From Tsuneonella rigui (GTDB lineage: Bacteria; Pseudomonadota; Alphaproteobacteria; Sphingomonadales; Sphingomonadaceae), in the NCBI RefSeq assembly GCF_003958625.1, contig NZ_RSEL01000005.1, forward strand, positions 310,001-374,000: 64,000 nt of DNA. The letters run 5' to 3'. Below are positions 1 to 64,000 of this stretch, in pieces. The notes under the pieces are model-generated. The model worked only from the letters and a program-made list of their open reading frames with translations. It searched no databases and had not been told where the DNA came from. A program made the position numbers and the translations under genes. Position 1 is the first letter of the stretch; every line of letters begins with the position of its first letter.

Positions 1-472
1 TTTCCAGCGCCACCGTTCGACCGGCAAGCTGATCCTGCGCTCGGCCACCCCGTCGGGCCTGCGCACCGTGCGAGAGGAAGTCTCGCTGCCGGCGCGCGGT
101 CACCTGAAGGCGCTGAGGAAGCCGCTCGGCGTGTCGTGGACCGTGCTCGCCGGCAACGCGATGGCGCAGGCGCTGCTGACCGTCGGCGTGGTCGCCTCAC
201 TCTACGCCGGCTATCTCGCGCCCGAGTTCCGGGTGACCGCGAGCCAGCTTTCGGCGGTCATCAACGGCTTTGCCACCATCCTGCTGTTTGCGCTGATCGA
301 CCCGCAGCTATCGGTGATGACCGATGACGTGGTCGAAGGCCGCATCGACGAGCCGCTGTTCCGCCGCACGATCGTGTGGATCAGCTTCAGCCGCCTGGTG
401 GGCACGTTGATCGCGCAGGCCTTCTTCGTCCCCGCCGCCGCGCTGGTCGCGTGGATCGCGGTGCACGCTTAG
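1..472 (+). CDS. amj: Lipid II flippase Amj-type protein, C-terminal part (5' end outside window)
   Basis: Open in frame from base 2 to a TAG at 470-472, so the start lies upstream. About 156 residues are visible. Hydrophobic helices alternate with short polar loops. The stretch around FALIDPQLSVMTDDVVEG followed by SRLVGTLIAQAFFVPAA matches my memory of the C-terminal half of Amj/YdaH (DUF2837). In that family the protein is an alternative to MurJ and flips lipid II across the inner membrane for peptidoglycan synthesis. Flippase activity is inferred from the family. It is convergent with the MFS gene that follows, with an 11-nt gap. Confidence 0.7.
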   Translation, partial: FQRHRSTGKLILRSATPSGLRTVREEVSLPARGHLKALRKPLGVSWTVLAGNAMAQALLTVGVVASLYAGYLAPEFRVTASQLSAVINGFATILLFALIDPQLSVMTDDVVEGRIDEPLFRRTIVWISFSRLVGTLIAQAFFVPAAALVAWIAVHA

Positions 473-483
473 GTTTTCTGCCC

Positions 484-1761
484 CTAAGTCTTCTGGTCCA
501 GCTCTTCGTTTAGCCGCAGGCTGCAGCGCCAGAAAAAGAACGCCGGGATGAGGCTCATCAGGCTGGCGGCATAGAGCACGTAGCGCACGCTGTCCTCGCC
601 GAAGCTGGGCTTGATCGCGTCCGACAGCATGCCGAACGCGAGCGGCCCGAGGCCGAGGCCGATCAGGTTCTGGAAGAACAGCAGCACCGCCGACGCCATC
701 GCGCGCGATTGTGGCGAAGTGAGCCCCTGCACGCTCGAATAAGTCGGGCCGTAATAAAGCGAGCCCAGGAACGTCGGCACGAACAGCAGGAACAGCGCGG
801 CGCGCCAGTCGGCCATCGAGTAGCCGAGGATCGCAGTCGGCGCGACCAGCAGCATGCCCCACGCGGCGGCGGTCAGCACGTGCTTGCGGTTGGTGTGCCC
901 GAAGCGGTCGGCGATCTTGCCGCTCATCCACGTGCCCAGAATGCCGCCCGCGCCGTTGACGATGCCGAAGTAGAGCCCGACCTCACCCGGCGACAGGCCG
1001 TAGGTCCGCTGGAAGAAGATCGTCGCCCAGGTAGCCTTGCCATAACTGAGGAACGCCGCGAACGAAGCGGCCGCGAGCAGCAGCACCATCGCCCTGCTGC
1101 TGAAGATCGCCTGCAGCGCCGCGCCGGTGTCGACCCGTGCCACGGGCGCTGCCGCCTCGATACGGTGCCGCGGATCCTTGAGAACCAACATGACAACCAC
1201 CGCCATCGCCAGCCCCGGCAGGCCGACGATCATGAACGCGTGCCGCCAGCCCAATGCGTCGACCAGCAGCCCCCCGATGATCATGCCGAGCACCGTCCCG
1301 ATCGGAATCCCAAGCGCGTAGAACCCCAGGGCCGACGCGCGCTTCTCCTTGGGCACGAGGTCGCTGATCAGCGAGTGCGCCGCGGGAGTGCAGCCCGCCT
1401 CGCCGACGCCAACGCCGATGCGGGCGAGCAGCAGGTGGGTGAAGTTCTGCGCCAGCCCGCACAGCGCGGTCATTCCGCTCCAGATCGCCAGCGCGGCGGC
1501 GATCAGCCGTGGCCGGTTGGTGCTGGGCTTGTCCGCATATCGTGCGATCGGCAGGCCCAGCACGGTGTAGAACAGCGCGAACGCGATGCCCGTCATCAGC
1601 CCGATCTGCGTATCGCTGAGGTGCAGATCCTTCGCGATCGGCTCGGCAAGGATATTGACGATCTGCCGATCGATGAAGTTGAAGATGTAGACGATCAGCA
1701 GGATCCACAGCGTCGCTGAGACCCCGCGCCGCCCGGCTTCGGCTGCCGGCGCGCTTGCCAT
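484..1761 (-). CDS. MFS transporter, spinster-like
   Basis: A protein of 425 residues with about 12 hydrophobic segments, usual for the major facilitator superfamily. The first segment contains YIFNFIDRQIVNILAEPI and the following loop LGLPIARYADKPS fits the MFS motif A region. GVGVGEAGCTPAAHSLISDLVP is typical of the spinster-like subgroup common in sphingomonads. Substrate unknown; the subgroup is usually annotated as exporting lipids, aromatics or drugs. It lies 80 nt downstream of the NamZ-type gene on the same strand. A short GC hairpin (CCCCG/CGGGG, 1803-1818) sits between them. Confidence 0.88.
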   Translation of the reverse strand: MASAPAAEAGRRGVSATLWILLIVYIFNFIDRQIVNILAEPIAKDLHLSDTQIGLMTGIAFALFYTVLGLPIARYADKPSTNRPRLIAAALAIWSGMTALCGLAQNFTHLLLARIGVGVGEAGCTPAAHSLISDLVPKEKRASALGFYALGIPIGTVLGMIIGGLLVDALGWRHAFMIVGLPGLAMAVVVMLVLKDPRHRIEAAAPVARVDTGAALQAIFSSRAMVLLLAAASFAAFLSYGKATWATIFFQRTYGLSPGEVGLYFGIVNGAGGILGTWMSGKIADRFGHTNRKHVLTAAAWGMLLVAPTAILGYSMADWRAALFLLFVPTFLGSLYYGPTYSSVQGLTSPQSRAMASAVLLFFQNLIGLGLGPLAFGMLSDAIKPSFGEDSVRYVLYAASLMSLIPAFFFWRCSLRLNEELDQKT

Positions 1762-1841
1762 TCCTGTATATCCTCTCGACCGCGACGCTTGAGCGCCGTC
1801 TGCCCCGTAGCGTCGGGGAGCAGGCCGGTCAGGTCAAGCGC

Positions 1842-3041
1842 TTAGTACAGCAGGAGGTCGGCGATTTCCTCGCGCCAGCGCGCTTCGTCGGAGCCCGCGC
1901 GGGTGTCGAGATCGAGCGGCTCGGCGCATTCGTCGTCGACCCATTCGCGCAAGGCGGGCCCGCCGTTGATCACGTCGATCGCGAGGCGGTTGAACTCGTA
2001 CTCGTAAGCGAAGTCGCGCCACAAGTCGTAGTCGGGCCGTAGCCGCCGGATCGCCTTGAACGCCAGCGCCTGCAGCCGCCACGGCTGGAACGCCTCGTGG
2101 TCGTAGAAGCCCTTCTCGGCGTGGATCATCAGGCCGGCGTTGAGCTGCTTGGCGTGCTTGTGGAAGGTCGGCTCGAAAAAGCACGGCCGAAGCGCGCAGC
2201 CCTGCATCCAGGTCGGCGCGACGCGGCGCATCTCGGCCAGCACTTCGGCAGCGTCGAGGTCAGGCGCGCCGAACAACACCTCGAGCGGCCGCGTAGTGCC
2301 GCGCGCTTCGCTGAGGTTCGTGCCCTCCAGCATCACTGTCCCGGCATAGGCGCGCGCCATGTTGAGGCTCGCCGCGTTAGGGCTCGGGTTGATCCACACG
2401 CGGTCCTCCGGCCAACCGAAACCGGGCCCAGCCTCAGGGAGCCAATGGTGCATGTCGATCACCCGGTAATCGACGTCGAGCTTGAAGTGGCGGATGAACC
2501 AGTGGCCCATCTCGCCCATGGTCAGCCCGTGCCGCATCGGCATCGGCGCCGCGCCGACGAAGCTCTCCTCGCCCGGGACCAGCAGCGTCCCCTCGATCGG
2601 ACGCCCGGCGGGGTTTGGCCGGTCGAGCACCCACACGCTTTTGCCGGTCTTGCTCGCCGCCTGCAGCAGATAGAGCAGCGTGGTGACGAAGGTGTAGATC
2701 CGGCAGCCCAGGTCCTGCAGGTCGAACAGGAACACGTCGGCGGTGCTCATCATCTGCCCGCTCGGGCGGCGGACCTCGCCGTAGAGGCTGAACACCGGAA
2801 TGCCGTAGGCGGGATCGGTCTCGTCCGCCGTTTCGACCATGTTGTCCTGCTTGTCGCCTTTCAGCCCATGCTGCGGACCAAACGCGCTGGTCACGTTGAC
2901 CCCTGCGGCGATCAGCGCGTCGAGGCTGTGCGTGAGGTCCGCCGTGACCGACGCCGGGTGCGCGACCAGCGCGACGCGGCGGCCCTTGAGCTGACCCAGA
3001 AGCTCCGGCTCGCTGAGCAGCCGGTCGATGCCGAATTTCAT
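1842..3041 (-). CDS. DUF1343 / NamZ-type exo-beta-N-acetylmuramidase family protein
   Basis: A protein of 399 residues. Features of the DUF1343 (NamZ) family: MKFGIDRLL at the start, GRRVALVAHPASV, FGPQHGLKGDKQDNM, SLYGEVRRPS, FDLQDLGCRIYTF and VLDRPNPAGR. Characterised NamZ enzymes remove terminal N-acetylmuramic acid from muropeptides, so a cell-wall recycling role is likely but inferred. I see no signal peptide, which is unlike secreted members and suggests a cytoplasmic protein. The start overlaps the stop of the upstream DOMON-like gene by 4 nt, so the two are probably translationally coupled. The Amj fragment nearby is also cell-wall related. Confidence 0.85.
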   Translation of the reverse strand: MKFGIDRLLSEPELLGQLKGRRVALVAHPASVTADLTHSLDALIAAGVNVTSAFGPQHGLKGDKQDNMVETADETDPAYGIPVFSLYGEVRRPSGQMMSTADVFLFDLQDLGCRIYTFVTTLLYLLQAASKTGKSVWVLDRPNPAGRPIEGTLLVPGEESFVGAAPMPMRHGLTMGEMGHWFIRHFKLDVDYRVIDMHHWLPEAGPGFGWPEDRVWINPSPNAASLNMARAYAGTVMLEGTNLSEARGTTRPLEVLFGAPDLDAAEVLAEMRRVAPTWMQGCALRPCFFEPTFHKHAKQLNAGLMIHAEKGFYDHEAFQPWRLQALAFKAIRRLRPDYDLWRDFAYEYEFNRLAIDVINGGPALREWVDDECAEPLDLDTRAGSDEARWREEIADLLLY

Positions 3042-3580
3042 GTGCCCGCCGGTGGCTCAAGCTCGGCCGTGAAGCAAGCCTGGTCGTGGAAGTCGGGCTT
3101 GGCGACGGGCTGCGCGAGCGCCCAGAAGCTTTTCACTCCGCCCGCCTCTTCGATCACCGCGGTGAAGTTCGCCGCGGCGGGCAGGCCCGGCAACACGTCG
3201 CGCGGGATCGCCGCGTCGAAGATCGCGAAGGTGCTGCCCTGGCGCATCGTGCAGTCGGGTTCGCGCGAGGCTGGGCGTTCGGCCATGCCGTCGCGATAAC
3301 TGCTGAAATCGTATGCCGCCCAGCGCTCGGACGGCGAGAGGTTGAGTTCGACGTACGCCTCGCCGCCTTCCGGCCGCAGGAACAGCTCGAAGCAGGTGGT
3401 TTGCCACAACTCGTCGGCGCGCCCGCGCCCGGCGAAGGGCGGGATGACGAGGTCCTGCGCCCCGTCGATCCGCCAGCGAACGCGCAGCCAGTCGGCATCG
3501 AAGCCGATCACCTTGGCCTCCACGCCGGTTACCCGCGCCGGCGGATGCGCCGGGTGCGCGACCAGTTGATGCGTTTGCAT
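3038..3580 (-). CDS. DOMON-like domain protein
   Basis: A protein of 180 residues resembling the short DOMON-like proteins of Sphingomonadales. [28 protein letters not shown] and [17 protein letters not shown] are the recognisable blocks, and [14 protein letters not shown] lies near the end. DOMON folds bind heme or sugars, but this subgroup has no established function. No signal peptide is evident. It overlaps the NamZ-type gene by 4 nt (ATGA), suggesting a cell-wall or sugar link. It is divergent from tyrS, with only 32 nt between start codons. Confidence 0.75.
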
Positions 3581-3612
3581 GTGACCGCCCCCGTGCTAAC
3601 CGCCCGCCCGCC

Positions 3613-4818
3613 ATGAGCGAGACCAAATCCGATCTGCTGCGCCTGCTCCAAGAGAGGGGCTATGTCCACCAAATGACCGACGCCGCGGGGCTGGACGCCC
3701 TCGCCGCGCGCCAGATCGTGCCCGGCTATATCGGCTTCGACGCCACCGCGCCGAGCTTGCACATCGGCAGCCTGGTGCAGATCATGATGCTGCGGCGCTT
3801 GCAGCAGACGGGCCACAAGCCGATCGTGGTGATGGGCGGCGGCACCACCCGCATCGGCGATCCCACCGGACGCGACGAAAGCCGCAAGATGCTGACCGAC
3901 CAGGCGATCGCGGACAACATCGCCGGCATCTTCACCGTGTTCGACAAGCTGCTCACGTTCGGCAACGGGCCGACCGACGCGGTGATGGTCGACAACCAGG
4001 ATTGGCTCGGCCAGCTCGGCTACATCGAGCTGCTGCAGGAAGTCGGCACGCACTTCACCGTCAACCGCATGTTGACGTTCGATTCGGTGCGCCTGCGCCT
4101 TGAGCGCGAGCAGCCGATGACCTTCCTCGAATTCAACTACATGATCCTGCAGGGTTACGACTTCCGCCACCTGTCGAAGGAGATGGGCGTGCGGCTGCAG
4201 ATGGGCGGCAGCGATCAGTGGGGCAACATCGTCAACGGGGTCGAACTCGGCCGGCGGATGGACGGGGCGGAGCTGTTCGGCCTCACCACCCCGCTGCTGA
4301 CCACCGCCGACGGCGCGAAGATGGGCAAGACCGCCGCGGGTGCGGTGTGGCTGAACGAAGCGCAGCTGCCGAGCTATGATTTCTGGCAGTACTGGCGCAA
4401 CGTCGACGACCGCGACGTGGGCCGCTTCCTGAAGCTGTTCACCGACCTGCCGCTCGACGAGATAGCGCGGCTCGAAAAGCTCGGCGGCGCGGAGATCAAC
4501 GCGGCCAAGGTGGTGCTCGCCAACGAGGTGACGAGCCTGGTGCGCGGGGACGAAGCGGCACGCACGGCCGAGGCCACCGCCTCGACCACATTCGCGGGCG
4601 GTGCTGGCGAGGATCTGCCGACGGTGACGCTGGAACCGGGCATGACCTTCGCCGCGGCGCTCACCGCGCTCGGCTTCACGGCATCCAATGGCGAGGCAAA
4701 GCGCAAGGTCGCCGAGGGCGCGGTGAAGCTCGACGGAGAGACGGTGGCCGATGCCGCGGCACCGGCGCGTCCTGGCCGCATCAGCCTCGGCAAGAAGCGG
4801 CACGGCATCCTCGCTTAA
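3613..4818 (+). CDS. tyrS: Tyrosyl-tRNA synthetase
   Basis: Charges tRNA-Tyr with tyrosine in the cytoplasm. The 401 residues are close to the bacterial TyrRS norm. The class I signature HIGS is at residues 50-53. The KMSKS-like loop reads KMGKT at residues 236-240. [10 protein letters not shown] and the tRNA-binding region are intact, and the C-terminal 70 residues ([19 protein letters not shown]) form an S4-like RNA-binding domain. The ATG start follows a GC-rich 32-nt gap that must also hold the promoter of the divergent DOMON-like gene. Confidence 0.97.
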
Positions 4819-4881
4819 CCTAAAATCAGCGATTAGCCGCTAGCCCGGGCTTTCCACGCAATACGGGAGGTCTGTGGAACC

Positions 4882-5220
4882 GTGACTGTCGGAGCTCAGC
4901 TGTCGGTTACCGATCTGCGTCGTGCGGCGCGGCATCCGGTCGATTTCCCTGTGATCGCCGAGCATCATCAGCGCGGCGACCTGAAGCTGCACATCGCCAA
5001 TATCTCCGCCCACGGCTTCATGGTCGACGGCGCAGAGGGGATCGAGCGCGGCGACCGGGTGATCATCCGCCTGCCTGAAATCGGCCGGATCGAGGCTTAC
5101 GTCATCTGGACCCGCGACGACCGTGCCGGCTTCCAGTTCGAGCGGATCATCCGGCTCGACGACTTCATGCGCATCATCGAGGCGCTGCAGCCCAATCCGC
5201 GCCTGCGCCGCGCGCGCTAA
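4882..5220 (+). CDS. PilZ domain protein (small)
   Basis: A protein of 112 residues starting at GTG. RRAARHPVDFPV near the N-terminus resembles the arginine-rich PilZ motif, and ISAHGFMVDGAEGI fits the (D/N)xSxxG motif, here with A in place of the first S/G and HG retained. Such proteins bind cyclic di-GMP, but the first motif is weak, so ligand binding is uncertain. It follows tyrS by 63 nt and may be transcribed from its own promoter. A perfect 8-bp stem at 5252-5270 closes the region downstream. Confidence 0.8.
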   Translation: MTVGAQLSVTDLRRAARHPVDFPVIAEHHQRGDLKLHIANISAHGFMVDGAEGIERGDRVIIRLPEIGRIEAYVIWTRDDRAGFQFERIIRLDDFMRIIEALQPNPRLRRAR

Positions 5221-5251
5221 GCGCCAAGAATTGCTGACACGCTGAATCGCA

Positions 5252-5270
5252 GCGCTTGCTTGGCAAGCGC
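5252..5270 (+). terminator. Perfect 8-bp hairpin after the PilZ gene
   Basis: GCGCTTGC and GCAAGCGC pair perfectly around a 3-nt loop. No T-tract follows, so it is not a classical intrinsic terminator. It may stabilise the transcript end or mark a Rho-dependent stop. Confidence 0.4.
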
Positions 5271-5294
5271 GCGGGCGGCTGTCATGGGCCGGGC

Positions 5295-6539
5295 GTGAGC
5301 GACACCCCGCACCCCCTCACCCTCCCCAATTTCCGCGCCTATTTCGTATCCCGCCTGTTCGCGACCATCGCGATCAGCGCGCAGGCGATGGTCATCGGCT
5401 GGCAGGTCTACGGCCTCGCGCGCGAGACGATGGGGATCAAGGATTCGGCGTTCCTGCTCGGCATGATCGGGCTGGTGCAGTTCGTGCCGCTGTTCCTGCT
5501 GACCCCGGTCGTAGGACTGGTGGCGGATACCTACGACCGGCGCTGGATCGTGCGCGGCACGAACGCGTTGTTGACGGTCAATGCCGCGGTGCTCGGCTAC
5601 CTGACCTGGAGCGGCCAGCTCAGCCTGCCGTTCCTGTTCGGCGCAGCGGTGTTCATCGGCATCGCGCGGGCCTTCTCCGGTCCGGCGTTCTCTGCGCTCG
5701 CGCCCAACCTTGTCCCGCGCGAGAGCCTGCCGACCGCGATCGCGGTCAGCGCCACCGCCTGGCAGCTCGGCACGATCGCGGGGCCGAGCCTCGGCGGGGT
5801 GCTCTACGCGATCCATCCGGATTTCGCGTATGCCACGATCGCGGGGCTGCTCGTGATCGCCACGATCTCGGTCTTTCTCGTCAGCAAGGTGCCGCAGCCC
5901 CCAGTGCAAAAGGACAGGCGCCCGATCCACCGCGTGATCGACGGGTTCAACTACGTCCGCAACAATCGGTTGGTGATGGCCGCGATCACCCTCGACCTGT
6001 TTGTGGTGCTGCTGGCAGGCGCGACCGCGCTGCTACCCGTATTCGCGCGCGACATCCTGCACGTGGGTGCGGACGGTTTCGGCGTACTCGCTGCCGGCAT
6101 GGGCATCGGCGCGACCGCCGGTTCGCTGTGGTTCTCGTTCCGGCCGATGAAGACCAATGTCGGCACCAAGATGCTCGGCTCGGTCCTCGTGTTCGCGCTC
6201 GCCATTCTGACCTTCGGCTTGTCGCAGTCGTTCTGGCTCAGCCTGACCGCGCTGATCGTCGCCGGCGCGGCCGACATGGTCTCGGTCTATGTGCGCCAGT
6301 CGCTCATCCAGCTGCACACGCCCGACGAGATGCGAGGGCGCGTGGGGGCGGTCTCCGCGCTCACGATTTCCGCCTCCAACGAGCTGGGCGAAGCAGAGAG
6401 CGGCTTGATGGCATCACTGCTCGGCCCCGTCGGCGCAGTGGTGTTCGGCGGGGTCGCGGCGATCGCGATTACCCTTGCATGGTCGCGCCTCTATCCCGAA
6501 CTCAGGCTTGCCAAGACCTTCGACCCGCCTTCACAATAA
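5295..6539 (+). CDS. MFS transporter (MFS_3 / enterobactin-exporter-like)
   Basis: A membrane protein of about 414 residues. The GTG at 5295 is preferred because it puts [20 protein letters not shown] at the N-terminus, as in relatives; an in-frame TTG at 5256 would run into the hairpin. [18 protein letters not shown] is the loop between helices 2 and 3, and [22 protein letters not shown] and [15 protein letters not shown] are typical of the MFS_3 group. Substrate unknown. The gene is followed 26 nt later by cysK on the same strand. Confidence 0.88.
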
Positions 6540-6565
6540 CAGTCCCCCAGCAGGAGAGTACGATC

Positions 6566-7486
6566 ATGATAGCCGACAGCGTCCTCGCCACGATCGGCAA
6601 CACGCCGCACATCCGCCTCTCGCGCATGTTCCCCGAGCGCGAAGTGTGGGTGAAAAGCGAGCGGTCGAACCCCGGCGGATCGATCAAGGACCGCATTGCG
6701 CTCGCCATGATCGAGGATGCCGAGAAGTCGGGCGCGCTCACCCCCGGCGGCACGATCATCGAGCCGACCAGCGGCAACACCGGCATCGGCCTGGCGATGG
6801 TCGCCGCGGTCAAGGGTTACAAGCTGATCCTCGTCATGCCCGAGAGCATGAGCGTCGAGAGGCGGCGCCTGATGCTCGCCTATGGCGCGCAGTTCGACCT
6901 CACGCCGAAGGAAGGCGGGATGAAGGCCGCGATCGCGCGCTCGCAGGAGCTGCTGTCGCAAACCCCGGGCGGCTGGATTCCGCAGCAGTTCGACAACCCC
7001 GCCAACGTCGCGGTCCACGCGCGCACGACCGCGCAGGAGATTCTCAACGACTTCGCCGACAAGCCGATCGACGCGCTGATTACCGGCGTCGGCACCGGCG
7101 GCCACCTGACCGCCTGCGCCGAAGTGCTCAAGCGTAGCTGGCCGAACCTGAAGGCCTACGCGGTCGAGCCGGCGCTGTCGCCCGTCATCAGCGGCGGCCA
7201 GCCGGGCCCGCATCCGATCCAGGGGCTCGGCGCCGGCTTCATTCCGGGCAACCTCCATACCCAGGCGATCGACGGGGCGATCCAGGTCGATGCCGCCGAC
7301 GCCAAGGAAATGGCCCGCCGCTGCGCGCGCGAGGAAGGGCTGCTGGTCGGCATCTCGAGCGGCGCCGCGCTCGCCGCGATTGCGCAGAAGCTGCCCGATC
7401 TCGATCCCGGCGCGCGGGTGCTCGGGTTCAATTACGATACGGGCGAGCGTTACCTCTCGGTTCCGGACTTCCTGCCCGAAGCGTAG
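6566..7486 (+). CDS. cysK: Cysteine synthase A (O-acetylserine sulfhydrylase)
   Basis: Makes L-cysteine from O-acetylserine and sulfide using PLP. It has 306 residues, normal for CysK. The PLP lysine is K41 in NPGGSIKDR, the substrate loop TSGNTG is at residues 68-73, and the phosphate-binding GVGTGGHLT is present. The ATG at 6566 has a clear ribosome site (AGGAGAG) a few bases upstream. It is followed 2 nt later by a dienelactone hydrolase-like gene, so the two are probably co-transcribed. Confidence 0.95.
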
Positions 7487-7488
7487 GC

Positions 7489-8175
7489 GTGGAGAAGGTT
7501 GCTTACCAGGACGGCGACACCGACCTGACCGCGCTCGTGGTGCGTCCATCGGAATCACCACGTGCAGCGGTCGCGGTATTCCCGACGATCTTCAACCCCA
7601 CGCCGGGGGTGATGGCGAAGGCAAATGCGCTCGCAGCAGCTGGGTACCTTGCGGTGGTGTGCGACTTCTACGGCACCGCGCCCAGCGATATGGCGGATGC
7701 CTTCGCCAAGGCGGGTGAACTGCGCGTCGATACAGCGGTCTATCGTGCACGGCTGCGCGCTGGGCTGACGACTGTCGCTGGTCTCGCCGGCGATCTGCCG
7801 CTGCTGGCGATCGGCTTCTGCATGGGCGGCCAAGCAGTTTTGGAGCTGGCGCGCGGCGGCGCAGACCTCGCGGCGGTGGCAAGCTTCCACGGACTGCTCG
7901 ACACCGCCCAACCCGCCTCGCAGCCGATCACCCCGCGCATCCTGGTCTGCCACGGCGACGCGGACACGCTCGTCCCGCGCACGCAGGTGCTCGCATTCTG
8001 GGAAGAAATGGACGCTGTCGGCGCCGACTGGCACTTCCACAGCTACTCGGGCGTGGCGCACGGTTTCACCAACCCGACGATGCTCGATGGCGCGGCCAAT
8101 CCAGCGTACAACGCCAGCGCCGACCGCCAGAGCTGGGCGGCGATGCACTCGCTGTTCGACGAAATACTCGGCTAG
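7489..8175 (+). CDS. Dienelactone hydrolase family protein
   Basis: An alpha/beta hydrolase of 228 residues. The nucleophile elbow is GFCMGG with C111, the acid is in CHGDADT (D159 or D157), and the histidine is H191 in GVAHGF. The Cys-Asp-His triad is that of dienelactone hydrolases, which open lactone rings in chloroaromatic breakdown. Many homologues act on unknown esters, so the substrate is not assigned. The GTG start lies 2 nt after the cysK stop, implying coupled translation. Confidence 0.88.
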   Translation: MEKVAYQDGDTDLTALVVRPSESPRAAVAVFPTIFNPTPGVMAKANALAAAGYLAVVCDFYGTAPSDMADAFAKAGELRVDTAVYRARLRAGLTTVAGLAGDLPLLAIGFCMGGQAVLELARGGADLAAVASFHGLLDTAQPASQPITPRILVCHGDADTLVPRTQVLAFWEEMDAVGADWHFHSYSGVAHGFTNPTMLDGAANPAYNASADRQSWAAMHSLFDEILG

Positions 8176-8181
8176 GTCGGC

Positions 8182-8391
8182 CTACGGCGCGTAGTACTCG
8201 AGAAACCCGCACGAGCTGCAGCGCATCGCGGTGATCGCGCGCTTGGCGTGCTTGTCGATCTTGAGGCCCCACCATTTCCGCACCGGCTTGCCCGGATGCC
8301 AATGGCCGACCGTCGGCATGCTCGAATCGCCGGTATCCACCGCGAAGCCTTCCTCCATCCGCCGGCCGCACTTTGGACAGGTGGAATTCAA
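8182..8391 (-). CDS. Small zinc-ribbon protein (PF20097/DUF6487-like)
   Basis: A protein of 69 residues using a TTG start at 8391-8389 that overlaps the TGA stop of the acyl-CoA ligase (TTGA). Two CxxC pairs, CPKCGRRMEEG near the N-terminus and CSSCGFLEYYAP at the C-terminus, should hold one zinc ion. The middle WHPGKPVRKWWGLK is conserved in small proteins of this kind as I remember them. Function unknown. An ATG-initiated alternative does not exist in this frame close to the first CxxC. Translation probably depends on the ligase gene. Confidence 0.7.
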   Translation of the reverse strand: MNSTCPKCGRRMEEGFAVDTGDSSMPTVGHWHPGKPVRKWWGLKIDKHAKRAITAMRCSSCGFLEYYAP

Positions 8392-10016
8392 GCGGCGTCC
8401 TCGCTGACCAGGCGGTAATCGCGGAACAGGTCGCGCAGGTCCTTCTTGCTGATCTTGCCGGTGCCGGTATGTGGCAGTTCGTCGACGAACTCGACCGCAT
8501 CGGGCAGCCACCACTTGGCAACCTTGTCCCTGAGATGCGCGATCACGTCGTCACCGGTCACATTGCAGCCCTGCTTGGCGACGCACACGAGGATCGGCCG
8601 CTCATCCCACTTGGGGTGGTAGATCCCGATCGCGGCCGCCTCGGCAATCGAGGGATGGCCGACCGCTGCGTTCTCCAGCTCGACCGAGCTGATCCATTCG
8701 CCGCCCGACTTGATCACGTCTTTCGTGCGGTCGGTCAATTGCAGCGTGCCGTCGGGATAGATCAACGCGACGTCGCCGGTGTCGAACCACTGCCCTTCGA
8801 CCGTCGCGTCCTCGTCCGCCTTGAAGTAGCGCTTGATGACCCACGGCCCGCGGATCTGCAGCGCGCCGGCGGTCTGCCCGTCGCGCGGCAGCTCCTTGCT
8901 CGGATCGTCGAGATCGACGCAGCGCAGTTCCACCCCGAACGCCGAACGGCCTTGCTTGGAGACGAGCTCGATCTTGTCCTCGAAGCTCATGTCGTCCCAG
9001 TTCCACGGGTAGGCGCCCGCCGTTCCAATCGGCGAGGTCTCGGTCATCCCCCAAAGGTGCGCAACGCGCACGCCGTTCTTCATCAGCCGCTCGATCATGA
9101 AGCGCGGACAGGCCGAACCGCCGATCACCGCGGTGCCCAGCTTGCCGATGTCGCGCACGTCCTTGCCGATCGAATCGAGGTGCTGGAACATGCCCAGCCA
9201 CACGGTCGGCACGCCCGCCGAGTGGGTGACGCCCTCCTGCTCGAACAGCTCGCACAGGACGGCCGGATCGTTTACCGCCGAATAGACGAACTTGACCCCC
9301 GGGATCGTCCCCGCCCACGGCAGGCCCCAGCTCGCCGCGTGGAACATCGGCACGATCGGCAGCATGACCGAGCGGCTGTCGAAGTCGAACAGGTTGGGCT
9401 GCACGCCCGCCATCGCGTGGAGCACGGTCGAGCGGTGCTCGTACAACACGCCCTTGGGATTGCCGGTGGTGCCGCTGGTGTAACACAGCATGCACGGGTC
9501 GCGCTCGTCGACCTCGGTCCACTCGGTGTCGCCGTCGTGGGCGCCGATCCATTCCTCGAAGCCGAGCACGTCGGAGCCGGCGGGCGGATCGAAGCAGACG
9601 TAAGTCGTGACGGTCGGCCAGCGATCGCGCAGGCGGTCGATGATCGGCTGGAACTGCGCATCGTACAGCAGCACGCGGTCTTCGGCGTGATTGACGATGT
9701 AATCGAGCTGCTCGTCGAACAAACGCGGGTTGATCGTGTGAAGCACCCCGCCGACGCCCACCGCGCCGTACCAGCTGACAAGGTGGCGCGCGTGGTTCAT
9801 CGCCAGCGTCGCGACCCGGTCGCCCTTCCCGACGCCCGCCGCGCGCAGCGCCTGGGTCATCTTGAGCGCATCGCGCTTCACCTGGCCCCAGGTGGTGCGG
9901 GTGCGGCTGCCGTCAGCCCAATGGGTGACATGCTCGCGCGCGGCATATTCACGGGCGGCGTGGTCGAGCAGATGGGTGACCACCAGGTCCCAATCCTGCA
10001 TCGCTCCCAGCATCAT
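8388..10016 (-). CDS. Long/medium-chain fatty-acid--CoA ligase (AMP-forming)
   Basis: Activates a fatty acid to its CoA thioester with ATP. The protein has 542 residues. The P-loop-like motif [12 protein letters not shown], the adenylate motif [26 protein letters not shown] and the hinge [16 protein letters not shown] are all present, as is the catalytic lysine context [12 protein letters not shown] near the end. The group resembles AlkK-type ligases for medium or long chains. The ATG at 10016 follows GGGAGAACA. The stop overlaps the start of the zinc-ribbon gene. Confidence 0.92.
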
Positions 10017-10086
10017 TGTTCTCCCAAGCTCCCGCAGGGGAGGAGCGGGCTGCTGATTCCTCTCCCCTTTCAGGCGAGGATAGCGG

Positions 10087-10107
10087 AGCTTGCTTGCGGG
10101 GCAAGCT
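10087..10107 (-). terminator. Hairpin downstream of dnaE
   Basis: AGCTTGC and GCAAGCT pair perfectly around a 7-nt loop. The surrounding 10030-10126 region, with CTCTCCCC and AGCGGAGCTTGC, looks like a dispersed sphingomonad repeat. It lies between the dnaE stop and the ligase start and has no T-tract, so a role in ending dnaE transcripts is only suggested. Confidence 0.4.
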
Positions 10108-10126
10108 AGCGAAGCTTGGAAAGGGT

Positions 10127-13100
10127 TTAGGCCACCAACCGCAAGTTCGGTGCGCGCTGGGTGCTGAGTTGCACGTTGGCGAGGCCCTCGATCCCGGTCA
10201 GCCGCTCGGCAAGGTCGCCGTCGAGCTGGTAGCTGCGGCCGAGGATCATCTCAGGCTCGCTCTCGCCGCCGGTGCGCAAACGGACGCGCACCTGGCCGTG
10301 GCCCGCCGGTCCCGGCTGAAGCGTGTCTCGCAGCACGGCAATACCGTCGGGCGAGGTCACATCGAGCGTCAGCACCATCCGCGCTCCCGCCTTCACGTCG
10401 CTCAACGGCCGCGCGCCGCGCACCGTGATCCGCGGCGGCTCGTCGGGGCTCGGGCTGTCGAGCTCGACGTTGAGCAGGATCGAAGTCCCGTCCTCGGCCC
10501 ACTTCATGAAGTTCGAGACCAGCGTCTCCTCGAAGCACGCGGCGGAGAACTGCCCGCTACTGTCGGAGAAATCGGCGCGCACGAAGTCCTTGCCGCGCTT
10601 GGTGCGCCCGCGGCTGACCTTTTCGACCATCGCCGCCATGACGGCATTGGCGCGGCCTCCCGCGGGCGCGCCGCCGCTCATCAGCGACGCATAGCTGCGC
10701 GCGCCGTTGGCCGACGCGACCGCGCGGTACTGCTCGACCGGATGGGCGGAGAAGTAGAACCCGAAATTGTCGCGCTCCTTGGCCATGCGCTCGGCGCGCG
10801 GCCATTCCTCGGCCTCCTTCAGCCGCAGCGTGCTGTCGGGCTGCGCCTCGCCGCCGAACAGTCCGCCCTGCCCGCTCTCGCGTTCGCGGTTGGCGGCTTC
10901 GGTCACCGCCAGCAGCAGGTCGATGTTGGCGTAGAGCTTGCCCCGGTTGGGCTCGAGCGTGTCGAGCGCCCCGGCGGCGATCAGCCCTTCGAGCTGGCGC
11001 GAATTCATCGATCCCTTGGGCAGGCGCGCGAATAAATCCTCGACCGATTCGAACCAGCCGTTCGTCTCGCGCTCCGCTACGAGCGCTTCCATCGCCTTCT
11101 CGCCGACGTTGCGGATGCCCGCGAGTGCGTAGCGGACCGCGTAGCCGTCATCAGTCCGCTCGACGGTGAACTCGGCCTCGGACCGGTTCACATCGGGCGG
11201 CGCGATGACGATGCCTGAGCGCCGAGCGTCGTCCACAAACACCGCCAGCTTTTCCGACTGGTGCATGTCGAAGCACATCGACGCGGCGTAGAATTCTTCC
11301 GGGTAGTGCGCCTTGAGCCACGCGGTCTGGTATGACAGCAGCGCGTAGGCGGCGGCGTGGCTCTTGTTGAAGCCGTAGCCCGCGAACTTGTCGATCAAAT
11401 CGAACAGTTCGTTGGCCTTGCGCGGATCGATGCCCGAGGTCGTCCCGCAGCCTTCGACGAAACGCTGGCGCTGCGCATCCATCTCGGCCTGGACCTTCTT
11501 GCCCATCGCGCGCCGCAGCAGGTCCGCGTCGCCGAGCGAATAGCCGGCAAGGATCTGCGCGGCCTGCATCACCTGTTCCTGGTAGACGATGATGCCGTAG
11601 GTCTCGGCGAGGATCGCCTCGAGCTTCGGATGCGGGTACTCGATCGTCTCGAGCCCGTTCTTCCGCCGCCCGAACAGCGGGATGTTGTCCATCGGGCCCG
11701 GACGGTAGAGCGCGCCGATGGCGATGATGTCGCCGAAGTTGCTCGGCTTCACCGCCGACAGCGCACGGCGCATGCCCTCCGATTCCAGCTGGAACACGCC
11801 GACCGTGTCGCCCTTCTGGAGCAGTGCATAGACGGCCGGATCGTCCCACTCGAGCGCGCCGAGGTCGATCTCGATTCCGCGCTTTGCCAGCAACTCGATC
11901 GCCTTCTGCAGCACCGACAGGGTCTTGAGGCCAAGGAAGTCGAACTTGACCAGCCCCGCGCTCTCGACGTGCTTCATGTCGAACTGCGTGACCGGCATGT
12001 CCGAGCGCGGATCGCGGTAGAGCGGCACCAGTTGCGCCAGCGGCCGGTCGCCGATCACCACGCCCGCGGCGTGAGTCGAGCTGTTGCGCGGCAGGCCTTC
12101 GAGCTGCATCGCGAGGTCGAGCAGGCGCCGCACCTCGTCGTTGGTGTCGTACTCGCGCTTGAACTCGCCCACCCCGTTGAGCGCGCGCGGCAGAGTCCAC
12201 GGATCGGTCGGGTGGTTGGGCACCATCTTGCAGAGGCGATCGACGTGGCCGTAGCTCATCTGCAGGATGCGCCCGCAATCGCGCAGCACCGCGCGGGCCT
12301 TGAGCTTGCCGAAGGTGATGATCTGCGCGACGTGGTCGGAGCTGTACTTCGCCTGGACGTAGCGGATCACCTCACCGCGCCGGGTTTCGCAGAAGTCGAT
12401 GTCGAAGTCCGGCATCGACACGCGCTCCGGGTTGAGGAAGCGTTCGAACAGCAGGCCGAGGCGGATCGGATCGAGGTCGGTGATCGTCAGTGACCAGGCG
12501 ACGAGGCTGCCCGCGCCCGAGCCGCGGCCGGGGCCCACCGGGATGCCCTGCTCCTTCGCCCACTTGATGAAATCGGCCACAATCAGGAAGTAGCCGGGGA
12601 ACCCCATCTGGTTGATGACCTGGATCTCGAATTCGAGCCGGTCGAGATAGACCTTGAGTTCCTCGTCCGAGAGCTCGCCGTACTTCTCCAGCCGTGCGGC
12701 GAGGCCAAGGCGCGAATCCTCGGCCAGCAGGCGCTTCTCGCCTTCGATGTCACCCGCCAGGCTCGGTAGAATCGGGTTGCGCTTGGGCGGCGCGTAGGCA
12801 CACCGCTGCGCGATCACGAGCGTGTTGGCGAGCGCTTCGGGCAGGTCGCCGAACAGCTCCTCCATCATCGGCGCCGACTTGATGAAGGCTTCCGGGCTTG
12901 AGCGCGGGCGCTCGGCGGCGTCGATGTGCGTGCCGCCGGCGATGCACAGCATCGCGTCGTGCGCGGCGTGGAAGTGCGGGTCGCCGAATTGCGCGGGATT
13001 GGTCGCGACCAGCGGCAGGTAGCGCGCGTAAGCGAGCTCGATCAGTGCATCTTCCGCGTCGTCACACACCGGATGGCTGCGCCGCGCGAGTTCGACGTAC

Positions 13101-13597
13101 AGGCGATCGGGGAACAGCGTTTGCAGGCGATCGCACAAGGCATTCGCGTCGTCCTGACGGCGATCGGCGAGGAGGCGGGTCAGCGCACCCTCGGCAGCCC
13201 CGGTGAGCGCGATCAGGCCGTCCGTGCGGCCCTGCAGGTCATCGAGGTGGACGTGCGCGGGTAGCTCGACCGGCCGCTCCAGGTGCGCGCGGCTGACGAG
13301 GTGGCACAGGTTCTCGTATCCCGCCTCGTCCTGCGCGAAGAGCGGCAGATAATCGATGGTCTCGCTGCCTGGTTCGCGCGACACGCCGAGCAGCGCGCCG
13401 ACAATCGGCTGAATGCCCTTTTCGAAGCACGCCGCCGCGAACGGCACCGCGCCATAGAGACCGTTACGGTCGCAGATCGCGGTCGCTGGAAAGCCGCGCT
13501 CCTTGGCGATCCGGGCGATCGCCTTGGGATCGACCGCGCCTTCGAGCAATGAGTAGCTCGACATGACGCGCAAGGGGACGAAAGGAGCGAAAGCCAT
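10127..13597 (-). CDS. dnaE: DNA polymerase III alpha subunit
   Basis: The replicative polymerase. It has 1156 residues, normal for DnaE1. The N-terminal PHP domain starts FVPLRVMSSYSLLEGAVDP. The polymerase core holds GPGRGSGAGSLVAW and the catalytic aspartates in PDFDIDF. ATYGIIVYQEQVM-like text, FNKSHAAAYALLSYQTAWLK and the tandem helix-hairpin-helix region follow, with an OB fold and a C-terminal domain at the end. It appears complete. It stands alone, 60 nt downstream of the GNAT gene. Confidence 0.97.
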   Translation of the reverse strand: MAFAPFVPLRVMSSYSLLEGAVDPKAIARIAKERGFPATAICDRNGLYGAVPFAAACFEKGIQPIVGALLGVSREPGSETIDYLPLFAQDEAGYENLCHLVSRAHLERPVELPAHVHLDDLQGRTDGLIALTGAAEGALTRLLADRRQDDANALCDRLQTLFPDRLYVELARRSHPVCDDAEDALIELAYARYLPLVATNPAQFGDPHFHAAHDAMLCIAGGTHIDAAERPRSSPEAFIKSAPMMEELFGDLPEALANTLVIAQRCAYAPPKRNPILPSLAGDIEGEKRLLAEDSRLGLAARLEKYGELSDEELKVYLDRLEFEIQVINQMGFPGYFLIVADFIKWAKEQGIPVGPGRGSGAGSLVAWSLTITDLDPIRLGLLFERFLNPERVSMPDFDIDFCETRRGEVIRYVQAKYSSDHVAQIITFGKLKARAVLRDCGRILQMSYGHVDRLCKMVPNHPTDPWTLPRALNGVGEFKREYDTNDEVRRLLDLAMQLEGLPRNSSTHAAGVVIGDRPLAQLVPLYRDPRSDMPVTQFDMKHVESAGLVKFDFLGLKTLSVLQKAIELLAKRGIEIDLGALEWDDPAVYALLQKGDTVGVFQLESEGMRRALSAVKPSNFGDIIAIGALYRPGPMDNIPLFGRRKNGLETIEYPHPKLEAILAETYGIIVYQEQVMQAAQILAGYSLGDADLLRRAMGKKVQAEMDAQRQRFVEGCGTTSGIDPRKANELFDLIDKFAGYGFNKSHAAAYALLSYQTAWLKAHYPEEFYAASMCFDMHQSEKLAVFVDDARRSGIVIAPPDVNRSEAEFTVERTDDGYAVRYALAGIRNVGEKAMEALVAERETNGWFESVEDLFARLPKGSMNSRQLEGLIAAGALDTLEPNRGKLYANIDLLLAVTEAANRERESGQGGLFGGEAQPDSTLRLKEAEEWPRAERMAKERDNFGFYFSAHPVEQYRAVASANGARSYASLMSGGAPAGGRANAVMAAMVEKVSRGRTKRGKDFVRADFSDSSGQFSAACFEETLVSNFMKWAEDGTSILLNVELDSPSPDEPPRITVRGARPLSDVKAGARMVLTLDVTSPDGIAVLRDTLQPGPAGHGQVRVRLRTGGESEPEMILGRSYQLDGDLAERLTGIEGLANVQLSTQRAPNLRLVA

Positions 13598-13657
13598 GCC
13601 TGCTAGATGCGCAGCTACGCCCGCATAGGCAATGCTCGCCGCGCGGTTTTTGGACAG

Positions 13658-14305
13658 CTAGGGCGCGGTCAGCGTCGCCTGAGCGTACGGTGCGACCACT
13701 TGCCAACCGATCGTCTCGTAGAGCGCCCGTCCGGCGACCGTTGCGACCAGAACTTCGGGCACGTCCTGCTCGCCCAGCAAGTCTCCCAGGGCCAGCATGA
13801 GGACTCGCCCCAAGCCCTTGCGGCGATGCGCCGCATCAGTGGCGATTTGATCGTAAGCGATTGCCTGCGATCCGCGTCCCGCATGGCCGCTGGCGGCGAG
13901 GTGACCGTCGGCGTCGAGCACGAACGCATGCGCGACAGCCCCATCGCGCCGGGATTCGAGCCGATAACCTGGCGCCAGCGGTTGGGTGACAGCGTTACGG
14001 TCGCTGCGGTGCATGACAAAGGTCTGCTCGGGCACGGTCCAGCGGGGGCCGAGCGCCGCCGCCAATGCTTCGGGTTTCACGGCAGCGCGGATGATCATCC
14101 GCGGATCGTCGATGGCATCACCCAGCGCCCGCAGCTCCGGCGTAATTTGCGGAAAGATCCAGCGGCGGATCTCGGTGGCGCTGCCGGTCTCGATCCGCCA
14201 GCCGCCGCGGTCGGCGATCGGCGCCGGAAAGCCGCGCGCGATCGAACGTGCTTCCAGCCAGGCCCGCAGCCAGGCGAGGTCGACGCGGCCCGGATCGAAG
14301 CCCAT
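13658..14305 (-). CDS. GNAT family N-acetyltransferase
   Basis: A protein of 215 residues from the ATG at 14305, 4 nt after the glutathione peroxidase stop. The first 90 residues (RVDLAWLRAWLEARS, GGWRIETGSATEIRRW) match no fold I recognise. The C-terminal half has the acetyl-CoA-binding loop in DAAHRRKGLGRVLM and ends in VAGRALYETIGWQVV, as in GNAT enzymes. Substrate unknown. Its position directly after the peroxidase suggests co-transcription. Confidence 0.78.
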   Translation of the reverse strand: MGFDPGRVDLAWLRAWLEARSIARGFPAPIADRGGWRIETGSATEIRRWIFPQITPELRALGDAIDDPRMIIRAAVKPEALAAALGPRWTVPEQTFVMHRSDRNAVTQPLAPGYRLESRRDGAVAHAFVLDADGHLAASGHAGRGSQAIAYDQIATDAAHRRKGLGRVLMLALGDLLGEQDVPEVLVATVAGRALYETIGWQVVAPYAQATLTAP

Positions 14306-14309
14306 CGCG

Positions 14310-14789
14310 CTACAGCAGCTTCGCGATGTCCTTCTCGATGCTCGCGGGCGCATCGGTCGGGCCGTAGCGGCGCACCACCTTGCCCTCGCGATCGATCAGG
14401 AACTTGGTGAAGTTCCACTTGATCGATTTCGAGCCCATCAGCCCGGGCGCCTGGCCCTTCATCCAGTCGTAGAGCGGGCTCGCGCCGGCACCGTTGACCT
14501 CGACTTTCTTGAGCACCGGGAAGGTGACGTCGTAGGTCAGCTTGCAGAAGCTCGCGATCTCCTCCGCGTTGCCCGGTTCCTGTGCACCGAACTGGTTGCA
14601 GGGGAAGCCGAGCACCTCGAAATCCTTATCGGCGAACTTGCGCTGCAGCGCTTCGAGCCCTTCATATTGCGGGGTGAAGCCGCACTTACTGGCGACGTTG
14701 ACCACCAGCAGGACCTTGCCGAGCTTGTCCGACAGGTCGAGCGGCGTCCCGTCGGGCTTCTCGACGGTGAAATCGGCGATCGTGGTCAT
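14310..14789 (-). CDS. Glutathione peroxidase (Cys type)
   Basis: Reduces hydroperoxides, probably with thioredoxin or glutathione. The protein has 159 residues, as in small bacterial GPx/BsaA. The peroxidatic cysteine lies in NVASKCGFTPQY, with the Gln in GFPCNQFGAQEPG and the Trp-Asn in KWNFTKFLID, completing the catalytic tetrad. It uses Cys rather than selenocysteine. No signal peptide. It overlaps the upstream secreted-protein gene by 4 nt and is followed closely by the GNAT gene, so the three form a small operon. Confidence 0.93.
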   Translation of the reverse strand: MTTIADFTVEKPDGTPLDLSDKLGKVLLVVNVASKCGFTPQYEGLEALQRKFADKDFEVLGFPCNQFGAQEPGNAEEIASFCKLTYDVTFPVLKKVEVNGAGASPLYDWMKGQAPGLMGSKSIKWNFTKFLIDREGKVVRRYGPTDAPASIEKDIAKLL

Positions 14790-15310
14790 TGGGCGCCTCC
14801 CTGGTGCGGGCGATAGGTGAAATCGAAGGTGGTGACCCATGACGCGCCGCCATCGGCGGAAAACTCGCCGTGCTGGCGCACCGCGCCTTGTGGCAGGGGC
14901 GAGTAGGTCATGCGGGTGAGGCCGTCCTCGCCCTTGGGGCCGGAGCCTGGCCACGAGCCCGTCAGCACCATCGCGCCATCGGCGGGCCCGCCGTCGAACT
15001 GAACGACGCCCGGCGCCGAGCCGATCCAGGTCTGGTGCCAGTGCTTGGTGCGCGGATCGTAGCCCGACAAGCTGCCACCGTTCACGCCCTTGGCCGGCAT
15101 CCAGTTCTCGCGGATCGCGCAGCCGTTGTAGAGCTTCTCGATCCGGCTGCGCGCGACTTGCGTGTCGCTGCCGGCGGGGAATACGTCCCATTCGCCGACC
15201 CAGAAATCGAGCGCGGCGTATTCGGGCGTGTCGCACTTGGGCGGCGATGGCGGGCGCGCGCTCGCTCCGGCGGCTTGGGCGATGAGCAACGCGGCGGCGA
15301 AAACGGGCAT
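14786..15310 (-). CDS. Secreted protein, DUF1579-like
   Basis: A protein of 174 residues with a short signal peptide (MPVFAAALLIAQAAGASA). The mature part opens with ALDFWVGEWDVFPAG, then GCAIRENW, GGSLSGYDPRTKHWHQTW and RQHGEFSADGGASW. These alternating Trp/Gly blocks resemble the periplasmic DUF1579-like beta-barrel proteins that are frequent in sphingomonads. Function not known. The stop overlaps the start of the glutathione peroxidase gene by 4 nt. Confidence 0.68.
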   Translation of the reverse strand: MPVFAAALLIAQAAGASARPPSPPKCDTPEYAALDFWVGEWDVFPAGSDTQVARSRIEKLYNGCAIRENWMPAKGVNGGSLSGYDPRTKHWHQTWIGSAPGVVQFDGGPADGAMVLTGSWPGSGPKGEDGLTRMTYSPLPQGAVRQHGEFSADGGASWVTTFDFTYRPHQGGAQ

Positions 15311-15365
15311 ATGTCGTTCCCCTCGCCGCGCAGTGAACCGCAAGCCGCGGGGGAACGCAAGCGTC

Positions 15366-16040
15366 CTACTCGAGCACTCCCTCGTGCAAGCGTACCACAC
15401 GGTCCATCTTGCCCGCCAGCCGTTCGTTATGCGTGGCGACGAGCGCGGCGCTGCCCTCGCCCCGGACAAGTTCGAGGAACTCGGCGAACACCTTGTCGGC
15501 GGTGGTCTCGTCGAGGTTGCCGGTAGGCTCGTCGGCCAGCACCAGGTTGGGACGATTGGCGAGTGCGCGGGCGACGGCGACGCGCTGCTGTTCACCACCC
15601 GAAAGCTGGCTCGGTCGGTGGGTCAAGCGGTGGCCCAGGCCGAGCGAGGTCAGCACCTGCTTAGCTCGCTCCTCCGCCGCCAGCTTGTCGGTGCCCGCGA
15701 CGAGCTGCGGCATGACCACGTTCTCGATCGCGTTGAAATCGGGCAGCAGGTGGTGAAATTGATACACGAAGCCGAGATGCTCGCGGCGCAGCTTGGTGCG
15801 ACCGTCGGTCGGCAGCGCGCTCGCGTCGGTGCCGGCGATCTCGATCTTGCCGCCGAAGCCGCCTTCGAGCAGGCCGACCGCCTGCAACATGGTCGACTTG
15901 CCCGAGCCCGACGGGCCGAGCAGCGCGACGATCTCGCCCGGGCCGATCGACAGGTTGACTCCGCGCAGCACGTCGATGCGCACCCCGCCCTGCTCGAACG
16001 AGCGGGTCAGGTTGGTTAGGCGGACGACCGGGCTACTCAT
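15366..16040 (-). CDS. lolD: Lipoprotein-releasing ABC transporter ATP-binding protein
   Basis: Supplies energy for releasing outer-membrane lipoproteins from the inner membrane. The protein has 224 residues. Walker A is GPSGSGKST, the signature is [15 protein letters not shown], and Walker B plus D-loop is [12 protein letters not shown]. The text closely resembles LolD. The ATG at 16040 overlaps the end of the permease gene by 8 nt, so both are co-translated. Confidence 0.93.
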
Positions 16041-17274
16041 AACGCAACACCTGCACCGGATCGGTGCTCGACGCCTTGAACGACGGATAGAGGGTGGCGA
16101 GGAAGCTGAGGATCAGCGCTAGCGCCGCGATGCCGACGATCTCGAACGGATCGGCCCGCGCCGGCAGCGTCGAGAGGAAGCGGACCGAGGGGTCCCACAG
16201 GTTCTGCCCGGTCAGCTTCTGGATGACCTCGACGATCCCCTGGCGGAAGTAGAGGATCAGGAAGCCCAGCAGCAGGCCCGCGGCAGTGCCGACCGCGCCG
16301 ATGGTGAAGCCGGTGGTCACGAAAATCTTGAGCAGCGAACGCCGCGTAGCGCCCATCGTGCGCATGATCGCGATGTCGCGCGTCTTGGCGCGCACCAGCA
16401 TGACGAGGCTGGAGAGAATGTTGAACGCCGCCACCAGCACGATCATCGACAGCGCGAAGAACATCGCCACCCGCTCGACCTCGAGCGCCTCGAAAAGCGA
16501 GGCATTGATCTGCTTCCAGTTGGACACCACCGCTCGACCGGCCAGCCTCTTGGTGAGGGGCGCGAGATACTCGTCCACCTTGTCGGCGTCGTCGGTCTTG
16601 ACCTCGATCATGCCGATCGTGTCGCCGGTCAGCAGCAGCGTCTGCGCATCCGCGATCGGCATGACGACGAACTTCTCGTCGTAATCGTACACCCCGATCT
16701 CAAAGATCGCTGCCACGCGATAGCCAACTTGACGCGGCACGGTGCCGAAGGGGGTCGAGCGGCCAGCAGGATTGATCACCGTGATGGTGTCGCCCACCTG
16801 CGCGCCGATGTTCTCCGCGAGTCGCACGCCGATCGCGACCTCGCCGGCGTCCGGCTTCAGCGCGTCGAGATTGCCCTGCACGACGTTGGGCCTGATCCGC
16901 TGAATATCGTCCTGCGTGTTGCCGCGCACCAGCACGCCCTCGACCCGGCCGTTGAAGGTGACCAACAGCGGCTGCTCGATCAGGGGGCTCGCACGGACCA
17001 CTCCCGGCGTCTTCCGCACGTCCTGCAGGATGTTCTGCCAGTTATCGAGCCGCCCGCCGTAGGCCTGGATGATCGCGTGGCCATTGAGACCGACGATCTT
17101 GTCGAGCAGCTCGCCGCGAAAGCCGTTCATCACGCTCATCACCACGACGAGCAGCGCGACCGACAGCATCACCACGCCGACGCTGATTCCGGCGACGAGC
17201 GCGATGAAACCCTCGCCCTTGCCAGGCAGCATGTAGCGCTTGGCCACGGTCCATTCGAAAGGGGAGAGGATCAA
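16033..17274 (-). CDS. Lipoprotein-releasing ABC transporter permease (LolC/LolE family, LolF-like)
   Basis: A protein of 413 residues using the TTG at 17274, which gives the family-typical opening [24 protein letters not shown]; further upstream the frame is low-complexity. One N-terminal helix, a long periplasmic domain and three C-terminal helices ([51 protein letters not shown]) follow the LolC/E plan. Only one permease gene is seen, as in many alphaproteobacteria where a LolF-type protein serves for both subunits. The homodimer is inferred. Confidence 0.9.
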
Positions 17275-17424
17275 GGGGTGCGGGTGCCGTTCAGCGGAAG
17301 TTTCGGCTGGCCGTGTAGGGGCCGGTCGCGCGCCGCGCAACGGGTGATGCCGTGAGCTGCGCACTTGTCATACCGCCGCGCAATCGCCATTGAGCGCCGC
17401 GAGCAGCGAAGGCCCGCCCAGCCG

Positions 17425-18897
17425 ATGATCTTGACCAACCCGTTTCACGCCGCGGATAGCGACAAGCTCCGCGAAGAATGCGGCGTATTCGGCGCGATCG
17501 GCGCGCAGGATGCCTCTGCAGTTACCGCGTTGGGCCTCCACGCTCTCCAGCACCGCGGACAGGAAGCCGCCGGCATTACCAGCTTCGACGGGCAGGAATT
17601 CTACTCCCGCCGCGGGCTCGGCCACGTGGCGGAGAATTTCTCCACCTCGCACGCGATCGCCGAGTTGCCGGGGATGATGGCGGCGGGTCATGTGCGCTAT
17701 TCGACCACCGGTGGCTCTGGTCTTCGTAACGTCCAGCCGCTCTATGCCGATCTCGCCGCGGGTGGCTTCGCGGTGGCGCACAACGGCAACATCTCCAACG
17801 CGCGCACCTTGCGCGAGGAGCTGGTGCGCAAGGGTGCGATCTTCCAGTCGACCTCCGACACCGAGGTGATCATCCATCTCGTCGCCACCAGCCGCTATCC
17901 GACCACCATCGACCGGCTGATCGACGCGCTGCGGCTGGTCGAGGGCGCCTATTCGCTGATCGTGATGACGCCCGAAGGCATGATCGCCTGCCGCGATCCG
18001 CTCGGCATCCGTCCACTCGTCATGGGCAAGCTGGGTGACGCGACGGTGTTCGCCAGCGAGACGGTCGCGTTCGACGTCATCGGCGCGGACTTCGAACGCC
18101 AGATCGAGCCGGGCGAGATCGTCCGCGTCGATCTCGATGGCAAGGTCACGTCGATGCGCCCGTTCGGCCAGGTCCGGCCGCGCCCGTGCATCTTCGAGCA
18201 CGTCTATTTCAGCCGCCCCGATTCGATCTTCGACGGCCGCAGCGTGTACGAAGCGAGGAAGTCGATCGGCCGTGAGCTGGCGATCGAGGCGCCGGTCGAG
18301 GCCGACCTGGTGGTGCCGGTGCCCGACAGCGGCGTGCCCGCTGCGATCGGCTACGCCCAGCAGTCGGGCATCCCGTTCGAGCTCGGCATCATCCGGTCGC
18401 ACTACGTCGGGCGGACCTTCATCCAGCCGGGCGACAGCGCGCGCCATTCGAGCGTCAAGCGCAAGCACAACGCCAACCGCGGCCTCGTCGAGGGCAAGCG
18501 CATCGTGCTGATCGACGATTCGATCGTGCGCGGCACCACCTCGATGAAGATCGTCGAGATGATGCGCGATGCCGGGGCGACCGAAGTACACTTCCGCGTC
18601 GCCAGCCCCCCGACCGCGCATTCGTGCTTCTATGGCGTCGATACGCCGGAACGCTCGAAGCTGCTCGCCGCGCGGATGGACGTGGAGCCGATGCGCGACT
18701 TCATCAAGGCCGACAGCCTCGCGTTCGTCTCGATAGATGGGCTCTACCGCGCGGTCGGCGAGCAGGTGCGCGACAATGCGCGCCCGCAATATTGCGACGC
18801 CTGTTTCACCGGCGACTACCCCACCGCCCTGACCGATCTCGGCCAGCGCGAAGCGCGCGACGCGCAGCTCTCGTTTCCTGTCAACAAGGTCGCCTAA
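17425..18897 (+). CDS. purF: Amidophosphoribosyltransferase
   Basis: First committed step of purine synthesis: PRPP plus glutamine to phosphoribosylamine. The ATG at 17425 gives 490 residues. The short propeptide ends at E18, leaving the catalytic Cys19 in EECGVFGAIG as the new N-terminus. The glutaminase block GHVRYSTTGGS and the PRPP-binding motif VLIDDSIVRGTT are present. A longer frame from 17365 would add an unconserved leader. It is directly followed by an SDR gene with no gap. Confidence 0.96.
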   Translation: MILTNPFHAADSDKLREECGVFGAIGAQDASAVTALGLHALQHRGQEAAGITSFDGQEFYSRRGLGHVAENFSTSHAIAELPGMMAAGHVRYSTTGGSGLRNVQPLYADLAAGGFAVAHNGNISNARTLREELVRKGAIFQSTSDTEVIIHLVATSRYPTTIDRLIDALRLVEGAYSLIVMTPEGMIACRDPLGIRPLVMGKLGDATVFASETVAFDVIGADFERQIEPGEIVRVDLDGKVTSMRPFGQVRPRPCIFEHVYFSRPDSIFDGRSVYEARKSIGRELAIEAPVEADLVVPVPDSGVPAAIGYAQQSGIPFELGIIRSHYVGRTFIQPGDSARHSSVKRKHNANRGLVEGKRIVLIDDSIVRGTTSMKIVEMMRDAGATEVHFRVASPPTAHSCFYGVDTPERSKLLAARMDVEPMRDFIKADSLAFVSIDGLYRAVGEQVRDNARPQYCDACFTGDYPTALTDLGQREARDAQLSFPVNKVA

Positions 18898-19620
18898 GTG
18901 ACTCTCGAAAAGCCGCTTTCCGGGCGCGTTGCGCTCGTGACCGGTGCCAGCAAGGGCATCGGCGCCGCCACCGCGACGGCCCTTGCCGCAGCAGGGGCGC
19001 ATGTGGTGCTCACCGCACGCGACGTGAAGTCGCTCGAGGCGGTCGAAGACGCGATCCACGCCGCCGTCGGCACCGCGACGATCGCGCCGCTCGACTTGCA
19101 AGAGCCCGACGGCGTGTCCCGGCTCGCCGCCGCATTGTCACAGCGGTGGGACAAGCTGGACATCCTGGTGATCAACGCCGCGTATCTTCCCTCGCTGACG
19201 CCGGTGACCCAGATGGAGCCCAAGCAGTTCGGGCAGGCACTGACGGTCAACGTCCTCGCCACCCAGGCGCTGCTCGCCGCGTTCGATCCGCTGATGAAAC
19301 GCGCCGGTAGCGCGCGGGTGATTGGGATCACGAGCTGGGTCGGCGCAAACCCGCGCCCGTTCTGGGCGGCCTACGGCGCCAGCAAGGCTGCTTTCGAGGT
19401 GCTGCTCGATTGCTATGCATCGGAGGTCGAGAAGCTCGGCGGCACCCGTGTCGCTATCGTCGATCCGGGCGCCACGCGCACCGCGATGCGCGCAAAGGCC
19501 TATCCCGGCGAGGACCCGGCGAGCGTCAAGCCGCCCGAGGATGTCGCGGCGCGGATCGTGGCGCTGGTGCAGGAGGACTGGCCGACCCGTCATCGTGAGC
19601 GGATCGGCCAATCGCGTTAA
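18898..19620 (+). CDS. SDR family NAD(P)-dependent oxidoreductase
   Basis: A protein of 240 residues with a GTG start immediately after the purF TAA. The cofactor motif is TGASKGIG, the structural motif is NAAY in place of the usual NNAG, and the catalytic YGASK gives Tyr and Lys. Substrate unknown. The same purF-SDR pairing is common in sphingomonads as I remember it, but no purine role for the SDR is established. Confidence 0.88.
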   Translation: MTLEKPLSGRVALVTGASKGIGAATATALAAAGAHVVLTARDVKSLEAVEDAIHAAVGTATIAPLDLQEPDGVSRLAAALSQRWDKLDILVINAAYLPSLTPVTQMEPKQFGQALTVNVLATQALLAAFDPLMKRAGSARVIGITSWVGANPRPFWAAYGASKAAFEVLLDCYASEVEKLGGTRVAIVDPGATRTAMRAKAYPGEDPASVKPPEDVAARIVALVQEDWPTRHRERIGQSR

Positions 19621-19727
19621 CCATTTCCGCAAGCAAAGCGGAAAGCAGCCTGAGGCACAGCTTGCAAAGCCTCGCCGGAAAGTTTGCGGCAAGGCGTACG
19701 AGCACGCGAACGCACAGGTAGTCCGGC

Positions 19728-20075
19728 ATGATCCATACGCACGATCGCTATTCGCTGGCAGCGCAGGAAGACCGCTGCGCCCCGCGCACCAAGCTGACCA
19801 TCCCGGCGCAACTGCGCGCCTCGGGCGGACGGCCGTTCCGCACGGTGGTGCACGACCTGTCGATCTCCGGCTTCTCGGCCGCGGCGATCAATCGCATGCA
19901 CCTTGGCCAGCTGTGCTGGCTGACCCTCCCCGGCCTCGAATCGCTGCAGGCCGAAGTGGTCTGGTGGGACAACTGCATCGCCGGCTGCGCCTTCGCCGAA
20001 CTGTTGAGCCCGATCGTGCACGACAACATCCTCGCCCGCTATTCGAGCGGCGGAGTGTTTCGCCCGGTCGCCTAA
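19728..20075 (+). CDS. PilZ domain protein (second copy type)
   Basis: A protein of 115 residues. DRCAPRTKLTIPAQLRASG and VVHDLSISGFSAAAINRM fit PilZ, with the (D/N)xSxxG motif read as DLSISG. The first arginine motif is reduced to RCAPR, so c-di-GMP binding may be weak. It follows a 107-nt gap after the SDR gene. Its end overlaps the convergent serine hydrolase by 4 nt. The other PilZ protein, at 4882, is a distinct sequence. Confidence 0.8.
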   Translation: MIHTHDRYSLAAQEDRCAPRTKLTIPAQLRASGGRPFRTVVHDLSISGFSAAAINRMHLGQLCWLTLPGLESLQAEVVWWDNCIAGCAFAELLSPIVHDNILARYSSGGVFRPVA

Positions 20076-21241
20076 CGCCCGCTGGCGGCGATCACCGTAT
20101 CGAGCAACGTGCGCCGGGCGGCCGAGAGCGGCTTGCCCGTCGCGGCCGGCCAGCTGGAAACGACCGCGATCACCAGCCGCTTGTCGGGCACGATGGTGAT
20201 CGACTGACCAAAGATTCCCTGCGCGCCGTAGCTGGCGCCGGGGTAGGTCCACCACTGGTAGCCGTAACCGTAGCCGTTGCCGAAATCGACTTGCGGTGCG
20301 CCGGCGCTGGCGAACCAGCCCGCCGGGACCGACGGCTGCCCGCCTTCGAGCGCGAACTGGCCCATGCGGGCATAGTCGGACAGGCGGATCGAAAGGCAGC
20401 AGCCGCCGATGTTACCGCCGGTGAGGTCGGTCATCCAGAACAGCGGTCCGGCGAAACCGGCGGGATCGACGATCTTGGTCTTGGCGTAGGCGGCGAGCGA
20501 ACGCCCGGTCGCCGCTGCAACCAGATCGCCGAGCAGGTTGGTTTCGAGCGTCTTGTATACCCACTTCTGCCCAGCGGGCGCCTCACGAGTCAGCTTGCGC
20601 GCGTAGGTGATCGCCTGCGATTCGCCCGCGACCGGCGCGATCTGCAGCATCTTGGCGACGTCGCTGTCGGGGTCGGTGTAGTCCTCGTTCCACTTCACGC
20701 CCGAGGTCATCGTCGCGAGCTGTTCGACACTCACGCCGTCGTATGCGGTGCCCGCCAGCTTCGGCAGATACTTGGTGATCGGATCGTCCATGCTGGCGAT
20801 GAAGCCGTCCTTCACCGCCGCGCCGAGCAGCGTCGAGGTGAAGCTCTTGGCGACCGAAAAGCTGGTCCACCGCCCCCCCGGCCCGAAGCCGAGGCCGTAC
20901 TTCTCGTACCGGACGCGCCCGTCCTGCAGGATCATGATCCCGGCCGCGTTCGAGCTGGCGAGGTAGGCATCGAGCGCTGCGACCGTCGCCGCGTCGTACG
21001 CGGTGCCGGCGGGAAGCTTCCGGACGACCGGTGCCGCCGCCACCTCGTGCCCGGCGAAGAAATCCTCCATCTTGCGGAACCGGTCCGCGCGCGTCGCGTC
21101 GGCCCAGAACAACACGCTCTGGTCCTGCAGCGAAATCTGCGTCTTGGGCTGCGAAACGCGCACCGGCTCGACGGTCGGCACGGTGGCGCAAGCACCCAGC
21201 GCGAGCCCGGCCAGCAGGGAGATTAAACGGCGCATCGTCAT
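20072..21241 (-). CDS. Serine hydrolase, class C beta-lactamase-like lipoprotein
   Basis: A protein of 389 residues starting at the ATG whose last two bases begin the TGA of the preceding synthase gene. The N-terminus MTMRRLISLLAGLALGAC carries a lipobox with Cys18, so it is probably a lipoprotein. The SxxK motif reads SVAK in WTSFSVAKSFTSTL. YAKTKIVDPAGFAGPLFW and NGYGYGYQWW fit beta-lactamase/transpeptidase-like esterases (6-aminohexanoate-dimer hydrolase type). Substrate unknown. Confidence 0.85.
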   Translation of the reverse strand: MTMRRLISLLAGLALGACATVPTVEPVRVSQPKTQISLQDQSVLFWADATRADRFRKMEDFFAGHEVAAAPVVRKLPAGTAYDAATVAALDAYLASSNAAGIMILQDGRVRYEKYGLGFGPGGRWTSFSVAKSFTSTLLGAAVKDGFIASMDDPITKYLPKLAGTAYDGVSVEQLATMTSGVKWNEDYTDPDSDVAKMLQIAPVAGESQAITYARKLTREAPAGQKWVYKTLETNLLGDLVAAATGRSLAAYAKTKIVDPAGFAGPLFWMTDLTGGNIGGCCLSIRLSDYARMGQFALEGGQPSVPAGWFASAGAPQVDFGNGYGYGYQWWTYPGASYGAQGIFGQSITIVPDKRLVIAVVSSWPAATGKPLSAARRTLLDTVIAASGR

Positions 21242-22521
21242 TCCTTCACTAGCGTGACCTGGTGGACGTCGATCCCGCCGCCGCGGAACCCGCCCTCGCA
21301 GTACATCAGGTAGTATCGCCACAGCCGCACGAAGCGCGCATCGAAACCCTCCGGCAGGCGGTTCTCGGCGACCGCGGCATCGAAGTTCTCGCGCCACAGA
21401 CGCAGCGTCTCGGCGTAATCCTGTCCGAAATCGGCCTGGTCGGTCCATTCGAGGCCGCGCTCTTCGGCGAGGCGGCGGAACTCGGACGTGCGGATCAACA
21501 GGCCGCCGGGGAAGATGTAGGCCTGGATGAAGTCCGCGCTCGCCGCATAGGCATCGAACAGCGAATCCTTCATCGAGATGAACTGGATCGCGGCGCGGCC
21601 ACCCGAGTTAAGGTTGCGCGCGATGCAGTCCATGAACGTCGGCCAGTATTCGCGGCCCAGCGCCTCGACCATTTCGACGCTGACGATCGCGTCATAGGCC
21701 CCGCGCGTGTCGCGATAATCCTGCTTCAGGAAATTGGGTTTCGGCTGGCCCGGTGTGTTCTTGGCGCGGCAATACGCGAGCTGTGCATCAGACAGGCTGA
21801 TCGCATCGACCTGAGCGCCCGTTCCCGCCGCCGCGTGGGCGAGCATGCCCCACCCGCAGCCGATCTCGAGCAGCGAATTCGCTTCGTGCGCGTGCACCCT
21901 GTTGAGCATCGCGGTGACCTTGGTCAGCTGCGCATAGTCGAGCGTGTTCAGGTGCTGTTCGGCGCGCGAAGGGCCCTGTTCGGCGCCGAACAAAGCGCTT
22001 GAATAACACATCGATTGGCCGAGCCAGGCGGCGTAGAAATCGTTGCCGAGGTCATAATGCGCGTGGATATTGCGCTGCGCGCCCGCCGGCGTGTTGCGGT
22101 TGAGCCAGTGCGCGAACTTCGCCGCCAACCGGAAGGGACCATGCGCCCGCCCGGTATCGCCCAGCGCATCGCCGTTGGCCATGAACAGGGCGAACAGTGG
22201 AACGGGATCGGGACTCGTCCACTCCCCCGCTTCCCACGCCTGGTACCAACCGATTGAGCCGTTGGTGGCGAGCCGCACCAGCGCACGCCAGTCGCGCAGA
22301 TTCACTTCGGCCTCGAAGCCCGGAGCGCGGCCACCGAGCAACCGCGTGCTGCCGTCGGGCAGTCGGCCACGGATCGAGCCCGTCACCAGCCCCGTATCGA
22401 TCCGGTCGAGCACCTTGTGGAAGCCCGGCGCGATCGCGCGCGCGAGCCAGCCGGGGCTGCGCTCGAACCGCGCGCCCGACGTGATTAGGGAGCTTCCCCT
22501 GCCCAGCCCCTCTGCTCGCAT
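21238..22521 (-). CDS. Cyclopropane-fatty-acyl-phospholipid synthase family protein
   Basis: Methylates unsaturated phospholipid acyl chains with S-adenosylmethionine. The ATG at 22521 gives 427 residues; an upstream ATG at 22614 would overlap the start of the divergent PAP2 gene. HYDLGNDFYAAWLGQSMCYSSALF and LLEIGCGWGMLAHAAA (SAM site) and VSVEMVEALGREYWPTF are the family blocks, and IFPGGLLI follows. The stop overlaps the start of the downstream serine hydrolase gene (ATGA). Confidence 0.9.
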   Translation of the reverse strand: MRAEGLGRGSSLITSGARFERSPGWLARAIAPGFHKVLDRIDTGLVTGSIRGRLPDGSTRLLGGRAPGFEAEVNLRDWRALVRLATNGSIGWYQAWEAGEWTSPDPVPLFALFMANGDALGDTGRAHGPFRLAAKFAHWLNRNTPAGAQRNIHAHYDLGNDFYAAWLGQSMCYSSALFGAEQGPSRAEQHLNTLDYAQLTKVTAMLNRVHAHEANSLLEIGCGWGMLAHAAAGTGAQVDAISLSDAQLAYCRAKNTPGQPKPNFLKQDYRDTRGAYDAIVSVEMVEALGREYWPTFMDCIARNLNSGGRAAIQFISMKDSLFDAYAASADFIQAYIFPGGLLIRTSEFRRLAEERGLEWTDQADFGQDYAETLRLWRENFDAAVAENRLPEGFDARFVRLWRYYLMYCEGGFRGGGIDVHQVTLVKE

Positions 22522-22607
22522 GGCCAATTCTATGAACCGGTTACCGGCGCGGAGCAAGCGACCGGGCGCACCGGAACCGGATGGTTTGCACGGCTGTTCA
22601 TCAGCCC

Positions 22608-23372
22608 ATGACACCCCGCGAAACCGTCGATCCCGAAGAGCCGCCGATCGCGCCGGAGACGGTGCGCCTGCCGCAGCGCGGATTCACCATCGACCGAGGC
22701 AAGGCGCTGCTCGCCGCGGCGGTGCTGTGGGCCGGATTCGCGCTGACGGTGTGGCTGGTGACGAGCGGCCGCAGCGGCGGGTTCGACCGCTGGGGGCTGC
22801 TGGTCGGACGCACTGCCGACACGATGGGGCTGCGCGGGCCGAGCCTTCTGACCGAGACGGTACGCGACGTGACCTCGCTCGGCGGGGTGTTCCTGCGCAA
22901 CCTGTTCGCGATCGGCGCGGTGGTGGCGCTGCTGTTCCTGCGGCTGCGGCGCGAGGCGGTGCTGTTCGCGGCCACAGTGGCCTTGGGCTGGCTGGTAAAC
23001 AGCGGCATCAAGGCGCTGGTCGGCCGCCCGCGCCCGACAATCGTGCCGCGCTTGACCGAGGCTGGCGGGGCGAGCTTTCCGAGCGGGCACAGCTTCAACT
23101 CGGCGGTGGTCTATGTCGCGATGGCGCTCGCCTTCGCTTCGATGAGCGCGCGGCATTCGGTGCGTTATACCATCGTCGGCAGTGCCATGCTGCTGTCGGC
23201 GATGATCGCGTGGAGCCGGGTGATGCTCGGCGTGCACTTCCCGAGCGACGTGACCGCGGGCTGGCTCGGCGGGGCCGGTTGGGCGTTCCTCGCGGCGGCG
23301 CTGCTGTACCGGCCCGCCAGGGCGGCGGCCGACAGCGAAGTTGCGAAGGAGCTTGATCCGGCCAACTCCTAA
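22608..23372 (+). CDS. PAP2 family phosphatase
   Basis: A membrane phosphatase of about 254 residues from the ATG at 22608 (a GTG at 22581 is possible). All three PAP2 motifs are present: KALVGRPRP, PSGH in ASFPSGHSFNS, and SRVMLGVHFPSD. Hydrophobic segments surround them. Likely substrates are phosphatidic acid or undecaprenyl pyrophosphate. It is divergent from the cyclopropane synthase, and its end overlaps the next, convergent gene by 4 nt. Confidence 0.9.
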   Translation: MTPRETVDPEEPPIAPETVRLPQRGFTIDRGKALLAAAVLWAGFALTVWLVTSGRSGGFDRWGLLVGRTADTMGLRGPSLLTETVRDVTSLGGVFLRNLFAIGAVVALLFLRLRREAVLFAATVALGWLVNSGIKALVGRPRPTIVPRLTEAGGASFPSGHSFNSAVVYVAMALAFASMSARHSVRYTIVGSAMLLSAMIAWSRVMLGVHFPSDVTAGWLGGAGWAFLAAALLYRPARAAADSEVAKELDPANS

Positions 23373-24337
23373 CCGACGCTTCCGACACCGCCGGTCGGCA
23401 TGAACACCGTGCGGCTGAGGCTGTTCGCGCTGAATCCGCGAAAGCGCGCATCGCCGAAGCGGACCATCGTGCCGCAAGTCGTTTCGGTAATGGTCGCCAC
23501 CGGCATGATCGACCAGGCGAGGTATTGGCGGGCAACAGGGTCTTGGGCTGGGCGAAGCACACGTGGGTCGTTCATGCCGTCTGGTTTCAGCCCGCTGTAT
23601 TCCGCCAGGGTTAGCAACGACGCGAACGGATCGTAGTCCCCTTGCCCGATCTCGCCCTCCTGTCGCCACACCACATCCCGCCGCCAGAACAGCACCGGTG
23701 GCGGGCTTGCGACGATCGTATCGGGCGAGGCGTAGGGCACTTCCACGGTTGGCGCCTCGCGTGCCAGGGCACCGAGCACGCCGTTGAGCGCAATGTATGC
23801 GGCCACTCCGACCAGCGCGGTTTGGGCCGGCCTGCCCCACCCCGCATCGCCCCGCCGCTCGCGCCGCCGCGAGAGCGAAATCGCCAGGCCGAGCGCCAGG
23901 ATCACCCATACGTCGATGATGAACAGCGCGTCGTTGTGATACCAGCGCAAGTCGAACGGCGAGAACAGCTGCACCGCATAGACCGTCTGCCAATCGAGCA
24001 GCGGGTGCGTCAGGCAGCCGATGAAGGCCAGCGCCAGCAGCCACCCGAAGCGCATCTCCAGCCCGCTGGCGAAGCTCGCCCGGCGCCGCACCTGCCAGCG
24101 GTCGAGCAGCCACAGGAATCCGGCGGTGAGCAGCGGCATGATCCACAGGCCGACCACCAAGCTGTGCGTGATCCCACGATGGGTCGCCAGCGGCTCCCAC
24201 GGCACCCAGCCGAAGAACACGTCGATATCGGGCGCGTTGGCGCCCATGATCAGCGCGGCGAGGCCCTTGCGCGTCTTGCGCTTCAGGCCGGTCTGGCCGA
24301 GCGCCCAGCCGACCAGGCTGTGGGTCAGGTTATCCAT
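23369..24337 (-). CDS. YdjM-like membrane-bound metal-dependent hydrolase
   Basis: A protein of 322 residues. The N-terminus MDNLTHSLVGWALGQTGL, followed by GANAPDIDVFF and THRGITHSLVV, carries the His/Asp set of the YdjM family (PF04307), and CLTHPLLDW adds a further pair. There are about four hydrophobic segments before a soluble C-terminal domain rich in beta-type sequence. In E. coli YdjM is LexA-controlled; I see no LexA box here. Upstream lies an unusual periodic repeat (24361-24460). Confidence 0.8.
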   Translation of the reverse strand: MDNLTHSLVGWALGQTGLKRKTRKGLAALIMGANAPDIDVFFGWVPWEPLATHRGITHSLVVGLWIMPLLTAGFLWLLDRWQVRRRASFASGLEMRFGWLLALAFIGCLTHPLLDWQTVYAVQLFSPFDLRWYHNDALFIIDVWVILALGLAISLSRRRERRGDAGWGRPAQTALVGVAAYIALNGVLGALAREAPTVEVPYASPDTIVASPPPVLFWRRDVVWRQEGEIGQGDYDPFASLLTLAEYSGLKPDGMNDPRVLRPAQDPVARQYLAWSIMPVATITETTCGTMVRFGDARFRGFSANSLSRTVFMPTGGVGSVG

Positions 24338-24360
24338 CAGCGCCCCGGGAGCCTGTTGGA

Positions 24361-24460
24361 CTTGTCACACTTGTCACACAGTCCAGAGCATTAAGTCGCC
24401 TTGGCTGGAAAAGCGTCGCCTTGCGCACCGAAGTGTCGCCTTGCACGGCAACATGTCGCC
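24361..24460. repeat. Tandem TTGTCACAC pair and four GTCGCC units with exact 20-nt period
   Basis: CTTGTCACAC occurs twice back to back (24361-24380), inside a GGACT...AGTCC inverted frame. Four GTCGCC units then begin at 24395, 24415, 24435 and 24455, the first three extended to GTCGCCTTG. The 20-nt spacing is exact. The region (24338-24548) has no gene. It lies after korB and before the YdjM-like gene, on whose upstream side it sits. Confidence 0.7.
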
Positions 24461-24548
24461 TCGAGTTTGACAGAACGGATCGCGCGGCGTGGTTCATCCG
24501 TCAAGGCATGCCACGGCGTGCCGCTTGTAGGACAGCAGTTTCAGCCCG

Positions 24549-25631
24549 TCAGCGTGGGTCGGCAGCCCCCGGTTCGCCCTGCCCCGGCGGGCGGGTGCTG
24601 ACCGGATCGGCGGCGTTGTCGCCCACCGTCCAACTCTGTCCCTTGCCGAGTAGCTTGGCGAGGTTGGTGTCCTTGCCCGCGCTCGACTTGACGCGTTCCT
24701 CGGCGACCGCGGCCTCGAAGGTCGGGCGCGGATCGTCGTAGAGCACGCCGAGGGCCATCGGGAACGGCCCGAACGGCATCTCGACCAGCATGTGCGCGAT
24801 CGAGCGGTTGGTGACGTCGTGGACGATGACATCGGCCGACTGCCAGTCGCCGTCGGTGACCGGCACGACCTTCAACCGCAGCGCCTCGCGGTCGAGCGCG
24901 ATGCCCTGCGTGCCGCCGGCGAACAGCATCGGCTGCCCGTGCTCAAGCCAGAGCTGGCGGTCCTCGGCGCCCTTCGGCTGGGCGAAGTCGTCGAACACGT
25001 CCTTGTTGTAGACGACGCAGTTCTGGAAGATCTCGATGAACGCCGCGCCCTGGTGCGCGTGCGCTGCCTTGAGCACCTCGGGCAGGTTCTTCGACACGTC
25101 GAACCCGCGCCCGACGAACCGCGCCCCCGCGCCAAGCGCGAACGCCGCCGGCCGCGCCGGGTGGTCGTAGCTGCCGAGCGGGGTCGAGGGGCTCTTGGTC
25201 CCTTCGCGGCTAGTCGGCGAGTACTGGCCCTTGGTGAGGCCGTAGATCTCGTTGTTGAACAGCATGATCTGCATGTTCACGTTGCGCCGGAGCACGTGCA
25301 TCAGGTGGTTGCCGCCGATGCTGAGGCCGTCGCCGTCACCCGTGACTAGCCAGATGTCGAGATCGGGATTGGCGAGCTTCACCCCCGTCGCCACCGCCGG
25401 CGCGCGGCCGTGGATGGTGTGGAAGCCATAGCTCTCCATGTAGTACGGAAAGCGGCTCGAGCAGCCGATGCCGCTGATGAACACCGTGGTCGCCGGGTTG
25501 GCGCCGATCTGCGGCAGCGTACGCTGCACCGCCTTGAGGATCGCATAGTCGCCGCACCCGGGGCACCAGCGGACCTCCTGGTCGGTCTCCCAGTCCTTCA
25601 GCGTCGTCGCGAAGGGAGTCATGTCGTTCAT
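24549..25631 (-). CDS. korB: 2-oxoacid:ferredoxin oxidoreductase, beta subunit
   Basis: The TPP-binding half of a ferredoxin-type 2-oxoglutarate (or pyruvate) oxidoreductase. The protein has 360 residues. RWCPGCGDYAILKAVQ, GIGCSSRFPYYM (iron-sulfur cysteines), HGRAPAVATGVKLANPDL and the TPP site TGDGDGLSIGGNHLMH are present. The start lies 1 nt after the alpha-subunit stop, so the two are coupled. The last 30 residues are Pro/Gly-rich and vary in the family. Confidence 0.92.
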   Translation of the reverse strand: MNDMTPFATTLKDWETDQEVRWCPGCGDYAILKAVQRTLPQIGANPATTVFISGIGCSSRFPYYMESYGFHTIHGRAPAVATGVKLANPDLDIWLVTGDGDGLSIGGNHLMHVLRRNVNMQIMLFNNEIYGLTKGQYSPTSREGTKSPSTPLGSYDHPARPAAFALGAGARFVGRGFDVSKNLPEVLKAAHAHQGAAFIEIFQNCVVYNKDVFDDFAQPKGAEDRQLWLEHGQPMLFAGGTQGIALDREALRLKVVPVTDGDWQSADVIVHDVTNRSIAHMLVEMPFGPFPMALGVLYDDPRPTFEAAVAEERVKSSAGKDTNLAKLLGKGQSWTVGDNAADPVSTRPPGQGEPGAADPR

Positions 25632-25632
25632 C

Positions 25633-27624
25633 TCAATTGTCCCTGTCGTGGTGCAGGCGCAGGTCGCGCGGCAGCGTGCCGTCGTCGTGACCGCTTTCGG
25701 GCGTGGGAAGCTGCTGGAGGTTGGCGTCGACTTCCCCGCCCTCGTTGCCGGGAATCCCGTCGAAGAACTTGCCGATCGCTTCTTCCAGCTCGGCGATCTG
25801 GAATGGCTGGCCGCTGGTCTTGGTCAGCGGCCTGGCATCGACGAGGAACTGATCGCGCAGCACGGTCTTGAACTGGCCGGTGTTCATTTCTGGCACCAGC
25901 ACGTGGTCGAACCCGTGCAGAAGCTCGCCGAGGTTGGCGGGTAGCGGCCAGATATGGCGCACGTGGATGTGGCTGACGTCGATGCCGCGATTGCGCGCGC
26001 GGCGCACCGCTTGGTGGATGGGGCCGAAAGTGCTGCCCCAGCCTACCACCGCGAGCGTGCCTGAGGTCTCGCCGAGGCAAACGTCCTGATCGGGCACGGA
26101 GACCCCGGCGATCTTGCCGACGCGCGCGTCGGTCATCGCCTGGTGGTTGCTGGGCGAATAGTCGATGTGACCGGTGTCAACCGCCTTCTCGATCCCTCCG
26201 ATACGATGCATCAGGCCCGGGGTGCCGGGCTTGATCCAGGGCCGCGCGCCCTTGAAGTCGCGAGCATAGGGCAACAGGTTGTCGCCGTCGTTCGGCGCAT
26301 CGAGGAAGGTCACCGGGAACGGCTCGAACCTTGCCGGATCGGGCACCTTCCATGGCTCGGCGGCATTGGCGATGTAGCCGTCGGTCAGCAGCATGACCGG
26401 AGTCATGTACTGGACCGCGATGCGGCACGCCTCGATCGCGCATTCGAACGCGTCGCCGGGGCTGCGCGCGGAGACCACCGGCATCGGAGCGTCGCCGTTG
26501 CGGCCATAGACCGCCTGGTAGAGGTCGCTCTGTTCGGTCTTGGTCGGGAGGCCCGTCGAGGGACCGCCGCGCTGCGAGTTGACGATCACCAGCGGGAGCT
26601 CGGTCATGATCGCAAGGCCCATCGCCTCGCCCTTCAGCGCGATGCCCGGGCCCGACGAGGAGGTGACGCCGAGTTGCCCAGCATAACTCGCACCGATCGC
26701 CGCGCAGATCGCGGCGATCTCGTCTTCCGCCTGGAAGGTGGTGACGCCGAATTCCTTGAGCCGCGCGAGGTGATGCAGGATCGCCGATGCGGGCGTGATC
26801 GGATAGCCGCCGAAGAACATCGGCAGTTCGGCGAGCTGCGCGCCCGCGACGAGACCGAGACTGATTGCTTCGGCGCCGGTGATCGTGCGGTAAAGACCCG
26901 GAGCGCTCTCGACCGGCTCGACATGAAGCTGCTTGAGGGGCCCGGATAGCTCGGCGGTCTCGCCATAGGCATGCCCGGCGTCGAGCGCGGCGATGTTGGC
27001 CCCCGCGAGCTCAGGCTTGCCCTTGAACTTCGCGTTCAGCCAATCGTGGATCGGCCCGCGCGGACGGTCGAACATCCACAGCGCGAGGCCGAGGGTCCAC
27101 ATGTTCTTGCAGCGCAGCGCGTCCTTGTTGCCGAGGCCGAACGGCTTCACCGCCTCGACCGTCTGCGCGCTGATGTCGAACGCCAGCACCTGCCACTTGG
27201 CGAGGCTGCCGTCGTCCAGCGGATTGGCGGCGTACTTCGCCTTCTCGAGGTTGCGCTTGGTGAACTCGCCGGTGTCGGCGATAATTAGTCCGCCGGGCTT
27301 GAGCGCCTGAAGGTTGGTCTTCAGCGCGGCCGGATTCATCGCGACTAGCACGTCGGGCGCGTCGCCGGCGGTCTCAATTGCGGTCGAGCCGAAATTGATC
27401 TGGAACGCCGAGACACCGAACAGCGTGCCCTGCGGCGCGCGGATTTCGGCCGGGAAGTCGGGGAACGTGGCGAGATCGTTGCCGGCGAGCGCGGTCGACA
27501 GGGTAAACTGCCCGCCGGTGAGCTGCATGCCATCGCCGGAGTCGCCGGCGAAGCGAACGACTACGGCTTCGGGATTTTCGCTCGCAGCGGAATTGAGGGG
27601 GCGTTCGGCGGCCTGGGTAGCCAT
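25633..27624 (-). CDS. korA: 2-oxoacid:acceptor oxidoreductase, fused gamma/alpha subunit
   Basis: A protein of 663 residues. The N-terminal 200 residues form the gamma domain (VVRFAGDSGDGMQLTGGQF). The alpha domain starts near ITGAEAISLGLVAGAQLAELPMFFGGYPITPAS, with VTSSSGPGIALKGEAMGLA and SQRGGPSTGLPTKTEQSD. This KorA-type fusion works with KorB to oxidise a 2-oxoacid and reduce ferredoxin. Exact substrate not decided from sequence. The ATG follows AAGGACAACTG, a good ribosome site. Confidence 0.92.
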   Translation of the reverse strand: MATQAAERPLNSAASENPEAVVVRFAGDSGDGMQLTGGQFTLSTALAGNDLATFPDFPAEIRAPQGTLFGVSAFQINFGSTAIETAGDAPDVLVAMNPAALKTNLQALKPGGLIIADTGEFTKRNLEKAKYAANPLDDGSLAKWQVLAFDISAQTVEAVKPFGLGNKDALRCKNMWTLGLALWMFDRPRGPIHDWLNAKFKGKPELAGANIAALDAGHAYGETAELSGPLKQLHVEPVESAPGLYRTITGAEAISLGLVAGAQLAELPMFFGGYPITPASAILHHLARLKEFGVTTFQAEDEIAAICAAIGASYAGQLGVTSSSGPGIALKGEAMGLAIMTELPLVIVNSQRGGPSTGLPTKTEQSDLYQAVYGRNGDAPMPVVSARSPGDAFECAIEACRIAVQYMTPVMLLTDGYIANAAEPWKVPDPARFEPFPVTFLDAPNDGDNLLPYARDFKGARPWIKPGTPGLMHRIGGIEKAVDTGHIDYSPSNHQAMTDARVGKIAGVSVPDQDVCLGETSGTLAVVGWGSTFGPIHQAVRRARNRGIDVSHIHVRHIWPLPANLGELLHGFDHVLVPEMNTGQFKTVLRDQFLVDARPLTKTSGQPFQIAELEEAIGKFFDGIPGNEGGEVDANLQQLPTPESGHDDGTLPRDLRLHHDRDN

Positions 27625-27796
27625 CAGTTGTCCTTGTCGCGGCGCCGACGGGGCGCTCTTGTCGGCTGGCAGCTAGGCAGCGGCCAACTCTCCCACAACC
27701 AAGTTTTTCTCCCCGCGCACGAAAATGTCGAGTGGAAAAGCTCTGGAGCGGCGCTAATCATCTTGAAACGCAACCGATCGCGAAAAGGGACCGAGG

Positions 27797-28753
27797 ATGG
27801 CCGATAACGAACACTATGTGCGCGACGACGTGCGCGGCTTCCTCGCGATGCTCGAGCAGCTCGGCGGGCCACAGATGGACGAAATCCCCATCGACCAAGC
27901 GCGCGCCGGGTACGTGGCGATGAAGTCGCTGGCCGAGGTCGACCCGAAGCCGCTGGCCGTAGTGCGCGACCTCACCTGTCCGGGTCCGGCGGGCGACATT
28001 CCCCTACGGCTCTACGATGCGCAGGAGCATCGCGCTCCCGGCCCGGTGGTGATGTTTTACCACGGCGGCGGGTTCACCATCGGCGATCTCGATACCCACG
28101 ATGCGTTCTGTACCGAGCTCGCCGCCGGGCTCAATCTGCCGGTGGTGGCAGTGCATTATCGCCTCGCGCCCGAACACCCCTTCCCCGCCGCGCCGGAAGA
28201 CTGTGAAGCCGCGACCCGCTGGGTGGCCGGCAATCCGCAGGAACTGGGTCGTCAGGCGACGGGTCTCATCACCACCGGCGACAGCGCGGGCGGCAACCTC
28301 TCGATCGTCATCGCGCAGGCGCTCTCGGACAAGGCGGCGGCGGTGCCGGTGATCCTGCAGGCGCCGATCTACCCGATCGCCAGCCCGGTCGAGGAAACGA
28401 CCAGCTACAAGAGTTTCGCCGAGGGCTTCTTGCTCACTGCGCGGACGATGGGCTTCTTCTCCGACAGCTACGCCGCCGATCCGAACGACAAGCGCAACTA
28501 CCCGATCCTCCACGACAATCACGCGGCGAGCCCGCCCACCGTGCTGATCACCGCGGGCCTCGACCCCTTGCGTGATTCGGGACGCGAATACGCCGCGCAC
28601 CTGATCCAGCACGGGGTCGACGTGATCTATCTGGAGGCGAAGGGCAACGTCCACGGCTTCATCACCATTCGCAAGGCGGTGCCGAGCGCGCAGGGCGATG
28701 TCGAGACCTTCATTGACGCGGTGAAGCTGATGCTGGAGCGGCATTCGGCATGA
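27797..28753 (+). CDS. Alpha/beta hydrolase (hormone-sensitive lipase family)
   Basis: An esterase of 318 residues. The oxyanion motif is HGGG in YHGGGFTIGD, the nucleophile Ser lies in GDSAGG, and the acid and His lie in GLDPLRDSG and GNVHGF. HSL-family enzymes hydrolyse short acyl esters. The N-terminal 80 residues form the cap. It overlaps rppH by 4 nt at its end, so the two share a transcript. Upstream, 27625-27796 is a divergent promoter region with no gene. Confidence 0.9.
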   Translation: MADNEHYVRDDVRGFLAMLEQLGGPQMDEIPIDQARAGYVAMKSLAEVDPKPLAVVRDLTCPGPAGDIPLRLYDAQEHRAPGPVVMFYHGGGFTIGDLDTHDAFCTELAAGLNLPVVAVHYRLAPEHPFPAAPEDCEAATRWVAGNPQELGRQATGLITTGDSAGGNLSIVIAQALSDKAAAVPVILQAPIYPIASPVEETTSYKSFAEGFLLTARTMGFFSDSYAADPNDKRNYPILHDNHAASPPTVLITAGLDPLRDSGREYAAHLIQHGVDVIYLEAKGNVHGFITIRKAVPSAQGDVETFIDAVKLMLERHSA

Positions 28754-29223
28754 TGCCGACCGAATACCGCCCCTGCGTGGGCGTGATGCTGGTTAACGCC
28801 GAGGGCAAGGCCTTCGTCGGCAAGCGGATCGACAACAAGGAAGGCGACTGGTGGCAGATGCCGCAAGGCGGCGTCGATCCGGGCGAGGACCTCGCCGATG
28901 CCGCGCTGCGCGAGCTGGCCGAAGAGACCGGGATTACGGCCGACCAGGTCTCACTGATCGGCCGCTTGCCGGAAGCGATGCGCTACGACCTGCCCGAGGA
29001 ACTGATCGGCACGCTGTGGAACGGGCAGTACCGCGGGCAGGAGCAGGTCTGGTTCCTCGCCCGCTTTGCCGGCAACGACGATGATCTCGACCTCGAAGCG
29101 CACGATACGCCGGAGTTCTGCGAGTACCGCTGGGTCGATCCGGAGGAGCTGCCCGAGCTGATCGTGCCCTTCAAGAAGCGCGTGTACCGCGCTGTCGTCG
29201 AAGGGTTTCGGGAGCTGGTCTGA
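28750..29223 (+). CDS. rppH: RNA pyrophosphohydrolase
   Basis: Removes pyrophosphate from mRNA 5' ends and so starts decay. The protein has 157 residues, typical of RppH. The Nudix box runs from residue 40 to 62 ([20 protein letters not shown], then TGI). RPCVGVMLVN and GEWWQMPQG-like DWWQMPQGG are the family start. The ATG overlaps the hydrolase stop by 4 nt. Confidence 0.93.
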   Translation: MMPTEYRPCVGVMLVNAEGKAFVGKRIDNKEGDWWQMPQGGVDPGEDLADAALRELAEETGITADQVSLIGRLPEAMRYDLPEELIGTLWNGQYRGQEQVWFLARFAGNDDDLDLEAHDTPEFCEYRWVDPEELPELIVPFKKRVYRAVVEGFRELV

Positions 29224-29224
29224 C

Positions 29225-29731
29225 TTAGTTCTTCTGCGTGACGACAGCGTCAGGCAGAACTGCCTCGGCGGTGAGCACGCGCTGCTGCGGGCCCTTGGCG
29301 ATCGCGGCGGCGAGCTGCGAGGTCTCGGGGCACTTGTCGCCGCACATCGATTGTAGCTTGGCGAGGTTACGGCGCGCCTTCTCGACCGCGCCCTTCTCGA
29401 CCAGCGCGGCGCCTTCGCCCGAGAGCGCGGCGAGATTGTCCGGCTCACGCTCGAGCGCGAGGCGGTAGTAGCGGATCGCCTTGCCCTGCAGCCCGTTGAG
29501 CCGCGCCGCTTCGGCAAGATCGAGGAAGATCCCCGTCGCCGCCGGGTCCACCGCCAGCGCCGCTTCGTAGGCGTCGACCGCCTTTTCGGGCTGGCCGGCC
29601 GCAATCGCCGCGTGGCCCTGCGCCACCAGCGCGGCGGCGCGCGGGTCGGTCACGTGGTCGTCGCTCTGCCCGACGCTCGCGGTCATCGCGAAAACGATCG
29701 CCAAAGCGGCGGCGGGGGCGGCGAAACGCAT
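29225..29731 (-). CDS. Secreted tetratricopeptide repeat protein
   Basis: A protein of 168 residues. The ATG at 29731 is chosen because AAGGAG lies 6 nt upstream and a signal peptide follows (MRFAAPAAALAIVFAMTASVG). Two to three TPR units are visible: AALVAQGHAAIAAGQPEKAV, then AATGIFLDLAEAARLNG, then LALEREPDNLAALSGEGAALVEKG. A late CGDKC pair could form a disulfide. It may act as a periplasmic scaffold; no partner is evident. Convergent with rppH. Confidence 0.83.
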   Translation of the reverse strand: MRFAAPAAALAIVFAMTASVGQSDDHVTDPRAAALVAQGHAAIAAGQPEKAVDAYEAALAVDPAATGIFLDLAEAARLNGLQGKAIRYYRLALEREPDNLAALSGEGAALVEKGAVEKARRNLAKLQSMCGDKCPETSQLAAAIAKGPQQRVLTAEAVLPDAVVTQKN

Positions 29732-29790
29732 CAGCAACTCCTTCGGGCGCGACGTCCGGGTTTTTACGGGCTCGGCCATAATGCGCGTGA

Positions 29791-32486
<2,696 letters not shown>

Positions 32487-33974
32487 TCAGCCGCTAGGGG
32501 CAGCGGCGCTTTTTCCTTTGGCGCCCGGCCAGCGCTGCACATCGGCGAAATAGCGTACCAGCGCCTGGGTGAGCAGGAGGTCGTCCGCCGCCCCGCCCAG
32601 TTCGATGCCCGCCGCCTCGTCGCTTGGCTGGTGGTAGCGTTCGCGGGTGTAGCGCTCGAGCGGTCCCGGCTGCCCGAACGCGCTGGTGACCGAGACCGCC
32701 GGCACGTCACGCTGCAGCAGCGCCCAGCCGTCCTGCCGGCGGACATAGTCCTGCGCGAGATGCTCGTCGCCTTCCTTGCGGCGCAAATCGGACATCACCT
32801 GCTGGATGCCCGGGTCGAGCGGCGTCAGGCCCTTGCCCACGATCGCCACCGGGCTGCCGGTTGGCGCCACCGCCACGGTATCGAGGTTGAACGCAGCGAC
32901 GATCGAATCGAGCGGGATCGGCGGGTTCTCGGTAAACGCCTGCGCGCCGAGCAGGCCCCATTCCTCCGCCGTAGTGGCGAGGAAATAGACGTCGCGATCG
33001 AGCTTGGGCCCAGCGCTCAGCCGCTTGGCAAGTTCGGTGAGCACCGCCAGCCCGCTCGCGTTGTCGACCGCGCCGTTGCAGATGAGGTCGGTCGCCGGCG
33101 GTTCGGCGCAGCGGCCGAAGTGATCCCAGTGAGCCAGCAGCAACACCGCGCCCGCTCCTTCGCGTCGGCCGGGCAGGCGCGCGATCAGGTTGAAGGTGCG
33201 CACCGAGCCCGGCGAGGAGGTCGCCTCGATGGTCGCGGTGATATCGAGCGGCACCGGCTTGAACTCAGCCTCGCGCGCGCCGGCGGTGAGCGCCGCCAGC
33301 TTCTGCTCGCCGATCATCGCCGCCATCGCGGGCCGCGAGATGAAGCCGTCGATCGCCGCGCCGTCCTCGCCCCCGGCGATCCGGTAGCTCCCGCGACGGC
33401 GGGTGGAGGTCAGGTGCGCCAGTTCGCTTTCGTCCTCGACGATCGCCAGCACCGCGGAAGCACCCGCCTGCAGCAGCGCGTCGTGCTGTTCGGTCTGCCC
33501 GGCGTGATCCCACAGCATGACCGCGACGCGGCCGGCCACTTCGGAGCGGTCGAGCCCCTGCCCCGCCAGCCCGACGAACACCATCGGCGCGCGTTGGACC
33601 AGCCCGCGGGTTCCTTGCGTGAACACCGCGACGCCCGGGTCGGGCAGCGCGATGGACCGGCCATCGCGATAGAAGCGCGCGACGCTCTTGTCGGGCAGGC
33701 TTTGCGACAGCGCGACCGGCGCGAACCACGGGTTGGCGGGGTCATTGGTGCCCGACTCCAGCCCGGCAGCCTGCCACTCGCGCGCGAGGTAGCGCAGCGT
33801 CTTGGTCTCGCCTTCGGTGCCCGGCTGGCGGCCGCCGAAATCGTCGCTCGCCAGCACCCCGATATGGCGCGCCAGCGCCGCTTCTATCGCGCTCCGATCA
33901 CGCGCAACCGGGGCCGCCGGCACGGTCGCGCAGCCGCCGAGCATCGCGAGTGCGGCAATCCACGCCAAGCGCAT
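32487..33974 (-). CDS. M28 family metallopeptidase, lipoprotein
   Basis: A protein of 495 residues from the ATG at 33974. The leader MRLAWIAALAMLGGC gives a lipobox with Cys15. Zinc ligands of M28 peptidases appear in order: His in LAHWDHFG, Asp in GAVDNASG, Glu-Glu in TTAEEWGLLG, Asp in FNLDTVAV, and His in RYHQPSDE. A protease-associated-type insert lies before the catalytic domain. It probably acts as an aminopeptidase in the periplasm or at the outer membrane. Confidence 0.9.
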   Translation of the reverse strand: MRLAWIAALAMLGGCATVPAAPVARDRSAIEAALARHIGVLASDDFGGRQPGTEGETKTLRYLAREWQAAGLESGTNDPANPWFAPVALSQSLPDKSVARFYRDGRSIALPDPGVAVFTQGTRGLVQRAPMVFVGLAGQGLDRSEVAGRVAVMLWDHAGQTEQHDALLQAGASAVLAIVEDESELAHLTSTRRRGSYRIAGGEDGAAIDGFISRPAMAAMIGEQKLAALTAGAREAEFKPVPLDITATIEATSSPGSVRTFNLIARLPGRREGAGAVLLLAHWDHFGRCAEPPATDLICNGAVDNASGLAVLTELAKRLSAGPKLDRDVYFLATTAEEWGLLGAQAFTENPPIPLDSIVAAFNLDTVAVAPTGSPVAIVGKGLTPLDPGIQQVMSDLRRKEGDEHLAQDYVRRQDGWALLQRDVPAVSVTSAFGQPGPLERYTRERYHQPSDEAAGIELGGAADDLLLTQALVRYFADVQRWPGAKGKSAAAPSG

Positions 33975-34008
33975 CGGATGTCCCCGGAGAAGTCCCTGCT
34001 GCGGCAAG

Positions 34009-34764
34009 CTACTCGGTCGTCCAGCCGCCGTCGACGCTCCAGTTGGCGCCGGTGACGTTCTGCGCCTCGTCGCGGCACAGGAACACCGCGATCGCGCCGA
34101 TCTCGGCCGGCTGGACGAACTTCTTGGTCGCCTGCTTCACCAGCAACACATCGTTGATCACCTGGTCGCGAGTCAGCCCGCGCGCTTCCATCGTGTCGGG
34201 GATCTGGTTCTCGACCAGCGAGGTCCACACGTAGCCGGGGCTGATGCAGTTGGCGGTCACACCATAGGGAGCGACTTCCAGCGCAACCGTCTTGGTCAGC
34301 CCGTCGAGCCCGTGCTTGGCGGCGTTGTAGGCGGACTTGAACGGCGAGGCGACCTTGGAGTGGGCGCTCGCGGTGTTGATGATCCGCCCCCAGCCTTGCG
34401 CCTTCATGTGCGGCACCGCGAGGCGGGTGGTGTGGAACGCCGCGGTCAGGTTAAGCGCGACGATCAGGTCCCACTTGTCGACCGGAAACTCCTCGACCGG
34501 GGAGACGTGCTGCATGCCGGCATTGTTGACCAGGATATCGACCGGTCCGGCCTCCGCCATCAACGCCTCGCAGCCCTCGCGGGTGGTGAGATCGGCGTTG
34601 ACGTGCGCGGCGCCGAGCTCCTCACGCAGCTTGGCGATCTCGTCCGCATCACCGAAGCCGTTGAGCACCACTTCGGCGCCTTCAGCCCTGAGCGCACGGG
34701 CGATCGCGAGCCCGATGCCCGAGGTGGAGCCGGTGACCAGCGCGCGCTTGCCGTTCAGGAACAT
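34009..34764 (-). CDS. bdhA: 3-hydroxybutyrate dehydrogenase
   Basis: Interconverts 3-hydroxybutyrate and acetoacetate in polyhydroxybutyrate or ketone body use. The ATG at 34764 gives 251 residues and has GGAAGG upstream. The SDR motifs are TGSTSGIG, NNAGMQH, and the YNAAKHG active-site Tyr/Lys. NTASAHSKVASPFKSAY and FLCRDEAQNVTGANWSVDGGW closely match this enzyme. Other SDR activities cannot be excluded. Confidence 0.88.
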   Translation of the reverse strand: MFLNGKRALVTGSTSGIGLAIARALRAEGAEVVLNGFGDADEIAKLREELGAAHVNADLTTREGCEALMAEAGPVDILVNNAGMQHVSPVEEFPVDKWDLIVALNLTAAFHTTRLAVPHMKAQGWGRIINTASAHSKVASPFKSAYNAAKHGLDGLTKTVALEVAPYGVTANCISPGYVWTSLVENQIPDTMEARGLTRDQVINDVLLVKQATKKFVQPAEIGAIAVFLCRDEAQNVTGANWSVDGGWTTE

Positions 34765-34882
34765 TTGCACCCTTCCAGGAATTGATCGGCGAACAGCCGT
34801 TGGCCTGCTCCTTGCCAAGCGCGTGGCGGCTGTCCAGTGATTACGCCGCGCAGGGTCGGCAAAAAGATAATGGGGGAGCGCA

Positions 34883-35734
34883 ATGCGGCTCAACAGGTTC
34901 GATCCGTCACGCATTCGAGTTGAAGGCGGCGGGGGCGGCGGCTTCCCCGGCGGGATGGGTGGCGGCGTGGGCTGCGGCTCGGTCGTGATTGCATTGATCG
35001 CGGCGCTGGTGTTCGGCGTCGATCCCTCGTCGATGCTAGGGGGGATGCAAAGCGGTGCGCCGACCCAAGTCCAGGGTAATGGCTCGCAGCAATCGGTTGA
35101 GGAGCTCTGCACCGCAAACGCCTACGCGACCGAAGCCTGCAACACCTTGCAATCGCTCGATGAAACCTGGGCACCTGAGTTCCAGCGAGCTGGTATCCAG
35201 TTCGCTCAGCCCACGCTGAAGTTCTATTCGGGCGGCGTAAATTCGGGCTGCGGCGCGGCGTCGAGTGCGGCGGGCCCGTTTTACTGCCCGGCCGACCAGA
35301 AGATCTACATCGACACGAGCTTCTACGACCAGCTCGACCGGCAGCTCGGCGCGCGCGGCGACTTTGCACGCTATTACGTCGTCGCGCACGAATACGGGCA
35401 TCACATCCAGACTCTTACTGGCGTCGCCGATGCGGTCCGGAGTGCGCAGAGCCAGGATCCCCGCAGCGCGAACCAGCTGCAAGTGCGCATGGAGCTCCAA
35501 GCCGATTGCTACGCCGGCGTGTGGGCGGGCAAGAACCGCAATTTGATCGAGCCGGGCGATTTCGAGGAGGGCATGACCGCCGCCAGCGCGATCGGCGACG
35601 ACCGGCTGACCGGCGGCCGGGTGAGCTCGGAGAACTTCACCCACGGCACCAGCGCCCAGCGGATGGAAGCGCTGCGGGCCGGCATGGAGAGCGCCAATGA
35701 CGCGGTGTGCGATCGCTATGTCCAGGTCCGCTGA
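34883..35734 (+). CDS. YpfJ-like neutral zinc metallopeptidase
   Basis: A protein of 283 residues (PF04228-like). The N-terminus MRLNRFDPSRIRVEGGG is followed by a Gly-rich stretch and one membrane helix (VVIALIAALVFGV), then an outward domain. The zinc motif is HEYGHHIQ (H169-E170-H173), with the third ligand likely in MELQADCYAG. SGCGAASSAAGPFYCPADQKIYIDTSFY is characteristic. Substrate unknown. It is followed 1 nt later by a secreted protein gene of unknown function. Confidence 0.88.
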   Translation: MRLNRFDPSRIRVEGGGGGGFPGGMGGGVGCGSVVIALIAALVFGVDPSSMLGGMQSGAPTQVQGNGSQQSVEELCTANAYATEACNTLQSLDETWAPEFQRAGIQFAQPTLKFYSGGVNSGCGAASSAAGPFYCPADQKIYIDTSFYDQLDRQLGARGDFARYYVVAHEYGHHIQTLTGVADAVRSAQSQDPRSANQLQVRMELQADCYAGVWAGKNRNLIEPGDFEEGMTAASAIGDDRLTGGRVSSENFTHGTSAQRMEALRAGMESANDAVCDRYVQVR

Positions 35735-35735
35735 C

Positions 35736-36362
35736 ATGCTGCGCGCATCGCTCGTCGCCGTGACGATCGCGCTCGTCGCGAGCCCCGCAGCCGCGCGCAA
35801 CCAGGACCAGCCCGTCGCCGGGCGCGAGCCCGACGCGCAGGACGTGGCGATGACCCCGCTCAACGATCTCAACCTGTCGAAGGACGAAATCCCCGCGGTC
35901 CTGATCACCGCCGCGACCGATCCCTATTCGAGCGACGGCCTTAACGGATGCCCGGCGATCCAGGCGGCGATCGCAGATCTCGATGCCGCGCTCGGTCCGG
36001 ACATGGATGTCGCGACTGGCGAGACCGACCGGCTGAGCACCGGGCGGATGGCGAAGAGCGTGGTCGCCTCGTTCATCCCCTTCCGGGGCATCCTGCGCGA
36101 AATTACCGGCGCTGCCGGGCAAGAGCGCGCGCTGCAATCGGCGATCTACGCGGGCGCGGTGCGGCGCGGGTTCTTGAAGGGCCTTGGGCAGCAGAAAGGC
36201 TGCGCCTATCCGGCGCGTCCTGCGTTCACCCGGGTCGCGGTCATCCCCTCCCCGCCGCCCGCCGCGAAGCCGCGCAAGGGCGACAAGGGCGGCAAACAGG
36301 AGCTGCAAACGGTAACCTTCGTCGAAGGCGAAGTCGTGCAGCCGGTCCCCCGCCGCCGCTAG
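35736..36362 (+). CDS. Secreted protein of unknown function
   Basis: A protein of 208 residues from the ATG at 35736. MLRASLVAVTIALVASPAAA is a signal peptide. The mature protein includes LNDLNLSKDEIPAVL, a single Cys near NGCPAIQ, and a hydrophobic VVASFIPFRGILREITGAAG, and ends in a Lys/Pro-rich tail. I recognise no domain. It follows the YpfJ-like peptidase by 1 nt and probably shares its transcript. It could be a partner or substrate of the peptidase; this is a guess. Confidence 0.7.
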   Translation: MLRASLVAVTIALVASPAAARNQDQPVAGREPDAQDVAMTPLNDLNLSKDEIPAVLITAATDPYSSDGLNGCPAIQAAIADLDAALGPDMDVATGETDRLSTGRMAKSVVASFIPFRGILREITGAAGQERALQSAIYAGAVRRGFLKGLGQQKGCAYPARPAFTRVAVIPSPPPAAKPRKGDKGGKQELQTVTFVEGEVVQPVPRRR

Positions 36363-36434
36363 ATACGCGAACGGGGACGGCTAGCGCCGCCCCCGCCGCC
36401 GTCCGGGGCGTGTTGGGGACAAGTTACCCGGTGG

Positions 36435-38021
36435 CTATTTCTCCGCTTCGATCCGCGCGATCTCGCGGTCGAGCGATTCCAGCACTTCCTTCCTGACGCT
36501 CTCGCTCATCTCGTTGCTGCGCGCGACCTGATCGCGGGCGGCGCGGATGCCGCTGAGGGCGTGGCCGTTGATGCGCTGGCGGCAGATCTTGATCACCCGC
36601 TTGCCGTCGGGCGAGGTCGTCTCGCTGACATCCTCCGCGCCGTCGCAGTTCATCACCACGCGCGGGGCGCGGGCGATGGCGAGCCGGGCATGCTCACCGG
36701 CGAGCGCCGACTCCCGTGCGAGCGGAGCGAGGCGCTCGCGGTCGATGACCACCACCCGCTTGGCCATGTCGGCGTCGACTTGACCGAGCCGCTCATGGAG
36801 TTCCTTCATCTGCTTCTCGAAGGCCTTCTCGTCGAACTCGCCGTCGGCCGTCACCACGCGGTAGCGCTGGCCGCGGGCGAGCTTGCCGTGGTGCTTCCCG
36901 TCCTTGTCGGTGCGGACGACCACCACCCGCCGCTCGCGGTGCGCGCCGTCGCCATCGTCGTGGAACACGTAGGTGTGATCCTCCGCACCGGGCGCGATCA
37001 CATCGACCGGCTCCACGGGCGCGAGCGGCGCTTCCGGCGGAGCCATCGGAGCGGGCGGCGGCGCGGGCGGCGTCGGGGGCAGCGGCGCCTCGATGCTGTC
37101 GTCCTGCGCATAGCTGATCGAGGCGGTCAGCGGCACCAGCAGCACGCTGGCGCCGACCAGCAGCGCACCGGCGCGCCGGCGACGAATGGAAGGAGTGGTC
37201 ATGGTCAGGTTCCTCAAACGGTGAACGATCGATTTGTCGCCCAGCACGGGGCAGGCCATCGGTGCCGCCAGGGCGCCGCGCGGGCCGGCAACGGCGGAGG
37301 CGATGAGCTGGGCGTAGGCCGCGCGCTCGACCCGGTCGCAGTGCTCGACCACGCGGGCGTCGCAAGCGGCCTCCTGGTCGCGGCGCATCGCGCGCCAGCC
37401 GAACAACGAGAGCGGATTGAACCAGTGCAGCGCGAACAGCGGCAGCGCGACGAAGTTGAACGCGAGGTCGTGCGCGCGGTGATGCGCCAGCTCGTGCGAG
37501 AGAGCGAGATCACGCGCCCGCCGGTCGGTCCAGGCCATGAAGCCGGGCGGGAGCGCAACGACTTTGTCGAACACCCCGAACGCGAGCGGCGATGCGGTGG
37601 CAGGCGTCTCGAGCAAGCGGACTTTGCCGTGCACACCGACCGGGTAGGCATCGGCCAACAGATCGCGCCGGAGGCAAGCGTAGGAAACGAGGCGCAAGAC
37701 GATGTAGACCACCGCGCCGGCGGCCCAGATTGCCACCAGCAGTGCGAGCCAATCCAACGAGGGCGCCGCTGCCGCGGCTGGGGTCGCCACCTCATCAACC
37801 GGCAGGACGAGGATTGCCGCATCGGCCGTCGCGGTGGCATCCACGCTCGGCGCGAGCCACGCCGGCAGGACGATCGGCGGCAAGATCAGACGCAGCAACG
37901 GTAGCACCCACAGGGCATACGCGGCCTTGGGGCCGAGGTGCCGCGCAACCGGTCGCCGGGCGACGAGCACCAGCGCGATCAGAGCGCCGGTCCACACGAG
38001 CGTGTCAAACAGCCAGCTCAT
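36435..38021 (-). CDS. M56 family (BlaR1/MecR1-like) membrane metallopeptidase
   Basis: A protein of 528 residues with about four membrane helices. The zinc motif is HELAHHRAHD (H176-E177-H180). In BlaR1 this protease cleaves BlaI. After the helices comes a Pro-rich linker (PPTPPAPPPAPMAPPEAPL, residues about 320-345) and a charged C-terminal domain. No penicillin-binding SxxK domain is visible, so the signal it senses differs from BlaR1. It overlaps the blaI-like gene by 4 nt. Confidence 0.87.
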   Translation of the reverse strand: MSWLFDTLVWTGALIALVLVARRPVARHLGPKAAYALWVLPLLRLILPPIVLPAWLAPSVDATATADAAILVLPVDEVATPAAAAAPSLDWLALLVAIWAAGAVVYIVLRLVSYACLRRDLLADAYPVGVHGKVRLLETPATASPLAFGVFDKVVALPPGFMAWTDRRARDLALSHELAHHRAHDLAFNFVALPLFALHWFNPLSLFGWRAMRRDQEAACDARVVEHCDRVERAAYAQLIASAVAGPRGALAAPMACPVLGDKSIVHRLRNLTMTTPSIRRRRAGALLVGASVLLVPLTASISYAQDDSIEAPLPPTPPAPPPAPMAPPEAPLAPVEPVDVIAPGAEDHTYVFHDDGDGAHRERRVVVVRTDKDGKHHGKLARGQRYRVVTADGEFDEKAFEKQMKELHERLGQVDADMAKRVVVIDRERLAPLARESALAGEHARLAIARAPRVVMNCDGAEDVSETTSPDGKRVIKICRQRINGHALSGIRAARDQVARSNEMSESVRKEVLESLDREIARIEAEK

Positions 38022-38407
38022 CGCCGCAGCTCCTTCAGGAGCGCTTCGATCTCGGCGAGATCCTGGTCGGTGAGCGTCTCGTTCTCCGCAAGGTGCGCGA
38101 TCAGCGGGGCCGCGCGGCCGCCGAACAGCCGTTCGACGAGGCGCTTCGATTCACTGCCGACATAAGCGGCGCGTTCGATCAGCGGCGAATAGAGGAAGCG
38201 GCGGCCGTCGGGCTCGGTCTCCACGGCGCCCTTGGCGACCAGGCGCCCAAGCAGGGTCTTGACCGTCGGCATCGACCAGTCGCGCTCCTTGCAGACGCGG
38301 TCGCACACTTCGGCAGCGGACAGCGGACTCTGCTCCCACAGCGCCTCCATCACGGCGTGCTCGGCTTCGCTGATGCGCTCTGACTTGAGGTCGTTTTCGT
38401 CGCTCAT
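38018..38407 (-). CDS. BlaI/MecI/CopY family repressor
   Basis: A winged-helix repressor of 129 residues. RISEAEHAVMEALWEQSPLSAAEVCDRVCKERDW and MPTVKTLLGRLVAKGAVETE are the wing helices of the BlaI family. The C-terminal dimer part contains the likely M56 cleavage zone. GGGAGG lies upstream of the ATG. Together with the M56 gene it forms a BlaI-BlaR1-type pair, probably self-regulating. Confidence 0.9.
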   Translation of the reverse strand: MSDENDLKSERISEAEHAVMEALWEQSPLSAAEVCDRVCKERDWSMPTVKTLLGRLVAKGAVETEPDGRRFLYSPLIERAAYVGSESKRLVERLFGGRAAPLIAHLAENETLTDQDLAEIEALLKELRR

Positions 38408-38444
38408 CGGGTATCCTCCCCAGGACCTTTGAACACCTTTCGAC

Positions 38445-38454
38445 TACGTTTGTA
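38445..38454. promoter_or_regulatory. Candidate BlaI-type operator
   Basis: TAC and GTA flank GTTT, and the overlapping GTTTGTAAAC is an imperfect palindrome, 38 nt upstream of the blaI-like start. BlaI/CopY operators carry TACA/TGTA dyads. It also lies between blaI and the divergent oxidase gene, so either or both could be controlled. Weak evidence from one short site. Confidence 0.4.
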
Positions 38455-38510
38455 AACATGAAGCGTGGATGAATGATTGCAAGGCAGTGTGCGGTTGGTA
38501 GACCCCAGTC

Positions 38511-39659
38511 ATGCGTTTGTCCGATTGCCACAATATCGAGGATTTCCGCCGTCTGGCACGCGCCACGCTGCCGTGGCCGGTGTTCGATTACATCGACGGC
38601 GCGGCGGACGATGAACTGACCAAGGCGCGCAACACCGCTGCGTTCGACGATGTCGACCTGGTGCCCAATGTGCTCGGCGGCGTGGCCGAGATCGACACCT
38701 CGTGCACCATCATGGGCCGGCGCAGCGCGCTGCCGCTCGTGCTCAGCCCGACCGGCCTGCAGCGCGCGTTCCATTGGCAGGGCGAACGCGCGGTCGCGCG
38801 GGCGGCCGAGAAGTTCGGCCTATGGTTCGGCGTCTCCAGCCTGGCGACGGTCAGCATCGAAGATATCGCCGCCCTCGTCTCCACTCCGAAGCTCTTTCAG
38901 CTTTACGTCCACAAGGATCGCGGCCTCAACACCTCGCTGATCGAGCGATGTAAGGCCGCCGGCTTCGACGCGATCGCCCTGACCGTTGACACGATCGTTG
39001 CGGGCAACCGGGAACGCTGCCTGCGATCGGGCTTCACCACCCCGCCCCGCTTCACCCCGAGCTCGCTCTGGTCCTACGCCACGCGCCCGCGCTGGGCGCT
39101 CGACTACGTGTTTCGCGAGAAACTCCGGCTGGCCAATCTCGACAGCCACGTCAGCGAAGGGACCGGCAAGGCGGTGTCGATCGCGGAATACGTCAACACC
39201 ATGCTCGACCCGGCGATGGACTGGGACGCCGCGGCGCGCATTCGGCAGGATTGGGGCGGTACCTTCTGCCTCAAAGGCGTCATGAGCGTCGCCGACGCGC
39301 GTCGCGCGGTGCAGATCGGGGCGGATGCGATCATGGTCTCCAACCACGGTGGGCGCCAACTCGACGGCAGCCGTGCGCCCTTCGACCAGCTCGCCGAGAT
39401 CGTCGATGCGATCGGAGGCGAGATCGAAGTGATCTGCGACGGCGGCGTGCGGCGCGGCACGCACGTGCTGAAGGCGCTGGCACAAGGCGCGACCGCGGCG
39501 AGCGGAGGTCGACTGTACCTCTATGCGCTCGCAGCGGCGGGACAGCCGGGGGTCGAGCGCGCGATCGGCCTGCTGAAAGCCGAGATCGAACGCGGGATGC
39601 GGTTGATGGGCGTCACGTCAGTCGATCAACTCGACCGCACGATGCTGCGCCAGCGCTAG
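38511..39659 (+). CDS. lldD: FMN-dependent alpha-hydroxy-acid oxidase/dehydrogenase (LldD-like)
   Basis: A protein of 382 residues in the L-lactate dehydrogenase/glycolate oxidase family. FMN and substrate sites: FQLYVHKDRG, TVDTIVAGNRERCLR, the catalytic His in SNHGGRQLDGS, and CDGGVRRGTHVLKAL. Likely oxidises L-lactate, linking to the quinone pool, but substrate is not fixed by sequence. Its end overlaps the convergent DUF202 gene by 4 nt. Confidence 0.87.
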   Translation: MRLSDCHNIEDFRRLARATLPWPVFDYIDGAADDELTKARNTAAFDDVDLVPNVLGGVAEIDTSCTIMGRRSALPLVLSPTGLQRAFHWQGERAVARAAEKFGLWFGVSSLATVSIEDIAALVSTPKLFQLYVHKDRGLNTSLIERCKAAGFDAIALTVDTIVAGNRERCLRSGFTTPPRFTPSSLWSYATRPRWALDYVFREKLRLANLDSHVSEGTGKAVSIAEYVNTMLDPAMDWDAAARIRQDWGGTFCLKGVMSVADARRAVQIGADAIMVSNHGGRQLDGSRAPFDQLAEIVDAIGGEIEVICDGGVRRGTHVLKALAQGATAASGGRLYLYALAAAGQPGVERAIGLLKAEIERGMRLMGVTSVDQLDRTMLRQR

Positions 39660-40096
39660 CGGCTGACGATCCCGACAAGCACGGCCGCGCCGAGCACCAG
39701 CAGGAAGCCGTTGAACACCACCAACAGCCACGCCGGCAGCTTGGCGGTATCGGGATCGGGCCGCAGCGCCTTGCCGGTCAGCTCGCGCCAGATGCCCGCG
39801 ACGAAGCAGAACTCCGCGAAGGCGATCAACACGATCGAGGTCGCGAGCACCATCCACCCGGGCACCAATTTGTCGAGCAGCGCCTGCGCGCCGATACCCG
39901 CCGCCAGGCTGGCGAGACCGGTGCGCATCCACGCGGCGTAGGTCCGCTCGGCCGCGAGCAGCGTCCGGTCGGCGGCGAGCTTGGTGCGCCGGGTGGCGCT
40001 GTCTTCCTGTGTTTCCGCGCTGTCGACCAGCGTTTCGGCGCTGTCGGCCAACTTCTCCTGCGCTTTGGCCGCGCGATGCTCGGTGGTGGTCGCCAT
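39656..40096 (-). CDS. DUF202 (YidH-like) membrane protein
   Basis: A protein of 146 residues. The N-terminal 40 residues are polar and repetitive (KLADSAETLVDSAETQEDS), likely coiled coil. Then RTLLAAERTYAAWMRTGLASLAAGIG is the DUF202 signature, followed by two further helices ending in VFNGFLLVLGAAVLVGIVSR. Function unknown; E. coli YidH/YidG are relatives. It is divergent from the winged-helix regulator gene, with 65 nt between starts. Confidence 0.82.
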   Translation of the reverse strand: MATTTEHRAAKAQEKLADSAETLVDSAETQEDSATRRTKLAADRTLLAAERTYAAWMRTGLASLAAGIGAQALLDKLVPGWMVLATSIVLIAFAEFCFVAGIWRELTGKALRPDPDTAKLPAWLLVVFNGFLLVLGAAVLVGIVSR

Positions 40097-40161
40097 GCAT
40101 CCACAACGCCGACAGGCGCAAATGGTGGCAGGAGCGCGATTTTGTCCTAATCGAGCGGTCG

Positions 40162-41202
40162 ATGCGCGAAGCTGCCCTCGCCTTTGGACCGTTCGTGCTC
40201 GACGCGAGTGACCGGCGGCTGCTGCGCGACGGCGAGCCGATCGAGGTGTCGGGCCGCTACTTCGACGCGCTCACGCTGCTCGCCGCCGAGAGCGGGCGAC
40301 TGGTGACAAAGGATCGCTTCATGGACGAAGTGTGGCGCGGCATCCCGGTGACCGACGAGGCGCTGACCCAGTGCATTCGCTCGCTCCGCCGCGCGCTCGA
40401 CGATGACGCCGCTGCGCCCCGCTATATCGAGACGGTGCCGAGGCATGGGTACCGATTCATTGCACCGGTGAGCGGAGCTGCAGTTGCAGAATCCGGCGTT
40501 GCAGCACGTCCGTCATCGATCGCCTTCGCGCCGATCGCGCGCGATGTCACCGCCGCGGCGCTGGGCGGAGGCCTGGCCGGCATCGTCGCCGGGCTACTCT
40601 ACCTGACTGCCGGGCTGGTCACGCCGGCGATGGGAACGGCTTCGACGTTGATGGTGCTGGTGAGCATCAACCTGCTGCTCGGCCTCGTTGCAGGAGCTGC
40701 GGTCGGGCTCGGGCTGACCGCGATGGAAGCGAGCGGGCGAGGTGCCTGGCGGCCAATCGTGGGCGCTGCGCTTGGAGGACTGGTCGTCGGGGCGATCGGG
40801 CGGATGGTCGGCAACGACTTGTTCGAACTGCTGTTCGGCCAGGCGCCCGGCGCGATCACCGGCGCGGGTGAAGGGCTGCTGGTCGGCCTAGCCGTCGGCT
40901 GTGGGCATGTGCTTGCGCAGGGCGCGGCGGGCTCGCGGCCATGGCTGCAAGTCGGCGCGGGCGCGTTCTGCGGCGGTCTTGCCGGGCTGGCGATGGCGGC
41001 TGCGGGCGGACGATTGATGGCGGGAAGCCTCGCGCAACTTGCGGAGCGCTTCCCCAACTCGCGCCTCGGCATGGGGCCGATGCTGGGAGCGCACGGGTTC
41101 GGTCCTTGGGCGCTTGCGATCGCCACCGCGCTCGAGTGCGCACTGTTCGCCGGCGGCGTGGTGCTCGCGATCACCGTCGCCCGCCGCGTGCCGCGCGCCT
41201 GA
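40162..41202 (+). CDS. Winged-helix regulator with polytopic membrane C-terminus
   Basis: A protein of 346 residues. Residues 1-105 are an OmpR/CadC-type winged-helix domain (FGPFVLDASDRRLLRDG, LVTKDRFMDEVWRG, YIETVPRHGYRFIAPV). From about 130 on there are perhaps seven Gly/Ala-rich membrane helices with almost no periplasmic domain. This differs from CadC or ToxR, which have one helix and an outer sensor. It suggests a membrane-bound one-component regulator sensing the bilayer or a small molecule. The ATG start at 40162 gives the complete first wing strand. Confidence 0.8.
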   Translation: MREAALAFGPFVLDASDRRLLRDGEPIEVSGRYFDALTLLAAESGRLVTKDRFMDEVWRGIPVTDEALTQCIRSLRRALDDDAAAPRYIETVPRHGYRFIAPVSGAAVAESGVAARPSSIAFAPIARDVTAAALGGGLAGIVAGLLYLTAGLVTPAMGTASTLMVLVSINLLLGLVAGAAVGLGLTAMEASGRGAWRPIVGAALGGLVVGAIGRMVGNDLFELLFGQAPGAITGAGEGLLVGLAVGCGHVLAQGAAGSRPWLQVGAGAFCGGLAGLAMAAAGGRLMAGSLAQLAERFPNSRLGMGPMLGAHGFGPWALAIATALECALFAGGVVLAITVARRVPRA

Positions 41203-41294
41203 GGAACGCTTTCAGCAAGTCCTCACCCGCCGCTCATGACGCTCACGACGGGCGAGACGACAAGCGACGCTCCATTGCAATCACGGAGTTCGTC

Positions 41295-41846
41295 ATGTCC
41301 CAGACCCACCAGATGAGCGATCGCTCGACCCGCAATTTGCGGATCGCCGGTTGGTCGCTCGCCGCCGCCCTGCTCGCCTTGCCGGCCATCGCCATGCAGG
41401 CGGGGGTCGAGGGCGTGCTGTGGACCGCCAGCGACTTTATCTTTGCGGGCATCGTGTTCGCCATCGTCGGCGGGCTGTTCGAGCTCGCCGCGCGCGCCAG
41501 CCGTAATATCTCCTACCGCGCCGCGGTGGTGATCGCGGTTGCCAGCGGCTTCCTCCAACTGTGGATCACGCTCGCGGTCGGCATTATCGGCAGTGAGAAC
41601 AACCCCGCCAACTGGACTTACATCGCCGTCGTGCTCACCGCGCTGTGCATCGCCGCCGCGGCGGTCGGCAACACCCGGATGCTCTCACGCGGTATGGCCG
41701 TGATGGCCGGTCTGCAGGTGTTCTTCTTCGCCCTGCACATGATCGACGGCCACATGACGGCGATCATCGACCTGTTCTTCACGGCGCTGTGGGTCCTGTC
41801 CTCGCGCCTGTTCGCACTCGCCGCGCGGCAGAGCGAAGCAGCCTAG
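41295..41846 (+). CDS. Small polytopic membrane protein of unknown function
   Basis: A protein of 183 residues from the ATG at 41295, with GGAG upstream. It starts MSQTHQMSDRSTRN and then has about five helices (AAALLALPAIAMQAG, IFAGIVFAIVGGLFELAARA, AAVVIAVASGFLQLWITLAVG). No family recognised with confidence. It follows the winged-helix regulator by 92 nt and is a plausible target of it. Its end overlaps the convergent zincin-like lipoprotein gene by 4 nt. Confidence 0.72.
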   Translation: MSQTHQMSDRSTRNLRIAGWSLAAALLALPAIAMQAGVEGVLWTASDFIFAGIVFAIVGGLFELAARASRNISYRAAVVIAVASGFLQLWITLAVGIIGSENNPANWTYIAVVLTALCIAAAAVGNTRMLSRGMAVMAGLQVFFFALHMIDGHMTAIIDLFFTALWVLSSRLFALAARQSEAA

Positions 41847-42715
41847 CAGACCTCCGCGGTATTCTCCGGGATTGGCCCCGGAGGAACCCGCGCCGGCGAC
41901 ATCCAAAAGGGGTCGCCGGCGAGGTGGTGCGTATCGCCATATGCCTTGCCGAGCGCCGCGTAGAGCGCCGGATCGTAGTCGGCGAGATCCTCATGGTTGA
42001 GGATGCGCCGGCCGTTGAACGCGGCGAGCTTGTTCGAGTTGAACCAGAACTGGGTGCCCTCGGCCCAGTATTCGTCGACGCTGGTCGAGGCGTACTCATC
42101 CTTCCAGCGGCCAGACTTAAGCGCGCTCGCGTAGGCCGCATCGATCTCGCGCGAGAGGCGCGCATCAACCGCGCGGATTGCCGTGAGCACATCGTGGCTG
42201 AATTCATGCACCAGGATGGTCTCGCCATAATACCGGCTCGAGCGCAGTCCGAGCACGTCCTCCGCGGCGCCGCTGGTGAGCGGCCCCGCCATCCCCCGCG
42301 CCCGCGCGTTCCAGTACTCCCGATCGGTCATCGCACCGATCCGCTCGTCGTAGTGCTTGCGCTCGCAACGCGTGAGGCGCGGGTCCGAGCGGTCGGGCCG
42401 CGTCCAATGCGCCTGCTCAGGGAGGTCGGTGGTCGCCTCGCTCTCGGCCATGATGGCGACGCGGTAGCCATTGGTGGCCAGCCAGCGCGCGAGATCGGGC
42501 CGGTGGACAAGCATCTGGCGGATAAGACCGGCGGCCCGTTCCAAAGCGTTCGGCGGCACCTTCGCGGAACTCACCACCGGAATGCCCGATGCCTCGCGTC
42601 GCTGCGCGTAAAACGGGTCGAGCTCCGGCGTTATGCCGCTCGGCCGCACACTCGCGCAGCCAGCAATCGCGGACGCTAGCATGACAAGGAAAGCGGCCCG
42701 AAGTGGCGGCGCCAT
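41843..42715 (-). CDS. Putative zincin-like metallopeptidase lipoprotein
   Basis: A protein of 290 residues. MAPPLRAAFLVMLASAIAGC gives a lipobox with Cys20. It has a zinc-protease motif HEFSH (H170-E171-H174), and Glu219 in EYWAEGTQFWF follows at a distance suited to a third ligand. The AEG-x-Q-x-F/W form resembles anthrax lethal-factor-type and Pro-Pro endopeptidase zincins. I know no named family for it. It starts 12 nt after the sdhA stop, so it may be transcribed with sdhCDA. Confidence 0.66.
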   Translation of the reverse strand: MAPPLRAAFLVMLASAIAGCASVRPSGITPELDPFYAQRREASGIPVVSSAKVPPNALERAAGLIRQMLVHRPDLARWLATNGYRVAIMAESEATTDLPEQAHWTRPDRSDPRLTRCERKHYDERIGAMTDREYWNARARGMAGPLTSGAAEDVLGLRSSRYYGETILVHEFSHDVLTAIRAVDARLSREIDAAYASALKSGRWKDEYASTSVDEYWAEGTQFWFNSNKLAAFNGRRILNHEDLADYDPALYAALGKAYGDTHHLAGDPFWMSPARVPPGPIPENTAEVC

Positions 42716-42726
42716 TGCGCTGCCCG

Positions 42727-44535
42727 TCAGTACACGCGCTTCTTCGGTTTGATGTACTCGACGTCGTCGGTGAGCGTGTATTCGTGGACCGGGCGGTAAT
42801 CGAGGCGCACCGCGCCGCCTTGGCCGCCCCAGCCGTCGAACCAGGTGACGGTGTGCTTCATCCAGTTGGCGTCATCGCGCTCGGGGAAGTCCTCGTTGGC
42901 GTGCGCGCCGCGGCTTTCCTGGCGGTTGTGCGCCCCGGCGATGGTCACGCTCGCCTGCGCGATCAGGTTGTCGAGCTCGAGCGTTTCGACGAGGTCACTG
43001 TTCCAGATCAGCGAACGGTCGGCGACCGAGATGTCCTGCATCGAGCGGTAGATCTGGCCGATCTGGTCGACGCCTTCCTTCATCAGCTCTTCGGTGCGGA
43101 AGACCGCGGCGTGCTTGCTCATCGACTGCTGCATCGCCTTGCGGATCGCGGCGGTCGGCTGGCTGCCCTTGGCGTTGCGGAAGTGGTCGAGGCGGGTGAG
43201 CGCCAGCTCAGCACTGTCCTTGGGCAGCTCGTCGTGCGCGGTGCCAGGAGTGATCAGCTGCTTGAGCCGGTGCCCGGTCGCGCGTCCGAACACCACGAGA
43301 TCGATCAGCGAGTTGGAGCCCAAGCGGTTCGCGCCGTGGACCGAGACGCACGCGGCCTCGCCGACCGCGAACAGTCCAGGGACCACGGTCTCAGGGTTGC
43401 CATCGGCACCGATGGTGACGACCTCGCCGTGATAGTTCGTCGGGATGCCGCCCATGTTATAGTGCACCGTCGGCACCACGGGCAGCGGCTGGCGGGTCAG
43501 GTCGACCCCGGCGAAGATCTTGCCGCTCTCGGTAATGCCCGGGAGCCGCTCGGCAAGGATCTTGGGATCGATGTGGTCGAGGTGAAGGTAGATGTGGTCC
43601 TTGTTCGGGCCCACGCCGCGCCCTTCGCGGATCTCCAACGCCATCGAGCGGCTGACCACGTCGCGTGAAGCGAGGTCCTTCGCGCTTGGCGCATAGCGCT
43701 CCATGAAGCGCTCACCCTCAGAGTTGGTGAGGTACCCGCCCTCGCCCCGCGCGCCCTCGGTGATCAGCACGCCGGCGCCGTAGATGCCGGTCGGGTGAAA
43801 CTGGACGAACTCCATGTCCTGCAGCGGCAGCCCGGCGCGCAGGACCATGCCGCCGCCGTCACCAGTGCAGGTATGCGCGCTGGTGGCGGTGAAGTAGCAC
43901 CGGCCGTAACCGCCGGTCGCGAGCACGACCGATTTCGCGCGAAAGCGATGGATCGAGCCATCGTCCATGCACAGCGCGACCACGCCGACGCAGGCGCCAT
44001 CCTTCATGATCAGGTCGATCGCGAAGTATTCGATAAAAAAGTCCGCGTCGTACTTCAGGCTCTGCTGGTAGAGCGCATGGAGCATGGCGTGGCCGGTGCG
44101 GTCCGCGGCGGCGGCGGTGCGCTGGACCGGTGGGCCTTCGCCCATGTTCTGCATGTGGCCGCCAAACGGGCGCTGGTAGATCGTCCCGTTGTCGTTGCGG
44201 CTGAACGGTACGCCCGCGTGCTCGAGCTCGTACACCGCGGCGGGCGCCTCGCGCACCATGTACTCGATCGCGTCCTGGTCGCCGAGCCAGTCCGATCCCT
44301 TGACGGTATCGTACATGTGCCACTGCCAGTGGTCGGGCGAATTGTTGCCCAGGCTCGCGGCGATGCCGCCCTGCGCCGCGACTGTGTGGCTGCGGGTCGG
44401 GAACACCTTGGTGATGTTCGCCGTGCGCAGGCCCGCCTCGGCCGCGCCCATCGTCGCGCGGAGGCCCGAGCCGCCGGCACCGACGACGACAACGTCATAG
44501 GTGTGGTCGATAATCTTGTAAGCTTCGGTCGCCAT
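42727..44535 (-). CDS. sdhA: Succinate dehydrogenase flavoprotein subunit
   Basis: Carries FAD and oxidises succinate to fumarate. The ATG at 44535 gives 602 residues. FAD site [13 protein letters not shown], substrate loop [17 protein letters not shown], and [18 protein letters not shown] are intact. A longer frame up to 44751 lies inside sdhD and is not used. The start overlaps the sdhD stop by 1 nt. No sdhB follows; the next gene is the zincin-like lipoprotein. Confidence 0.97.
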
Positions 44536-44921
44536 CAGGCGGCTCCTGCAAGGGCGAGGCGGAGGACGCTCAGCACGCCGAGTCCGGCGCCGGCGATCGC
44601 CAGGATGTTGAGCACGATGGTGAGCGCGAGATGATTGCCCGCGTCGTGGACATAGTCGTCGACCAGGATCTGCAGGCCGTGCCGCGCGTGCCAGAACACG
44701 TTGGGCAGCCACAACGCCAGCACCAGCGCGGGCACCGGGCTCGCCACCCAATCCTTCATCGCGGCGAAATCGTGCGTCGGCTGCAGCGCGAAACTGAACG
44801 CGAGGAACAGCCCGCCGAGAATGTTGCCCACCGCGGTGAAGCGCTGAAGCATCCAGTGATGCGCGCCGTGGCGCGCGGAGCCCAGTCCGCGGACCCGGCC
44901 GAGTTCGGTACCGTCACCCAT
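44535..44921 (-). CDS. sdhD: Succinate dehydrogenase membrane anchor subunit
   Basis: A protein of 128 residues with three membrane helices. [16 protein letters not shown] contains the heme-ligand His and the Asp-Tyr of the quinone site as in SdhD. It lies between sdhC (13-nt gap) and sdhA (1-nt overlap), the standard order. The N-terminal 20 residues are soluble. Confidence 0.9.
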
Positions 44922-44934
44922 CGTCTTCGTCCCC

Positions 44935-45315
44935 TCAGCGCGTCAGGATCACGGCCCAGAAGGCCACGGTGAGAACGATCCCGATCACGGGCGCGAGCAC
45001 CGACCAGGTCTTGTTGGTGCCGAGCTCGTACCCCGCCCCGGCATCGAGCACGAAGTGGCGGATGCCGCTCGCGAGATGGCTGAAATAGGCCCACGACAGG
45101 CCGATCAACACGACCCGGCCGATCAGCGAGCCGGCCACAGTCTGGAACGTCGCGTAGGTCTCCGGACCACCCGCAAGCGCTGCCAGCCACCACACCAGGA
45201 TCGGCAGGCCGACCAGCGCCATCCCGTCGCCAGTGATGCGATGGAGGATCGAGACCGCCATATGCGGCCCCCAACTCCAGATCTGCAGGTGCGGCGAGAG
45301 CGGGCGATTGGCCAT
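44935..45315 (-). CDS. sdhC: Succinate dehydrogenase cytochrome b556 subunit
   Basis: A protein of 126 residues from the ATG at 45315. RPLSPHLQIWSWGPHMAVSILHRITG is the SdhC quinone-site signature, and HLASGIRHFVLDAG carries the heme His. Three helices. It starts the sdhCDA group and is divergent from the SDR gene at 45411, with a 95-nt gap that must hold the operon promoter. Confidence 0.92.
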   Translation of the reverse strand: MANRPLSPHLQIWSWGPHMAVSILHRITGDGMALVGLPILVWWLAALAGGPETYATFQTVAGSLIGRVVLIGLSWAYFSHLASGIRHFVLDAGAGYELGTNKTWSVLAPVIGIVLTVAFWAVILTR

Positions 45316-45410
45316 GAACGGGTCCCGGTTGAATTGCGCCTTCCCCTTAACGCCTTGGCCCCGAGGCGCAAGCGCTCGACACGCAACGCCTGATGCAGGA
45401 AAGGGGACGG

Positions 45411-46118
45411 ATGACGACCATACTCCTGACCGGCGCATCGCGCGGAATCGGCGCTGCCGCCAAGGCCGCGCTCGAAACGCGCGGGTGCCGGGTAATCGGC
45501 CAAGCGACCCGCGCTGCCGGCGATCTCCTTGCGGCTGACTTCACCGATCCGCAGTCGCCGCAACTGCTGTGGGAAGGTGCGCTGGAGGAAGCGGGCGGCA
45601 CGATTGATGTGCTGGTGAACAACGCGGGCCTGTTTGCCGCCAATCCGCTCGAAAGCTCGGACATCGCCTGGCTCGATGGCTGGGAGGACACGCTGCGCAT
45701 CAACCTCACCGCCGCGGCGCAGCTCAGCCGGTTCGCGGCGCGGCACTGGCAAGAGCGCGGCACCGGCGGCCGGATCGTGCACGTCGCCAGCCGCGCCGGT
45801 CATCGCGGCGATTCGCCGGCCCATTGGCATTACGCCGCGGCCAAAGGCGGGATGTTGGCGCTGCACAAGACGATCGCACGGCAATACGCGGCCGAGGGCA
45901 TCTTGAGCTACGCGATCGCGCCGGGCTTTACCGATACCGACATGGCGGGCGACTACCTTGCCAGCCGGGGCGGTGCCGGTTTGCTGGCGGACATCCCGCT
46001 CGGCCGCGTGGCCACGCCCGACGAGATCGCGACGATGATCGTATTCTGCGCGCTCGACGCGCCGCCCAGCATGACGGGCGCAACGCTCGACGCCAACGGA
46101 GCCAGCTATGTCCGCTAG
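45411..46118 (+). CDS. SDR family oxidoreductase
   Basis: A protein of 235 residues. The ATG at 45411 follows AGGAAAGGGG. TGASRGIG (cofactor), NNAGLFAANP, and YAAAKGG (Tyr/Lys) are the SDR motifs. GATLDANGASYVR ends the protein. Resembles 3-oxoacyl-ACP-reductase-like SDRs, but no substrate can be given. It overlaps the next gene by 11 nt. Confidence 0.9.
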   Translation: MTTILLTGASRGIGAAAKAALETRGCRVIGQATRAAGDLLAADFTDPQSPQLLWEGALEEAGGTIDVLVNNAGLFAANPLESSDIAWLDGWEDTLRINLTAAAQLSRFAARHWQERGTGGRIVHVASRAGHRGDSPAHWHYAAAKGGMLALHKTIARQYAAEGILSYAIAPGFTDTDMAGDYLASRGGAGLLADIPLGRVATPDEIATMIVFCALDAPPSMTGATLDANGASYVR

Positions 46119-47013
46119 AATTGCCGCGCTCGCCCTGCTGGGCCTGCTGTCCGCCTGTGCCACGCCCAAGCCCGTTGCCTTGGCCGATCCCGCCCCCGCC
46201 CAGCGCGCCTGGGCCGCCGCGTGCGAGGACAACGACGAGTGGGACAAGCCCGGCGCGCCGCTCCGCATCCACGGCAATACCTATTACGTGGGCACCTGCG
46301 GCATCTCCTCGATTCTGGTCGTGAGCCCCGACGGGCATGCGCTGATCGATAGCGGAACCGACAAGGGCGCCGACATCGTCCTCGCCAACATCAAGGCGCT
46401 CGGGTTCGACCCGCGCGACGTGAAGATGCTGCTGATGACGCACGAGCACTTCGACCACGTCGGCGGGATGGCGAAGCTGCAGGCCGCGACCGGCGCGCCG
46501 ATCCTGACCACCGCCGAGGCGGCGATAGTCCTTCGCACCGGATTGCCCGGGCACGACGATCCGCAGTCGAACTCCGGCCACCCGTCATTTCCGCCGGTGC
46601 TCGGCAAGATCATCGAGCTGGATGGCGTGCACGACCAGTTGATCGGCGACACCACCTTCCACCCCATGCGCACTCCCGGGCACACCCCCGGTGCGATGAG
46701 CTGGAGCTGGCGCGATTGCGGCGAGCCGACCTGCGTGAACTTCGTCTATGCCGACAGCCTCAATCCGATCAGCTCGGACGGCTATCGCTTCGCCGATCAC
46801 CCCGACCTTGTCGCGGGGATGCGCGCCGGGATCGCCAAGGTCGCCGCCGCGCCATGCGATATCGTGCTCGCGCCTCATCCCGTCGCTGCGGCGATGCGCG
46901 CGCGGCTGCTCGGCGACAAGCCGCTGATCGACCAGAGTGGCTGCCGCGCCTACGCTGCGGTGGCGGCCGGACGTCTCGACAAGCGGCTGGCGGACGAAGC
47001 CGCCGGTGGCTGA
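46108..47013 (+). CDS. Subclass B3-like metallo-beta-lactamase
   Basis: A protein of 301 residues with a lipobox-type leader (LLSAC, Cys17). The B3 zinc set is complete: HEHFDH at 112-117, His192 in TPGHTPG, and His257 in LAPHPV. TYYVGTCGISSILV and VYADSLNPISSDGYRF match B3 enzymes. It should hydrolyse penems or carbapenems, though many chromosomal relatives have low activity or other substrates. The ATG lies 11 nt inside the SDR gene and the end overlaps prmA by 8 nt. Confidence 0.88.
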   Translation: MSARIAALALLGLLSACATPKPVALADPAPAQRAWAAACEDNDEWDKPGAPLRIHGNTYYVGTCGISSILVVSPDGHALIDSGTDKGADIVLANIKALGFDPRDVKMLLMTHEHFDHVGGMAKLQAATGAPILTTAEAAIVLRTGLPGHDDPQSNSGHPSFPPVLGKIIELDGVHDQLIGDTTFHPMRTPGHTPGAMSWSWRDCGEPTCVNFVYADSLNPISSDGYRFADHPDLVAGMRAGIAKVAAAPCDIVLAPHPVAAAMRARLLGDKPLIDQSGCRAYAAVAAGRLDKRLADEAAGG

Positions 47014-47938
47014 TTGCTGGACCATCCGGACCGAGGTTCCGCGCAGCGTCGCGCAAGCTGCGCTCCTGGCGCACGAGGAGGCAGTGGACTGGCCCTACGA
47101 CTGGGTCCTGACCGGCATGGAGATCGCCGACGACCGGCCCGAAGACTGGTTCGTCGAGGTCTATCTTCCGAAGAAGCCAACGGCGGCTGATCGCAAGCGA
47201 GTTGCCGCGCTGTTCGCCGGGTCTTCACCCAATTTCACGGTGACCAAGCTCCCCGATGAAGACTGGGTGACGGTCAGCCAGAGCGGGCTCGAACCCATCG
47301 TCGCCGGGCCGTTCTATGTCCGCACGCCGGACTTCCCGCCAGTGCTGGGGACGATCGATTTCGTCATTCCCGCGAGCCAGGCGTTCGGCACCGGACACCA
47401 CGCGACCACCGCGGGCTGCCTCGCGATGCTGGCGGCGATGAAGCGCCGCGGCATCGCGGTGCGCAATCTCGTCGACATCGGCACCGGCACCGGTTTGCTC
47501 GCGTTCGCCGCGCTCGCGCTGTGGCCACGCGCCCTCGCGACCGCCAGCGACATCGATCCCGTCTGCACCGGAGTCGTCGAAGCCAACGCAGCGACCAACA
47601 ACGTCACATTGGGCGCACAGCGCGGCGAACTGACGATGGTTGTCGCCGACGGAATGGCCGATCCGCTGTTGCGTGCGCGTGGGCCCTACGACCTGCTCAT
47701 CGCCAACATCCTCGCGGGACCGCTGGAGGAACTGGCGGCAGACTTCAGCAGCGCGGTCGTGCCCGGCGGCAGCGTGCTCCTCGCCGGCTTGCTCGAAACG
47801 CAGGAGCGCGCGGTTCGCGCCGCTTATGTGCGCGCCGGCTTCCGACTCGCCGCGCGCATGGTCAACGGCGACTGGTCGATCCTGTGGCTGCGCAAGCGAA
47901 CGCGTCAGCCGCTCCACCGCGCCAGCGCATCGCGATAA
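47006..47938 (+). CDS. prmA: Ribosomal protein L11 methyltransferase
   Basis: Trimethylates lysines of ribosomal protein L11. It has 310 residues from a GTG at 47006 that overlaps the beta-lactamase stop by 8 nt. PASQAFGTGHHATTAGCLAML is the PrmA hallmark, LVDIGTGTGLLAFAA is the SAM site, and YDLLIANILAGPLEELA gives the NxLxxxL motif. The C-terminus overlaps the convergent frameshifted gene by 34 nt. Confidence 0.93.
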   Translation: MADCWTIRTEVPRSVAQAALLAHEEAVDWPYDWVLTGMEIADDRPEDWFVEVYLPKKPTAADRKRVAALFAGSSPNFTVTKLPDEDWVTVSQSGLEPIVAGPFYVRTPDFPPVLGTIDFVIPASQAFGTGHHATTAGCLAMLAAMKRRGIAVRNLVDIGTGTGLLAFAALALWPRALATASDIDPVCTGVVEANAATNNVTLGAQRGELTMVVADGMADPLLRARGPYDLLIANILAGPLEELAADFSSAVVPGGSVLLAGLLETQERAVRAAYVRAGFRLAARMVNGDWSILWLRKRTRQPLHRASASR

Positions 47939-48424
47939 GCCTCGCGCGCCTCACGCTCGCGCCGCTCCAGCTTGCTCGCCTCCTTATCCTGGCGGGTTTG
48001 CAGCGCCTTGATCTTGCGGTCGATCGCATCGCGCTCGGCTTCGAGCTTCTTCAGGGCGGCGGTGTGGCGTTTGGTTGCTTCCTCGAGTGCAGCCTCGGCC
48101 TTGTCGAGCCGGTCGCGCGAAGGCGGTTTCGACCGCTTGCGCGGTTTTGGCTCGGGTTCATCCGCTGTCGCCTTCGCCTTCTTCTTGCGCGGGCCGAGCG
48201 CCTTCAGATTATCCGCCAGCCCCGCGCGATTTCATGATCACTTCGCCCGGCCGCTTGAGCGGCTCGGCCATCAGCGTCTCGTCGGTGACCTCCTCGGCCG
48301 CTCCGCGTGCGAACAGGTTCGCATCGGTCCCCCACGCCGCCAACGCCGCCTTGCGGCTCGGCGCGGCGACATAGGCATCGTGAAACCCCGCCGCCGTGCG
48401 AAACACCTTGAGCTTGCGCGCCAT
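47905..48424 (-). pseudogene. Frameshifted gene: conserved N-terminal domain plus coiled-coil tail
   Basis: The first frame (48424 to 48209) encodes 71 residues opening MARKLKVFRTAAGFHDAYVA and containing AALAAWGTDANLFARGAAEE; it stops at TAA 48211-48209. The next frame, with no usable start, continues to TGA at 47905: LADNLKALGPRKKKAKA, then a long Lys/Glu/Arg/Ala coiled coil (DRLDKAEAALEEATKRHTAA and onwards) ending ARWSG. Removing one G from the GGGG run (plus-strand C run 48220-48223) joins the two into one protein of about 172 residues. I recall intact sphingomonad homologues of this shape, sometimes labelled TolA-like. Sequencing error, a true mutation, or +1 frameshifting are all open. 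36 nt downstream of ligA. Confidence 0.7.
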
Positions 48425-48459
48425 GGAGCCAGAACCGCAGAGCCGATCGCCCGGTTCCG

Positions 48460-51222
<2,763 letters not shown>

Positions 51223-51226
<4 letters not shown>

Positions 51227-52125
51227 TGTTGCCGCAGGATCGCCAGCAATTGCGGCTCGACCGCCTGATAGGCCTCGGCGCCCGGCGTGATCACGTCGAA
51301 GTGCGACGCGTCGGGCTTGAGCGTGACGCCGACCTGCACCCCGGCCGCCCGCAAGGCCGCCAGCGCGTCGGCGTCCGGGGATGGCAGCCTCGCCTGAACA
51401 AATTCGAGGCGGCGCAACTGCGCGGGATGCCCAAGCGGCGAGATTGCCGCGTAGCGGTCAGGCACCTCGGCAACGGTCCCGCCCATGAACGGCGCGACCG
51501 AGGAGAACTCGCACAAGGCATCGAACGGCGCCTGATCGCGCGCGAGGTCGGCGGGGCCATCGAACACGATCGCGTTGGCGCGAAACGCCCCCACCCGCGC
51601 GGCGACCGGGCCGTCCGGTCCCTGGCTCGCCGCCAGCCACTGCGCGGGCAAGGCGCCCGCCGAGTGGCCGACGAAGGTCAGCCGCGTCATGTCGATTCGC
51701 CGATCATCGACCAGATCGCGCAGGAGGTCCTCGACCGCAGCCCAATCGGCGAAACTACCGGGCCAACCGCCGCCGTCACCCACCTCGCGGTAATCGACGT
51801 TGAGCGTCGCTATATCCAGGTGCTGCCACCGCGTGGCGAGCGGCGCCATGTAGTTGCGATCGGCGATGCCGGTCTTCCAGCAACCACCGTGGAAGATCAC
51901 CGCGAGCGGAAACGGGCCCTTCCCCGCCGGCACTCGCAAATCGGCAAACCCGCGGGGATGATTGGCATAGCGCAGCGTGCGATCGGGTTTCGACGGGGCC
52001 AGATGCGCATCGGTTCCATACATTCCGAGCGGAGCCGCGGCAGCAGGTGGGTCTGCCGGGTTCACGGCGCACCCCGCCAGCATTGCGGCCATTGCAGCCA
52101 ACGCGAGCCGGGAAAGCGCACTCAC
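51223..52125 (-). CDS. Alpha/beta hydrolase lipoprotein
   Basis: A protein of 300 residues with leader MSALSRLALAAMAAMLAGC and a lipobox Cys19. VIFHGGCWKTG is the oxyanion region, GHSAG holds the nucleophile Ser, and DASHFDVI near the end carries the His. It resembles prolyl-oligopeptidase-type esterases or arylformamidase-like enzymes. It overlaps recN and the GNAT gene by 4 nt each, so recN-hydrolase-GNAT form one transcript. Confidence 0.87.
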
Positions 52126-53786
52126 ACTCCCTCCAGCAACCGATCGGCCTGGGCGCGGGCCTCGGGCGTCACCTCCGCGCCGGAGAGCATGCGCGCGATC
52201 TCCTCTTGCCGCGCTGCCGCATCGAGCAGCGTGACCGAGGTGCGTGTGACCGTGCCCTCACTGCTCTTGTGGATCACGTAGTGCGTGCGTCCGCGGGCGG
52301 CGACTTGCGGACTGTGGGTGACGACCAGCACCTGCCCGCCCTCGGCGAGGCGCGACAGCCGCTCGCCGATCGCGCTTGCTACGGCGCCGCCGACGCCGCG
52401 GTCGATCTCGTCGAAGATCATCGTCGCCGCGCCGCCCTTTTCCGCCAGCGCGACCTTGAGCGCGAGGATGAAGCGGCTGAGTTCGCCGCCGCTGGCGATC
52501 TTGTTGAGCGGCGCGAAATCGGCACCGGGGTTGGTTGCGATGAGGAACTCGACCGCGTCCATCCCGTCCGGGCCCCAACGCTCCTCGGGCAGCTCGACCA
52601 CAGATGTGCGGAACCGCGCCGCATCGAGCTTGAGCGGCGCCAATTCGCCCGCCACCGCCGCGTCCAGCCGCTCGGCCGCAGCAACCCGCACCGAATGAAG
52701 CGCGCGCGCCCGCTCGCGGTAGGCATCGCCCGCTACCTTCGCGGCAATGGCCAGCGCGTCTAGCTCCGCCTCGCCGCCCTCGATCGCGTCAAGCTGACCG
52801 CGGAACTCGCGCATCTTGTCGGCCAGCTCATCGACCTCGCACCGGTGCTTGCGGGCGATCGCACGCAAATCGAATAGTCGGGTCTCGGCGCGTTCGAGCG
52901 CCAGGGGGTCGTGCACCAGCGCGTCGGCGGCGGCGGAGAGCTTGTCCTCCGCCTCGCCTGCTTCGATCACCGCCCGGTCGAGCGCGGACAACGCCTCGGC
53001 CAGCAGCGGGTGCTCGCCAGCGATCCGGTCGAGCCGCCGCGCCGCTACTCGCAAGCTAGCGAGCGGCGAGTCCGAACCCTCCCACAATTGGCGCAGTATC
53101 TCGAGATCGCCCGACAGACGTTCGCCCTTCTGCATCGAGGCGCGAGTTTCAGCCAGGCGCGCCTCCTCACCCGCCTGCGGTTCGATCGCGGCCAGCTCGG
53201 CAAGGTACGCCAGCAGCAAGTCCTGATCGGCCTGCGCGGTCTCGACGCGCTCGCGCGCGACGGCGAGCCGGTCCTCCGCCGCCCGCCAGGCATTCCAAAC
53301 GCTCGCCATGTTCGCGCGCTCCACGCCGGCAAACCGGTCGAGCAGCGCCCGGTGCCCGCGCGGATTGACCAGGCCCCGATCGTCATGCTGTCCGTGCAAT
53401 TCGACCAGCGAGGGCGCGATTTCGCGCAGCAGCGCTACGCCGACCGGCTGGTCGTTGACGAACGCCTTGCTGCCGCCGTCGGCCTTGAGCGTGCGGCGCA
53501 GGATCAGCGGTTCGCCCGCCTCCAGTTCGATATCGGCGTCGCTCAGCGTCTCGGCGATGGCTGCCGGCAGCGCGGCGAATTCGAAGGTCGCGGAGACGCT
53601 GGCCTTGTCCTCGCCCGCGCGCACGAGGCCGCTTTCGGCGCGATTGCCCAGCACCAGCCCGAGCGCGTCGAGCAGGATCGACTTGCCCGCCCCCGTCTCG
53701 CCGGTCAGCACGCCCAGGCCGCCGCGGAAATCCAGGTCGAGCGCCTCGATCAGCACGATGTTGCGGATGGTGAGGCGCGTCAGCAT
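52122..53786 (-). CDS. recN: DNA repair protein RecN
   Basis: An SMC-like ATPase of 554 residues in double-strand break repair. MLTRLTIRNIVLIEALDLDF is the family start, Walker A is GETGAGKS, and the coiled-coil region lies at about 150-350. FNKIASGGELSRF-like text reads LNKIASGGELSRFILALK, and TMIFDEIDRGVGG is the Walker B. QVLVVTHSPQVAARG follows. Complete. Confidence 0.96.
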   Translation of the reverse strand: MLTRLTIRNIVLIEALDLDFRGGLGVLTGETGAGKSILLDALGLVLGNRAESGLVRAGEDKASVSATFEFAALPAAIAETLSDADIELEAGEPLILRRTLKADGGSKAFVNDQPVGVALLREIAPSLVELHGQHDDRGLVNPRGHRALLDRFAGVERANMASVWNAWRAAEDRLAVARERVETAQADQDLLLAYLAELAAIEPQAGEEARLAETRASMQKGERLSGDLEILRQLWEGSDSPLASLRVAARRLDRIAGEHPLLAEALSALDRAVIEAGEAEDKLSAAADALVHDPLALERAETRLFDLRAIARKHRCEVDELADKMREFRGQLDAIEGGEAELDALAIAAKVAGDAYRERARALHSVRVAAAERLDAAVAGELAPLKLDAARFRTSVVELPEERWGPDGMDAVEFLIATNPGADFAPLNKIASGGELSRFILALKVALAEKGGAATMIFDEIDRGVGGAVASAIGERLSRLAEGGQVLVVTHSPQVAARGRTHYVIHKSSEGTVTRTSVTLLDAAARQEEIARMLSGAEVTPEARAQADRLLEGV

Positions 53787-53820
53787 GCGCCCCGACCTCT
53801 AGCTGATGCGTTTCCGCGCG

Positions 53821-54639
53821 TCACGCGGGCAGGCGCGTATCCTCCCCGGCCAGTGCGAGAAATGCCGCGGGGCTGAGCGGGACAGCGCGCAGAAACCCTT
53901 GATAGGTTGCGCAACCCTCGCGCGACGCGACTAGGCGCTGCCCTTCGGTCTCGATGCCCTCGGCCACCACGCTCATGTCGAGTGCCCGAGCAAGCGCGAC
54001 GATCGCGCGCAGCACCGCGAGATCGCGGTCGTCGTGCTCGATCCCGACGATCATCGAACGATCCAGCTTGAGCGTGTCGAGTGGCAGTACTTTGAGGTAG
54101 CGGAAGTTGCAGAAGCCCGCGCCGAAGTCGTCGAGCGCAATGCTCATCCCGGCCCGCTTCAGCGCGGCCAATGTCCCTGCGCTGCCGTCCAGATCATCGA
54201 TCAAGACCTGCTCGGTAATCTCGAGCGTCAGGCGATCAGCTGCAAACTCAGCCTCAGCCAACAGGCCGAGCAGATCCATCACGCACCCCGGTTCGGCCAA
54301 CTCAGCCGGAGTTACGTTGAGCGAGAGGCGCAAGTGCTTCGGCCAGACCCGCGCCGCCGCGAGAGCCGAGACTGCAATGTGGCGCGAGAGCTGCGCCGCT
54401 TGTCCCGCGCGCTCGGCGACGGTGAAGAGCGCGTCTGCCCCGATCGTGCCGACGCGGGGGTGCTTCCACCGCGCGAGCGCTTCCGCGCCGACCAGTTCGT
54501 CGCTCACCAGGTCGAACTGGGGCTGGAGGACGATTCCAATTTCACCCCGAGCAAGCGCGGCAACGAGGTCCGCTTCGATATCGTCTGGCCGGGAACGCGT
54601 GTCGCGGCGGCAATCGGCGAAGTCGGGGAGAGTGGCCAT
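53821..54639 (-). CDS. EAL domain protein (cyclic di-GMP phosphodiesterase-like)
   Basis: A protein of 272 residues from the ATG at 54639. The EAL motif is GAEALARWKHP, with NVTPAEL, LEITEQVLIDD, ALDDFGAGFCNF and KLDRSMI, then VVAEGIETEGQ. These are the metal and catalytic residues of active EAL enzymes. No sensor or GGDEF domain, so it is a free-standing EAL. It likely breaks down c-di-GMP. Divergent from nadK. Confidence 0.88.
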   Translation of the reverse strand: MATLPDFADCRRDTRSRPDDIEADLVAALARGEIGIVLQPQFDLVSDELVGAEALARWKHPRVGTIGADALFTVAERAGQAAQLSRHIAVSALAAARVWPKHLRLSLNVTPAELAEPGCVMDLLGLLAEAEFAADRLTLEITEQVLIDDLDGSAGTLAALKRAGMSIALDDFGAGFCNFRYLKVLPLDTLKLDRSMIVGIEHDDRDLAVLRAIVALARALDMSVVAEGIETEGQRLVASREGCATYQGFLRAVPLSPAAFLALAGEDTRLPA

Positions 54640-54741
54640 CGGCCCGTGCTCTAGCCCAGCGAACGCCCCGCCGCGCGCCCGCCAAAGGGCGCGTTGCCAA
54701 ATGGGACAGCGGGTCTTAGCCTTGGTGAATGGCCCTGGTGA

Positions 54742-55557
54742 ATGCGGGGCGCGGCAGAGGGCGAGCGCGTGACCGGGGAGATCGATGGGAAGCGGCTCGC
54801 CCTGCTGGCCTCGCGCACAGAGCGCGCGACCGAGGCGGCCGCCGAACTGCGCCAGCACTTCGATTTCGTGTCGCTCGACCGGGCCCAGGCGGTGATTGTC
54901 CTCGGCGGCGACGGCTTCATGCTGCACACCTTGCACCGTATGCTCGACAAGGGACGCGTGATCCCGGCGTACGGGATGAACTGCGGCACGGTCGGCTTCC
55001 TGATGAACCGCTACCGCAGCCCCGCAAAGGTGGCGGAGCGGCTGAACAAGGCCAAGGCGTTCCAGATTGCGCCCTTGCGAATGGAGGCAATCCAGCAGGA
55101 CGGATCGCGCCATGTGGCCTGCGCGATCAATGAGGTGTCGTTGCTGCGCGAAACCCGCCAGACCGCGAAGATCGAGATCGTCCTCAACGGGCGCACGCGG
55201 CTGAAGGAGCTGGTGTGCGACGGCGTGCTGCTGGCAACGCCGGCCGGCTCGACCGCGTACAACCTGTCCGCCAACGGGCCGATTCTGCCGCTCGATTCGC
55301 AGCTGCTCGCGCTCACCCCGATCAGCCCCTTCCGTCCGCGCCGCTGGTCGGGCGCGGTGCTGCCCGAGCGGAGCCAGGTCACCTTCAAGGTCAACGAGCC
55401 CGGCAAGCGGCCGGTCTCCGTGGTGGCCGACCAGAAGGAATTCCGCGATGTCGCCGAGGTGCACCTCGAGATCGCGCGCGAAAGCCAGCTGACCCTGCTG
55501 TTCGATCCCGGTCACGCACTCGACGAGCGGATCGTCGCGGAACAGTTCGCGGTTTAA
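54742..55557 (+). CDS. nadK: NAD kinase
   Basis: Phosphorylates NAD to NADP. It has 271 residues from ATG 54742; GTG 54769 is an alternative giving a shorter leader. GGDG in VLGGDGFMLHTLH, NEVSL, and PAGSTAYN are the three NAD kinase motifs. The last part (LLFDPGHALDERIVAEQF) is typical of sphingomonad enzymes. It ends 75 nt before the tRNA-Asn gene. Confidence 0.93.
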   Translation: MRGAAEGERVTGEIDGKRLALLASRTERATEAAAELRQHFDFVSLDRAQAVIVLGGDGFMLHTLHRMLDKGRVIPAYGMNCGTVGFLMNRYRSPAKVAERLNKAKAFQIAPLRMEAIQQDGSRHVACAINEVSLLRETRQTAKIEIVLNGRTRLKELVCDGVLLATPAGSTAYNLSANGPILPLDSQLLALTPISPFRPRRWSGAVLPERSQVTFKVNEPGKRPVSVVADQKEFRDVAEVHLEIARESQLTLLFDPGHALDERIVAEQFAV

Positions 55558-55580
55558 GGCGCCTCGCCCAATTCGGGGAC

Positions 55581-55609
55581 TTGCCAAGGCAAAGACCCGC
55601 CCATATAGG
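55581..55609 (+). promoter_or_regulatory. Promoter of tRNA-Asn
   Basis: TTGCCA at 55581-55586 and TATAGG at 55604-55609 are separated by exactly 17 nt. The tRNA starts 24 nt after the -10 box. This fits a sigma-70-type stable-RNA promoter. Confidence 0.6.
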
Positions 55610-55632
55610 CGCGCTCCTGCCGATCCGGCTGC

Positions 55633-55707
55633 TCCCCGATAGCTCAGCGGTAGAGTAGGTGACTGTTAATCACTTGGTCGTTGGTTCGAATCCAACTCGG
55701 GGAGCCA
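55633..55707 (+). tRNA. tRNA-Asn (anticodon GUU)
   Basis: The acceptor stem TCCCCGA pairs with TCGGGGA, the anticodon loop is CTGTTAA with anticodon GTT, and the T arm GTTGG/CCAAC closes TTCGAAT. The CCA end is encoded. Its 3' 45 bases, plus one T, are repeated exactly at 57062-57107, so this gene is the integration target of the element that follows and has remained intact. Confidence 0.97.
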
Positions 55708-55708
55708 T
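55663..55708 (+). repeat. attL core: tRNA-Asn 3' end (46 bp)
   Basis: Starts in the anticodon loop (CTGTTAA) and ends 1 nt after the encoded CCA. Identical to 57062-57107 over 46 bp, and both flanks diverge at once. Typical of tRNA-targeted tyrosine recombinases, where the crossover lies in the anticodon or T loop region. Confidence 0.92.
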
Positions 55709-55753
55709 AAAATCAAGCACTTAGCCCAGAAAAATGCCGAAATTTTCTCGGCT

Positions 55754-55774
55754 ACTGTGGCTTCACTGTGGCTT
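55754..55774 (+). repeat. Tandem ACTGTGGCTT sites, left end
   Basis: ACTGTGGCTT occurs at 55754-55763 and 55765-55774, and a variant ACTGTGGCCT at 55870-55879. Same orientation as the right-end copies. Candidate integrase arm-binding sites. Confidence 0.55.
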
Positions 55775-55788
55775 GTTGATGCCCTAAG

Positions 55789-55830
55789 ATCACTTAGTCG
55801 TCGCCTGCGAGCTTCAATTTTCTAAGTGAT
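55789..55830. repeat. 9-bp inverted repeat with a degenerate core copy
   Basis: ATCACTTAG (55789-55797) and CTAAGTGAT (55822-55830) are exact inverted repeats around a 24-nt loop. The left arm with its flank, GATCACTTAGTCGT, matches the tRNA segment AATCACTTGGTCGT at 12 of 14 bases. Region 55709-55953 otherwise holds no gene. Confidence 0.55.
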
Positions 55831-55953
55831 TTCAGCTATATAGCGCACACGACTGGACAGCTTGCCTCGACTGTGGCCTCTCAACATCAGGGAAGCTCGC
55901 AAGCGTTTGTTTTCTAGTCGTTTCATCGGTGGTCTTGGATCGGGGGCAGAGTA

Positions 55954-56337
55954 GTGATCGATGAATCAGCTACCCATGTGCGATCGACCATCCGCTACGA
56001 CGGACCTGCCTTGGACGGCCACGAAATGGACATCCAGGAGCTGGCCCCTGCCCTGCTTTCTTTGGCTGACCTGATTCAGATTGCGAATAAGAAGTTCAAC
56101 GGGTCGCACGCGTCCATCAAGGTCTTGGTCAACGCTGATGTCGATCAGCGATGTTTCATGCTGGACATTAGCTTGGTCCAGACCTTCTTCGATCAAGCCA
56201 AGACCTTCCTAGGCATCGAGGATGTCAAAACGGCGAAGGAGATTGCCGAATGGGTCGGCATCCTAAGCAGTGGCGGGATGGGCCTGTTCGCTACGCTAAG
56301 ATTTCTGTCAAAAAACAAAAGGGCGGCGGGCATCTAG
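55954..56337 (+). CDS. Element protein, N-terminal frame (unknown family)
   Basis: A frame of 127 residues from a GTG with GGGGGCAGAGTA upstream. It opens MIDESATHVRSTIRYDGPAL and contains HEMDIQELAPALLSLADLI, NKKFNGSHASIKVLVNADVD and DVKTAKEIAEWVGILSSGG. I recall uncharacterised accessory-region proteins with a similar DGPAL-x-x-H-x-MD-x-x-x-LAPALL start, but cannot name the family with certainty. No catalytic motif seen. The last six codons after the AAC are probably non-native: the reading continues in the -1 frame (see 56310-56316). Confidence 0.7.
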   Translation: MIDESATHVRSTIRYDGPALDGHEMDIQELAPALLSLADLIQIANKKFNGSHASIKVLVNADVDQRCFMLDISLVQTFFDQAKTFLGIEDVKTAKEIAEWVGILSSGGMGLFATLRFLSKNKRAAGI

Positions 56338-56897
56338 AGATTAAGGACGTCGGAGATGGCAATGTCATCATTAGCGGCAACGGCAACACGATAACCGTTC
56401 GCCGCGAGGTGGCAGCTTTGGCGCAAGAGCCACGGGCGGTCGAAAAGGCCAAGGCTGTCATGAAGCCGTTGGAGCGAAAAGGATACGAGAGCCTATCGTT
56501 CCTTGAGGATGATCGACCGGTTGTGGAGATTTCTCAGTCCGAGGCGAAAGCTATTGGCGATCTGCCCAACCAGCCTCTCAGTGACATCCCGGTAGAAAGC
56601 GTCTCGACCATCCGTGGCCAAGTGAGAATCAAATCGGCCCAATATGAAGGGAACGCGCAATGGGCGTTCCTGTGGAACGGCAGGGCTATCAGTGCGGAGA
56701 TGATCGATAGCGCCGTCGAATGGGTCGCTGCGTTCCAGCAGAACGACATCTATGCGCCGCCAAACAGCGTCCTTGACGTCACCATGGTGGAAACCGTGGA
56801 GCTTGATCCCGACGGGATGGTGATCGGCAGGCCAAGCTACAAGGTCGTGGAGGTGCACGGAGTAGCGCCCCCGCCAAAACAGATTCCGCTGTTCTGA
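56250..56897 (+). CDS. Element protein, C-terminal frame (unknown family)
   Basis: The frame has an ATG at 56250 inside the first frame, but its first 22 codons (MGRHPKQWRDGPVRY) look accidental. After the slip site it reads QKGGGHLEIKDVGDGNVIIS then GNGNTITVRREVAALA, PLERKGYESLSFLEDD and later VSTIRGQVRIKSAQYEGNAQ. The C-terminus is VHGVAPPPKQIPLF. Fused to the first frame it gives about 314 residues. No recognised domain. A beta-rich middle and a helix-rich start are suggested. Base composition and lysine/asparagine content differ from the neighbours. Confidence 0.65.
   Translation: MGRHPKQWRDGPVRYAKISVKKQKGGGHLEIKDVGDGNVIISGNGNTITVRREVAALAQEPRAVEKAKAVMKPLERKGYESLSFLEDDRPVVEISQSEAKAIGDLPNQPLSDIPVESVSTIRGQVRIKSAQYEGNAQWAFLWNGRAISAEMIDSAVEWVAAFQQNDIYAPPNSVLDVTMVETVELDPDGMVIGRPSYKVVEVHGVAPPPKQIPLF
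56310..56316 (+). other. A_AAA_AAC slippery heptamer, candidate -1 frameshift site
   Basis: Six A then C, placed so that the upstream frame reads TCA AAA AAC; this is the exact X_XXY_YYZ phase. A -1 slip makes the next codon CAA (56316-56318), which is the frame of the second part. The zero-frame stop is 19 nt further. No strong stem-loop or upstream Shine-Dalgarno-like stimulator was found by eye. Confidence 0.55.
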
Positions 56898-56930
56898 TCC
56901 AGTTGTGGGCACCGGTGACTGGGACGATTT

Positions 56931-56954
56931 CGCCGTGGCTTCCCACTGTGGCTT
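56931..56954 (+). repeat. ACTGTGGCTT sites, right end
   Basis: CGCCGTGGCTT precedes a perfect ACTGTGGCTT at 56945-56954; the GTGGCTT cores are 13 nt apart. Same orientation as the left-end sites. Together they frame the element cargo. Confidence 0.5.
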
Positions 56955-57061
56955 CTCCCTAGGGCGCGAACGGCCCCCAACGCCCCTCCATGCCGCTTTG
57001 ACACAGCCTAACTCTCTCAAATACCTGTTTTTTAATGTCTTTCTTCGATCACTTCTGCTTG

Positions 57062-57107
57062 CTGTTAATCACTTGGTCGTTGGTTCGAATCCAACTCGGG
57101 GAGCCAT
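57062..57107 (+). repeat. attR: duplicated tRNA-Asn 3' end
   Basis: Exact 46-bp copy of 55663-55708, lacking the acceptor 5' half, D arm and anticodon 5' side. Not a functional tRNA. It marks the pre-integration tRNA end, and the KTSC gene lies 21 nt beyond. Confidence 0.92.
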
Positions 57108-57128
57108 CATTTCATCGCCGCCTGCCCG

Positions 57129-57365
57129 TTAGTCGGGATAGCGCCGTCGCGGTGGATCGCAGCGGCATTCGAAGCGGCCTTTGACTTGCGCATTGACGAA
57201 GCTGCCGGCTGACTCGGCGTCGCACAGCGCGTGGTAGAGCTCCGCCGGCACGTCCGAATAGACGTAACGGCGGCGTCCCGCGAACCAGATGCTCAGCTCG
57301 CGCGTGGCAGGGTTGTACGCCACTCGCTCGATCGCTGATGAAGCGCGCATTTCCTGAACCGGCAT
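57129..57365 (-). CDS. KTSC domain protein
   Basis: A protein of 78 residues from ATG 57365 (GTG 57371 adds two). The KTSC pattern is SSAIERVAYNPATRELSIWF, then YVYSDVPAELYHALCDAESAGSFVNAQVKGRF. Function of the domain is unknown; it is often a nucleic-acid-associated small domain. It is the first chromosomal gene after attR and converges on it. Confidence 0.85.
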   Translation of the reverse strand: MPVQEMRASSAIERVAYNPATRELSIWFAGRRRYVYSDVPAELYHALCDAESAGSFVNAQVKGRFECRCDPPRRRYPD

Positions 57366-57476
57366 GACCACTTAGCGCGCGAGCGAATCGCGGCGTTCCA
57401 CCGCTAGCGTCGAACCGAATCGGATTCGCGCCAGGACGAATCGGAACGCTGATCAGGAGCGGCGGTTGAGTCCGCC

Positions 57477-57656
57477 ATGGCCCCGCTCCCTCCTCTTTTG
57501 CGCGAGCGCGCCAACCGTCTTCGCGTAACGGCGCCGGCTCTGCCGGAGCGCTCTCATTTCCACGTCTGCCCGGCCTGTGGCCAGCAGGTAGACCGGAGGA
57601 GATTGGGCGATGTCATCCACCACGAGACCCCGGCGCACGCGCCGCTGCCTGGCTAA
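57477..57656 (+). CDS. Small CxxC protein, 59 residues
   Basis: ATG 57477 to TAA 57656. It ends with HFHVCPACGQQVDRRRLGDV then IHHETPAHAPLPG. One CxxC plus a HH pair could bind a metal. I recall similar small sphingomonad proteins with CPxCGQ-x-V-D and VxHHE. The N-terminal part is Arg-rich. Ribosome site is weak (AGGAG 17 nt upstream). An antisense frame at 57453-57659 is less convincing. Confidence 0.6.
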   Translation: MAPLPPLLRERANRLRVTAPALPERSHFHVCPACGQQVDRRRLGDVIHHETPAHAPLPG

Positions 57657-57722
57657 CATCGGTCAGACTTGGACCCTTTGCCAGAGCCTGTCGTTAAGGC
57701 TGCTCACGGAAAGGATCGCGAT

Positions 57723-57962
57723 ATGCTTCTCAGATTGGCCACGCTCGGCGCGCTCGGTTACGCTGCGTATAACTATTACACCAAGAACCGCGAGCAGGTG
57801 GACGGCACCCTGCGCCGGCTCACACAGGGCGGAAGCTCGGGTACAACTTCGTCGAGCGCTTCCACCGACAGCAGCGAGGGCGACCAGGGTGTCGATCTCG
57901 CAGGCGGCCCGCTCAGCGGCAGCGCGCAGCTTGTGCACGCGGGCGAAGGACCGGTCGCTTAG
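57723..57962 (+). CDS. Small single-helix protein of unknown function
   Basis: A protein of 79 residues from ATG 57723 with AAGGATCG upstream. MLLRLATLGALGYAAYNYYTKNREQ is a membrane-type helix, followed by a Ser/Thr/Gly-rich tail and a final LSGSAQLVHAGEGPVA. Similar small proteins occur in sphingomonads as I remember. Its end overlaps the convergent TauE/SafE gene by 4 nt. Confidence 0.68.
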   Translation: MLLRLATLGALGYAAYNYYTKNREQVDGTLRRLTQGGSSGTTSSSASTDSSEGDQGVDLAGGPLSGSAQLVHAGEGPVA

Positions 57963-58717
57963 CCACCGATCAGCAGGCGCCCGCCGACCCAGATGGTCAG
58001 CGCGGCAGTCAGCCAGCGGATGGCGGTCTGCGGCAGGAAGCGGACCGCCAGCAGGCTGCCGACCTGGCCGCCAATCGCCACTGCGATCACCAGCGGCAGA
58101 CCTAGCGAAATCGCCTCGCCCATCCGCTCGGGGCCGTTCTTGATCAGCTGGCCGCCCAGCCCGAACAGCGAATTGACCAGAATGAACAGCGCCGCTGTCG
58201 CCGCGACCGCGCGAGCGCTGTTCCAGCGCGTGAGGTGCAGTAGCGGGGCGAGGAAGATGCCTCCGCCGATGCCGACCAGCCCCGCGAGATAGCCGATCGG
58301 CGCCGCCGCCAGCGGCATCCAGCGCGCGACACGGGTCGGCGTACCTTCCGGCGTCGGTGCCTGCGGAACCAGCAAGGTCAATCCGGTGAGGACGAGGCTC
58401 ACGCCGAGCAGCGTCAGGAACGCAGCCTCCTTGATCGGGGTCAGTCCGCCCAGGAACGCCGCCGGCGCCGCGATCGCGGTGAGCAGCGCCGCGCCGCGCC
58501 ATGGGGTCAATCCGGCGCGCGCGAAGCGCACTGTGCTGCCGCCCACCACGACGATATTGCACGCGAGCGAGAGTACCGGCAGCAGCTGATAGTCGAAGCC
58601 AGAGAGCGCCAGCAGCGCGCTGTATGTGGACCCGCCGCCGAAACCGACCGACGCATAGAGCAACGCGGTGAGCGCGAAGGCGGCGGCGAGCAACGGCATC
58701 GTCGCTGGCACTACCAT
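57959..58717 (-). CDS. TauE/SafE family sulfite exporter-like permease
   Basis: A protein of 252 residues with about eight helices. ASVGFGGGSTYSALLAL and YLAGLVGIGGGIFLAPLLHL are the two internal repeats of the TauE/SafE (DUF81) family, with Gly-rich loops. Usually exports sulfite or organosulfonates; substrate here is not shown. Divergent from the GNAT gene at 58761. Confidence 0.88.
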   Translation of the reverse strand: MVVPATMPLLAAAFALTALLYASVGFGGGSTYSALLALSGFDYQLLPVLSLACNIVVVGGSTVRFARAGLTPWRGAALLTAIAAPAAFLGGLTPIKEAAFLTLLGVSLVLTGLTLLVPQAPTPEGTPTRVARWMPLAAAPIGYLAGLVGIGGGIFLAPLLHLTRWNSARAVAATAALFILVNSLFGLGGQLIKNGPERMGEAISLGLPLVIAVAIGGQVGSLLAVRFLPQTAIRWLTAALTIWVGGRLLIGG

Positions 58718-58760
58718 ACGGCATGCGGCATGCTAGCCCCGCGAACTGGAGGCGCGGGCG

Positions 58761-59369
58761 ATGGAGTTTCCGGACATCGAGTTGGGCGGCGACCTGGTGC
58801 GTGCGGGCCTCGGAGAGGCTGGCGTCATCGCGCAGATCACCGCCGACGCCTTTCGCGACGATCCGTTCAACCGGTGGCTGTTCGGCAGCTATCGCGGGAT
58901 GGCAGGCGTGTTCGCGGCGCTTGCGCGGCACGTCTATACCCGGCGCGGGTTCTGCTACCGGCTGGGCGATCAGGGCGCGGCGATGTGGATGTTGCCGGGA
59001 GGCGATCTTGAGCCGCCCTGGATGGCGATGCCGGCGCTCTATCGTGCCGTCCTCCTCCACAGCACCAGCGGTGCGCTCAAGCGGACCGATGCCGCGGTTG
59101 CGGGCATGAACCGGCACCACCCGACCTTCCCCCACGCCTACCTGTTCACGATCGGTGTGCGGCCGCAGGCGCGCGGCCAGGGCCACGGGCGGAGGCTGAT
59201 CCAGCCGGTGCTCGACGCATGCGACGCGGCGGGCCTGCCGGCCTATCTCGAAAACTCGAACCCGGCGAACTGCGGGTTCTACGGCAGTTGCGGGTTCGAG
59301 CGGCAGGCGATGATCGAGGTCATGCCGGACGCGCCGCCGTTGGAGGCGATGCTAAGGCAGCCGCGGTAA
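58761..59369 (+). CDS. GNAT family N-acetyltransferase
   Basis: A protein of 202 residues from ATG 58761. HAYLFTIGVRPQARGQGHGRRLIQPVLDACD carries the acetyl-CoA loop, and ENSNPANCGFYGSCGFE is the final GNAT strand. Substrate unknown. It converges on secA; the 124-nt gap between them contains a palindromic repeat. Confidence 0.86.
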   Translation: MEFPDIELGGDLVRAGLGEAGVIAQITADAFRDDPFNRWLFGSYRGMAGVFAALARHVYTRRGFCYRLGDQGAAMWMLPGGDLEPPWMAMPALYRAVLLHSTSGALKRTDAAVAGMNRHHPTFPHAYLFTIGVRPQARGQGHGRRLIQPVLDACDAAGLPAYLENSNPANCGFYGSCGFERQAMIEVMPDAPPLEAMLRQPR

Positions 59370-59380
59370 CGCGAAAATGC

Positions 59381-59470
59381 TCGTCATCCCCGCGAAAGCG
59401 GGGACCCATCTCCCGCCGAAGCGTGAAACGCAGCCTCGGTGATGGGCACCCGCTTTCGCGGGGGTGACGG
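59381..59470. repeat. REP-like palindromic element between convergent genes
   Basis: TCATCCCCGCGAAAGCGGGGACCCAT and, inverted, GGGCACCCGCTTTCGCGGGGGTGAC form two hairpins (CCCCGCGAAAGCGGGG) and a large dyad. Such elements are dispersed in Sphingomonadales genomes. Placed between the ends of the GNAT and secA genes it could end transcription from both sides. Confidence 0.75.
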
Positions 59471-59493
59471 GCATGATTGGGGCAGACGTTAGC

Positions 59494-62259
<2,766 letters not shown>

Positions 62260-62354
62260 GGGAGTGGCCTGACGGCTGGAGGTACGGATGCGCGCCCCGC
62301 CCGCGCGCGAGCGCAGGTGCGGAGCGTCAGATTACGGCGCGATGGAAGGCGGCG

Positions 62355-62657
62355 TTACTCGAACGCGCGGTCGGGACCGAATTGTACCGTCGGGATGTAG
62401 ATGACGATCGGCTTGCGCGGCGCACAGCCGGGCTGCGTGATCGTCTTGCCCTGGGCATTCACCCGCTGGGGCAGCGCGCTGCAGGCGGCCTGCTGCGAGC
62501 CCTGCGGCGCGGTCGTGCTGTTTTCAACCTGGTGGCCGAAATCGAGCATCATGCGCGCATGCGCCGGCGTGCCGGTGGCGGCAAGCCCGGTGATGAGCGC
62601 AAGACAAGCGAGGATGCGACGCAACATAGCGCGGGTCAGATAAGCTTTGGCGGCCAT
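62355..62657 (-). CDS. Small secreted protein of unknown function
   Basis: A protein of 100 residues from ATG 62657, which has GGGGGGTGGACGAG upstream; ATG 62627 is an alternative. LRRILACLALITGLAATGTPAHA is a signal peptide. The mature chain has two Cys (AACSALPQ, PGCAPRKP) and ends YIPTVQFGPDRAFE. No domain recognised. Confidence 0.6.
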   Translation of the reverse strand: MAAKAYLTRAMLRRILACLALITGLAATGTPAHARMMLDFGHQVENSTTAPQGSQQAACSALPQRVNAQGKTITQPGCAPRKPIVIYIPTVQFGPDRAFE

Positions 62658-62774
62658 CTCGTCCACCCCCCAGTGAAACGCGGTTACATTACATCGAACT
62701 GTGCACTGCCTTAGCGGCGCGCGCTGAACGAAACTTGAACGCAAGGCCCTTATTGGGCCGATAAGCGAAAAAAA

Positions 62775-63392
62775 TCAGTCGGAAAGCTGGGTCCGCTCGG
62801 TTTTGAAGGTCATTGTCGTGACGCTGCGGACCGGTTGGCCGTCCTTGTCGGTCATCGGGCTGATGGCGGACTTGGGAATGTTTGCGCAAGCTGCCGCGCC
62901 CGGGCTGACCATCTTCCCCCCGGGCCCGGACACAGGCTCGGAATCCGACAGAACCTCGCAAGACGAAACGGAGCCGTCTTTTTCCACCACGAAGCGATAT
63001 GAGACCAGCATGATCGGTGGAAGCGTACGCGCCGTGTCGGGGATTTGCCACCGGACCGAGCTCGACCAAGTACCGGCGATGGCTTGGCCAGCCGAATCCT
63101 TGGCGGGAGTGAAGCGGGCGCGGGCGCGGATGAGTTCGCAAGTGGCCGTGTCGAGATGTGCGTTCCCGCTGCTCTCCTGAACGGTGCAGTCGGTCACGCT
63201 GCCGTCTGCAGCCACACCCAGTACGAAGCGAACTACCCCCTGAGCCTCCTCGCGCAAAGCCGCAGCGGGATAGTCGTTTGCGGTGACCCATGTGCCCGGA
63301 TTCCCCGTGGGCCGCGGCGCCGCCGGCTCGGCTGCGACCGCGGGCGCGGTGCTGAGAAGCAGCGCTGAGGCTGCAAGGCTTTGGATTCGCAT
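62775..63392 (-). CDS. Periplasmic TonB C-terminal domain protein
   Basis: A protein of 205 residues from ATG 63392 with signal peptide MRIQSLAASALLLSTAPAVAA. Then ANDYPAAALREEAQGVVRFVLGVAADG and SGNAHLDTATCELIRARARF match the TonB C-terminal domain. No membrane anchor or Pro-rich spacer, so it is a soluble relative. A second, weaker beta-type half follows (MLVSYRFVVEKDGSVSSCEV). Function uncertain. Confidence 0.82.
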   Translation of the reverse strand: MRIQSLAASALLLSTAPAVAAEPAAPRPTGNPGTWVTANDYPAAALREEAQGVVRFVLGVAADGSVTDCTVQESSGNAHLDTATCELIRARARFTPAKDSAGQAIAGTWSSSVRWQIPDTARTLPPIMLVSYRFVVEKDGSVSSCEVLSDSEPVSGPGGKMVSPGAAACANIPKSAISPMTDKDGQPVRSVTTMTFKTERTQLSD

Positions 63393-63478
63393 AGCATATT
63401 GGTGCAATAACTCGCGCCGTCCGTAAAGGGCTGCCCCCCAGTTGCAGGGGCTTTCGCGCAAGCTTATGCGCAGCCGCG

Positions 63479-64000
63479 ATGGACCTGCACCGCTCCCCCC
63501 TCGCCCGCGCTTTCCCGGCAATGCCGAAAATCGCCGGCGTCACGGCCCGCGTGGCGCGCGCCGGGTACAAGGATTGGGGCCGCTGCGACCTGACCTTCGT
63601 CGAACTGGATGAAGGCACCGCCGTCTCAGGCGTGTTCACCCGCAACGTGTGCTGTTCGAGCGAGGTGGAGTTGGGCCGCGAGCAAGCGCGGCTCGGCAAG
63701 GCGCGCGCGCTGATTGTCAATGCGGGCAACTCGAACGCCTTCACCGGCTATCGCGGGCGCGAGGCGGTCGAAGTGATCATGGCCCAAGTCGCCGATCATC
63801 TAGGCTGCGCGCCGAGCGAAGTGTTCGTCTCGTCGACCGGCGTGATCGGCGTCCCGCTGCCGCAGGACAAGGCGCGCGAGGGACTCGCTGCCGCCTTCAA
63901 TGCACCTGAGTGCTCGTGGGAGGAAGCCGCCGCAACTATCGGAACCACCGACACTTTCACGAAAGGCGCAGTGGCCACGGCGGTGATCGGCGACAAGACC
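63479..64000 (+). CDS. argJ: ArgJ: glutamate N-acetyltransferase (N-terminal part, runs off the window)
   Basis: ATG 63479, open to the last base (174 codons seen). ArgJ moves the acetyl group from acetylornithine to glutamate in arginine synthesis. FPAMPKIAGVTARVARAGYK, TAVSGVFTRNVCCSS, ALIVNAGNSNAFTG and FVSSTGVIGVPLP are ArgJ blocks. The autocleavage Thr lies beyond the window end. Divergent from the TonB-domain gene. Confidence 0.92.
   Translation, partial: MDLHRSPLARAFPAMPKIAGVTARVARAGYKDWGRCDLTFVELDEGTAVSGVFTRNVCCSSEVELGREQARLGKARALIVNAGNSNAFTGYRGREAVEVIMAQVADHLGCAPSEVFVSSTGVIGVPLPQDKAREGLAAAFNAPECSWEEAAATIGTTDTFTKGAVATAVIGDKT

What the first reader, a model, noticed from the sequence alone, without database searches (positions are those of the whole stretch)
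55663..57107. Minimal 1.4-kb element integrated in tRNA-Asn with no integrase
Two identical 46-bp copies of the tRNA-Asn 3' end bound a short, lower-GC insert. Known tRNA-targeted elements normally carry a tyrosine recombinase next to one att site; none is here. A one-gene cargo with att sites and arm-like repeats suggests a satellite that uses another element's integrase, or a remnant. If satellites of this size recur in related genomes, this would be a new class of very small integrative element.
Basis: partly seen in the sequence, partly recalled or inferred. Interest (0 to 1): 0.78.

Follow-up and report, generated by a model that had tools for sequence, protein, structure and literature searches.

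The report
One-gene, integrase-less element in tRNA-Asn
A bacterial chromosome carries a tiny inserted DNA element (about 1.4 kb) in a tRNA gene that holds one phage- or defence-associated gene and no enzyme for moving itself, and a sister element of the same design sits in a different tRNA gene of another genus, which suggests very small mobile elements that depend on other elements' integrases.

Summary
An exact 46-bp repeat of the tRNA-Asn 3' end brackets a 1,353-bp, 54% GC insert, and all 10 other sampled genomes of the genus have one unoccupied tRNA-Asn site. The insert has no integrase. It holds one gene, frameshifted in an A-run, of the LAPAL family (NF053583; PADLOC candidate PDC-S42), packed between short direct repeats placed like integrase arm sites.

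The new result is recurrence. Pontixanthobacter rizhaonensis carries the same design in tRNA-Thr(TGT): a 49-bp repeat, 1,243-bp spacing, one intact LAPAL gene, arm-like repeats at both ends, no integrase nearby, and the element absent from 6 congeners. The two LAPAL genes are sisters (support 100/99, 58.5% identity). Both repeats start 2 nt before the anticodon, but tRNA, arm motif and end sequences differ. The Pontixanthobacter arm motif also occurs at the ends of viral contigs, one of which encodes an integrase.

Best reading: an integrase-less one-gene element moved by a helper's integrase in trans; in this window the gene is probably decaying. No helper was found for the window's arms, and no movement is shown, so repeated deletion of larger elements (CIME-like) remains a serious rival.

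The parts
55633..55707 (+). tRNA-Asn(GTT), target gene, intact
   Evidence: ARAGORN; Rfam RF00005
55663..55708 (+). attL core: 46-bp direct repeat copy 1, from 2 nt before the anticodon to the 3' end
55754..55774 (+). two tandem arm-like sites ACTGTGGCTT (55754, 55765)
   Evidence: this paired arrangement found in only this element among 394 family genomes
55870..55879 (+). arm-like site ACTGTGGCCT
55954..56897 (+). single cargo gene, LAPAL family (NF053583; PDC-S42; phrog_3243), frameshifted
56310..56316 (+). A-AAA-AAC run where the reading frame breaks (ORF1 ends 56337, ORF2 continues in the -1 frame)
   Evidence: sequence
56932..56954 (+). arm-like sites GCCGTGGCTT (56932, imperfect) and ACTGTGGCTT (56945)
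57062..57107 (+). attR core: direct repeat copy 2
57129..57371 (-). KTSC-domain gene, chromosomal right flank; this flank also lies next to tRNA-Asn in relatives without the insert
   Evidence: Pfam PF13619; empty sites

Best explanation
This is a minimal, integrase-less integrative element: an attP-like sequence (anticodon-loop core plus arm-type sites at both ends) wrapped round one gene. It integrated into tRNA-Asn by site-specific recombination (shown by the exact repeat and the unoccupied sites in relatives). Its integrase was supplied in trans by another element whose integrase binds ACTGTGGC-type arms (inferred). The cargo is a LAPAL-family gene, probably beneficial to its carriers as a phage-related moron or anti-phage gene (inferred from family membership and context). 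A sister element in Pontixanthobacter with an intact gene shows the design is maintained in a second lineage, while the window's copy has a frameshifted, probably decaying gene.
For: Exact att repeats and empty sites. No integrase in the insert. Same design in P. rizhaonensis tRNA-Thr, absent from 6 congeners. LAPAL genes of the two elements are sisters, 100/99. In both, the gene fills the space between the arms: 74 bp on the left and 34 bp on the right here, 56 bp and about 26 bp there, leaving no room for int remnants (sequence). Arm-like repeats at both ends of both elements. The P. rizhaonensis arm motif recurs at viral-contig ends: next to tRNA-Gly in L107 and L173, and about 560 bp from a phrog_1 integrase in L102.
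Against: No helper integrase with the window's arms was found in 394 family genomes or IMG/VR, nor in the host. Only two such elements are known. Excision and transfer are not shown. The two elements share no end sequence, so the inheritance of the whole element is not demonstrated, only of the gene. The window's gene is frameshifted.
Confidence: 0.5

Rival explanations
1. Deletion remnant (CIME-like). A larger tRNA-Asn element carrying int and LAPAL lost everything but its ends and this gene; the Pontixanthobacter element arose by a separate deletion of another element. Neither is mobile now except by accident.
For: LAPAL genes occur in larger integrase-bearing or integrase-adjacent elements: 7.1 kb in tRNA-Ser (L037), about 23 kb in tRNA-Lys (G136), next to integrases in L035 and L039. 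CIMEs (att sites kept, integrase lost) are a described category (PMC5704250). The window's gene is frameshifted.
Against: Two independent deletions would have to leave the same architecture with the gene tightly fitted between the arms, and in sister genes. No larger element with matching ends was found among 397 family genomes; the other tRNA-Asn elements (G016, G327, G391) have other arms or ends and no LAPAL match.
Confidence: 0.38
2. The LAPAL gene is the mobile unit: it spreads as a lone gene by homologous or illegitimate recombination or an unknown activity, and sometimes lands inside an attP region, which only looks like a mini-element.
For: Lone low-GC LAPAL genes without direct repeats lie between fliR and flhB in G037 and among chromosomal genes in L034 and L038.
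Against: The window and Pontixanthobacter copies sit between exact att repeats with arm sites at both ends. The predicted fold shows no recombinase-like match; the only weak PDB similarity is OB-fold-like.
Confidence: 0.08

Closest known systems
CIME (cis-mobilizable element)
   Same: att sites retained, no integration or transfer genes, in the 3' end of a gene
   Different: CIMEs are described as decayed ICEs or IMEs (PMC5704250); here nothing recognisable from an ICE or IME remains, and a sister element of the same plan exists in another tRNA
Phage satellites (PICI, cfPICI, PICMI, P4-like)
   Same: att-bounded chromosomal islands carrying defence-type cargo and dependent on helpers
   Different: Described satellites encode their own integrase and excision factors (stated in PMC10803314); this has neither, nor replication or regulatory genes, and is smaller
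MITEs and CALINs (hitcher elements)
   Same: Depend on the recombinase of another element acting in trans (PMC11389934)
   Different: Those hitch on transposases or integron integrases; this has att sites of the kind used by tRNA-targeting tyrosine integrases
Int-bearing tRNA-Asn elements of the same family (G327 9.7 kb, G016 17.5 kb, G391 71 kb)
   Same: Same target gene; G327 and the window share the long anticodon-to-3'-end core
   Different: They carry an integrase gene near one end; their ends lack the ACTGTGGC arms

Membership tests
Site-specific integrative element | Direct repeats from the 3' end of a tRNA gene at both borders, unoccupied site in relatives | tested here: met
Phage satellite (PICI/PICMI/P4-like) | Own integrase | tested here: not met
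Phage satellite (PICI/PICMI/P4-like) | Regulator (AlpA-type), primase or replication genes | tested here: not met
   One gene only
Phage satellite (PICI/PICMI/P4-like) | Packaging or transfer by a helper phage | not testable with these tools
   No experiment possible
CIME | attL and attR retained, integration and transfer genes absent | tested here: met
CIME | Derived by decay from an ICE or IME | tested here: inconclusive
   No ICE/IME remnant in the insert and no parental element found, but derivation cannot be excluded
LAPAL_fam NF053583 (cargo gene) | Match over the curated cut-off across the profile | tested here: met
   87 and 96 bits against cut-off 60 for the two frames, covering 2-110 and 100-290 of 292
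Anti-phage system PDC-S42 (cargo gene) | Match to the PADLOC model | tested here: met
   PDLC05015, 3.4e-28 and 2.3e-16
Anti-phage system PDC-S42 (cargo gene) | Demonstrated anti-phage activity | not testable with these tools
   The library lists it as a candidate; no paper on it was found

The most novel reading that the evidence does not exclude
A class of one-gene, integrase-less elements that carry only attP ends and one anti-phage or phage-derived gene, use the integrases of unrelated phages or islands in trans, and change tRNA target by changing ends: the tyrosine-integrase counterpart of MITEs and CALINs.
Probability: 0.35. Interest if true: 0.8.

Novelty: new variant of a known kind. 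Interest (0 to 1): 0.58.

Why it matters
If such elements are real and mobile, tRNA sites hold a layer of tiny hitchhikers that integrase-based island finders cannot see, and single defence or moron genes could move as self-contained att cassettes. It would also explain some lone genes beside tRNAs. The arm motif gives a direct handle for finding the helper.

Tried and rejected
G354, which showed two tRNA-Asn 3' ends 1,235 bp apart, is a duplication of the whole tRNA gene with a threonine-dehydratase-like gene between, not an element. Helper search: other tRNA-Asn elements, host recombinases, arm-pair pattern in 394 family genomes and IMG/VR: nothing with the window's arms. tRNA-Thr end duplicates in 149 family genomes: none (G187 itself was not in that sample). 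Resident P. rizhaonensis integrases lack the TTCCAACAT arms nearby. LAPAL in phage records: no match; plasmids: three distant matches in Burkholderiaceae. LAPAL fold: AlphaFold pLDDT 78, no confident PDB match, two or three uncharacterised phage proteins in BFVD; no function assigned. Programmed -1 frameshifting at A-AAA-AAC was considered; the close homologues compared read through this region in one frame, so a mutation, phase-variable tract or sequencing error is more likely. No paper describing this class was found, within an open-access library only.

Full report
Observation. tRNA-Asn(GTT) at 55633-55707 is followed by an insert closed by an exact second copy of its last 46 bp (55663-55708 and 57062-57107). 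The insert is 1,353 bp and about 54% GC in a 67% GC window. The genome is a 2.86-Mb alphaproteobacterium of the family that holds Pontixanthobacter. All ten other sampled genomes of its genus have exactly one tRNA-Asn 3' end and no copy of the insert; three of them (L003, L005, L011) align to both flanks across the site without it. The insertion is therefore real, site-specific and confined to this lineage in the sample.

Contents. Two ORFs (55954-56337, 56250-56897) are one gene broken by a frameshift: together they cover the LAPAL family model NF053583 (87 and 96 bits, cut-off 60; positions 2-110 and 100-290 of 292), PADLOC candidate PDC-S42 and phrog_3243. The break lies in an A run, A-AAA-AAC at 56310-56316. 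After the break about 190 codons stay open, and the downstream part is as similar to homologues as that of the intact sister gene, so the break is recent or an artefact. No integrase, regulator or replication gene is present. The genome's six tyrosine-recombinase matches lie elsewhere; those examined belong to a 10-kb element in tRNA-Lys, one beside tRNA-Thr(CGT), and a small recombinase gene with no tRNA near, none with this core or these arms.

Arm-like sites. ACTGTGGC occurs three times in the left non-coding end and once in the right end, plus an imperfect copy (55754, 55765, 55870, 56932, 56945), all in one orientation; 0 of 1000 dinucleotide shuffles of the two ends reach this. Position and arrangement are those expected of integrase arm-type sites (inference). 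The paired arrangement is found only in this element among 394 family genomes.

Recurrence. A search for the cargo gene found the same design in Pontixanthobacter rizhaonensis RZ02 (L033/L019/G187): tRNA-Thr(TGT), exact 49-bp repeat, spacing 1,243 bp, one intact LAPAL gene of about 315 codons, no other gene. None of that genome's recombinase matches is within 300 kb on that contig. Six congeners have the tRNA-Thr without the insert, with similar flanking DNA. Its ends carry five TTCCAACAT-type sites in both orientations (8 of 1000 shuffles). In both elements the repeat begins two bases before the anticodon, and the gene nearly fills the space between the arms (with the Pontixanthobacter stop codon read). 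The LAPAL proteins of the two elements are sisters with support 100/99 at 58.5% identity in a 15-row tree. The ends of the two elements share no sequence, so tRNA target and arm specificity changed together.

Context of the gene family. Other LAPAL genes lie in a 7.1-kb integrase-bearing element in tRNA-Ser (L037), in an about 23-kb tRNA-Lys element (G136, with an in-frame stop in the gene), beside integrases (L035, L039), in phage contigs (L040-L043), and as lone low-GC genes without repeats, for instance between fliR and flhB in G037. The gene is thus repeatedly mobile cargo. Its function is unknown: the family name says phage structural protein, PADLOC lists it as a defence candidate, and the AlphaFold model (pLDDT 78) finds no confident PDB match and a few uncharacterised phage proteins.

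Helper. The 397-genome family search for tRNA-Asn end duplicates gave three integrase-bearing elements (G016 17.5 kb, G327 9.7 kb, G391 71 kb), none with ACTGTGGC arms, and one false case (G354). No IMG/VR contig with the arm pair is a plausible helper. For the Pontixanthobacter element the arm motif ATGTTGGAATTCCAACAT followed a few bases on by ATGTTGGAA (one mismatch in L173) was found at viral-contig ends: next to a complete tRNA-Gly(CCC) in L107 and L173, and about 560 bp from a phrog_1 integrase in L102. So that motif does belong to integrase-bearing phages, though with another or unknown core.

Interpretation. Shown: two site-specific insertions of one-gene integrase-less elements, sister cargo, arm-like sites at both ends. 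Inferred: integration by an integrase supplied in trans, and mobility. The strongest rival is two parallel deletions (CIME-like). The tight packing and sister genes favour a streamlined element; the lack of a helper, the frameshift and the sample of two hold the confidence at about one half. A published statement that all known satellites need self-encoded integrases (PMC10803314) and the list of integrase- or transposase-dependent hitchers (PMC11389934) mark the gap this would fill.

Noticed in passing
L047 9234-10217 (G037): A lone, low-GC LAPAL gene lies between fliR and flhB of a flagellar gene cluster, without direct repeats.
   Followed up: partly
L053 (G327:C3:384701-394427): A 9.7-kb tRNA-Asn element with integrase and a capsid-like protein looks like a capsid-forming satellite; its ends carry AGGTAAC-type repeats.
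   Followed up: partly
L097 8416-10289 (G187:C4 end): A 526-aa integrase follows tRNA-Lys(TTT); the stretch after the tRNA is repeated inverted at the contig end, with TCTACACA repeats. Assembly artefact or unusual inverted end.
   Followed up: no
L054 2125-3468 (G354): Tandem duplication of the whole tRNA-Asn gene with a threonine-dehydratase-like gene between the copies.
   Followed up: yes
L107 8549-8698 and L173 2328-2467: Viral contigs place the palindromic motif ATGTTGGAATTCCAACAT about 45-60 bp upstream of a tRNA-Gly(CCC) gene.
   Followed up: partly
L050 1108-11143 (G000:C5, outside the window): The host carries a 10-kb integrase-bearing element in tRNA-Lys with a 47-bp repeat.
   Followed up: no
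L036 9282-10937 and L021 (G136): The same three-gene cassette (96-aa ORF, LprI-like ORF, LAPAL) occurs in Croceicoccus and beside tRNA-Lys in G136.
   Followed up: no
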